From assembly GCA_021740785.1 (NCBI GenBank), contig JAIOZI010000051.1, forward strand, positions 1 through 36,726: a stretch of DNA of 36,726 nucleotides, given 5' to 3'. The translations under genes and the position numbers were made by a program. This DNA comes from Melioribacteraceae bacterium (GTDB lineage: Bacteria > Bacteroidota > Ignavibacteria > Ignavibacteriales > Melioribacteraceae). The notes under the pieces were generated by a model. That model did no database searches and had not been told where the DNA came from. It worked only from the letters and a program-made list of their open reading frames with translations. Below, piece by piece: positions 1-36,726 of this stretch (its first letter is position 1; each line of letters begins with the position of its first letter).

Positions 1-60
1 ATAGCAGCTTATTATTCCTTGTATTGCGGAACTGTATTTTTCTATAAATTTGTTTCCCAT
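1..60 (-). CDS. N-terminal fragment of a leftward gene, cut by the window edge
   Basis: An ATG at 58-60 on the minus strand opens a reading frame of 20 codons with no stop before the window edge (begins MGNKFIEKYSSAIQG). A good ribosome binding site, AAGGAAG, lies 8 nt upstream at 69-75 and supports a real start. The first residues recall a multi-copy bacterial family of unknown or possibly mobile origin whose members begin with a similar FI-KY motif. That resemblance is from memory over only 20 residues and is not enough for a product name. Confidence 0.45.
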   Translation of the reverse strand, partial: MGNKFIEKYSSAIQGIISCY

Positions 61-220
61 TTCTGTATCTTCCTTTTGTTTGCCACAATTTAGTGATTAT
101 TTCTTTTTGGTTCTGGCTCTGCCAGTTTAAGATTAAGAGCAAGAGTAAGATTGTTTTCTTAATCTTTATCTTACTCATAATCTTAATCTGTTTTCTTCAG
201 AATCCGCAAATCCAAGCATA

Positions 221-252
221 GTTATTTGGTTATTCAGTTATTATGTTATTAA
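221..252. repeat. Tandem 8-mer array GTTATTNN, 4 units
   Basis: Four consecutive 8-base units, GTTATTTG, GTTATTCA, GTTATTAT and GTTATTAA, are in perfect phase. The same GTTATTNN unit forms an eight-unit array at 36365-36428. Confidence 0.75.
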
Positions 253-263
253 GAGAATGAGAT

Positions 264-336
264 ATAAAAGAGCATAGCGCAGAGAGCATAGAGGGTAAAC
301 TGTAAAAGTTGAAAGGCAAAGGGCAAAAAGCAAAAA
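264..336. repeat. Degenerate short-period repeat (GCATAGAG/GGCAAAG words)
   Basis: This is a run of short purine-rich words such as GAGCATAG, GGTAAAC and GGCAAAGG. Bases 269-288 are an exact reverse complement of 30682-30701, so the same repeat type is dispersed in the genome in both orientations. Confidence 0.6.
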
Positions 337-352
337 AAAATCTAACAACCTT

Positions 353-432
353 CAATCCACAAATCCATTCATCCATTCATCCAGAAATCCATCAATCCGT
401 TAATCCGGCAATCCGCTAATCCGCCAATCCGC
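353..432. repeat. Tandem 8-mer array NAATCCNN, 10 units
   Basis: Ten in-phase 8-base units share an ATCC core (for example CAATCCAC, AAATCCAT, TCATCCAT, CAATCCGC). The last units alternate CAATCCGC and TAATCCGC. Unit length is constant although the sequence drifts, which is typical of replication slippage followed by point mutation. Confidence 0.8.
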
Positions 433-469
433 TAATTTTTACTAATCGGAGCCTTGGTGAAGGTTGGCG

Positions 470-3241
470 CTAATCTGTAAAAAGATATTCCTTAAGAAAC
501 TTACCGGTGAAAGAATTTTTGATTTTTACAATTTCTTCCGGCGTGCCTTCTGCAACAACTTCACCGCCCCTTTCGCCGGCTTCGGGTCCCAGATCAATTA
601 TGTGATCGGCGCATTTTATAACATCTAAATTATGTTCGATTATTATCACCGAATTATTGCTTTTGATTAACATCCGGAAACAATTGAGCAATTTATTGAT
701 ATCATCAAAATGGAGACCGGTTGTCGGTTCGTCAAAAATAAAGAGTGTGTGCTGTTTCTCTTTCGTGTGACTTAAATGTGCGGCAAGTTTTACCCGCTGT
801 GCTTCACCGCCGGATAGAGTATTTGAAGGCTGACCCAGTTTAATATATCCCATTCCAACATCCGAAAGGACCTGTAAGGTTTTGGCAATCTTTTTTTGAT
901 TCTTGAAAAATTCAAGCGCTACATCGACCGTCATATCCAATACATCAACTATGTTTTTTCCTTTGTATACAACCTCGCGAACTTCCTTTTTGAACCGGGT
1001 TCCCTTGCAGTCCTCGCATTCCAAATACAAATCAGCAAGGAACTGCATCTCAATTTTTACATAACCTTCGCCTGAACATGTTTCGCATCTTCCGCCGGGA
1101 ACATTGAATGAGAAGTAACCGGGTTTATACGCTCTTGCTCTAGCTTGCGGTGTATTGGCAAACAGTTCGCGGATATGTTCATAACCTTTCACATAGCTTA
1201 TCGGGTTGGAACGCGGCGACTTCCCGATTGGTGATTGGTCAACTATTTCAATCTCATCGATATGATTTATCCCGTCAATCGAATCATATTTTCCAATCTT
1301 CGGCGGGTTACCTCCCATATGTTTTACGATGCCTCCGTAAAGAACATCATGAATGAGAGTGCTTTTGCCGGAACCACTTACGCCGGTTACAACAACAAAT
1401 TTCTTAAGCGGAAATTCAACTGTAATATTCTGAAGATTATTTTCGCGCGCACCGGTTATTTTTATTCTCGGAGATTTGGAAGTGTCACGCTCTCCGGGTA
1501 ATGGAATTTTCTTTTTCCCGGACAGATACTGCCCTGTGAGAGAATTCGGGTTTTTAACAAGGTTATCATAATTATCAATCGCAACGATTTCGCCGCCATG
1601 ATTCCCGGCTTTCGGACCCATATCAACAATAAGATCCGATTCCCGCATTGTTTCCGGGTCGTGTTCAACTACCAATACAGTGTTGCCAATATCGCGTAGG
1701 GATTTTAATATCTTTATCAGTCTGGCATTATCCCGCGGGTGCAGACCAATGCTGGGTTCGTCCAAAACATACAAAGTTCCCATCAGAGCTGAACCTAAGG
1801 AAGTGGCAAGATTTATTCTCTGTGTTTCTCCGCCCGAAAGCGTGCTGCTTAATCTATCGAGTGTGAGATAACCGAGACCGACATCGTCAAGGAATGTTAA
1901 ACGTTTCCTGATTTCATTAAGTATTCTTCCGCCTACAGCCTCTTCATATTCAGTCAGTTTAATTTCTTGAAAAAAGTCATGCGCTCTTTCGATTGAAAGC
2001 TTCACTATATCATAAATGGATTTATCATTTATCTTAACTTGCAACGATTCCCTTCGCAAGCGCGATCCTTTGCATGCATGGCATCTTGAATAACCCCGGT
2101 ATTTTGAGAGTAAAATTCGAATGTGCATTTTATAGGTTTTCTTTTCGAGTTTCTCAAAAAACCCGCTGATTCCAATAAATCCACCGAAGCCATCATAAAT
2201 AAGTTTTTTATGTTCCTCTTCCATTTTGTAATATGGAATATCTACCGGGATGTTTTTGTTTTTGGCGACACGGATGAGATCCCGTAAAAATTTACTGTAT
2301 TTTACAGAGCGCCAGGGTGCAATTGCTCCTTCGACAATTGTAAGTTTGGGATTGGGAATAATCAGTTCCGGATCGTATCCCATTGTTTTCCCGAAACCCT
2401 GGCAAACCGGGCATGCGCCGAATGGGTTGTTGAAAGAAAAAAATCGCGGTTCGGGCTCTTCGTATCTTATTCCGCAGCATTCGTAAAAGCGTGTGAATGT
2501 TTTTATTTCATTCGTATCGGCATTTACAATTGCAAGTCTCCCTTCGCCTTCCCGGAAACTCGCTTCTATCGATTCGGCTAATTGCTCTCTAACATATCCC
2601 TTTTTTATTTTGAAACGGTCAATAATTACAACTATTTCATCTTTCTTTTTCGGCAGTTCGGGGGATTCGTTTGTGTCAATAAATTTGTTTTTTGTAAAGA
2701 TTCTGAAAAATCCCTTTTTCTTTAGAAGGTCAATTTCTTCCTTTACAGTACGACCTTCGTGGGGATGAATCGGGAAACCGATGAAATATTTACCGGTATC
2801 AGGCTGCTCTTCCAGCCACGCAACTATTGTCCCCACCGTATCTTTCTTTACAATTTTCCCGCAGCTGAAGCAAATAGTTTTCCCGACACGGGCAAATAAT
2901 AATCGCAAATAATCATAAACTTCGGTTGTTGTTCCTACTGTTGACCTTGGATTGCGTGACCCGGTCTTCTGCTCAATTGCCACGGCGGGACTTATTCCTG
3001 TGATAAAATCAACATCCGGTTTGTTTATTCTTTCGAGGAATTGTCTTGCATAAGAAGATAAACTTTCAACATATCTGCGCTGACCTTCAGCATAAATCGT
3101 ATCAAAAACCAATGAGGATTTCCCGCTTCCGCTTACACCGGTAAACACAATTAATTGGTTCCGCGGGATCTCCAAATCAATATTTTTAAGATTATGCTGC
3201 CTGGCGCCCTTAACTGTAATTTTCTTTTGATTGTTGACCAT
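470..3241 (-). CDS. uvrA: UvrABC excinuclease subunit A
   Basis: DNA-damage recognition ATPase of nucleotide excision repair; it acts as a dimer in the cytoplasm and loads UvrB. The 923-residue product has the full UvrA layout of two ABC modules. The first has Walker A GVSGSGKS at 35-42, signature LSGGETQR and Walker B LYVLDEPSIGLHP. The second has GVSGSGKST, LSGGEAQR and LFIFDEPTTGLHF. The C-terminal zinc module is intact (CETC and CEDC pairs). In the first zinc module the usual CxxC before the EEPEPRFFSFNNPFGACPVC segment reads Y253-E-C-C256, so one canonical cysteine is replaced by tyrosine. Length is close to the family norm of about 940. It is monocistronic and diverges from the lipoprotein gene at 3511. 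Confidence 0.97.
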   Translation of the reverse strand: MVNNQKKITVKGARQHNLKNIDLEIPRNQLIVFTGVSGSGKSSLVFDTIYAEGQRRYVESLSSYARQFLERINKPDVDFITGISPAVAIEQKTGSRNPRSTVGTTTEVYDYLRLLFARVGKTICFSCGKIVKKDTVGTIVAWLEEQPDTGKYFIGFPIHPHEGRTVKEEIDLLKKKGFFRIFTKNKFIDTNESPELPKKKDEIVVIIDRFKIKKGYVREQLAESIEASFREGEGRLAIVNADTNEIKTFTRFYECCGIRYEEPEPRFFSFNNPFGACPVCQGFGKTMGYDPELIIPNPKLTIVEGAIAPWRSVKYSKFLRDLIRVAKNKNIPVDIPYYKMEEEHKKLIYDGFGGFIGISGFFEKLEKKTYKMHIRILLSKYRGYSRCHACKGSRLRRESLQVKINDKSIYDIVKLSIERAHDFFQEIKLTEYEEAVGGRILNEIRKRLTFLDDVGLGYLTLDRLSSTLSGGETQRINLATSLGSALMGTLYVLDEPSIGLHPRDNARLIKILKSLRDIGNTVLVVEHDPETMRESDLIVDMGPKAGNHGGEIVAIDNYDNLVKNPNSLTGQYLSGKKKIPLPGERDTSKSPRIKITGARENNLQNITVEFPLKKFVVVTGVSGSGKSTLIHDVLYGGIVKHMGGNPPKIGKYDSIDGINHIDEIEIVDQSPIGKSPRSNPISYVKGYEHIRELFANTPQARARAYKPGYFSFNVPGGRCETCSGEGYVKIEMQFLADLYLECEDCKGTRFKKEVREVVYKGKNIVDVLDMTVDVALEFFKNQKKIAKTLQVLSDVGMGYIKLGQPSNTLSGGEAQRVKLAAHLSHTKEKQHTLFIFDEPTTGLHFDDINKLLNCFRMLIKSNNSVIIIEHNLDVIKCADHIIDLGPEAGERGGEVVAEGTPEEIVKIKNSFTGKFLKEYLFTD

Positions 3242-3341
3242 AAATACTCTAAATCCTATTTAACCAAGAAAAATACAATTTTTTTTGATCAGTTATAGAA
3301 AATTAGCATAAGAAAAACCCCATATAAATTTAAATTCAATA

Positions 3342-3359
3342 TGTGAACGCTCGTTCACA
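3342..3359. promoter_or_regulatory. TetR-type operator-like palindrome
   Basis: TGTGAACG-CT-CGTTCACA is a perfect inverted repeat of 8-bp arms with a 2-bp centre. It contains TGAACGnnCGTTCA, a form typical of TetR-family operators. It lies 100 bp upstream of uvrA and about 80 bp upstream of the predicted promoter of the lipoprotein gene. No TetR gene is in the window, so the regulator is unknown. Confidence 0.45.
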
Positions 3360-3436
3360 AATAATTGATTTTTATACCCAAAACAAACAAAATCGGACTG
3401 CGGGTGTGATTTTAATCATGGGAATAAGACAATGGG

Positions 3437-3465
3437 TTGACTTTACGAAATTACCCTAATAGATT
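3437..3465 (+). promoter_or_regulatory. Predicted sigma-70-like promoter of the Ala/Ser-rich lipoprotein gene
   Basis: TTGACT (3437-3442) and TAGATT (3460-3465) are separated by 17 bp. Transcription would begin near 3472 and leave a leader of about 40 nt. The prediction rests on consensus match and position only. Confidence 0.45.
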
Positions 3466-3510
3466 TGCAGCAGGTGGTTTTGGGAAAGCACAAAAAGAAA
3501 GGAGAATATG

Positions 3511-4851
3511 ATGAATATTCTTAAGAAGTTCGAAAGAGGGTTAATAGTTGCTGTAAGCAGTTTATTGATATTATCGGTAATTCCGGGCTGCAGCGACGAT
3601 GATGGACCGACAAATCCGCCGGTTGAAAATCAGACTTCAATGATTTCCGGAAAGGTAACCGGAAAACCGGCATCTGGAAATACGCCGAAATTATCATCTT
3701 TACAGACAGTTGAAGGTGCTGCTGTTTTTGCCGCTCGTGTTAAAGCCGACGGTAGTTTGGAGGTAATTTCGGATACTGTAATGACAAACGCATCAGGTGA
3801 ATTTACTTTGGAAACCGAAGTAGAAGGTGAAAGTGACGTAATGATTATCGGAAACAAGAATTCATCTGAATGGAAATCCGTAGTTTCAGCGGAATTGAAG
3901 CATAACACAACCGTTTATTGTGCCCCGTTGAGTGAGGAATCTACTGCCGAATCTGAAGTATATGCAGAATTGATTGGTGACGGAAATGCCGGAATGGTTA
4001 GTTATGCAGATGTCCAGTTGTTTATCAGCAGCGAAACTGCAGCAGAAATAAATAGCACTTCAACACTGGCGGCTAAGATTGCCGGCGCAATTTACGCAGA
4101 ATATACTGCTAGAGTTGAAGCCGCATCGGATGCAGCAATCGGAGCTTCAGCAACTCAGTTGAAAGCCGTTGCGGATGCAAAAGCATCTGCGGAAGTTCAA
4201 TTAGATGCGGCACTTTATGCAGCGGGTGAAAGTGATGCCCAGATAGATGCAGCCTTTAACAATTACGAAGAAACAATGATTGAGGCATATGCTTCTTCGG
4301 GGATTTCAGTGGAATCGTATGCGAAAATTCTTGAAGTCTCCACGAAGAATATGATAAGATCAAGTGCTTCAGTTTCATCTGATGTAAAATTGAAACTTGA
4401 GAAAACCGCATCCAAGGTTAAGGCAAAGGTATATACGGAAGCCGAGAAAAAGAAAATGGAAGCGGGAAGTGCATCCGCCACTCAGATTTCTGCGGTTATT
4501 AATGCGGGAATTCAATTAGAAGTGGATTTAGATAGTGCTTCGAATCATGATGAAATAGTTGCCGCTTTCGATGAATTTCACGCGGTAGTAATTAGCCAGA
4601 TTTCTGCAAACTATACTGCCTATGCATCTGCCATAGCATCAATTGATGCTCAGATAAATAGCAGCAGTGGAATTAAAGCAACACTAGAAACATCACTTGC
4701 CGCGGCAGTTAATTTGAATATGGTGATTGAAGCATACATGGAATATTATAATTCCTGCAGAAGTTTGGTAGAAGCATCTCTTGAAACAGCTTCTTCTGCA
4801 GAAATTGAAGTGATAGCAGAGGTAATAATAGTAGCTAATTTATCTAACTAA
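3511..4851 (+). CDS. Large Ala/Ser-rich lipoprotein of unknown function
   Basis: I do not recognise a named family. The 446-residue product starts with a lipoprotein signal peptide and a lipobox ending in IPGC at Cys27, then an acidic DDDGPTNPP linker usual for surface lipoproteins of this group. Residues of about 40-135 (SGKVTG..., GAAVFAARV, NASGEFTLET) look like a carboxypeptidase-regulatory or Ig-like beta fold. The rest is strikingly rich in Ala, Ser, Glu and Ile and probably a long helical bundle or coiled coil. There are two adjacent ATGs (3508 and 3511). The second is preferred because GGAG at 3501-3504 is then 6 nt away. The gene stands alone between a promoter and a strong terminator. 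Its neighbours give no functional clue. Confidence 0.85.
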   Translation: MNILKKFERGLIVAVSSLLILSVIPGCSDDDGPTNPPVENQTSMISGKVTGKPASGNTPKLSSLQTVEGAAVFAARVKADGSLEVISDTVMTNASGEFTLETEVEGESDVMIIGNKNSSEWKSVVSAELKHNTTVYCAPLSEESTAESEVYAELIGDGNAGMVSYADVQLFISSETAAEINSTSTLAAKIAGAIYAEYTARVEAASDAAIGASATQLKAVADAKASAEVQLDAALYAAGESDAQIDAAFNNYEETMIEAYASSGISVESYAKILEVSTKNMIRSSASVSSDVKLKLEKTASKVKAKVYTEAEKKKMEAGSASATQISAVINAGIQLEVDLDSASNHDEIVAAFDEFHAVVISQISANYTAYASAIASIDAQINSSSGIKATLETSLAAAVNLNMVIEAYMEYYNSCRSLVEASLETASSAEIEVIAEVIIVANLSN

Positions 4852-4896
4852 AGGTTAATCCCAAAACCGCCTCTGCTGAATTCAAATTGTTTAACG

Positions 4897-4933
4897 AAAA
4901 AACCGGAGTGAAAATATTGCTCCGGTTTTTTTT
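4897..4933. terminator. Bidirectional intrinsic terminator
   Basis: AAAAAACCGGAG and CTCCGGTTTTTTTT flank an 11-nt loop. The stem has T runs on both strands, so it can end both the lipoprotein gene (rightward) and mlaD (leftward), which converge here. Confidence 0.85.
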
Positions 4934-4954
4934 AGTTTGTAAATATAATTTTTT

Positions 4955-6001
4955 TTATTCATTCTGTCTTGCGTTGTCCAACCGGGATTCTAATTCGCGG
5001 AGTTCTTTAAGCTTCTCATCTAAAAGGGAATTCTGAGTTTTAATTTCATTCAGTTTTCTGTCGATTTCATTTTCGTATTCAATTCTATCCCAGTATCCCC
5101 GCTCTTCGAAATAGCCTTTGAACAGCCAATTGTGTTTTAATGCCTCCATATTTTCAGCAAATTTTTCGGCACCTGCCACCGCGGATTCTGTTGTGAAAAC
5201 AAGATTATTAATGACGGTTTTAATTGAGTCATAAGCGCTGCGGTCTGCAATAAGCGCACCTAAAACGCCTTCGCCTTTTTCTACATTATCAAGCAGACTG
5301 CGAATGTCGGTCACGGTGCTATCAAGGTTATTAAATATATTTTCGACGCTGCCGCTGAATCCCAATACGAAGTCGGTAATCTCCGTTAGTTTTGCTGTCA
5401 TTTCATTCAAACTTTCGTCGGCTGATTTGGTAATATCAACGGTAGAGGTATATAGTTCATCATCTGTTAATAGTTTCCCGACGGTTCCCTCGCCCCGATT
5501 AATTTTGTCTGCAATTTCGGCAAAATCGCGTGTGATCTCTTTCATGTAACTCATTATTTCCTGAGTTTCAATGATAATTTCCGTTATGCTGATAGGAGTC
5601 TTCGATTCGATAATTGATCCGTTTGATACAACTTCGAATTGTGGTGAACCAGGAGTAATGATAATAATTTTTTTACCTACGAGTCCTTCTGTCTCAATAG
5701 AAGCTTTGCTGTCAATTCTCACAAAATCTTTTAATTCCTCATCAATTCTCATATCAACAACAACCAGCCCTGTTGTATCCTCAGCCATTGAAATATTACT
5801 TACACTCCCAATATCATAACCGCTTAATCTTACCGGGGCGCCTGTCTTTAATCCCTGTACATCAGTAAAAAAAGCTTTAATATGTATACTGGTCACAAAT
5901 AAAGATTCTTTATTACCGATAAGAAAAATAGAAAGAACAAGCAGTATGGTACCGAGAAAAATGAATAAACCTAAACGCGCTCCTTTGAAATGCTTAAGCA
6001 T
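4955..6001 (-). CDS. MlaD/MCE-family lipid-transport substrate-binding protein
   Basis: The 348-residue product is the periplasmic lipid-binding part of a Mla-type ABC transporter that moves phospholipids between inner and outer membranes. It has an N-terminal membrane anchor (about 9-28), then an MCE domain (about 35-120, with AFFTDVQGLKTGAPVRLSG and VGKKIIIITPG). A long helical, coiled-coil-prone region runs to the end and finishes in a charged KLNEIKTQ...LRELESRL helix. It is larger than E. coli MlaD (about 180 residues), as is common in MCE proteins of other phyla. AGGAG lies just upstream of the ATG. It is third in mlaE-mlaF-mlaD, 12 bp after mlaF. Lipid as substrate is inferred from the family. 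Confidence 0.9.
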   Translation of the reverse strand: MLKHFKGARLGLFIFLGTILLVLSIFLIGNKESLFVTSIHIKAFFTDVQGLKTGAPVRLSGYDIGSVSNISMAEDTTGLVVVDMRIDEELKDFVRIDSKASIETEGLVGKKIIIITPGSPQFEVVSNGSIIESKTPISITEIIIETQEIMSYMKEITRDFAEIADKINRGEGTVGKLLTDDELYTSTVDITKSADESLNEMTAKLTEITDFVLGFSGSVENIFNNLDSTVTDIRSLLDNVEKGEGVLGALIADRSAYDSIKTVINNLVFTTESAVAGAEKFAENMEALKHNWLFKGYFEERGYWDRIEYENEIDRKLNEIKTQNSLLDEKLKELRELESRLDNARQNE

Positions 6002-6013
6002 TGAGAACTCCTA

Positions 6014-6769
6014 TTATTCTTTTATTATTTCATTACTGAAAAAATTTTTTAAAAACGGGTCATCTGATTTTGTCAGCTCGGGAATTTTTCCTTCGAAAGC
6101 AACCATTGAATCCCGCAGGAATATTGCTTTATCGGCAATGATTTCGGCACAAATCAAATCATGCGTGACAACAATTGAAGTCATTTTTAACTCATGCTGA
6201 AGGTTACGGATCAATTCGCTAATGTCTTTAGAAGATATCGGATCAAGCCCGGTTGTCGGTTCATCATAAAGCATCAGCCTGGGATCTGTAATAATCGACC
6301 TGGCAAGCCCGATACGCTTTCTCATTCCGCCTGATAATTCCGAAGGCATTTTATCAATTGCATCTCCGAGATTCACAAGTTCAAGTGTGTTTTCAACTTT
6401 ATCATCAAGCTCTCCTTTGGAAAATTCGAAATTCTTTGTTAACGGGAATTCCAAATTTTCTCTTACCGACATTGAATCATAGAGAGCGGCGCCTTGAAAT
6501 AAAAAACCGATTTGCTTTCTAACTTCACTCAATTCTTTGGCTTTCAGCTTTTGAATGTTCTTGTTGAACACATGTACCGTCCCGCTGTCGGGTGTTAACA
6601 AACCGATTATACATTTCAGCAGAACACTTTTACCCGAACCGCTTTGACCGAAGACCACGAGGTTATCGGCTTCAAAAACATCAACAGATACATCTTTCAG
6701 AATCTGCTGTTTCCCGAAGCTCTTGGAAACTTTATCGATTTGTACTATCATAGTGTCGGCCATAACCAT
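6014..6769 (-). CDS. MlaF-like ABC transporter ATPase
   Basis: This is the ATP-hydrolysing subunit of the MCE lipid transporter; it sits on the cytoplasmic face and drives the permease encoded just upstream. The 251-residue product has Walker A GQSGSGKS at 41-48, Q-loop region FLFQGAALYDSMSV, signature LSGGMRKRIGLARS and Walker B LMLYDEPTTGLDP followed by the H-loop VVTHD. The GAALYDSMSV segment and the MRKR signature are typical of MlaF/Ttg2A. The first 22 bases overlap the end of the permease gene, which indicates translational coupling. No clear ribosome binding site is visible, and an alternative start at Met3 (6763) cannot be excluded. Confidence 0.93.
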   Translation of the reverse strand: MVMADTMIVQIDKVSKSFGKQQILKDVSVDVFEADNLVVFGQSGSGKSVLLKCIIGLLTPDSGTVHVFNKNIQKLKAKELSEVRKQIGFLFQGAALYDSMSVRENLEFPLTKNFEFSKGELDDKVENTLELVNLGDAIDKMPSELSGGMRKRIGLARSIITDPRLMLYDEPTTGLDPISSKDISELIRNLQHELKMTSIVVTHDLICAEIIADKAIFLRDSMVAFEGKIPELTKSDDPFLKNFFSNEIIKE

Positions 6770-7554
6770 AAAGATACTTTAACTAAAACCATGTCGAAAA
6801 CAAGAATTAATAATGAAGCAACAACCACGGAAGTAGTTGAAGCTCTCCCTACACCTTCGGTTCCACCGTCTGCGGTATATCCTTTATAAGCGCCGACGAT
6901 TCCAACAATAAATCCAAAGACAAAAGTTTTAGCAATACCCGGTATTAAATCGCCGAATTGAATCGAATCAACAACTGCATTTTGGAAATATGCAAAATTC
7001 ATATTCTCAACAATTATTACGGCAATATATGCCCCGGCTAAAGCTAGGAAGATTACATATATTGTTAAGAGCGGAAGAATCATTGTAGTTGCTACAACAC
7101 GTGTTACGACTAGATATCTAAATGGATTTACGCCCGAAACTTCCATTGCATCTATCTGTTCGGTAACGCGCATAGATCCTAATTCCGCTCCAATACCGGA
7201 ACTAACTCGTCCGGCAAATATTAATGCAGTAAGTACGGGACCCAATTCACGAATCACGGAAAGAGCGACCATACTCGGCAGAAAATCCGTTGCCCCGAAT
7301 CTTTGCAGTACGGGCCAGGTTTGCATAGCCAGAACGAGACCGATGATTATCCCGGTTACACTGACAATCGGGAAAGTTTTAACACCGAGTTCATCCATGT
7401 GTTTGCGGATTTCACCGATTTCATAAGGCGGGATAAACACCTGCTTAACAAATTCGATATTGAAAAGAGTGAGACCCGTAATTGTAGCAAGAAAATTGTA
7501 CGTCATTTCCTTGAAGGTCGGTCTGCGTGTATGTTTAATTGGCGGAAGATTCAT
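6748..7554 (-). CDS. MlaE-like ABC transporter permease
   Basis: Inner-membrane permease of the MCE lipid transporter, first gene of the operon. The 268-residue product has about five or six hydrophobic segments. It also has the MlaE-family signatures GLVLAMQ, LIFAGRVSSGIGAELGSMRVTEQIDAMEVSGVN (at about residues 110-145) and GAYKGYTADGGTEGVGRAST near the C-terminus. It makes a complex with the ATPase and the MCE protein downstream. Homologues of MlaC (carrier) and MlaB (STAS) are not in this window. Confidence 0.93.
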   Translation of the reverse strand: MNLPPIKHTRRPTFKEMTYNFLATITGLTLFNIEFVKQVFIPPYEIGEIRKHMDELGVKTFPIVSVTGIIIGLVLAMQTWPVLQRFGATDFLPSMVALSVIRELGPVLTALIFAGRVSSGIGAELGSMRVTEQIDAMEVSGVNPFRYLVVTRVVATTMILPLLTIYVIFLALAGAYIAVIIVENMNFAYFQNAVVDSIQFGDLIPGIAKTFVFGFIVGIVGAYKGYTADGGTEGVGRASTTSVVVASLLILVFDMVLVKVSLWLWPTL

Positions 7555-7654
7555 TTAGTTTTTATCATGTGCATTAAGATATCTAAAATAGTAAAACTAA
7601 TGTTAATTTAGCCCAAAAAATTCATTGGAAATAATTTTTTTGCCGTTGACCGCT

Positions 7655-7683
7655 CATAAAATGTTTTATTAAAACATTTTATG
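7655..7683. repeat. Perfect 13-bp inverted repeat
   Basis: CATAAAATGTTTT and its exact complement AAAACATTTTATG flank a 3-base loop (ATT). It is AT-rich, with no following T run, about 100 bp upstream of mlaE. It could be an operator for a dimeric regulator or a weak terminator for leftward transcription from yraN. Confidence 0.6.
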
Positions 7684-7735
7684 TTGCGGGATTAACCCCG
7701 ACAATTTGTAAGAAAAATATTTTACTCAAATAACG

Positions 7736-7831
7736 AATTCCAAAATTTCTATATGGTTAAGTATTTGATATTTCTCAACTTACAAATTGTCTGCCCGAAG
7801 GGCAGATTTTCCAATGGAAAATCTGGGTTTA
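7736..7831 (+). repeat. Dispersed hairpin repeat, copy A (long form)
   Basis: It contains two adjacent hairpins, TGCCC-GAA-GGGCA (7792-7804) and CAGATTTTCC-AAT-GGAAAATCTG (7803-7825). They are preceded by about 55 bp that match the reverse complement of 33826-33888 almost base for base. A perfect 12-bp inverted match, ACAATTTGTAAG at 7701-7712 versus CTTACAAATTGT at 7779-7790, suggests a second, inverted partial copy just upstream. Confidence 0.85.
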
Positions 7832-7979
7832 GTATGAGGATGTGAGCAATCTCAATAATTTTTCTTTACAGCTACAAGGTAAAAATAGTTTGTTGAAAAC
7901 TCAGAGAAAGATAATGAGTATGATCAGTTAATAAATTATTATGCTGCTGAATTCTCGCTCATAACCGGACTCATATAAA

Positions 7980-8345
7980 TCAAAACTCAAATGCGTGTTT
8001 GAGGTGATTGAAGTATTCCAACTTTTTCCCGTCGGGAGTAATGATTGCAATAACATCAAAACGGCATTCTGTATCTTCGACATCCCTTTCGTAAAGGTAA
8101 GCTTCGGCAATTTTTCTGATTTGTCTTTGCTTAGCAGGAGTAATTGCATATTCCGGGTCGCCGAATTCTCTGTTCCGTCTTGTTTTTACTTCTACGAATA
8201 CGAGGTCTTCGCCTTCCATTGCTACGATATCAATTTCACCATGACCGTAAAAATAATTCCGTTCAAGAATATCAAATCCCTGTTCAGTCAAATATTTAGC
8301 TGCGATATCCTCACCTATTTTCCCTATTGATTTTTTATCAGTCAT
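7980..8345 (-). CDS. YraN-family (UPF0102) putative endonuclease-fold protein
   Basis: The 121-residue product is full length for UPF0102. It carries the family markers KIGEDIAAKYLTEQGF at the N-terminus and GEIDIVA...VFVEVKTR, an acidic D-(E)xK arrangement like that of restriction-enzyme-fold nucleases. It ends in the usual KQRQIRKIAEAYL helix. Its biochemical role is not established for the family. It is the last gene of the rimO operon. Its ATG overlaps the rnhB stop by one base (TAATG), the classical rnhB-yraN pairing. Confidence 0.93.
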   Translation of the reverse strand: MTDKKSIGKIGEDIAAKYLTEQGFDILERNYFYGHGEIDIVAMEGEDLVFVEVKTRRNREFGDPEYAITPAKQRQIRKIAEAYLYERDVEDTECRFDVIAIITPDGKKLEYFNHLKHAFEF

Positions 8346-8971
8346 TAAAATATTACCTGTTGTCTTTCTCTCGCATAAATTTTATTCAGAAAAGTTTTTC
8401 TGTGCCAACCGGTTATTCCATGTTCGAGTATTGCATCTATGTGCTGACGGGTTGCATAGCCTTTGTTTTTGTGCCAGAAATAAACCGGGTAATCAGCTGA
8501 CGCTTTTATCATAATTCTATCACGTGTAACCTTTGCAAGAATTGAAGCGGCAGAAATTGCAAATGATTTCGAATCACCTCTTACAATTGTCTGCGTAGAG
8601 TAATTCGATACAAATGATTTATTGCCGTCAATCAAAACATGATCCGGTTTAATAACCAGTTTATCAACCGAAAGTTTCATTGCCATAAGTGAAGCCTGCA
8701 GAATGTTTATTTCATCAATTACATTTTGATCAATGACGGTAATACCGTATGCCAATGCTTTATCAATAATTAAATCGAACAAAATTTCTCGTTTCTTTTC
8801 CGGTAAGGTTTTGGAATCGTTAACACCTTCAATGAATGTGTTTGGATCAAAAATTACGGCTGCGGCGGCAACAGGCCCGGCTAATGGTCCGCGTCCCGCT
8901 TCATCAACACCGGCTAAATATTTTTTACCCTCGTTGATAAATGTATTGTCGAATGCTTTTAGTTTATTCAT
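8345..8971 (-). CDS. rnhB: Ribonuclease HII
   Basis: It cleaves RNA in RNA-DNA hybrids and at single embedded ribonucleotides. The 208-residue product has the RNase HII active-site block AGVDEAGRGPLAGPVAAAAV (D23, E24), the second acidic motif HVLIDGNKSF and the SILAKVTRD segment. The C-terminal KGYATRQHIDAILEHGITGWHRKTF is characteristic of RnhB. Its start codon overlaps the ubiA stop in an ATGA arrangement, and its stop overlaps the yraN start, so the three genes are translationally coupled. Confidence 0.96.
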   Translation of the reverse strand: MNKLKAFDNTFINEGKKYLAGVDEAGRGPLAGPVAAAAVIFDPNTFIEGVNDSKTLPEKKREILFDLIIDKALAYGITVIDQNVIDEINILQASLMAMKLSVDKLVIKPDHVLIDGNKSFVSNYSTQTIVRGDSKSFAISAASILAKVTRDRIMIKASADYPVYFWHKNKGYATRQHIDAILEHGITGWHRKTFLNKIYARERQQVIF

Positions 8972-9801
8972 GCAGCGCCAATATAAATTGCCGTTAATCC
9001 GAATATCATATTCAGTTTAATCAAATTACTGATCTTTCTAAAATCCACATCTTTGCTTTGCAGTTGTTTAATCATATAAACGAATAATAAGTTTACAACG
9101 CACATGACCAATACGAAATATTCTATTTTATAAATCCGGAAAACAAAAGGAACCGCAGTTAATAGTATAAGTAATACGGTTAGTGAATAAATCAATATTT
9201 TGCTTTTTGAAATCCCGAATCGCTTCGGAAAGGTAATTACGTTATTTGCTGCATCACCTTTCATGTCTTCAATGTCTTTTACTATTTCTCTAATGAAGTT
9301 CGCAAAGAAAGCAAACAGCGCCGGGATTATTCCGTTTTCCCAGTTGCCTGCAGCTACACCGCCGTAGATGAAAGCGAAACCGGTGAAGAATGAAACGATG
9401 ATATTTCCAAGCAGCGGAATTCTTTTTAACCGGAACGAATACAAAAATATTACCACCGAGGCAAAAACTGCGATTATTATTGCAGCAGCATTTATCAACG
9501 AAGCAAATGCAATTGCCATCACCGTAAAATAAATGTAAAGATAAAGTGCCGCTTGTTTTGAAATTTGATCGGATGGAAGCACTCTTTCGGGACGGTTAAT
9601 TTTATCTATCTCCACATCAAAGTAATCATTGATGATGTTTCCGGCAGAACCGACAAACGCAGCGGATATCGCAGCACAGATTATTGGACCCCAATCAATT
9701 TCGCCGGTTGAGCAAATTAATCCCGCAACAATTACCGACGCAAAAGTAATTGCAAAATTTATGGGTCGGGTGATTTTTATTATAGCAGTTATCTTATTCA
9801 T
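8968..9801 (-). CDS. UbiA-family prenyltransferase, DGGGP-synthase-like
   Basis: This is an integral-membrane transferase of an isoprenoid chain to an acceptor. The 277-residue product has about eight hydrophobic segments and two Asp-rich motifs, NDYFDVEIDKINRP (about 58-71) and KDIEDMKGD (about 175-183). The spacing and the INRP-RVLPS follow-on resemble the archaeal digeranylgeranylglyceryl phosphate synthase group more than ubiquinone UbiA. The acceptor cannot be read from sequence; a quinone, chlorin or glycerol phosphate are all possible. It lies 35 bp after the BamA-like gene and overlaps rnhB by 4 bp. Confidence 0.88.
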   Translation of the reverse strand: MNKITAIIKITRPINFAITFASVIVAGLICSTGEIDWGPIICAAISAAFVGSAGNIINDYFDVEIDKINRPERVLPSDQISKQAALYLYIYFTVMAIAFASLINAAAIIIAVFASVVIFLYSFRLKRIPLLGNIIVSFFTGFAFIYGGVAAGNWENGIIPALFAFFANFIREIVKDIEDMKGDAANNVITFPKRFGISKSKILIYSLTVLLILLTAVPFVFRIYKIEYFVLVMCVVNLLFVYMIKQLQSKDVDFRKISNLIKLNMIFGLTAIYIGAA

Positions 9802-9836
9802 AAAAGTAATGATTTAACGAACGGTAAAATATGATT

Positions 9837-11603
9837 TCAAAACTCATTTACCAATCCGAAATGAATTTTTCCCTCGTTGAAAGGATCTCCTTTGGCAAGT
9901 GCGTAACTGACTGCAAGAACTCCGAGACCGGTTTCAAGGTTTAATCCCAAGCCATACCCGGTTTTGAATGCATCCGTTTTTAATATATTGTTTGCAGCAT
10001 CTCCGCTTCTCAAATAATAACCTGCATCGAAAAAGAGAAATGCATAAGTACGACGGGAAAGCAAGTACCTGTATTCAAGATTAGACCAAAAAATTCTATT
10101 AGCTATGAATTGCTTTTCACGGTAGCCGCGTAAAGTATTTGTTCCGCCAAGCTGATAAAGATCACTTATCTCGAATAAATTTCCGCGCAGTTCTTTTCCG
10201 TGCAAACCGAGTGCGGCAACCTGTGCCCGGAATAACTCATAAAATAATGATAGATCAACTTCAATTCGCTGCAGATTAATTTTTGTTTCGGTTTGCGGTG
10301 TTATAAATTCTTTCGGACCGTTAATATTCTTGTTGCTGTATTTATAGGCGCTTAAAAAGAATAATCCTTCGGTGGGAGCATATACATCATCGCGCGTATC
10401 GATTTTCAAATTAAACCCGGTAGTGTAAGATGTTGAATTGAAAACGGTGAAAACATTATCATCCCGCACGGTTGGTATCGTAGATTCTGTTGAAAATAAA
10501 AATGCCGCAGAAATATCTTCTGTTGCTAAAAACTCCAGACTTCCTTCAATTCTTCTCTGAACATATGTTGTATCCTGTTTTCGTTGAAACAATCCGAGTG
10601 TAATATTGAAGGGATAATTCAACACCCACGGCTCAAGATATTTAAGTTCAAGTTCCTGGGAATACCGGTTTTCCTGCTGCCATCTAACTGCCGCAGCGCG
10701 TCCGGTTCCGAATAAATTTCTGAGACTTATATTCACATAACCGGTAAAGTAACCGTTCTCGTCATCGTTCCCCGGAACATATCCGACAATTCCATCAAAG
10801 TTGTTGGTTTGTTTTTCCTGAACGGTGATCTGTAAAACTCCTTCATTTTTTGAGTTGAAGTAGAATGCCGGTGAATTAACCGGTTCAAAAAATCGCAGGC
10901 GGTTTAGTTTCTTCGGGATGTCTTCAATTTTACTCTGTGAATATTCCTCGCCCTTATCAATCCTTAATTCCCTAATGATTACATAATCCTTTGTCTTTTC
11001 GTTTCCGAGTATTTCTACTTTGTCAATCGAACTTCGTTCACCGTTGATTATTTCGATATTCAAATCGGCAAAATGACTGCCCGATGTATCATCATAAATG
11101 AACACCGACTGAATTTTTAATGAGGCGAACGGCTGTGCGGATTCTTCGTAATAATCAAGTATGCTTGCCAGGGTTTCCTCGATTTCAAATTTATTAAAAA
11201 CTCTCCCTCTCAAATAATCAAACTCATCAATAACGGAAAGTGAATCTTCGGGAGCAATGCCGTTTAGATTGATTTTATTGATTATGCTGGGTTCGTCTTC
11301 ATCGATGGTTAGATTTATCGAAACGTTTTGTGTATCTGCCGAGATGGTTGTTTCTTCATCAGTAAAAGAAAAATTAAAATACCCTCGGTTTGCAAGGTTC
11401 CGGCTTATTCTGCTTTTTATTGAATCGAGAATTGTTTCGGTGAACGGTGTACCTTCGGGATAATTTATCCACGACAGGTAATCAGATTCCGAAAAATCAA
11501 ACTCCCCGTTAATATTAATTGATGAAATTGTCTGTGCAGAAAAACTACTGCAGATAAAAAGGAAAATGAGGAGTGATAAAATTTTAATAATTCGGTGAGT
11601 CAT
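9837..11603 (-). CDS. BamA/TamA-like outer-membrane protein (Omp85 superfamily)
   Basis: Outer-membrane beta-barrel of the kind that inserts or exports other outer-membrane proteins. The 588-residue product has a signal peptide (1-24, ending FSAQ) and periplasmic POTRA-like repeats over about 25-270 (for example NRLRFFEPVNSPAFYF). The C-terminal barrel carries the conserved lid-loop motif GGTNTLRGYREKQF at about 485-498, equivalent to the VRGF motif. It ends in Phe (GLVNEF), the usual barrel signal. It is shorter than BamA (about 800) and closer to TamA. Its ATG overlaps the kinase gene upstream by 20 bp, so it belongs to the rimO-yraN operon. The client proteins are unknown. Confidence 0.9.
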   Translation of the reverse strand: MTHRIIKILSLLIFLFICSSFSAQTISSININGEFDFSESDYLSWINYPEGTPFTETILDSIKSRISRNLANRGYFNFSFTDEETTISADTQNVSINLTIDEDEPSIINKINLNGIAPEDSLSVIDEFDYLRGRVFNKFEIEETLASILDYYEESAQPFASLKIQSVFIYDDTSGSHFADLNIEIINGERSSIDKVEILGNEKTKDYVIIRELRIDKGEEYSQSKIEDIPKKLNRLRFFEPVNSPAFYFNSKNEGVLQITVQEKQTNNFDGIVGYVPGNDDENGYFTGYVNISLRNLFGTGRAAAVRWQQENRYSQELELKYLEPWVLNYPFNITLGLFQRKQDTTYVQRRIEGSLEFLATEDISAAFLFSTESTIPTVRDDNVFTVFNSTSYTTGFNLKIDTRDDVYAPTEGLFFLSAYKYSNKNINGPKEFITPQTETKINLQRIEVDLSLFYELFRAQVAALGLHGKELRGNLFEISDLYQLGGTNTLRGYREKQFIANRIFWSNLEYRYLLSRRTYAFLFFDAGYYLRSGDAANNILKTDAFKTGYGLGLNLETGLGVLAVSYALAKGDPFNEGKIHFGLVNEF

Positions 11604-12552
11604 CGATAATCTTCATCTTCTTTCCGACCGGTTCGATGATAACGGAATCATAGAACATCCTCATTTCTTCTTCGGATGAATTGCAGACATCCCATTTGGC
11701 GGCATTGGCAGCGCCGAGTGAAACCGCCGTTTTTACAAATTCATCAAATACCATCGCGTTTTCCATACCGTAAATAATGCCCGCAGTAAATGCATCACCG
11801 CTTCCCGTTGCATCGATAACACTTACATCCGGCGGAGTAACCTTGTAATGGAAATCAAATTTTGATGCATAAAAACTCTCTCTGCCGTTTGTGAGAAAAC
11901 CAAGTTTAACTCCTTTGTTATAAAGGTATTCCAAATATTTTATTCTCTTCTTCTCGTTAAAAAGTTCAAGCTGCAGCGATTTTTCAACTTCACCGATATT
12001 GTTGTGAATAACCATCGGAGCTTTTTCGATACATGCTTTGAGGTGTTCGCCGTATGTATCGAGAACGGTGATCTTATCGTGTTGATTTGCAATCTCAATT
12101 CCAAACGGGAAGATGTCATCGGTAAATTTGGAAGGCGAGCTTCCGGCAAAAATAATTGCGGAATAATTCGGGATCATCTTTTCAAGTTTGGATTTGAACT
12201 CGTCTGATTCCCGTTGTGTTATTTCGCTGTTCGGAGAGAAGTACGATGTAATTCTATTTTCCGAATCTTCTAAAATCAAACAGCCCCAGCGTGTTTCATC
12301 ATGGGTGGAAACAATTACATGTTCAATTTTTTCTTCGGTTAATATGTGGCGCAGACTTTTTCCGTTCAAACCGCCAAGGAATGTTAACGCATGATTGCTG
12401 ATTCCGAGAGTGTTTAATTGTCTGCTTACGTTAATTCCTTTTCCGCCGGACTTATATTCTACTTTCGAACTTCGGTTTACCTGCCCGGTTTTTATACAGG
12501 GAAAGTGTAGCCGTTTTTCAAGCAGAGGATTTAATGTTACTGTAAGAACCAT
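11584..12552 (-). CDS. PfkB-family sugar-phosphate kinase (1-phosphofructokinase/LacC-like)
   Basis: It phosphorylates a sugar phosphate with ATP in the cytoplasm. The 322-residue product has the N-terminal TVTLNPLLEKRLHF and the substrate-binding glycine block KSGGKGINVSRQLNTLG typical of FruK/LacC kinases. The C-terminal anion-hole and catalytic motif DATGSGDAFTAGI (around residue 250) is complete. The normal family start is LNPALD; here it is LNPLLEK, so the conserved Asp is missing and the exact substrate is uncertain. No phosphotransferase genes are nearby, which argues against simple fructose uptake. It sits in the middle of the operon, 21 bp after the GWxTD gene. Confidence 0.88.
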   Translation of the reverse strand: MVLTVTLNPLLEKRLHFPCIKTGQVNRSSKVEYKSGGKGINVSRQLNTLGISNHALTFLGGLNGKSLRHILTEEKIEHVIVSTHDETRWGCLILEDSENRITSYFSPNSEITQRESDEFKSKLEKMIPNYSAIIFAGSSPSKFTDDIFPFGIEIANQHDKITVLDTYGEHLKACIEKAPMVIHNNIGEVEKSLQLELFNEKKRIKYLEYLYNKGVKLGFLTNGRESFYASKFDFHYKVTPPDVSVIDATGSGDAFTAGIIYGMENAMVFDEFVKTAVSLGAANAAKWDVCNSSEEEMRMFYDSVIIEPVGKKMKIIDDSPNY

Positions 12553-12573
12553 AATTTTATTTTACAGTTATAA

Positions 12574-13848
12574 TTATTGTCTGTATCTGTACCAATCACC
12601 GTACATTGGATTAAGCAAGCGGTAATCTCCGAAACCGGTCTCATCAACAAAGACGAACCTGCGGTTGAGATTGTAGTAATCCCATATTTCATAAGGTTTT
12701 GAATCTACCTGCATCGGGTTTCGTTCAACTTGATTGGGCGGACCGAGTGTAATATAAATCATTCCCATATCGGAACGCCAGCCTTCATTAAAACTTTTGA
12801 AATTTGCATTGGAGTACGAAACGCGCCTGTAATATTCATTCAGCACTTCATTCTCTTCTGTCGTCGGGGATGGATCTTTTGCTTTCCAGTATTCAATAAA
12901 ACGATTCAATCTTTCTTCGTATGATGCCGGTTCAAGAATGTGATCTTGTTCGTCAACAGAAGCGATGTAAACCATCTGATCAATTGCTTTTTCCAGGTCT
13001 TTTATTATGTTCGGGAAGCCTCTAATTTTTGAACGGAATTTTTTTGTCTTTTGCGCAATTGCTTTTTCGGATTCACTTTTCAAAACAATGTGCAGTTCAA
13101 AATCACCGAGCCTGAAATCCGTATCCGAAAAAGTGTAGGTTATGGGATTAACTCCCTTCTTAAGTTGTATTTGCTCAATCTGGGTGTTGTTTTTATCCCT
13201 GCCCTTATCAAAAATTTTGTATTCAGCTAAAATCCCGCCATCCAAATCCGAATAAATTTCATAAAAGAAAGAGAGCACACTGTCAGCGTTCGAAACTATC
13301 CGCGTAACGTTGGGTATTATTGTTTCGGCGTCATCTTTCTTTACGATTTCTTTAATAAGCAGGATATCACTCATTGATATTCTATCGGAAAAGGAAGGCA
13401 AACTAACCGGACCTTCATATTTGAAAGCTTCTTTCGAATCCGAATCTTCGAAGCGGGCAATCAAAAAATATTTGCGGGGTTTTAGTTCCATTGATTTATA
13501 AGAGAAGTTATAGTTCAGATCCGAAGCTGTTTGTCCGAATTCCTTAACTGTAATATTCTCTTTCCACATTCTTTCAAATAGGATGTTATCCTGGTCTTCA
13601 TCATAAAATGTTAGGGTGAATGTATAATTCCCTTCGTAACCGTTAACTGTTTTTACAAACAGAACGGACGAGTAAGGAACTTGAAGAAAAACATCCAGGG
13701 TTGAAAGTTCCGGTTTGAGGTTTTTGTAATAAATTAAATCTATATAGAATGCCGGTTCGTCGGTTGTAGGATTAATACCCTGAGAATGCTCAACTTGAGC
13801 TGATAAACTTGCAAGTAGAATAAATAATGCAACAATAAGCTTTTTCAT
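12574..13848 (-). CDS. Secreted GWxTD-domain protein
   Basis: The 424-residue product has a signal peptide (about 1-17, MKKLIVALFILLASLSAQ) and a long beta-rich middle. The C-terminal GWxTD domain starts at about 356 as GWRSDMGMIYITLGPPNQVE and includes YEIWDYY and GDYRLLNP. The family motif reads GWRSD, with Ser for Thr. The domain is common in Acidobacteria and the FCB group and its function is unknown. No lipobox is visible, so it is probably periplasmic. It begins 2 bp after the rimO stop and is second in the operon. Confidence 0.88.
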   Translation of the reverse strand: MKKLIVALFILLASLSAQVEHSQGINPTTDEPAFYIDLIYYKNLKPELSTLDVFLQVPYSSVLFVKTVNGYEGNYTFTLTFYDEDQDNILFERMWKENITVKEFGQTASDLNYNFSYKSMELKPRKYFLIARFEDSDSKEAFKYEGPVSLPSFSDRISMSDILLIKEIVKKDDAETIIPNVTRIVSNADSVLSFFYEIYSDLDGGILAEYKIFDKGRDKNNTQIEQIQLKKGVNPITYTFSDTDFRLGDFELHIVLKSESEKAIAQKTKKFRSKIRGFPNIIKDLEKAIDQMVYIASVDEQDHILEPASYEERLNRFIEYWKAKDPSPTTEENEVLNEYYRRVSYSNANFKSFNEGWRSDMGMIYITLGPPNQVERNPMQVDSKPYEIWDYYNLNRRFVFVDETGFGDYRLLNPMYGDWYRYRQ

Positions 13849-13850
13849 AA

Positions 13851-15155
13851 TTAGGAAGCCTTGTTTTTAATTAATTTACCAAATAAATCATACTCATTGC
13901 AATCATAAATTTCCACATCATAAAAATTACCCGGAATTATTTTCGATTTTTTCGAGATCAGTACCTCGCCGTCAACTTCCGGGGCGTCTCGTTCCGAGCG
14001 TGCGATGTGAAAATCTCCTTCCAATCGTTCGGCTAATACCCTGATTGTTTTGCCAATATAGCTTTGATTTTTTTCAAGTGAAATCTTCGCCTGAATTTCC
14101 ATCAGCTCCGCCCTTCTCCTTTCCTTTTCTTCTTTCGGAATTGGATCGCCGAGGTCATAAGCGGTTGTGTTCTCTTCAAGCGAATATGTGAATACACCAA
14201 ATCTATCGAAACGAACTTCACGAATAAAATCACGGAGCTCAATAAAATCTTTTTCGGTTTCGTTCGGATATCCGACAATAAACGTTGTCCGCAATGTTAG
14301 GTCCGGGATTTTCTCTTTCAGGCGGAAGATTAATTCTTTCGTTCTGCGTTTTGAAATTCCTCGTCTCATTGATTTGAGCACCGGATCGGAAATGTGCTGA
14401 AGCGGCATATCGATGTAATTCAACACTTTCGGATTTTCGCGGATAACATCCATAATATCCTCCGGAAAATGTGAGGGATACGCATAGAGAAGCCGTATCC
14501 ATTCTATTCCTTTTATTCCGCTCAGTTTATTTAATAACTCTGCGAGGACTCGCTTACCGTATATCTCCTTACCGTAATCGGTTGTATCCTGCCCAATTAT
14601 TACCAACTCCTTCACACCCTTCTCTGCCAAATAAGTTGATTCAGCAACAAGTTCTTCGATTGATTTTGTTTTGTGCTTCCCGCGCATTATCGGGATGGCA
14701 CAGAACGAACACGGGTTGTCGCAACCTTCGGATATTTTTAGATAAGCATAATGCTTTGGCGTAGTTACAACGCGTTCGCCGAGTAAATCTTTCTTTAAAT
14801 CCCCGCCGAATTCCTTTACAATCTGTTCGTATGCTTCGGTGCCGAAAAAAACATCAACCTCAGGAATTTCAATTTCCAGTTCACTTTTGTATCTCTCAGA
14901 TAAACAGCCAGCGACAATTACCTTTTTAAGATTGCCTTTTTTCTTTCGTTCAACAGCGGCGAGAATTGTATTGACCGATTCCTCTTTTGCATCATCAATA
15001 AATCCGCATGTATTTATCACAAGTGAATCCGCTGAGTTTGGATCGTCTACCAAATCAAATTTATTAAATCTCAACTGACTCATTAAACGTTCCGAGTCAA
15101 CAGTGTTTTTTGAACAGCCGAGGGTTATAATTCCAATTTTTTCTTTCTTGGTCAT
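13851..15155 (-). CDS. rimO: Ribosomal protein S12 methylthiotransferase RimO
   Basis: A radical-SAM enzyme with two iron-sulfur clusters that adds a methylthio group to the conserved Asp of ribosomal protein S12. The 434-residue product shows the N-terminal UPF0004 domain with its three cluster cysteines (LGCSKNTVDSERL, NTCGFIDDAKEES, AGCLSERY). The radical-SAM motif is CDNPCSFCAIPIMRGKHKT, and a C-terminal TRAM domain is present (about 370-434). GCSKN and SEGCDNPCSFCAIP separate RimO from MiaB. It is the first gene of a seven-gene leftward operon that also encodes envelope proteins, an unusual company for a ribosome-modification enzyme. Confidence 0.96.
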   Translation of the reverse strand: MTKKEKIGIITLGCSKNTVDSERLMSQLRFNKFDLVDDPNSADSLVINTCGFIDDAKEESVNTILAAVERKKKGNLKKVIVAGCLSERYKSELEIEIPEVDVFFGTEAYEQIVKEFGGDLKKDLLGERVVTTPKHYAYLKISEGCDNPCSFCAIPIMRGKHKTKSIEELVAESTYLAEKGVKELVIIGQDTTDYGKEIYGKRVLAELLNKLSGIKGIEWIRLLYAYPSHFPEDIMDVIRENPKVLNYIDMPLQHISDPVLKSMRRGISKRRTKELIFRLKEKIPDLTLRTTFIVGYPNETEKDFIELRDFIREVRFDRFGVFTYSLEENTTAYDLGDPIPKEEKERRRAELMEIQAKISLEKNQSYIGKTIRVLAERLEGDFHIARSERDAPEVDGEVLISKKSKIIPGNFYDVEIYDCNEYDLFGKLIKNKAS

Positions 15156-15191
15156 ATCATCTTTCTTTCATTCAATAAAATCATAACACTT

Positions 15192-15220
15192 AATTTACCT
15201 TTGATGTTTCTTTCAGACAA
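15192..15220 (-). promoter_or_regulatory. Possible promoter of the rimO-yraN operon
   Basis: On the minus strand TTGTCT (15220-15215) and TAAATT (15197-15192) are 17 bp apart, and the rimO ATG is 37 bp beyond. The match to a sigma-70-like consensus is moderate. Confidence 0.3.
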
Positions 15221-15261
15221 GTTTTTTAATTTTCAGTCGTCAATAAATAGAGAGGAATTGA

Positions 15262-15753
15262 ATGGACGAATTATTTTTTAACGGTTTTTCCGCCGCAAAG
15301 TTAATTCAACTAATGCTTGCGCCGGCTGTTATGATAAGCGCATGCGGACTGCTTTTGCTGGGAATAAATAATAAATATTCTCTCGTTGTTAATAGGATTC
15401 GTTTGCTAAATCAAGAGCGAAGAGCATTTAAAAAGAAAATCAGCGAAGATGATTTTACTACCGATGATAATGTTAGGTTTGAGAGTATTATCAGGCAGAT
15501 TGAGTTTTTAACTTTTCGCGTGAAGCTCGTTCGTAATGCAGTTTTATCCTATGCCGCTGCAGTTGGGCTGTATGTTGTTACTTCGGTAATGCTTGGTTTT
15601 GCTTATTTCAGCAGCAGCAAAGGTTTTGATGTTATAATAGTTGCGGCTTTTTTGATCGGGATGGTTTGTGTTTTGGTGGGAATCATTTTTACGGGATTGG
15701 AAACGGCAAAAGGCTATGAAATTGTATCTTATGAAATAAAAGCGGATGAATAA
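15262..15753 (+). CDS. DUF2721 integral membrane protein
   Basis: The 163-residue product has three hydrophobic segments. The first (about 15-32, LIQLMLAPAVMISACGLLLLG) precedes the family motif NNKYSLVVNRIRLLNQERR. Two more lie in the C-terminal half (about 95-115 and 122-145). This arrangement and length match DUF2721, a family without known function. A good ribosome binding site (AGAGGAA) precedes the ATG. It is transcribed away from rimO. Confidence 0.85.
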   Translation: MDELFFNGFSAAKLIQLMLAPAVMISACGLLLLGINNKYSLVVNRIRLLNQERRAFKKKISEDDFTTDDNVRFESIIRQIEFLTFRVKLVRNAVLSYAAAVGLYVVTSVMLGFAYFSSSKGFDVIIVAAFLIGMVCVLVGIIFTGLETAKGYEIVSYEIKADE

Positions 15754-15906
15754 TGCCTTCAACCTAAAAGCATGATACTCACTCTTAATATCTTGTTACA
15801 GGGTTGTTTCGCTTTATGAATACTAATGAATTTCTTATTTTTTCAAATGTCATGATTAGTTGAAAGGTTGTTTAGAATTAAGTCACGTTGACGATATCTT
15901 AATTGA

Positions 15907-16611
15907 ATGTTGAATCTTCCTTTTATGAATTCATCAAAATTCGATAGTAAGAAAAGATTAATTTTTGTATTCCTTCTGTTTGTTATTTCAATAGTTTTTA
16001 TTGATATAATTTTCAGTCATGAGGGTAACAACAATAAAAATACAAGTGATGAAATCTCACCGTTGCAAATTGATGCCGGTCTATTAAAAAACTGCGATAT
16101 TATTTTCAGGCGCGGATTAAGCATTGTAAGTGAAATTGTGCTGACCGCAGATAACAATTCCCCTTATTCACATGTCGGATTACTCATAATAAAAAACGAT
16201 TCTCATTACGTGATTCATGCAGTACCGGATGAATCGGAGAGTGGAATCGATTATCTTAAAAAAGAAAAACTCACCGAATTTCTCCGTACCGATAGAGCCG
16301 ATAATTACGGTGTGTACAGGGTTGATGAAAATTTCGATGAAAAAGTTGTAAGTAATTTCGCCGATGATCTTGTTAAAAACAGAGTCTTATTTGATGATAG
16401 TTTCGATTTACTCAATTCGGAAAAGTATTATTGTACCGAATTAATATATAACTGTTTCAAAGCTGCCGGTCTGGATATAACAAACGGAAAGCTGGATACT
16501 TTGTTTGTCCCGATTGGAAAAAATCCGTTTTTATTACCGGGTACATTGATCGGCAGTCCAAAAGTTAAGCTTGTAACAACCTCTTATCACAAAACAAGGA
16601 GTAAGAAATGA
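15907..16611 (+). CDS. YiiX/YebB-like NlpC/P60-superfamily cysteine hydrolase, membrane-anchored
   Basis: The 234-residue product has one N-terminal membrane segment or uncleaved signal (about 18-36), then a permuted papain-like domain. CDIIFRRGLSIVSEIVLT is followed by the catalytic His in SPYSHVGLLI (H89), and the catalytic Cys comes later in KYYCTELIYNCFKAAGLD (C176, E178). His before Cys is the circular permutation typical of the YiiX group. These enzymes are thought to cleave peptide, amide or thioester bonds at the envelope; the substrate here is unknown. No ribosome binding site is clear, and Met7 (15925) is an alternative start. It overlaps the DUF4878 lipoprotein gene by 4 bp (ATGA). 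Confidence 0.85.
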   Translation: MLNLPFMNSSKFDSKKRLIFVFLLFVISIVFIDIIFSHEGNNNKNTSDEISPLQIDAGLLKNCDIIFRRGLSIVSEIVLTADNNSPYSHVGLLIIKNDSHYVIHAVPDESESGIDYLKKEKLTEFLRTDRADNYGVYRVDENFDEKVVSNFADDLVKNRVLFDDSFDLLNSEKYYCTELIYNCFKAAGLDITNGKLDTLFVPIGKNPFLLPGTLIGSPKVKLVTTSYHKTRSKK

Positions 16612-16997
16612 AGCCATTATTCAAATTAATTATTGTCGCAATTTTTTCATCGTTACTAATCACTGCCTGCGGCGGTTCATCTGATCCAAAAGATATTATT
16701 AGGGATTTCTACTCAAAAGCCGAAGCGAATGACGTTGAAGGCGTGCTGGATATGATGTCAACAGAGACTAAAGCTTTGGTTCAAAAAGAAAAACTGGAAA
16801 AGGGATTAGCCGAAAAATCAGAAGAGATAAAAGAGAAAGGAGGTATCAGCAGCATAGAGTTTACCGATGAAAAGGTTAAAGAGGAATCAATTGATTACAA
16901 AGTTAAACTCACCTACGGTGACGGATCAACAAGCACCGACAAAGCAAAACTTGTCAAAGAAGACGGTGAATGGAAAATAGGAGCCGCAAAGAATTAA
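16608..16997 (+). CDS. DUF4878-type lipoprotein
   Basis: The 129-residue product has a signal peptide and a lipobox LITAC with Cys21 as the lipidated residue. The body is a small cystatin/NTF2-like fold: DPKDIIRDFYSKAEANDVEGVLDMMS, then a beta-rich half ending DGEWKIGA. This pattern matches DUF4878 lipoproteins, of unknown function. It is translationally coupled to the cysteine hydrolase and ends before a hairpin repeat and a strong terminator. Confidence 0.82.
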   Translation: MKPLFKLIIVAIFSSLLITACGGSSDPKDIIRDFYSKAEANDVEGVLDMMSTETKALVQKEKLEKGLAEKSEEIKEKGGISSIEFTDEKVKEESIDYKVKLTYGDGSTSTDKAKLVKEDGEWKIGAAKN

Positions 16998-17009
16998 TCC
17001 CAAAAAATT

Positions 17010-17052
17010 GTCATCCCGAATGGCAGATTTTCTGATGGAAAATCTGGGTTAA
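17010..17052 (+). repeat. Dispersed hairpin repeat, copy E
   Basis: GTCATCCCGAATGGCAGATT and the following bases carry CAGATTTTC-(T)GAT-GGAAAATCTGGGTTAA. There is one change in the stem relative to copy A. It lies just downstream of the DUF4878 gene. Confidence 0.75.
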
Positions 17053-17062
17053 TTGTATTTAT

Positions 17063-17108
17063 TTACTCCCGGGATCATTGTGATTCCGGGAGTAATGCTT
17101 TTTTTTAT
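17063..17108 (+). terminator. Intrinsic terminator after the DUF4878 lipoprotein gene
   Basis: TTACTCCCGG pairs with CCGGGAGTAA over 10 bp. The stem extends through GATC/GATT, with a 5-nt loop, and TGCTTTTTTTT follows. It is one of the clearest terminators of the window. Confidence 0.9.
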
Positions 17109-17345
17109 ACATCCCCCAAAACGTGAAAACCAATTGCACAACCCGGCGGTTATCAACGGCATGCTTGGTTTGCATGGATGCTAGTCGATACTAAAAAAGC
17201 CCGTTGAAGGCTAGGTTTAAGTTGACAGGCAACCTAAACACACGGCATGCAGGAGGAAAATAATAATTAGTTGATTGGAATAAGCACACAGGCATCAACA
17301 GATTTTGTTAAATTCAGTTCACTATTCAGAATAGGAGAAAACCAA

Positions 17346-18281
17346 ATGAAAAAGTTTTTATTATTATTTATTATTCTCCAGTCAATTAATATTGCACAAT
17401 CTTACCAAATAGAAATAGAATTGGAGAAGGATAAATTCCTCGTATATGAAAATATTCCCTTGATAATTAAACAGAAAAATGCTGGGGACGAGACGATCTA
17501 TGTTTATGGAATTCATCCAACAGGTTTTTCGGGCCCGCAATTTAAACCGGATAATGTAAAAATTCACTTTTTTGATCTTACCAGGAATAAGGAATTGGCA
17601 TTTAGTGGAGATTACTCAATATCAACCTGGGGAGGTAAAAAAGCAATAATAAAATTTGAGCCTGGTGATAGCATTGTTACAACATTTGATTTATTGAGTC
17701 AATTCACGAATAATAACGAAATGGAATATGATAGGCTTTTTAATACAGAGGGAATGTATTATAAACGGTATATTTTCCCGGGCAGATATGAATTTCAGAT
17801 CGAATATGAAATCCAAAATCCATACAGTTCAATAAAAAAGATTATTACGGATAAATTGGAATTTGAAGTCATCGATCCTAAAAGCGATGTTGATATTGAA
17901 GCATGGGATGAACTTCAAGAAATCATAAATACCGATCCTTATGATCGAAAAGCGTTATATCAATTTGTTCTCGATAATCTTGATTCGGATTATTCAATGA
18001 GGGGATTGGATATACTATGTATTAGATATGTAAATTATGATGATGATATAAAAAGAAATTCCATTTTAACTTTGTTTGATCTCGTGGGTCAAAATTATAA
18101 AAGCTCTTCAATTCTAGCATATGATTTTTATAGACTATATCATCACGCCAATGCGGAAAAAACGGAAACTCTTAAGAACATTAACCAGCTTCTATTCAAA
18201 AAGTATCAAGACTTAATTTCAGCTCGTACTTTTTTTCAAGAAAATAGAATCAATCCGCGAGGTTTCAAATGGGAAAAGTAA
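17346..18281 (+). CDS. Secreted protein with N-terminal Ig-like domain, paralogue of the gene at 18394
   Basis: No known family is recognised beyond a general fold. The 311-residue product begins with a signal peptide (MKKFLLLFIILQSINIAQS). It then has YQIEIELEKDKFLVYENIPLIIKQKN, a beta-sandwich start of the kind seen in Ig-like or proteinase-inhibitor (BsuPI-like) domains. The C-terminal third (about 190-311) is predicted to be helical and ends GFKWEK. The frame is open back to a TTG at 17271, but ATG 17346 is chosen because it starts a clean signal peptide and GGAG lies just upstream. Its end overlaps a 40-codon signal-peptide ORF. Confidence 0.8.
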   Translation: MKKFLLLFIILQSINIAQSYQIEIELEKDKFLVYENIPLIIKQKNAGDETIYVYGIHPTGFSGPQFKPDNVKIHFFDLTRNKELAFSGDYSISTWGGKKAIIKFEPGDSIVTTFDLLSQFTNNNEMEYDRLFNTEGMYYKRYIFPGRYEFQIEYEIQNPYSSIKKIITDKLEFEVIDPKSDVDIEAWDELQEIINTDPYDRKALYQFVLDNLDSDYSMRGLDILCIRYVNYDDDIKRNSILTLFDLVGQNYKSSSILAYDFYRLYHHANAEKTETLKNINQLLFKKYQDLISARTFFQENRINPRGFKWEK

Positions 18282-18391
18282 AGACTGTTTTATTTGCAAT
18301 AGTATTTGTAGTGTTTATTGCAAATAATTATTCTCAACAATTAGTTGAAGAAATGGATAGAACATATCGTGGAAATAATAAAAGGGGCTGA
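18269..18391 (+). CDS. Tiny ORF, signal peptide with short tail
   Basis: The 40-residue product is MGKVKTVLFAIVFVVFIAN followed by NYSQQLVEEMDRTYRGNNKRG. It is a signal peptide with about 18 residues of mature part. The ATG lies inside the end of the previous gene (13-bp overlap) and the stop is 2 bp before the ATG of the next, so it is packed like a real operon member. It may be a decayed copy of its secreted neighbours or a true small secreted peptide. Confidence 0.5.
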   Translation: MGKVKTVLFAIVFVVFIANNYSQQLVEEMDRTYRGNNKRG

Positions 18392-18393
18392 CA

Positions 18394-19281
18394 ATGAGAA
18401 AATTATTATTAATAATAATAGTGATGGTTTCACAAAGTTTATACGCACAAAAATGCAAGGTTACTATTGAACTTGAAAAAGAAGTATATCATAGGTACGA
18501 ACCGGTTGTAGTGTACCTTGAAATTAAAAATATATCTACGGATATTTTATACAGGCAGCCAACTAGATGGGAAGGTACTTTAATTACAAATGAGCATGGA
18601 GATACCGTACATAGTCCTACTTCAGTAACTTTAATAAGTGAACAGGTTAGTATTGGAAACTATTCAGAATATAAGAAAGGTGAATTTTATACCGTATTTA
18701 TTCGTATTCATTCATTCGGCAAAGGGAGGGCAGAGTATCCGGTTTCTTCATTTAAGCCAGGAACTTATTATGTTCAATATATTTTTAAAGAATATGCCGA
18801 ATTTATGGACGGTACCAAATATGATGGCGACTTATACTATTCCAATAAATTACAATTCAAAGTGCTGGAAGCTACAGATCAAGACCGGGAATTGTATGAA
18901 CTTTTTCTTGAATATTGGCAGTCGAGAGATCGAGATAGGAAGATTAGACTTGAAAATGCGATAGAATTATTCCAAGAAAAATACGAAGGTATGCCGCTGG
19001 AAGGATTACTGGGTGAAAGAATAGTTTATAATATTAACGTCGCACCCGAAAAAGTAATTCCTATAATACTGAAGCATCAAAATTCTTTTTGGGTTTTCGG
19101 AATGTTTTATATGGTCGATGAAATAATTGAAAAATATGTTGACATCGATAATGCCATAACAAATGAGTATCTGCGGAAATATTATGCTAGTCTCAAAATA
19201 AGAAATAGAGAGGGCAGAAAAAGTGCAGAACGTGCTAACTCTCCTTATTTAATTAAAAATAAAAGAGGAGAAAGAAAATGA
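18394..19281 (+). CDS. Secreted protein with N-terminal Ig-like domain, paralogue of the gene at 17346
   Basis: The 295-residue product has a signal peptide (MRKLLLIIIVMVSQSLYAQ) and then KCKVTIELEKEVYHRYEPVVVYLEIKN. This aligns with the YQIEIELEKDKFLVYENIPLIIKQKN block of the gene at 17346. Both then share a beta-rich half with a GTYYVQY/GRYEFQIEY strand and a helical C-terminal half. The two are therefore distant tandem duplicates. The function is unknown; a periplasmic or surface location follows from the signal peptide. AAGGGG lies upstream of the ATG. Its stop overlaps the next tiny ORF by ATGA. Confidence 0.8.
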   Translation: MRKLLLIIIVMVSQSLYAQKCKVTIELEKEVYHRYEPVVVYLEIKNISTDILYRQPTRWEGTLITNEHGDTVHSPTSVTLISEQVSIGNYSEYKKGEFYTVFIRIHSFGKGRAEYPVSSFKPGTYYVQYIFKEYAEFMDGTKYDGDLYYSNKLQFKVLEATDQDRELYELFLEYWQSRDRDRKIRLENAIELFQEKYEGMPLEGLLGERIVYNINVAPEKVIPIILKHQNSFWVFGMFYMVDEIIEKYVDIDNAITNEYLRKYYASLKIRNREGRKSAERANSPYLIKNKRGERK

Positions 19282-19370
19282 AGCGATTAGCTATAATTTT
19301 ATCTTTACTATTTACTACCTGTATCTACTCCCAATTTTATGAAGATATTGAATTGAAAAACTTCAAGTAG
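19278..19370 (+). CDS. Tiny ORF, signal peptide with 12-residue tail
   Basis: The 30-residue product is MKRLAIILSLLFTTCIYSQF plus YEDIELKNFK. It starts in a 4-bp ATGA overlap with the gene at 18394 and has GAGGAGAAAG upstream as ribosome binding site. It repeats the arrangement at 18269: a large secreted protein followed by a start with a signal peptide and an early stop. It ends 1 bp before the hairpin repeat copy F. Whether it is translated or is the head of a truncated third paralogue is not decidable here. Confidence 0.45.
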   Translation: MKRLAIILSLLFTTCIYSQFYEDIELKNFK

Positions 19371-19371
19371 A

Positions 19372-19420
19372 GTTGTCCCGAAATTTTAATCCAAAAAATT
19401 CATTGGAAAATCTGGGTTTA
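19372..19420 (+). repeat. Dispersed hairpin repeat, copy F (degenerate)
   Basis: TTGTCCCGAA, then AATCCAAAAAATTCATTGGAAAATCTGGG split over the unit. The 3' half GGAAAATCTGGGTTTA is intact, while the 5' stem arm is lost and replaced by CCAAAAAATTCATT. The same CCAAAAAATTCATTGGAAA word stands alone at 7611-7630. Confidence 0.6.
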
Positions 19421-19521
19421 ACAGAACAAAACCGGCATCTAAATGGTATGATTTACATTTATTACGAGATTCCAATTTTGTAACAGTCCTTTTATTTTTC
19501 TATTTCTTAGAATAATTGCTG

Positions 19522-19550
19522 TTGATATAATTAAGTATTTCAATTATATT
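19522..19550 (+). promoter_or_regulatory. Predicted promoter of the DUF1579 gene
   Basis: TTGATA (19522-19527) and TATATT (19545-19550) lie 17 bp apart. Transcription would begin near 19557, 32 nt before the ATG, with GGAG at 19580-19583 as ribosome binding site. The same hexamer pair and spacing precede argB. Confidence 0.5.
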
Positions 19551-19588
19551 ATCGGACATCACATCTCAACAATTAAAATGGAGTCAGT

Positions 19589-20167
19589 ATGAAACGGTTA
19601 ACTTTCTTTTTACTAATCCTCTTATTAACATCGGTTTTTGCTCAGGACGAAAATTCGATGGATATGCAGGCGGCACAGCAGGCATGGACTGAATTCATGA
19701 CGCCCGGCGATCAGCATCAACGGCTTGCCAAAGCTGAAGGCGAGTGGATTGTTGATCAAAAATATTGGATGGCGCCCGGCACAGAAGCAATGGCATCACA
19801 AGGAACTGCAACTGCCGAAATGATAATGGGCGGTCGATACTTAAAAACTATGCATCAAGGAAACGTAATGGGAATGCCAATGGAAGGTATGAGTCTTGAA
19901 GCATACGATAATGCAAAAGAGGAGTTCGTTTCTATCTGGATAGACAATATGGGAACCGGACTTGCATACTCAACCGGTAAGTACGATGATGAATCCGGAA
20001 TTCTAGTATATGAAGGTAAAATGACCGATCCAATGACTAAAGAGGATGCTTGGTTTAAACAAACTATGAAGATTGTTGACGATAACACACTCTATTTCGA
20101 AATGTTTTTGAAAGCTCCCGATGGTTCTGAATTCAAAAACATGGAAATAACCTTCAAAAGAAAATAA
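19589..20167 (+). CDS. Secreted DUF1579 family protein
   Basis: The 192-residue product has a signal peptide (MKRLTFFLLILLLTSVFAQ) and a single DUF1579 domain. KAEGEWIVDQKYWMAPGTEAM leads into GGRYLKTMHQGNVMGMPMEGM and IWIDNMGTGLAYSTGKYDD. The last part, DGSEFKNMEITFKRK, is the usual terminal strand. The family is a lipocalin-like beta barrel whose function is unknown. The exported location is inferred from the signal peptide. It has its own promoter and no close partner. Confidence 0.88.
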   Translation: MKRLTFFLLILLLTSVFAQDENSMDMQAAQQAWTEFMTPGDQHQRLAKAEGEWIVDQKYWMAPGTEAMASQGTATAEMIMGGRYLKTMHQGNVMGMPMEGMSLEAYDNAKEEFVSIWIDNMGTGLAYSTGKYDDESGILVYEGKMTDPMTKEDAWFKQTMKIVDDNTLYFEMFLKAPDGSEFKNMEITFKRK

Positions 20168-20221
20168 AAGTTTTTAGTTTAAGATGGCTGAGTGATTCCG
20201 ATGTACAACGTCGGAATTGCC

Positions 20222-20269
20222 GAAGGGGACGAAAACCCGCTTTCCGGAATGAGTGGTTTTCGTCCCTTC
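20222..20269. repeat. Palindromic repeat with GGGGACGAAAA arms, intergenic copy
   Basis: GAAGGGGACGAAAACC (20222-20237) pairs with GGTTTTCGTCCCTTC (20255-20269) with a single bulged G around a 17-nt loop. No T run follows, so it is not a standard terminator. The inner arm AGGGGACGAAAA recurs inside the type IX cargo gene at 26325-26336. Confidence 0.75.
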
Positions 20270-20427
20270 CAGTCCTCAAATTAATTTTATTATTGTGCTC
20301 AATGATAATAATTCCATGAATATGATTAGAAGCCGCACAAATATTGTGAGTTTCTTTCGTGCAGTTATGGTTCCCGCAAAAAAAACCGCTAATATTAAGT
20401 GAATTCAAAGAATAATTTAAAGTAAAT

Positions 20428-20456
20428 TTGATATCGAGTAATCTTATTCATATATT
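20428..20456 (+). promoter_or_regulatory. Predicted promoter of the argBDCJ operon
   Basis: TTGATA (20428-20433) and TATATT (20451-20456) are 17 bp apart. They match the pair upstream of the gene at 19589. The start would be near 20463, giving a leader of about 140 nt before argB. Confidence 0.45.
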
Positions 20457-20601
20457 TGAACATGTACAAAAACAGAGGCTAATTTAATATATTTAATGTT
20501 TTTTATTAAAGATGTAGGCTCACTTACCATTTTTCGCTGCAATTTATACTTACAGAAAAATTTCTACAAATAATTTACTCTCAAAAAAGATCTGAAGTAC
20601 A

Positions 20602-21429
20602 ATGCTTAAAGATAAAAATATCGAAAAAATTGTCGTTATTAAGTATGGCGGCAATGCCATGCAGGAAGAAAATCTAACAGTTCAACTAATTGAAAATATA
20701 GTAAAGCTTCATAATGATGGGTACAAGGTTGTGATTGTTCACGGCGGCGGTCCGTTTATTAAAAATCAATTGGAGTTGGCGGGTATCAAGTCGGAGTTTA
20801 TTGGCGGACACAGGAAAACCGATTCCAAATCCATGAAACATATTGAGATGGCTTTAAAAGGCGAGGTTAACGGAATGCTGGTCCGGGAGATAAATAATCT
20901 CGGCGCTCGTGCTGTCGGATTATCCGGCAAGGATGGCGCGCTTGCAGTATCGAATAAGAGATATCACACAGATGAGAACAATAAATCGATTGATCTTGGT
21001 CAGGTCGGTGATATTCACAACATATCACCGGAAATTATTTACCTTCTTCTCGAGAATAACTTTATACCGGTTGTAGCATCAATCGCCACAGGCGAAGACG
21101 GCATTGATTACAATATTAATGCGGATATGTTTGCCGGTCATCTTGCCGGAGCAATTAAGGCAGATGAGTTTATAATGCTGACGGATGTAGACGGTCTGCT
21201 GGAAAATCCTCCGGATGAATCTTCACTCATAAATGAATTGCCGATCAATAAAATTGAAGAGCTTAAAGGCTCGGTTATAACAGGCGGGATGATTCCTAAA
21301 ACGGAAGCATGTAAAATTGCCGTCGAGCTTGGCACAGGGAAAGCACGGATTCTAAACGGCACAAAACCGGATCTTTTGATTGATGCCGTTGAGAATAATA
21401 ATTCAGCAGCCGGGACAAAAATTTTTTAA
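20602..21429 (+). CDS. argB: Acetylglutamate kinase
   Basis: It phosphorylates N-acetylglutamate with ATP, the second step of arginine synthesis. The 275-residue product has the amino-acid-kinase start VVIKYGGNAM, the VIVHGGGPFIKNQLE loop, the substrate loop ALKGEVNGMLV, and the C-terminal MLTDVDGLLENPP and GGMIPKTEACKIAVELG. This is full length for ArgB. It lacks the long N-terminal helix characteristic of arginine-inhibited hexameric ArgB, which suggests a dimeric, less feedback-regulated enzyme (inference). It is the first gene of argB-argD-argC-argJ. Confidence 0.96.
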   Translation: MLKDKNIEKIVVIKYGGNAMQEENLTVQLIENIVKLHNDGYKVVIVHGGGPFIKNQLELAGIKSEFIGGHRKTDSKSMKHIEMALKGEVNGMLVREINNLGARAVGLSGKDGALAVSNKRYHTDENNKSIDLGQVGDIHNISPEIIYLLLENNFIPVVASIATGEDGIDYNINADMFAGHLAGAIKADEFIMLTDVDGLLENPPDESSLINELPINKIEELKGSVITGGMIPKTEACKIAVELGTGKARILNGTKPDLLIDAVENNNSAAGTKIF

Positions 21430-21439
21430 CAAACTAGAT

Positions 21440-22627
21440 ATGAAAAAAATGAATATACGAGAGATTGATGAAAAATATTACCTTCCCACATTTAAAAGAT
21501 TTCCGGTAACATTAGTTAGAGGAAGCAATGCAAAGGTGTGGGATGATAACGGGAAAGAATACATTGATGCGCTTGCTGGAATTGCGGTTAACTGTCTGGG
21601 ACACAATAACCCGGCAGTTGTAGATGCGCTTAAAAATCAAGCGGAGAAATTAATTCACGTTTCCAACTTCTTTTCGAATGAACCTCAGGCTCTTCTTGCA
21701 AAGAAGCTTGCAGAAATATCCGGGTTGGATAGAGTTTTTTTCGGCAACAGCGGAGCCGAAGCAGTGGAAGGAGCAATAAAAGTTGCCCGTAAATATGCGC
21801 ATAAAAATAACCGCGGCGGTGAGGTCATTTCATTCGAAGGTTGTTTTCACGGCAGAACCCTAGCAACGATTGCAATGGGAAAGGAAGAACAGCAGAAAGG
21901 ATTCGGTCCTATGCCGGAAGGATTTCATAAAGCCGAATTCAATAATATCGATAGTGTGAAAAAATTGATAACGGATAAGATTGCCGCAATTATTGTTGAG
22001 CCGATTCAAGGTGAAGGCGGGATTAATAATGCGGAAAAATCCTTCCTTAATGAATTACGGGAAGTTTGTGATCAAAATAATATTGTTTTGATTTTTGATG
22101 AAATACAATGCGGAATTGCACGCACCGGTTACATGTTTGCAAAGGATTTCTACGGAGTGCAGCCGGATATTTTAACATCTGCAAAAGCATTGGGCGGCGG
22201 TGTTCCGATAAGTGCGTTCATCTGTAAAGAGAAGATCGCCGGGGCAATTGAATTCGGTGATCACGGTACGACGTTCGGTGGAAACCCGCTGGCAGCTTCA
22301 GCAGCTTTGGCGACCTTAAATGAGATTGAACAAAAGAATATTGTTGATGAAACCCGAAAAAAGGGTGAGTGGTTTGTCAATGAGTTGAGGAAAAAATTTT
22401 CGGGGAACAGCAGCTTCGTTGAGATTAGGGGAATGGGACTAATGATAGGTGTTGTTTTCAAATTCGAAACTAAAGAACTTGTTGCAAAAATGCTGGAGAT
22501 GGGTGTTATTGCTAATGCAACAGCCGGGAATGTTCTTCGAATTGTTCCGCCGCTTACTATCTCGTATGAAGAGCTGGAAAAAATAATTGATGTTATTGAT
22601 AAAGCACTGAGGCTGTTGAATAAATGA
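21440..22627 (+). CDS. argD: Acetylornithine aminotransferase
   Basis: PLP-dependent class III aminotransferase that converts N-acetylglutamate semialdehyde to N-acetylornithine. The 395-residue product shows the family block FFGNSGAEAVEGAIKVARKY, the PLP-contact region VEPIQGEGGI and IFDEIQCGIARTG, and the Schiff-base lysine K249 in LTSAKALGGGVPISAF. GDHGTTFGGNPLAASAALATL follows. The frame stays open upstream to 21380, but ATG 21440 begins just after argB and gives the standard length. It is 10 bp after argB and overlaps argC by 4 bp (ATGA). Confidence 0.95.
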   Translation: MKKMNIREIDEKYYLPTFKRFPVTLVRGSNAKVWDDNGKEYIDALAGIAVNCLGHNNPAVVDALKNQAEKLIHVSNFFSNEPQALLAKKLAEISGLDRVFFGNSGAEAVEGAIKVARKYAHKNNRGGEVISFEGCFHGRTLATIAMGKEEQQKGFGPMPEGFHKAEFNNIDSVKKLITDKIAAIIVEPIQGEGGINNAEKSFLNELREVCDQNNIVLIFDEIQCGIARTGYMFAKDFYGVQPDILTSAKALGGGVPISAFICKEKIAGAIEFGDHGTTFGGNPLAASAALATLNEIEQKNIVDETRKKGEWFVNELRKKFSGNSSFVEIRGMGLMIGVVFKFETKELVAKMLEMGVIANATAGNVLRIVPPLTISYEELEKIIDVIDKALRLLNK

Positions 22628-23655
22628 ATAAGATAGGAATAATAGGAGCAACCGGTTATACCGGCTCCGAACTGGTAAGAATTTTATACAATCATTCAGA
22701 AGTAAAAATTGCAGCAATCACATCCGAATCACACAAAGGGAAAAGGTTTTCGGATATTCATCCGCAATTTAAAAATATTGTAGATATTGAATTAATTGCT
22801 GCGGATGATCTAAATCCATCGGAGCTTGATTTAGTTTTTCTTGCATTGCCGCACGGCGTTTCGATGGAATATGTGAAAAGATTAATGAAGACAAATATAA
22901 AAATCATCGATCTTTCCGGGGACTTTAGGTTAAGTAGTAAGACCGTTTACAAGGATTGGTACAAGAAAGAACATACCTATCCGGAAGGAATTGAAAAAGC
23001 CGTTTTCGGAATTCCCGAACTTTACGAAGAACAAATTAAAAACGCTGTGCTGGTTGCAAACCCGGGATGTTTTCCGACCGGCGCAATTTTAGCGCTCGCA
23101 CCGTTGGTAAAAGAAAATCTTATAGATGTGAACAAAATAATTGTCGATTCAAAAACAGGGGTTACCGGCGCCGGTGTTAATGCAAAAGATGTTACACATT
23201 TCCCGAATGTAAATGATAATTTCAAACCGTACGGAATTAAAAATCACAGGCACACTATTGAAATTGAAGAACAGTTAACAGCGCTAAGCTCGATGAATGT
23301 ACGAATACAATTTACTCCTCATCTACTTCCTGTTGACAGGGGAATCTTAACCTCGGTTTATGCGGTTCCAAACAATGAAATTTCCGAAGGTGAGATTAAT
23401 TCGCTATTCAATAATTTTTATGCTGATAATAATTTTATTAGAGTACTCGATTCACTGCCTGAGATCAAAAATATTCGCGCTACAAATTATATCGATATTC
23501 ACCCGGCATTCGACGGCAGGACAAACAACATAATGGTTTTTTCCGCAATCGATAATTTGGTTCGCGGAGCATCGGGTCAGGCTGTTCAAAACATGAATTT
23601 AATGCTGGGAATAAACCAGTATACAGGTTTGATGAATGCACCTGTGCGTCCTTAA
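22624..23655 (+). CDS. argC: N-acetyl-gamma-glutamyl-phosphate reductase
   Basis: It reduces N-acetylglutamyl phosphate to the semialdehyde with NADPH, the third step of arginine synthesis. The 343-residue product has the dinucleotide-binding start IGIIGATGYTGSELVRIL, the catalytic Cys149 in VANPGCFPTGAILAL, and the HRHTIEIEEQL and FTPHLLPVDRGILTSVY segments. The end, ASGQAVQNMNLMLG, is standard for the type 1 enzyme. Its start overlaps the argD stop in ATGA, so translation is likely coupled. Confidence 0.96.
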   Translation: MNKIGIIGATGYTGSELVRILYNHSEVKIAAITSESHKGKRFSDIHPQFKNIVDIELIAADDLNPSELDLVFLALPHGVSMEYVKRLMKTNIKIIDLSGDFRLSSKTVYKDWYKKEHTYPEGIEKAVFGIPELYEEQIKNAVLVANPGCFPTGAILALAPLVKENLIDVNKIIVDSKTGVTGAGVNAKDVTHFPNVNDNFKPYGIKNHRHTIEIEEQLTALSSMNVRIQFTPHLLPVDRGILTSVYAVPNNEISEGEINSLFNNFYADNNFIRVLDSLPEIKNIRATNYIDIHPAFDGRTNNIMVFSAIDNLVRGASGQAVQNMNLMLGINQYTGLMNAPVRP

Positions 23656-23694
23656 TAAAGAAAAATAATCGAATAAAAAATAGAGAAAACAAAA

Positions 23695-24933
23695 ATGAGT
23701 ATAGTTGGTAAAAGCAACAAATTAGTCAGCAACATAACAAACGTTAAAGGAATAAAATGCTGGGGAGCCCATTCGGGAATAAAATCGCTAAGGCGCGACC
23801 TCGCAATAATTTATTCTGAGGCAGTATGCAGTGCGGCGGCAACTTTTACAAGAAATGATGTGGCAGCCGAACCGGTAAAATTATCGAAGCTGCACCTAAG
23901 AGATAATTTAGCTCAGGCTGTAGTGATAAATGCCGGGAACGCAAATGCGTGTACGGGTAAGCAGGGATACAAAGGCGCAGAAGCAATGGCAGTAACGCTT
24001 GCCGAAGAATTGGGAATTAAAAAAGAGATGGTGCTGGTTGCATCTACAGGTATAATCGGCGAGCCGTTTCCTACGCACGATATTGTGCAGGGAATTAGAA
24101 CCAGTGTGCAGAACTTAACCAACTCAAGAAAAGCGGGAACGTTCGCTGCGAATGCAATACTAACAACCGATACCTTTGCAAAGGAAGGACAAACGACCTT
24201 CAAGATAGGCAATAAAGAAATAAACATTGCCGGGATTGCAAAAGGTTCGGGTATGATTCATCCCAACATGGGAACTATGCTGGCTTTTATTTTTACCGAT
24301 ATAGCAATTGATAAAAAACTTTTGGATGAAACCGTGAAGGAACTTGTTGATAAAACATTCAACATGATTACGGTTGACGGGGATACATCAACAAATGATA
24401 TGGCGGCGGTTCTCGCAAACGGAATGGCAGGCAACAAGAAAATTACATCGAAGAAGAGCAATGGCTACAAAATATTTTATGATCATCTTCATGAAGTTAT
24501 GCTGCATCTTGCGCAGTTAATTGTTTCCGATGGAGAAGGGTCTTCCAAATTTATAGAGTATAAAGTGACAAATGCAAAAACCGAAAAAACTGCCCGGAAG
24601 CTGGTTCGTGAAATTCAAAACTCACTGCTTGTTAAAACAGCATTTTTCGGAAGAGATCCTAACTGGGGAAGAATTGTTATGGCTGCCGGAAATGCCGGCG
24701 TTAGGTTTAATTACAATAAAGTAAATTTATTTTTGGGCGATAACAAAACACTTATCCAGGTATTGGAAAAAGGGAAGCCGCTGGAAATTAATAGAAGCAA
24801 GGTGAAAAAGATTCTTCGTGAATCTCACATCAGGCTGCTGCTGGAATTAAATACAGGAACAGAGGAAGCTGTAGGCTGGGGCTCGGATATTACTACGGAT
24901 TATGTTTTGTTTAACTCGGCATACACGACTTAA
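23695..24933 (+). CDS. argJ: Bifunctional ornithine acetyltransferase / N-acetylglutamate synthase
   Basis: It moves the acetyl group from acetylornithine to glutamate, which closes the acetyl cycle, and may also make acetylglutamate from acetyl-CoA. The 412-residue proenzyme has the N-terminal KGIKCWGAHSGIKSLRRDLA and the self-cleavage site KGSGMIHPNMGTMLAF with nucleophile Thr194. The C-terminal FFGRDPNWGRIVMAAGNAGV is conserved. The residue before the nucleophile is Gly193, where Ala (ATML) is more usual. No argA is nearby, so ArgJ probably supplies the acetyl group for the pathway. argF, argG and argH are not in the window. Confidence 0.95.
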   Translation: MSIVGKSNKLVSNITNVKGIKCWGAHSGIKSLRRDLAIIYSEAVCSAAATFTRNDVAAEPVKLSKLHLRDNLAQAVVINAGNANACTGKQGYKGAEAMAVTLAEELGIKKEMVLVASTGIIGEPFPTHDIVQGIRTSVQNLTNSRKAGTFAANAILTTDTFAKEGQTTFKIGNKEINIAGIAKGSGMIHPNMGTMLAFIFTDIAIDKKLLDETVKELVDKTFNMITVDGDTSTNDMAAVLANGMAGNKKITSKKSNGYKIFYDHLHEVMLHLAQLIVSDGEGSSKFIEYKVTNAKTEKTARKLVREIQNSLLVKTAFFGRDPNWGRIVMAAGNAGVRFNYNKVNLFLGDNKTLIQVLEKGKPLEINRSKVKKILRESHIRLLLELNTGTEEAVGWGSDITTDYVLFNSAYTT

Positions 24934-25269
24934 GCTGTTATTAATACTTCCAATGAGTAATCGTACAGTTCATAAATCATAGATTTCGGAATTATCGTCC
25001 CGTAATATTATCTGGCAGGTGAAACTCAAAAATCGATTACAGTCGTGTTGCTTGATTTTTATTCATCTGATTTAATTCATTAATTATTGGCGGAAGGCAA
25101 TTTGCTTTCCGCCTTCCACCTCCTACCAAAAACTAAATCGCAAAAATGTTGTACTTAGCCGGCAACTTTTAATTAGGATTGATCGTCTTATATTCCAACC
25201 CGGAAATAGTCTTTCTACCAGGAACAAATTTATTCAGTAAATATTGAGTATATCAATTAGGAGTGTATT
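24934..25269. other. Gene-free stretch between argJ and the type IX cargo gene
   Basis: It contains one strong hairpin (25089-25113). AGGAG at 25259-25263 is the binding site for the next gene. No convincing promoter or short ORF was seen. Confidence 0.5.
25089..25113 (+). terminator. Hairpin downstream of argJ, possible terminator
   Basis: GGCGGAAGGC pairs with GCTTTCCGCC through 10 positions (one G-T pair) around an AATTT loop. TTCCACC follows rather than a T run, so it may only slow transcription or stabilise the 3' end of the arg mRNA. Confidence 0.45.
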
Positions 25270-26535
25270 ATGACAGTCAATTCTAAATTGATGATAATGC
25301 TTTTAATACTTTTCTCGTCGGCATTCTTTGAAAAAATCAATTGCCAAAATTGGGAAAAGATTCCAAATATTGATTCAACGAATGTTTTTTCAATTGTAAA
25401 TCATGAAGGTACACTTTACGCATGTACGATCGACAGGATTTACAAAAGTCACGACGGCGGAGAATCGTGGAGTAATACCGGAGGTTTACCGGTTGAATCT
25501 GCAATCAACAAATTGTTTTCTCATAATGAATTTTTGTATGCCGGGACAGATGGAGACGGGGTGCTGCGGAGTTCGGACGGCGGTGAAAACTGGCAGAGTT
25601 TCAGTAACGGTCTTTCGGGATTCGCAAAACGTATTACGGATTTTACATATCTGGGGGATTCAATTTACATTGGTACAAACGGCAGTGGAATTTTTACAAT
25701 AAACTCTGTCAACCCAAGTTCCTGGTCGCCGTTCAATGAAGGTCTATTTCAACTCGGCGTTTCTGCTTTGTCGTCCGTTGGAGAGAATTTAATTGCAGGC
25801 TCCGGACTGTGGCTTCAGCGGCGTTCCCGTAATGCCTCCTCGTGGAGTGTATTATCGATTGATTCTCTTGGATATCAGAGAATGATCTACGATATCCTTC
25901 CGGCTGGAGATGACATTTTTGTCGGTACCAACAAAGGAATTTATAAAGGGAAACTTAATGGCAAACCATTTATGCCGGCTGATATTTCAGTCTTCCCCGG
26001 AAGAGATATTGTTGCGATAACTATTTATAAATCGCGACTACTTGCCGGACTGTATTTTAAAAGTGAGCACTGGATGTTTTCTTCGGATAATTTTGGGAAA
26101 AGCTGGGAAATACAGGCGCATGAATTTTCATCATTATGGGATTTGTTTGTCAACGGTGATCGTTTATGGGCTTGCAGGTCGGATGGTTTATGGTATTTAG
26201 ATTTGGATGTTTGGACTGATATCGGGACTCCCCCTACTCAACCTGCTGAATTTAAATTAAGCCAAAATTACCCGAATCCGTTTAATCCAACTACAACTAT
26301 AAAATATTCAATCCCATCGTCTGTAGGGGACGAAAATTTTCGTCCCCTGCATATGGTAACGCTGAAAGTTTATGACATTCTCGGCAGCGAAGCGGAGACA
26401 CTGGTAAACGAATTGAAAGCACCGGGGAATTATAAAGTGGAATTCGATGCTACGAATCTTGCCGGCGGAATTTATTTCTACCAACTTCGTGCGGGCAATT
26501 TTTCCGATGTGAAGAAATTTATTCTACTAAAGTGA
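25270..26535 (+). CDS. Secreted beta-propeller (BNR/Asp-box) protein with type IX sorting domain
   Basis: The 421-residue product has a signal peptide (about 1-25) and a sialidase-like propeller over about 28-320 with Asp-boxes such as KSHDGGESW and RSSDGGENWQ. The last 90 or so residues are a type A sorting domain for the type IX secretion system. It begins SQNYPNPFNPTTTIKYSIP and ends LAGGIYFYQLRAGNFSDVKKFILLK. It should cross the outer membrane through that system and be attached or released at the surface; the ligand is unknown. Between SIP and VTLKVYD there is an extra segment SSVGDENFRPLHM encoded by a 24-bp perfect palindrome. AGGAG precedes the ATG. The gene stands alone. Confidence 0.88.
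   Translation: MTVNSKLMIMLLILFSSAFFEKINCQNWEKIPNIDSTNVFSIVNHEGTLYACTIDRIYKSHDGGESWSNTGGLPVESAINKLFSHNEFLYAGTDGDGVLRSSDGGENWQSFSNGLSGFAKRITDFTYLGDSIYIGTNGSGIFTINSVNPSSWSPFNEGLFQLGVSALSSVGENLIAGSGLWLQRRSRNASSWSVLSIDSLGYQRMIYDILPAGDDIFVGTNKGIYKGKLNGKPFMPADISVFPGRDIVAITIYKSRLLAGLYFKSEHWMFSSDNFGKSWEIQAHEFSSLWDLFVNGDRLWACRSDGLWYLDLDVWTDIGTPPTQPAEFKLSQNYPNPFNPTTTIKYSIPSSVGDENFRPLHMVTLKVYDILGSEAETLVNELKAPGNYKVEFDATNLAGGIYFYQLRAGNFSDVKKFILLK
26323..26350. repeat. Palindromic repeat inside the type IX sorting domain
   Basis: AGGGGACGAAAA followed directly by TTTTCGTCCCCT (26325-26348) is a perfect 24-bp palindrome with no loop. Outer bases G26323 and C26350 can also pair. It is read in frame as VGDENFRPL. 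The arm is shared with the intergenic palindrome at 20222-20269. Confidence 0.85.
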
Positions 26536-26548
26536 TCAAATGAAAAAC

Positions 26549-26583
26549 GAACCGGGGAACAGCTATCTTCGCTTCTTCGGTTC
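26549..26583. terminator. Possible bidirectional terminator between convergent genes
   Basis: GAACCG (26549-26554) and CGGTTC (26578-26583) flank a 23-nt loop, with A5 before and CTCTTCTTTTTT after. Both the type IX cargo gene and the PEGA gene end here. The stem is short, so the call is tentative. Confidence 0.35.
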
Positions 26584-26964
26584 CTCTTCTTTTTTCAAAG
26601 TTAATTCCGCTTCAATTTGATCCGGGAGAAGATAATACATTGAGCCGGTCATCCAATCAGCGACCATACCCGGAATAAATAAGTTCAAACCATTAAACCA
26701 ATACCATGCAGAAATTTTTCGCGTGATCTGCATTTCATAAAGATCATAACCATCCAGATCAAAACGTACCACATGATTTTTTCCGCGCTCAATGTTTACC
26801 GTCTGAGGTGAAGTCCCGAAGCTTTTACCATCGACCGTTATCTTTGCGTTCGGCGGAGTAGTTTTTAGCTCTACATTTTGTGTCGTAGTATTTATTACCG
26901 TGGAACATGCGCCGAATGCCAATGCAATTACAACGGCAGCTATTCCATGTGAGAATCTTTTCAT
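26563..26964 (-). CDS. PEGA-domain lipoprotein
   Basis: The 133-residue product has a signal peptide and lipobox AFGAC with Cys20. A PEGA beta-sandwich follows at about 30-85 (VELKTTPPNAKITVDGKSFGTSP then NIERGKNHVVRFDLDGYD). The tail WYWFNGLNLFIPGMVADWMTGSMYYLLPDQIEAEL is hydrophobic and resembles the tail that follows PEGA in similar FCB lipoproteins. PEGA domains are found in cell-surface proteins and the role here is unknown. It converges with the cargo gene at 25270 and has no operon partner. Confidence 0.85.
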   Translation of the reverse strand: MKRFSHGIAAVVIALAFGACSTVINTTTQNVELKTTPPNAKITVDGKSFGTSPQTVNIERGKNHVVRFDLDGYDLYEMQITRKISAWYWFNGLNLFIPGMVADWMTGSMYYLLPDQIEAELTLKKEEEPKKRR

Positions 26965-27192
26965 AAAAAAAACCGTTTTTAATTTACTATCGAAAATTTC
27001 ATTCGATTTTTAAAGTCATTTCCAATGATTTTTTTGGGATCAATTATTTCTCACATCTCTTTAAATAGTATTTTGGTAGAACCTGGCATCCATCGTTGTA
27101 AACGTATCATGCAAAACTTCCGGTACGAAACTATTTTAATTTGTTTGGTAAAATCATTTGAATTAGGTTTGGAGTAATATTTTTGTGAGCAA

Positions 27193-27939
27193 ATGAACGA
27201 AATTTATTCAACTCTAATTTTATTCGGTGTTGGTCTTGTAGCCGGGTTTCTTAACGTAACAGCCGGCGGCGGTTCAACGCTTACTTTGCCGGCATTAATT
27301 TTCCTCGGACTGGATTCCGCATTGGCAAACGGAACTAATCGTGTTGCAATTGCAATTCAAAATATTTCCGCAATTTATTCTTTCAAAAAAGAGAAATACG
27401 GTCAGTTTAAAACGAGTATGAAGCTTTCCCTTTTAACATTGCCGGGAGGAATAATCGGCGCTGTTGCAGCGGTTAAAATAGGTGATGAATTGTTCCAGAC
27501 CATTTTGGGAATTATCATGATCGGCGTGATTATCACAATGCTGATTCCCAAATCTTCGCAGAAGTTTGAAGCAAATCATCAGAATATAAAATGGACGGTT
27601 TATCTCTCGATGTTTTTCATCGGTTTCTACGGCGGCTTTGTGCAGGTTGGTGTCGGGTTTATTTTAATGGCAGCGCTGCATTACTTGATGCAGATTAATC
27701 TCGTTTATGTCAATATGCACAAGGTTTTTATCATATTGATTTATACCATCCCGGCTCTGTTAATATTTATTTTCACCGGAAATGTTAACTGGCAGTTCGG
27801 ATTGAGTTTAGCCGCAGGCAATGCTCTCGGCGGATGGTGGGCTGCAAAAGTATCGGTTAAAAAGGGTGAAAATGTAATCCGGTATGTTTTGCTCGTCGCA
27901 ATTTTTATAATGTCGTTGAAGTTATTGAATGTATTTTAG
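27193..27939 (+). CDS. TSUP-family (TauE/SafE) membrane transporter
   Basis: The 248-residue product has about seven or eight hydrophobic segments. The N-terminal GVGLVAGFLNVTAGGGSTLTLPALIFLG is the first half of the internal duplication typical of TauE/SafE proteins, and GFYGGFVQVGVGFI (around 150-163) is the second. The family moves small anions such as sulfite, sulfonates or carboxylates across the inner membrane; the substrate cannot be read from sequence. It is followed after 12 bp by the beta-lactamase-fold lipoprotein gene, so the two may be cotranscribed. A second TSUP gene at 33887 is only distantly similar. Confidence 0.88.
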   Translation: MNEIYSTLILFGVGLVAGFLNVTAGGGSTLTLPALIFLGLDSALANGTNRVAIAIQNISAIYSFKKEKYGQFKTSMKLSLLTLPGGIIGAVAAVKIGDELFQTILGIIMIGVIITMLIPKSSQKFEANHQNIKWTVYLSMFFIGFYGGFVQVGVGFILMAALHYLMQINLVYVNMHKVFIILIYTIPALLIFIFTGNVNWQFGLSLAAGNALGGWWAAKVSVKKGENVIRYVLLVAIFIMSLKLLNVF

Positions 27940-27951
27940 TTCAGTATTATT

Positions 27952-29010
27952 ATGAGAAGAATTGCATCTTCAATATTACTTTTCACCGTTCTGTTCTCCT
28001 GCTCGGGGATTGATCCGGTAGTGCATTCCACCTTATCAAATGTAGAAATCACCTCTTCAAATAGTATTGATACACTTTCAATCAACAAAATATTGGAACA
28101 AGCCGGACGGATACCAAATATGTATTCGCTGCTGATCAGTAAGGAAAATGAGTTTTTAATTGAAAGCTATTTTAATGAAAACGAAAAGTATTTTATTAAT
28201 AATACTCAGTCGGTTACCAAGACTGTTGTAGCTCTCCTATACGGAATTGCAATCGATAAAAAAATATTTAATTCTTCCGCCGAAAAATTGGGGGATCATC
28301 TATTTCCTGTTTCTGAAAAATGGAAGGATTTAACTATCGATGATTTGATTTCGATGAACAGCGGAATACGGTGGAATGAAAATCAGGATTTCCGTCCGTG
28401 GATTTCTTCTGAGAATCAAATTGATTATGTGCTGAATAAAAGTATTGATGTGAATGAGAAGGGGAAGTTCAATTATAATTCGGGCGGCAGTCATTTAGCC
28501 GCTTATATTTTATCGAAGCAACTTGAGAATAATGATCTGCAGAAGTTCGCAGTATACAACTTGTTTTACCATTTGGGAATAAAATCGATTAATTGGCAGA
28601 AAGACAAAAGCGGTAACCATCAAGGAAGTACGGGTCTTTCGATGTCGCCGCTGGATATGCTGAATATTGGTAAACTGCTGATGGATAAAGGAAATATTAA
28701 CGGTAAAGAAATTGTCCCGGGAGAATGGATTGATAAGATGACAACCGGGCGGACATTCGTGCGCGGCAGTTGGTCGAGTTTGACTAATATACATTACGGC
28801 AGACAAATTTGGACAGCCGAAATCAAAAATTATAAGACTTACTTCGCATGGGGATACGGCGGACAGTTTATTTTTGTAATACCCGGATTGAATTCGGTGA
28901 TTGTAAGTACCGCAAAATGGATGGTGGATGCCGGGGAAGCGGAACGAACCGAAGCTAAAATAATTGAATTAATTTGCGGCGATGTGATCAACTTGCTTGA
29001 GAAGAATTAA
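27952..29010 (+). CDS. Beta-lactamase-fold serine hydrolase, lipoprotein
   Basis: The 352-residue product has a lipoprotein signal with Cys17 (LFSC) and a class C beta-lactamase/esterase-type domain. The catalytic SxxK is S87-VT-K90 in NTQSVTKTVV. The second motif Y175-N-S follows in GKFNYNSGGSHLAAYILSK, and GYGGQFIFVIP occupies the place of the third. These proteins are usually esterases or peptidases of unknown substrate rather than true beta-lactamases, so antibiotic resistance should not be assumed. The mature protein would face the periplasm or surface on a lipid anchor. Its stop overlaps that of the convergent Sua5 gene. Confidence 0.87.
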   Translation: MRRIASSILLFTVLFSCSGIDPVVHSTLSNVEITSSNSIDTLSINKILEQAGRIPNMYSLLISKENEFLIESYFNENEKYFINNTQSVTKTVVALLYGIAIDKKIFNSSAEKLGDHLFPVSEKWKDLTIDDLISMNSGIRWNENQDFRPWISSENQIDYVLNKSIDVNEKGKFNYNSGGSHLAAYILSKQLENNDLQKFAVYNLFYHLGIKSINWQKDKSGNHQGSTGLSMSPLDMLNIGKLLMDKGNINGKEIVPGEWIDKMTTGRTFVRGSWSSLTNIHYGRQIWTAEIKNYKTYFAWGYGGQFIFVIPGLNSVIVSTAKWMVDAGEAERTEAKIIELICGDVINLLEKN

Positions 29011-29972
29011 TGTGACTTATTACTCGCTTTCTTTAATCTATCCATTATTGCTAAGCCCAATCCCTTTTCCTCAATTCTTTCTACAATTATCAGGTCTACC
29101 ATTTCGTTTTCAAGTTCATGCAGTAAAGAAAATAGGTTGGCGGCAGCTATTCGTAAATCACCGGAAGGAGAAAGAATTTTGATTGATGCCGAATCATAAC
29201 CCGGAATTTCCTTTTTGAAAAACAGTGCCCCGGTTTTTTTATTCAAAAGATCGGATTGAGTTACTTCATCAATAAATCTCAAAGGTACTTTGGGAGAATA
29301 ATGAAACGGAAGCTGACCTGGTGAGTTCGGCTGCTCATTCATCGGGATTCCAATTTGCACCTTCCCTGCCAACCTTTCAATTTCCTCAACCGGCAGCCCA
29401 CCCGGACGCAGTAAAACCGGCACGTGATTTATTACTTGTATTATTGTTGATTCAACCCCCACTTTTGTACTCCCGCCGTCGAGTATCATATCAACTTTAT
29501 TACCAAGCTGCTTTTCGACATGTTCGGGAGAAGTCGGACTCAGCATACCGAAAGTATTAGCACTCGGAGCCGCAACCGGAACTCCCGCATTTCCGATTAA
29601 TTCAAGTGCAATATCGTTATCGGGCATACGGACAGCAACTGTATCGAGTCCCGAACTTACAATACCAGGAACAATATCCTTTTTCTCAAGTACGAGCGTA
29701 AGAGGTCCCGGCCAAAATTTATCAATCAAAATTTGCACGGTATCATCAATCGAGCTGCAGATTGAATGCAGCTCTTTTATATCGCTTATGTGCAGAATTA
29801 ACGGGTTGAAACTAGGTCGCTGCTTAACTTCAAAAATTTTTGCTACTGCCAGCGGATCCAATCCATTGGCTCCAAGTCCGTACACTGTCTCGGTTGGGAA
29901 TGCAACTAATTTACCATCGCGTATTAATCCGGCGGCAATTTTTATGTTTTCTATATTTGCTTTTGATATCAT
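29007..29972 (-). CDS. L-threonylcarbamoyladenylate synthase, Sua5 type
   Basis: It makes threonylcarbamoyl-AMP from Thr, bicarbonate and ATP, the first step of the t6A modification of ANN-decoding tRNAs. The 321-residue product has the YrdC domain at about 1-195 (LVAFPTETVYGLGANGLDPLAVAKIFEVKQRPSFNPLILH at its start, APSANTFGMLSPTSPEHV later). A linker with PGQLPFHYSPKVPL leads to the C-terminal Sua5 domain. It is thus the long Sua5 form rather than the short TsaC. It is monocistronic and convergent with the hydrolase gene, whose stop it overlaps by 4 bp. Confidence 0.94.
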   Translation of the reverse strand: MISKANIENIKIAAGLIRDGKLVAFPTETVYGLGANGLDPLAVAKIFEVKQRPSFNPLILHISDIKELHSICSSIDDTVQILIDKFWPGPLTLVLEKKDIVPGIVSSGLDTVAVRMPDNDIALELIGNAGVPVAAPSANTFGMLSPTSPEHVEKQLGNKVDMILDGGSTKVGVESTIIQVINHVPVLLRPGGLPVEEIERLAGKVQIGIPMNEQPNSPGQLPFHYSPKVPLRFIDEVTQSDLLNKKTGALFFKKEIPGYDSASIKILSPSGDLRIAAANLFSLLHELENEMVDLIIVERIEEKGLGLAIMDRLKKASNKSH

Positions 29973-30202
29973 TTATTTAAAAACATTTTTGAAATTAATA
30001 TCACTTTCTAATTTGTAGTCATCATTAATTTTACGGAGAAAGAACGAGTTAACATTCAACTTCTGAATCGTTATAATCCATAATTATCCCGGTTTCCAAT
30101 ATAACCAAGTTTTATTAAATAACTCAAGATTACCCTTATGAAGTATTAATGCATACTACGCGTTGAATAGAACAAAGATACTTCTCCACAGGAGTCTCGT
30201 AG

Positions 30203-30233
30203 AGTCCGACAGACGCTTCGGAGTCTGGCGACT
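30203..30233. repeat. Hairpin with a C(UUCG)G loop
   Basis: AGTCCGACAGAC (30203-30214) and GTCTGGCGACT (30223-30233) pair imperfectly around GCTTCGGA, whose centre is a C(UUCG)G tetraloop. Surrounding words (GGAGTCTCGTAGAGTCC) also look repeat-derived. Confidence 0.5.
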
Positions 30234-30337
30234 TGCGGACACTTCGCTTCTGTAAGGAAAGCTATTTTGAATGATTGCATGACAGACATTTTTCTTGGCA
30301 ATGAATTTCGAACAGAAAAAATCAAGTCATTCTGACT

Positions 30338-30393
30338 CCCGACGAGTTTTGTCGGGGCGAAGGGCAGATTTTCCAATGGAAAATCTGGGCTAA
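30338..30393 (+). repeat. Dispersed hairpin repeat, copy D with extra stem
   Basis: CCCGAC-(7 nt)-GTCGGG lies at 30338-30356. GGCGAAGGGCAGATTTTCC-AAT-GGAAAATCTGGGCTAA follows to 30393. The 10-bp core hairpin is perfect, identical to copy A. Confidence 0.8.
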
Positions 30394-30503
30394 TAAAAAC
30401 CTTATTCGGTATGAAACTTTTGGTTATTTAACAAAACTTCTTCTCGACATAAAATCCCAAAAGGATTGAATGTGAATAGATAATGTATATAAATTAATTT
30501 TAA

Positions 30504-30608
30504 CAACCCCAGCGGGGTTGAACATGTTCTTTCATATTCAACCACTCCGTGGTTGATGTTTCCCTTTTCAATATAGGCTATTCACATTGAACCCCTACCG
30601 GGGTTCAA
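30504..30608. repeat. Cluster of three GC-rich hairpins, about 105 bp
   Basis: CAACCCC-AGC-GGGGTTG (30504-30520), CAACCAC-TCC-GTGGTTG (30539-30555) and TTGAACCCC-TACC-GGGGTTCAA (30587-30608) are all perfect. The stems are variants of one design, separated by AT-rich spacers containing TATTCA- and TTCACATT-like words. The layout recalls widely dispersed hairpin repeats of FCB genomes. Confidence 0.8.
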
Positions 30609-30635
30609 AAACATTTTAACCCAGCCTCTCTATAC

Positions 30636-30740
30636 CTTTGCTCTCTGCATTTGCTTTTGCTTTTGTCTTTGCTTTTGCCTTTGCTCTCTGCGCTATGCTC
30701 TATGCCCTCTGCCCTCTGCCTTTTACCCTTTACCCTGTGC
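30636..30740. repeat. Tandem array of degenerate 6-7-mers (CTTTGC / CTCTGC / CTATGC)
   Basis: About sixteen successive words end in TGC or TAC: CCTTTGC, TCTCTGC, ATTTGC, TTTTGC, GCTATGC, TCTATGC, CCTCTGC (twice), CTTTTAC, CCTTTAC, CCTGTGC. A 20-base part (30682-30701) is the exact reverse complement of 269-288. Confidence 0.75.
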
Positions 30741-30757
30741 TAACGACTAACTTCACT

Positions 30758-30806
30758 AAGTTGACAGCATTGCCCGCCAAAGTAGGGTAAACTCAGCGGT
30801 CAACTT
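30758..30806. repeat. Inverted repeat upstream of the cyclase gene
   Basis: AAGTTGAC (30758-30765) and GTCAACTT (30799-30806) form an 8-bp outer stem, with TTGCCC and GGGTAA able to pair inside. The left arm contains TTGACA, a consensus -35 element, with a poor -10 (TAGGGT) 16 bp on. It may be a regulatory site or a repeat end. Confidence 0.5.
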
Positions 30807-30861
30807 GAGTAAGTAAATTAATTCAGCTATTTTTCATTTGTAATTGAATGTAAAGGGCGGG

Positions 30862-32178
30862 ATGAGTTTCGGTACCGGTGAAAACAATGGGAATCACTAT
30901 AAACAATTCGAGAAGGAATTCTCTCGTGAAATTCACTTGAATGAGAAGATCAGATCATTCATTCTCGGGATTGCTTTTTTGGCGATGTTCATTGTGTTCG
31001 TAATCGTAACACTTTTTTATTATGATAAACTGTTGGCGGCATTAAAATCATTCACACCGATTTATATTGCGATGGCACTTCTACTTGCGTTTTCCGTCAG
31101 GGCATTTTTAATAAGCAGGTACTTTGAAAGCAGGTTAAAGAAACAAGCCGGAGTCCGGGAGTTTCAGCGGTATATAAATGTGTTTGCGGAAATAAGCATG
31201 CCCACAATAACAATGCTGGTAATATTATTTTACGCCAACACACACGTGGTTTTGTTAACTCCAATGCCCTATGTTTATTTTATTATGATAATACTAACAA
31301 CACTTTCATTAGATTTCCGGCTTTCGGTTTTCACGGGGATTGTTGCATCAATTGAGTATCTAATACTTGTGTTTTATGTTTTGCTGAATCAGAACCATAC
31401 AGGCGATATGAATGTATTAAGTCAGCCGTATATTTACATCGGGAAAGGAGGAATTCTTTTAATGTCGGGAGTGCTTGCAGGTTATGTAGCGCTTCAATTA
31501 AAGAAAAGAATTTTCACTTCTTATGAAATAATTTCAGAGCGTAACCGGGTTGTAAATCTTTTCGGTCAGCAGGTCTCGCGTGAGATTGTTGATGAACTAA
31601 TCGCGAACAAACAGGAATTCGAAAGTAAAAGAAAATTTGTGTGTGTGATGTTTTTGGATATCCGCGGGTTCACTCCGCTCGTTGAACATAAGGAGCCGGA
31701 AGAGATAATAGATTACCAAAACAGCGTGTTCGGATTTATGATTGATATTATCACGAGGAATCACGGTATAATAAACCAGTTTCTCGGTGATGGTTACATG
31801 GCGACTTTCGGCGTTCCTCTATCAAAAGGGAACGATTGTCAAAACGCAGTTAATGCCGCGCTCGAAATAATCAATACTATTACCATAAAAAATACGAAAG
31901 AAGAAATTCTGAAAACCGGTATCGGAATCGGGCTGCACGCAGGTTATGTTGTTGCGGGAAATGTTGGGACATCGACACGCAAGCAGTATTCTATTACAGG
32001 CAACACGGTAATAATTGCATCGCGGATTGAAAGCCTGAACAAAATATTTAAATCGACTTTGCTCATCTCCCAGGAAGTGCTTGATCAAATTGATACGAGC
32101 AATCTTGCCGCGGAATCCTTGGGTGAAGTAGAAGTAAAAGGAAGAGAAAAACCGGTAAATATTTATAAACTTGTATAA
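30862..32178 (+). CDS. Membrane-bound class III nucleotidyl cyclase homologue with altered active site
   Basis: The 438-residue product has an N-terminal membrane part with about six hydrophobic segments (roughly 30-220). A helical linker with VNLFGQQVSREIVDELI follows, then a class III cyclase domain (about 258-430). Both metal-binding Asp are present, D266 in FLDIRGFTPLV and D310 in LGDGYMATFG, and the transition-state Arg is R388. However, the purine-specifying Lys position is Q306, the Asp position is S377 in QYSITGNTV, and the transition-state Asn position is I384. It may use a different nucleotide, be weak, or be a sensor. The frame extends to a TTG at 30844, but ATG 30862 after AAAGGGCGGG is preferred. 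It is 9 bp before the HisN-like gene. Confidence 0.88.
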   Translation: MSFGTGENNGNHYKQFEKEFSREIHLNEKIRSFILGIAFLAMFIVFVIVTLFYYDKLLAALKSFTPIYIAMALLLAFSVRAFLISRYFESRLKKQAGVREFQRYINVFAEISMPTITMLVILFYANTHVVLLTPMPYVYFIMIILTTLSLDFRLSVFTGIVASIEYLILVFYVLLNQNHTGDMNVLSQPYIYIGKGGILLMSGVLAGYVALQLKKRIFTSYEIISERNRVVNLFGQQVSREIVDELIANKQEFESKRKFVCVMFLDIRGFTPLVEHKEPEEIIDYQNSVFGFMIDIITRNHGIINQFLGDGYMATFGVPLSKGNDCQNAVNAALEIINTITIKNTKEEILKTGIGIGLHAGYVVAGNVGTSTRKQYSITGNTVIIASRIESLNKIFKSTLLISQEVLDQIDTSNLAAESLGEVEVKGREKPVNIYKLV

Positions 32179-32187
32179 GGATTATTG

Positions 32188-32949
32188 ATGAGTGAAATAC
32201 GGGAATTGAAAAAATTTTGTGAGGAACTTGCAAACGAAAGCGGAAGAATAATTACTAAATATTTCAGAAGTAATGTCGATGTAAAGACTAAAGCCGACAA
32301 TTCACCGGTAACAATTGCAGACCGATCGGCTGAAGATAAAATGCGTGAAATGATAATGCGTGAATTTCCTTCACACGGGATTATCGGAGAGGAGTTCGGT
32401 AATTATAATGAAAATGCCGAGTATGTTTGGATACTTGACCCGATTGACGGAACGAAAAGTTTTATTTGCGGTGCGGTTACATTCGGAACATTGATAGCGG
32501 TAGCGAAAAAAGGTCAGCCTGTTATTGGGGTTTTCAATCAGCCTGTATTAGGCGAACTATTAATCGGTGATAATTATACAACCGAATTGAACGATCAAAT
32601 TGTTCAGGTGAGAGATTGCAGTTCGCTTCATAATGCAGTGCTGCTTACAACCGATCACCTGCTAATTGAGCAGTATCAAAACCTGCCCAAGTTTGAACAG
32701 CTTATGAGAAAGGTAAAACTTTACAGGCAGTGGGGAGATTGTTACGGGTACTATTTGGTCTCAACCGGGTATGCGGATATTATGATTGATCCCGTAATGT
32801 CGGTTTGGGATTCAATGGCATTAATTCCGATCATAAACGGTGCCGGCGGAAAAATAACAGATTACCACGGCAACGATCCTGTAATCGGATCCAGTATCAT
32901 TGCATCGGTTCCCGGGCTTCATGATCAGGTGATTGATTTACTCAACTGA
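32188..32949 (+). CDS. Histidinol-phosphatase (HisN-like) of the inositol-monophosphatase family
   Basis: A Mg-dependent phosphomonoesterase. The 253-residue product has the family metal-binding motifs GIIGEEFG, WILDPIDGTKSFI and VWDSMALIPIINGAGGKITD. The segment RQWGDCYGYYLVSTGYADIMID and the final D-x-G arrangement match HisN rather than SuhB or CysQ, so histidinol phosphate is the likely substrate (inference). No other his genes are near. ATG 32188 is chosen over TTG 32185 because AAGG at 32177-32180 is 7 nt away. It follows the cyclase by 9 bp, so the two are probably cotranscribed. The end overlaps the convergent gene at 32938 by 12 bp. Confidence 0.85.
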   Translation: MSEIRELKKFCEELANESGRIITKYFRSNVDVKTKADNSPVTIADRSAEDKMREMIMREFPSHGIIGEEFGNYNENAEYVWILDPIDGTKSFICGAVTFGTLIAVAKKGQPVIGVFNQPVLGELLIGDNYTTELNDQIVQVRDCSSLHNAVLLTTDHLLIEQYQNLPKFEQLMRKVKLYRQWGDCYGYYLVSTGYADIMIDPVMSVWDSMALIPIINGAGGKITDYHGNDPVIGSSIIASVPGLHDQVIDLLN

Positions 32950-33270
32950 TTCTTCTTCCGGTTTGATGTAACCCTCTGCAGTCAGTGAATCATAAGAGCG
33001 GTAAAGGTTTATCTTTACGGTGTAACTTCTGTAAATCCCGGTCGATTCAATGCTTATGCCTTCCGCCTCTTTTTCTATTTTTATCCCGGCAATTAATTCA
33101 TCGTTTATTATTAGGTCACGGTCTTCACGGGATTTTCTATCCGGGATATTTTCGAGCGCCCAGTAAATTCCTTTCTTTGCATTAATTACAGCCGAATCTA
33201 TTTTCGCTTCATAATTGTCTTGAGCAGAAATACAAAAAGGAAGCAGAATAGTTAGAAGAAGTAATCTCAT
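32938..33270 (-). CDS. Small secreted protein of unknown function
   Basis: I do not recognise the family. The 110-residue product has a signal peptide (MRLLLLTILLPFCISAQ). The mature chain of about 93 residues has an initial helix (YEAKIDSAVINAKKGIYWALENI), charged loops and alternating strands (ELIAGIKIEKEAEGISIESTG, YRSYTVKINLYRSY). The ATG at 33270 is chosen because GGAGG (33276-33280 on the complement) is well placed; an in-frame ATG at 33282 lies upstream. It is single, convergent with the HisN-like gene, and divergent from trxA with repeat copy C between them. Confidence 0.72.
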   Translation of the reverse strand: MRLLLLTILLPFCISAQDNYEAKIDSAVINAKKGIYWALENIPDRKSREDRDLIINDELIAGIKIEKEAEGISIESTGIYRSYTVKINLYRSYDSLTAEGYIKPEEESVE

Positions 33271-33296
33271 AATTTCCTCCAAATGATTTGAAATAA

Positions 33297-33346
33297 ACCC
33301 GGATTTTCCATTGGAAAATCAGCCCTCCGGACCCACAATTTGTAAG
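33297..33346 (-). repeat. Dispersed hairpin repeat, copy C (reverse orientation)
   Basis: Read on the minus strand it is CTTACAAATTGT, then a divergent spacer and GATTTTCC-AAT-GGAAAATC. The stem is perfect but 2 bp shorter than in copy A. It lies between two divergent genes. Its outer end provides the TTGTAA that serves as the -35 of the predicted trxA promoter. Confidence 0.75.
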
Positions 33347-33368
33347 ATAAAAATGATCAGTATAAAAT
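33340..33368 (+). promoter_or_regulatory. Predicted promoter of trxA, with its -35 in repeat copy C
   Basis: TTGTAA (33340-33345) and TAAAAT (33363-33368) are 17 bp apart. The start would be near 33375, about 48 nt before the trxA ATG. The -35 hexamer is part of the repeat end TTTGTAAG. Confidence 0.4.
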
Positions 33369-33422
33369 TCAATGAATCCTGCTGAAGCATTATGCATCAA
33401 ATATGAAAAAACGGAGAATTTT

Positions 33423-33758
33423 ATGAGCAATATTATTGAAGGAACAGATCAAAATTTCAATAATGAGGTTTTGGAATCTGAGAAAACTGTTTTGGTAGAT
33501 TTTTGGGCGCCCTGGTGCGGACCTTGCAGAATGGTTGCCCCGGTTGTTGAAGAAATTGCTAATGATTATAACGGCGCATTAAAAGTTGTAAAGCTGAACA
33601 CCGATGAAAATTACAACACGGCTTCTCGTTACGGAATTATGAGCATTCCTACGCTCGGAATTTTTAAGAATGGAAAGATGGTCGCCTCAGTAGTCGGAGC
33701 GGTACCGAAACAGCATTTGGTATCGAAAATCAATCCTTATATGGAAGCGGTTAATTAA
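33423..33758 (+). CDS. trxA: Thioredoxin
   Basis: Cytoplasmic disulfide reductase. The 111-residue product has the thioredoxin fold with the active site WCGPC (C32, C35) in [16 protein letters not shown], a cis-proline region [12 protein letters not shown], and the buried Asp26 in LVDFW. The frame extends to an ATG at 33372, but ATG 33423 fits the family length and has GGAG at 33413-33416, 6 nt away. It is monocistronic, with a predicted promoter at 33340 and a terminator at 33766. Confidence 0.96.
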
Positions 33759-33765
33759 TTTTGAG

Positions 33766-33793
33766 AAAGACTCCGATCAATCCCGGAGTCTTT
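33766..33793 (+). terminator. Terminator-like hairpin after trxA
   Basis: AAAGACTCCG and CGGAGTCTTT form a 10-bp perfect stem with an 8-nt loop, 8 bp after the trxA stop. The T tract is short (TTTAA) and runs straight into repeat copy B. Confidence 0.65.
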
Positions 33794-33888
33794 AACCCAG
33801 ATTTTCCATTGGATAATCTGCCCTTCGAGCCGACAATTTGTAAGTTGAGAAACATCAAATACTTAGCCATACAGAAATTTTGGAATTT
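33792..33888 (-). repeat. Dispersed hairpin repeat, copy B (long form, reverse orientation)
   Basis: The reverse complement matches 7736-7831 over about 95 bp with only a handful of differences. This includes the AATTCCAAAATTTCT start, the GTATTTGAT block, CTTACAAATTGT and the core hairpin, here with one mismatch (GGATAATCTG). It sits between trxA and the convergent TSUP gene and reaches the stop codon of the latter. Confidence 0.85.
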
Positions 33889-34606
33889 AATTAAATATCA
33901 GAACTACCCCGATAATAATAAGTGCGGCAAGAATCAGCTTATTGTAAGACTCCGTAGAAACTTTGTTGAATAATTTGCTGCCTGTAAACAATCCTAAAAG
34001 CACCACCGGTATTAAATAAAGAAAATCGAAAAAGATTTCCCCGGTTATTGTTCCCATTGCAAAATGTGATGCAACAATAATTGCGGTAGAGAATACAAAA
34101 AATCCCGTAATAGAGGCTTTGAGTTTAAGCTTATCCCAGCCGTGAAGGTAAAAGTAAATTAAAATCGGTGGACCGTTTGTATTAAAAGCTCCGCCCAGCA
34201 GACCGGAAGCGAAACCGAATAAATATCCCCAGTTATAACCAATACCTTTTTGCTCAACGATTTTGAAAGACGAAAAGAGCGCAAACAAAATCACAATTAC
34301 ACCGAGCAAGGGTTTTATCAGCGAGGAATCGGCTTGAGATAGAAAGAATACTCCGAGCGGAATTGCAATGGTTGAGCCGATAATGAGATTTAAGATTTCC
34401 TTAAAATTTATGTGTATGCGAAGCTGTATAAGTAAATAAACATTTGTAACAATTGCGCAGAGGGCTCCGAGCGGAACGGCATATTTAACATCAACCAGAA
34501 GAGAAATAAATGGAATTGAAATAAGCGCAAATCCGAATCCGGAAAAACCTTGTGAGAATGATGCTATAAATATTATCAGCGCTACAATGTAAAAAGTTGA
34601 TTCCAT
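33887..34606 (-). CDS. TSUP-family (TauE/SafE) membrane transporter, second copy
   Basis: The 239-residue product has about seven hydrophobic segments. The duplicated TauE/SafE signature appears as GFSGFGFALISIPFISLLVD at the N-terminus and GFASGLLGGAFNTNGPPILIYFYLHGW in the middle (about 130-157). FNTNGPP is the conserved second-half motif. It belongs to a different TSUP subgroup from the gene at 27193 and the two have little visible identity. The anion transported is unknown. The 3' end touches repeat copy B. Confidence 0.88.
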   Translation of the reverse strand: MESTFYIVALIIFIASFSQGFSGFGFALISIPFISLLVDVKYAVPLGALCAIVTNVYLLIQLRIHINFKEILNLIIGSTIAIPLGVFFLSQADSSLIKPLLGVIVILFALFSSFKIVEQKGIGYNWGYLFGFASGLLGGAFNTNGPPILIYFYLHGWDKLKLKASITGFFVFSTAIIVASHFAMGTITGEIFFDFLYLIPVVLLGLFTGSKLFNKVSTESYNKLILAALIIIGVVLIFN

Positions 34607-34829
34607 AAATGTATTTTAATATAGCAGCAAAGATTTCGGATTTTAATTCCCCGCTTGATTAAATTAAGTAAACTATTTGAAAATGATTAATGAACCGAAT
34701 CTAAAAAGGTGATTTAACGGGACTATAGTTTCGATTTCAAATTAATATCTTATATTTTTATTCTGTATACCTTTGTAGAGCAGGCTTATTAATATAACGC
34801 ATTACTTATTTTCCTCAAAGTTATGATGT

Positions 34830-36317
34830 GTGAATGACTTGAATAATAAAACGATCATAGAAATAAGAAATAAACTCGCTGCGAATTTCGGGTTGTATTA
34901 TGCCGAAGATCAGTTAAAAGATTTGGAGCGCGGGCTTAATGAAACATCCGCAATTTTTGAAGTAACGCCAGATGAGTTAGTGCGTGACTTAATAGATAGA
35001 ACTGCGTTCAGCAGTTATTTCAAAAAACTTATTAACATACTTACAATCGGGGAAACTTATTTTTTTAGGGATACAAAACTTTTCACATTTCTGCAGGATA
35101 GTTACCTGCCGGATTTAATTTCAAAGAAGAAAGATAAATCAATAAACATATGGAGTGCGGGTTGTTCATCCGGGGAAGAGCCTTATTCAATTGCAATTCT
35201 TTTGGAAAGGCTGATTCCGGAGACCGATTCGTGGGAAATAAATATTGAAGCTACGGATATTAACAGTGAATCATTAGATAAAGCCGCAACCGGAGTATAT
35301 AAGAAATGGTCGTTCAGAGATGTTCCCCGCTGGGTAAATGACGGTTATTTTACCAAGTTGGATTCGGGTGATTATAAAATCGACGATAATATTAAAAAGA
35401 TGGTGAGTTTTTCTTACAGAAATATATTGGATAATTCTAATGCCGCAAATCACAACCGTTACGATTTGATTCTATGCAGGAATGTAATGATCTATTTCAA
35501 TCAGAATTCAATCAGAACGCTGAGAGAATCATTTTCCAACTTGCTTAAAAATGACGGACTGTTGATTACTGCTCCGAGCGAGAGTGTTCATATTCATAAT
35601 TTCGGATTTGAGAGAATTCCGGAAGCCGGGGTTGCAGCTTTTAAAAAAGGTGATGGCAAGCGTGTTCCGGAATTATTCAATGATAATGAAGTGAAGTTTA
35701 CGCCAGCAGCAAAGCGCTCTTCTAAAATTCCGGGAAAATCCGGTGATAGAATTATTCCGAAATCTTTTCATGATACGGAGAAAAAAGTTGCTGTTTTTTC
35801 TTACAAAGATATAATGAATGAATTGGATAAAATCACAAGTGAAAGCGGTATAAACGAGGCTTATAGATTTATAAAAAAGACTATCTTCGCCGGAAAGCTG
35901 AATGATTTTTCAAAAAAGGAAATTTCGGATTTATATCTCTCGGCTGTGATAATTGCAGACAAATTGAATGATCACACAAATGCAGCTAAGTTTATTGATA
36001 TAAGTATTAAAAATAATAAAACAAATGCGCGGGCATATTATTATAAATCCATTCTTCTGCAGGAGGACGGTAATTATGCAGAAGCGAAAGAGATGCTGAA
36101 GAAAACTATTTTTTTGGAAAGCAGATTTGTAATGGCGCACTTTACTTTGGGCAATTTGATGATGCATTATGAGAGTGATGAGTCGGTAAAATACTTAAAC
36201 AATGCGCTGAAGTTTTTGAGTTACTATAAACCGGGAGACTTAGTAGAGGATTCAAACGGACTGACTGTCACGGAATTAACCGAGTTGATAAAATCAATGA
36301 TAGACAGCATGGCATAA
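34830..36317 (+). CDS. CheR-type protein-glutamate methyltransferase with TPR tail
   Basis: An SAM-dependent methyltransferase that modifies glutamates on chemoreceptors. The 495-residue product has a helical CheR N-domain (about 1-80). The catalytic domain (about 85-280) carries the SAM site IWSAGCSSGEEPYSIAILLERL, the acidic EATDINSESLDKA and the YDLILCRNVMIYFNQNSIRTL segment. The C-terminal part (about 320-495) holds TPR-like repeats such as ARAYYYKSILLQEDGNYAEAKEMLKKTIFLE. This CheR-TPR form usually serves chemosensory or surface-motility signalling arrays. The start is GTG (34830), with TTG 34839 as an alternative. No other che genes are in the window. Confidence 0.92.
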   Translation: MNDLNNKTIIEIRNKLAANFGLYYAEDQLKDLERGLNETSAIFEVTPDELVRDLIDRTAFSSYFKKLINILTIGETYFFRDTKLFTFLQDSYLPDLISKKKDKSINIWSAGCSSGEEPYSIAILLERLIPETDSWEINIEATDINSESLDKAATGVYKKWSFRDVPRWVNDGYFTKLDSGDYKIDDNIKKMVSFSYRNILDNSNAANHNRYDLILCRNVMIYFNQNSIRTLRESFSNLLKNDGLLITAPSESVHIHNFGFERIPEAGVAAFKKGDGKRVPELFNDNEVKFTPAAKRSSKIPGKSGDRIIPKSFHDTEKKVAVFSYKDIMNELDKITSESGINEAYRFIKKTIFAGKLNDFSKKEISDLYLSAVIIADKLNDHTNAAKFIDISIKNNKTNARAYYYKSILLQEDGNYAEAKEMLKKTIFLESRFVMAHFTLGNLMMHYESDESVKYLNNALKFLSYYKPGDLVEDSNGLTVTELTELIKSMIDSMA

Positions 36318-36364
36318 TGAGAACATTGCTAAGGCGCGATGGGAGTCTAGTAAATCTGTTAGTG

Positions 36365-36428
36365 GTTATTAGGTTATTAAGTTATTGAGTTATTGAGTTA
36401 TTAAGTTATTGAGTTGTTGAGTTATTGA
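36365..36428. repeat. Tandem 8-mer array GTTATTNN, 8 units
   Basis: Eight contiguous in-phase 8-mers: GTTATTAG, GTTATTAA, GTTATTGA twice, GTTATTAA, GTTATTGA, GTTGTTGA, GTTATTGA. Seven keep GTTATT exactly. The unit is shared with 221-252. Confidence 0.85.
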
Positions 36429-36510
36429 GAGGCGGGGAATTGATAATTGACTATTTTCTATTGACTATTGATGAATGACGATCACCTTCGCAAAAGCTAC
36501 GGTGATTAAA

Positions 36511-36559
36511 ATTGACGAATGATGATTGACGATTGACGATTGATGATTGATGAATGATT
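36511..36559. repeat. Tandem 7-mer array ATTGACG/ATTGATG, 7 units
   Basis: Seven contiguous 7-mers: ATTGACG, AATGATG, ATTGACG twice, ATTGATG twice, AATGATT. A looser run of ATTGA words precedes it at about 36440-36480. Confidence 0.8.
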
Positions 36560-36616
36560 CGCTACACTGAAGCTTGGTTTTAGCGTATGTCATTCCCTAA
36601 AATAGTTGACCGTTTT

Positions 36617-36726
36617 TTATGTTCTATAATTTAGTGAATTGTAATTATAAATATTTAATATCGGTCTATATTTCGCGTCCATTATTTCAATTTCTTTTTC
36701 AAACTCAGCAGGGGTCATCCAGTCCG
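36617..36726 (-). CDS. C-terminal end of a probable integrase-core transposase, cut by the window edge
   Basis: On the minus strand a frame open to the window edge gives DWMTPAEFEKEIEIMDAKYR and a further 16 residues to a TAA at 36619-36617. W-MTPAEFE is the usual C-terminal signature of DDE integrase-core transposases (IS3/IS481-like). The bases just beyond (CCCTAAAATAGTTGACCG at about 36596) resemble a terminal inverted repeat of such elements, but the other end lies outside the window. The element type cannot be fixed from 36 residues. Confidence 0.5.
   Translation of the reverse strand, partial: DWMTPAEFEKEIEIMDAKYRPILNIYNYNSLNYRT

Follow-up and report, generated by a model that had tools for sequence, protein, structure and literature searches.

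The analysed stretch of 36,726 nucleotides from a Melioribacteraceae bacterium (hereafter the window) contains at 25270-26535, on the plus strand, an open reading frame whose profile matches identify it as a 421-amino-acid cargo protein (P0001) with a C-terminal type IX (T9SS) type A sorting domain. The C-terminus scores 34.7 bits against Pfam PF18962 (cut-off 27) and 33 bits against TIGR04183 (cut-off 23), exceeding both curated cut-offs for such a domain. The extent of the domain (26269-26532, plus strand, YPNPFNP...FILLK) is based on the PF18962 match to residues 334-418, an alignment, an AlphaFold model and a PDB match. The best sequence match in the PDB is the T9SS substrate domain 8glj_D (E = 1.3e-4). 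A Foldseek search with the sorting-domain model gave no match at E ≤ 1e-3, the top match being the T9SS substrate complex 8glk_D with a weak E of 3.5e-3, and a plasmid search for the domain gave no match.

Within this domain lies a perfect 24-bp palindrome, AGGGGACGAAAATTTTCGTCCCCT (26325-26348), which is translated in frame and free of stops, just as an earlier note made from the sequence had reported. If one mismatch is permitted, the arms extend over 26322-26351. The palindrome is the core of a larger 28-bp GTAG...CTAC element (26323-26350, plus strand), which across its copies reads GTAGGGGACGAAAATTTTCGTCCCCTAC. The copy in the window, GTAGGGGACGAAAATTTTCGTCCCCTGC, has CTGC at its end in place of the CTAC of the other exact copies, so that one outer pair is broken. 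Alignment with paralogues that have the standard, REP-free loop reveals an insert of exactly 27 nt, i.e. the nine codons for VGDENFRPL, placed two residues past the IP of the first strand. In the AlphaFold model (mean pLDDT 82.4) the insert (residues 22-30) forms part of the turn joining the first two long strands, 11-18 and 31-39.

The element has the features of a GTAG-tagged REP, with GTAG at the foot of the hairpin and a short palindrome (28 bp compared with about 20-40 bp), and those of a double-foot REP, with GTAG...CTAC at its two ends. The turn joining the first two strands of this T9SS sorting domain carries an in-frame element of this kind. RAYTs (REP-associated tyrosine transposases) and their REPs were defined by Nunvar et al. 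2010 (PMC2817692). The arm of the palindrome recurs in the window at 20222-20269, where the earlier note had placed an intergenic hairpin. The hairpin is real, with 12-bp arms GGGACGAAAACC / GGTTTTCGTCCC (20226-20266), but the site is not plainly intergenic: it is a long-form REP of the same family inside a decayed RAYT fragment on the minus strand (NHIHGIIIIEHNNKINLRTGRDEN..FRPLR, 20220-20327; tblastn E = 8.8e-5, genome search E = 5.4e-4).

The earlier note would have dropped its insertion idea if other cargo proteins with extra residues lacked palindromic DNA and the arm were not repeated in the genome; the arm is repeated, so the idea stands. The 20-mer core has eight exact copies in the 4.85-Mb source genome and the reversed control has none. 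Six of the eight are located in sorting-domain loops of cargo genes, at the same turn and in the same reading phase, one in a truncated RAYT gene and one in a RAYT remnant other than that at 20220-20327. Two further places carry the core with 2-3 mismatches, one in a frame-broken sorting-domain fragment (C13:101954) and one that is apparently unrelated (C79:40447). The degenerate pattern GTAGRG-N16-CYCTAC occurs at 12 sites in the whole source genome, comprising 6 T9SS loops (one of them cut by a contig start), 1 RAYT, 1 RAYT remnant and 4 others that have no open frame of 120 amino acids spanning them.

The source genome encodes about 170 sorting domains, which at a quarter kilobase each amount by arithmetic to about 0.9% of the genome. 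In the TIGR04183 search 150 of 237 candidates were scored, the domain of the window lying outside the scored ones. Our survey covered the 1.57 Mb (of 4.85 Mb) around sorting domains, small overlaps included, and contained 156 of them. The turn carries 7-16 extra residues, and in one case 31. Among 22 loops with at least five extra residues, 11 are palindromic at p < 0.05 in codon shuffles, and three more (L138, L068:1000 and L073) belong to palindromic families or form a weaker hairpin, giving 14 by family; eight are not palindromic. The expectation that extra loop DNA would always be palindromic is therefore incorrect. The palindrome score reaches at most 5 among 127 standard loops, compared with 12 to 15 for the 28-mers.

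The same turn accommodates more than one family. A second perfect 28-mer, GTAGGGACAAGTCGCGACTTGTCCCTAC, occurs in sorting domains of the source genome, and the F3 inserts (L045 and L110) consist of an inverted REP pair, GTAGAGCGAGATTTATCTCGCTC...GAGCGAACTAAAGTCCGCTCTAC, translated in frame; in the surveyed domains, three T9SS loops carry F3-type REPs. Nested forms occur as well, one with a CCTGCCTGCCGGCAGG palindrome at the centre of the first palindrome. On contig C68 (L116:1000-3600) two cargo genes separated by 2.3 kb have domains that are 95% identical; one domain contains the 28-mer as such, the other contains it with a second palindrome nested in its middle. A non-GTAG palindrome, F4 (CCCTCACCC...GGGTGAGGG, peptide LTRPSDTLSPRER), is present in two sorting-domain loops of contig C17 (L068:1050 and 6764), with no further copy in the surveyed 1.57 Mb.

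On the side of the transposase, the core is carried in frame by a truncated RAYT reading frame (L008:1338-1739, contig C106), between MPNHVHG and the next block. The N-terminus of this frame is absent, and it reads FVRENP where the relative L148 has YIRQNP. Loss of this tyrosine would be inactivating by the known chemistry of the family, according to the available text of PMC6006769. Because of these two defects the REP family of the window core is, judging from sequence, probably no longer mobile in the source genome, where the RAYT copies found for this core are truncated or decayed only. The best NCBIfam model for the L008, C101 and C57 frames is the REP-associated tyrosine transposase NF047646, with 40, 65 and 67.5 bits, respectively, all below the cut-off of 80. 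The RAYT-like gene of C101 is intact and adjoins F3-type REPs. At this locus (L367:1230-2560) a gene of 234 amino acids is flanked on both sides by near-identical repeated blocks that contain GTAGAGCG-type REPs, and a long form found there, GTAGAGCCCGTCTGCC...GAGGCAGGC, is similar to the insert of 31 residues in the sorting domain of L138.

REPs are found inside RAYT frames of relatives and in several cases also alongside them. We read 21 of 29 given RAYT loci, the remaining 8 being without a PNHxH motif, and found palindromes in 20 of the 21 loops, a count made without shuffle control. A REP lying in frame between the HuH and Y parts of the RAYT gene, as is typical of RAYT subclass 2.4, is present for the window core in L008 (C106) and in L148 (G274). 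Among 18 RAYT loops with GTAG, 14 use the V phase and 4 the R-D phase. As both open phases are used there, the single phase in T9SS loops is not forced by the element. The T9SS cores are closer to the REPs at RAYT loci in the genome they come from than to those in other genomes (0.735 versus 0.656; 20 genomes, 2 of 5000 permutations), the RAYT loci being the retrieved subset and not the complete set. This match rests on 5 of the 20 genomes (0.96 or more), and in 9 of the 20 the match to the local RAYT loci does not exceed the average for the other genomes. A RAYT is present in 20 of 25 genomes with T9SS REPs and in 16 of 25 matched others, so that its presence hardly distinguishes the two groups. 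On contig C56 of G280 (L376), a RAYT match is surrounded by fourteen GTAG REPs of several types within about 1.5 kb.

We then compared G106, a relative of another genus in a single contig. Here GTAGRG-N16-CYCTAC has 23 sites, 13 in T9SS loops and 10 without an open frame of 120 amino acids. The core GACAAGTCGCGACTTGTC accounts for five T9SS and one intergenic site, GGACGAATATATTCGTCC and its variants for five and none, ACAACTCATGAGTTGT and its variants for two and three, GAGACTCCCTGTTGGGTGTCTC for one and none, and GAGACTTGATTAATCAAGTC with one variant for none and five; one further intergenic site, with 5 of 14 pairs broken, is apparently a chance match. The GAGACTTGATTAATCAAGTC core and its variant would place a TGA in the phase used by the T9SS loops, and the absence of this core from these loops corresponds to p of about 0.005 (hypergeometric arithmetic on the 22 clear sites). 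In two neighbouring domains of G106 (L357) the REP-coded LSL directly continues into RVYD (VGTSRDLSLRVYD), so that the REP supplies part of the second strand.

Neither the source genome nor G106 has a coding 28-mer outside T9SS or RAYT among all its 28-mer sites. The location mainly outside genes that is typical of GTAG REPs is not observed, as 4 of the 12 sites in the source genome and 10 of the 23 in G106 are without a long open frame. The high copy number of such REPs, usually over 100 per genome in the available text of PMC2817692, is not seen either, with 12 and 23 double-foot 28-mers, other forms being uncounted genome-wide.

Looking across the class, the F1 28-mer is present with up to two mismatches in 6 of 294 genomes, the source genome included. 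Its 13 places outside the source genome are 9 T9SS loops, 1 RAYT and 3 that are non-coding or unclear, and there are paired changes among F1 28-mers, e.g. GTAGTGGACG...CGTCCACTAC. A GTAG...CTAC pattern at the right distance past NPFNP matches in 30 of 391 genomes of the class, with a control of 0. A double-foot palindrome is present in at least 22 of these 391 genomes, judged by eye among the matches listed, with 3 of 14 pairs broken in three of the 22 (G388, G033 and G150). Of the other matching genomes G377 has a single-foot hairpin and seven (G203, G315, G105, G118, G004, G227 and G246) no palindrome. The cores at the turn differ widely among genomes (GGGATATATCCC, AAGGCATGCCTT, TCGCCGCGGCGA, CAATTCATGAATTG and others), i.e. 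in other genera GTAG...CTAC palindromes with unrelated cores occupy the same turn. The element begins on a codon boundary with GTA in all 40 parsed T9SS matches. These 40 were taken from 79 listed, leaving aside most same-genome repeats of one core and nearly all non-palindromic matches, and they comprise 34 28-mers, four 29-mers, one element in a shifted register (G211) and one that is not palindromic (G079:C3). Thus the proposal of the earlier note that palindromic elements spread into a tolerant loop of a multi-copy domain is borne out by several families and in other genera, though not for every enlarged loop; what it lacked was the link to GTAG REPs and RAYTs and the recognition that the supposedly intergenic copy lies in a RAYT remnant.

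The share of 28-mers found in T9SS loops varies. Counted as sites coinciding with listed T9SS matches, and therefore as lower bounds, it is at least 9 of 16 in G260, 7 of 23 in G019, 3 of 8 in G280, 2 of 13 in G199, 0 of 5 in G039 and 0 of 15 in G274, most contexts in the last two being unread. Twenty sites from such genomes read in context comprise 5 T9SS loops, 1 RAYT loop and 11 sites without a long frame; the remaining 3, one of which is not a palindrome, fall in long frames of other proteins. Two palindromes of G333 (L387 and L396) lie in frame and in V phase in long frames of other proteins. In view of these varied shares and of the G333 copies, the niche is uneven, with occasional insertions into other proteins.

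Beyond the class, the core type GTAGRGACNNGGCATGCCNNGTCYCTAC was followed over 84,980 species genomes, yielding at least 116 loci with 123 sites among the matches listed. The loci were read in two rounds, first 80 and then all 116 with a slightly wider RAYT rule. Eighty-six of the 123 sites are without an open frame of 150 amino acids, 23 lie in such frames (unchecked as genes), 10 in RAYTs and 4 in sorting-domain loops, the latter all in V phase, from three Ignavibacteria MAGs (L290, L313 and L325) and one MAG of another phylum, Candidatus Neomarinimicrobiota (L319). GTAG REPs of this kind are widespread and mostly extragenic, and the sorting-domain niche is seen in this lineage and in at least one case outside it.

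Taken together, the palindrome most likely belongs, as a double-foot REP tagged with GTAG, to the short non-autonomous elements of the RAYT (TnpA_REP, IS200/IS605-like) system, and elements of this kind have repeatedly settled in the T9SS turn. RAYT enzymes would have processed or moved such REPs as single-stranded hairpins, and selection would have removed most insertions elsewhere in coding DNA, while the sorting-domain turn may tolerate extra residues in the phase reading V(G/E)......(S/P)L. Because the domain is present in about 170 copies and is common to many cargo genes, occupied copies could multiply along with it and coding-compatible cores could accumulate in its loops. Against this reading, the two F4 loops hold a palindrome without GTAG, and mobility is deduced from sequence comparison rather than from observed movement.

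Alternatively, a palindrome could have been acquired a single time by an ancestral sorting domain and now spread only by duplication and exchange of the domain, with no present part for the RAYT, which we consider improbable. Consistent with such a history, REP-bearing domains cluster on a loop-free tree (4 changes versus a mean of 10.8 and a minimum of 8 in 300 shuffles); the tree of the source genome contains 152 of the 156 domains found and, having few columns, has low resolution, with 7 of 149 inner branches starred. The insertion point in G106, identical to the codon for several cores, and the truncation of the RAYT frame bearing the window core fit it as well. Given the clustering, domain duplication matters and may explain much of the spread. 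As the sole cause, however, inheritance with the domain was rejected based on the contrast between core and flanks, on mixed families and on empty paralogues. Among T9SS copies of one core in the source genome (10 pairs) at least 26 of 28 bases agree, while the adjacent 11 bp agree by 0.62 and 0.53; in G106 (21 pairs of one core) the adjacent 11 bp agree by 0.75 and 0.50, and flank identity there is independent of the core (0.64 for same-core and 0.63 for different-core pairs). Core identity thus ends abruptly at the element ends, the DNA touching them being 50-75% identical. Domains that are 84% identical can carry different REP families, and the REP-bearing L133 has empty closest paralogues on the tree, with L073 and L138 short of exactly 27 nt at this site. 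Moreover, cores vary among genera and in some genomes match local RAYT REPs.

The simplest reading of these alignments is that the 28-bp element itself is the unit of spread or exchange, since a conversion tract or simple descent would bring the flanks along. The constant insertion point with different cores in G106 fits exchange at a fixed site, which is unproved. One could speculate, with little confidence, that a RAYT or similar enzyme swaps the GTAG-to-CTAC stretch as a cassette at a fixed codon site in sorting-domain loops, which would then form a dedicated coding niche whose phase-specialised cores (stop-free, with an S/P-L end) diverge from the intergenic ones and keep rewriting the surface loop. 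If so, a surface loop of many secreted proteins would be continually rewritten.

It is highly unlikely that the insert is primarily a selected functional element, either an mRNA hairpin or a peptide aiding secretion, with a secondary likeness to REPs. In its favour, the RNA hairpins of three inserts are strong (-18.7 to -25.3 kcal/mol, z about -6.5) and T9SS loops use a single reading phase, but 137 of 152 domains of the source genome do without any palindrome family, the peptides vary among genomes, and like elements occur within transposase genes and between genes. Chance, a general possibility in an AT-rich genome with many sorting domains, is ruled out for practical purposes by the counts, by reversed-pattern controls of 0 and by the lack of a comparable score in any standard loop.

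Palindromic repeats translated in frame inside proteins have reportedly been described by Ogata and Claverie as Rickettsia palindromic elements (RPE), which are also cited in PMC3733652. Unlike RPE, which occur in many unrelated genes, the REPs described here have GTAG ends, a link to RAYTs and one recurrent host domain, and neither the source genome nor G106 shows in-frame palindromes in many unrelated genes. REPs inside genes, RAYT genes included, are already published. Quentin et al. 2018 (PMC6006769) describe double-foot REPs and, for subclass 2.4, in-frame REPs inside RAYT genes; the elements studied here resemble these in being bounded by GTAG and its complement CTAC, and in their presence in the RAYT loops. 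In the available sections that paper deals with REPs in RAYT genes and cites insertions in unrelated genes, sorting domains being unnamed there, whereas here the T9SS loop is the main coding host, both in the source genome and in G106. The F3 inserts, two REPs in inverted order, are similar to the REP doublets termed REPINs in the available part of PMC6006769 but lie within coding DNA. Di Nocera et al. 2013 (PMC3733652) report GTAG REPs inside ORFs and propose that they are tolerated in loops or linkers. The intragenic REPs in the accessible text of that study are scattered over unrelated genes, many of them for DNA repair, in contrast to a single domain loop that is occupied here repeatedly, in fixed phase and across genera. 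A full-text whole-word search found no publication combining T9SS and RAYT, and the top matches of our literature searches held nothing joining sorting domains with palindromic repeats, most subscription literature being outside the scope of both. Each of the elements belongs to a kind already known, but the recurrent host loop in the sorting domain and the phase rule appear to be new.

The REP origin explains odd peptides in sorting tags, such as VGDENFRPL here and VETGHAPSL and VGTSRDLSL in relatives, which annotation would otherwise take for protein sequence under ordinary selection. The loop provides a natural and countable case of mobile DNA turning protein-coding. Many unrelated REP cores share one loop, a single genome offers both occupied and empty paralogues, and the core with the stop codon serves as a built-in control, so that the way in which palindromic repeats get into proteins and stay there can be tested directly. 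The window contains a second repeat, the palindrome CAGATTTTCCA[A/T]TGGAAAATCTG at 7803-7825 and 30365-30387, with CGAAGGG just before both copies; it has 24 copies in the surveyed 1.57 Mb.
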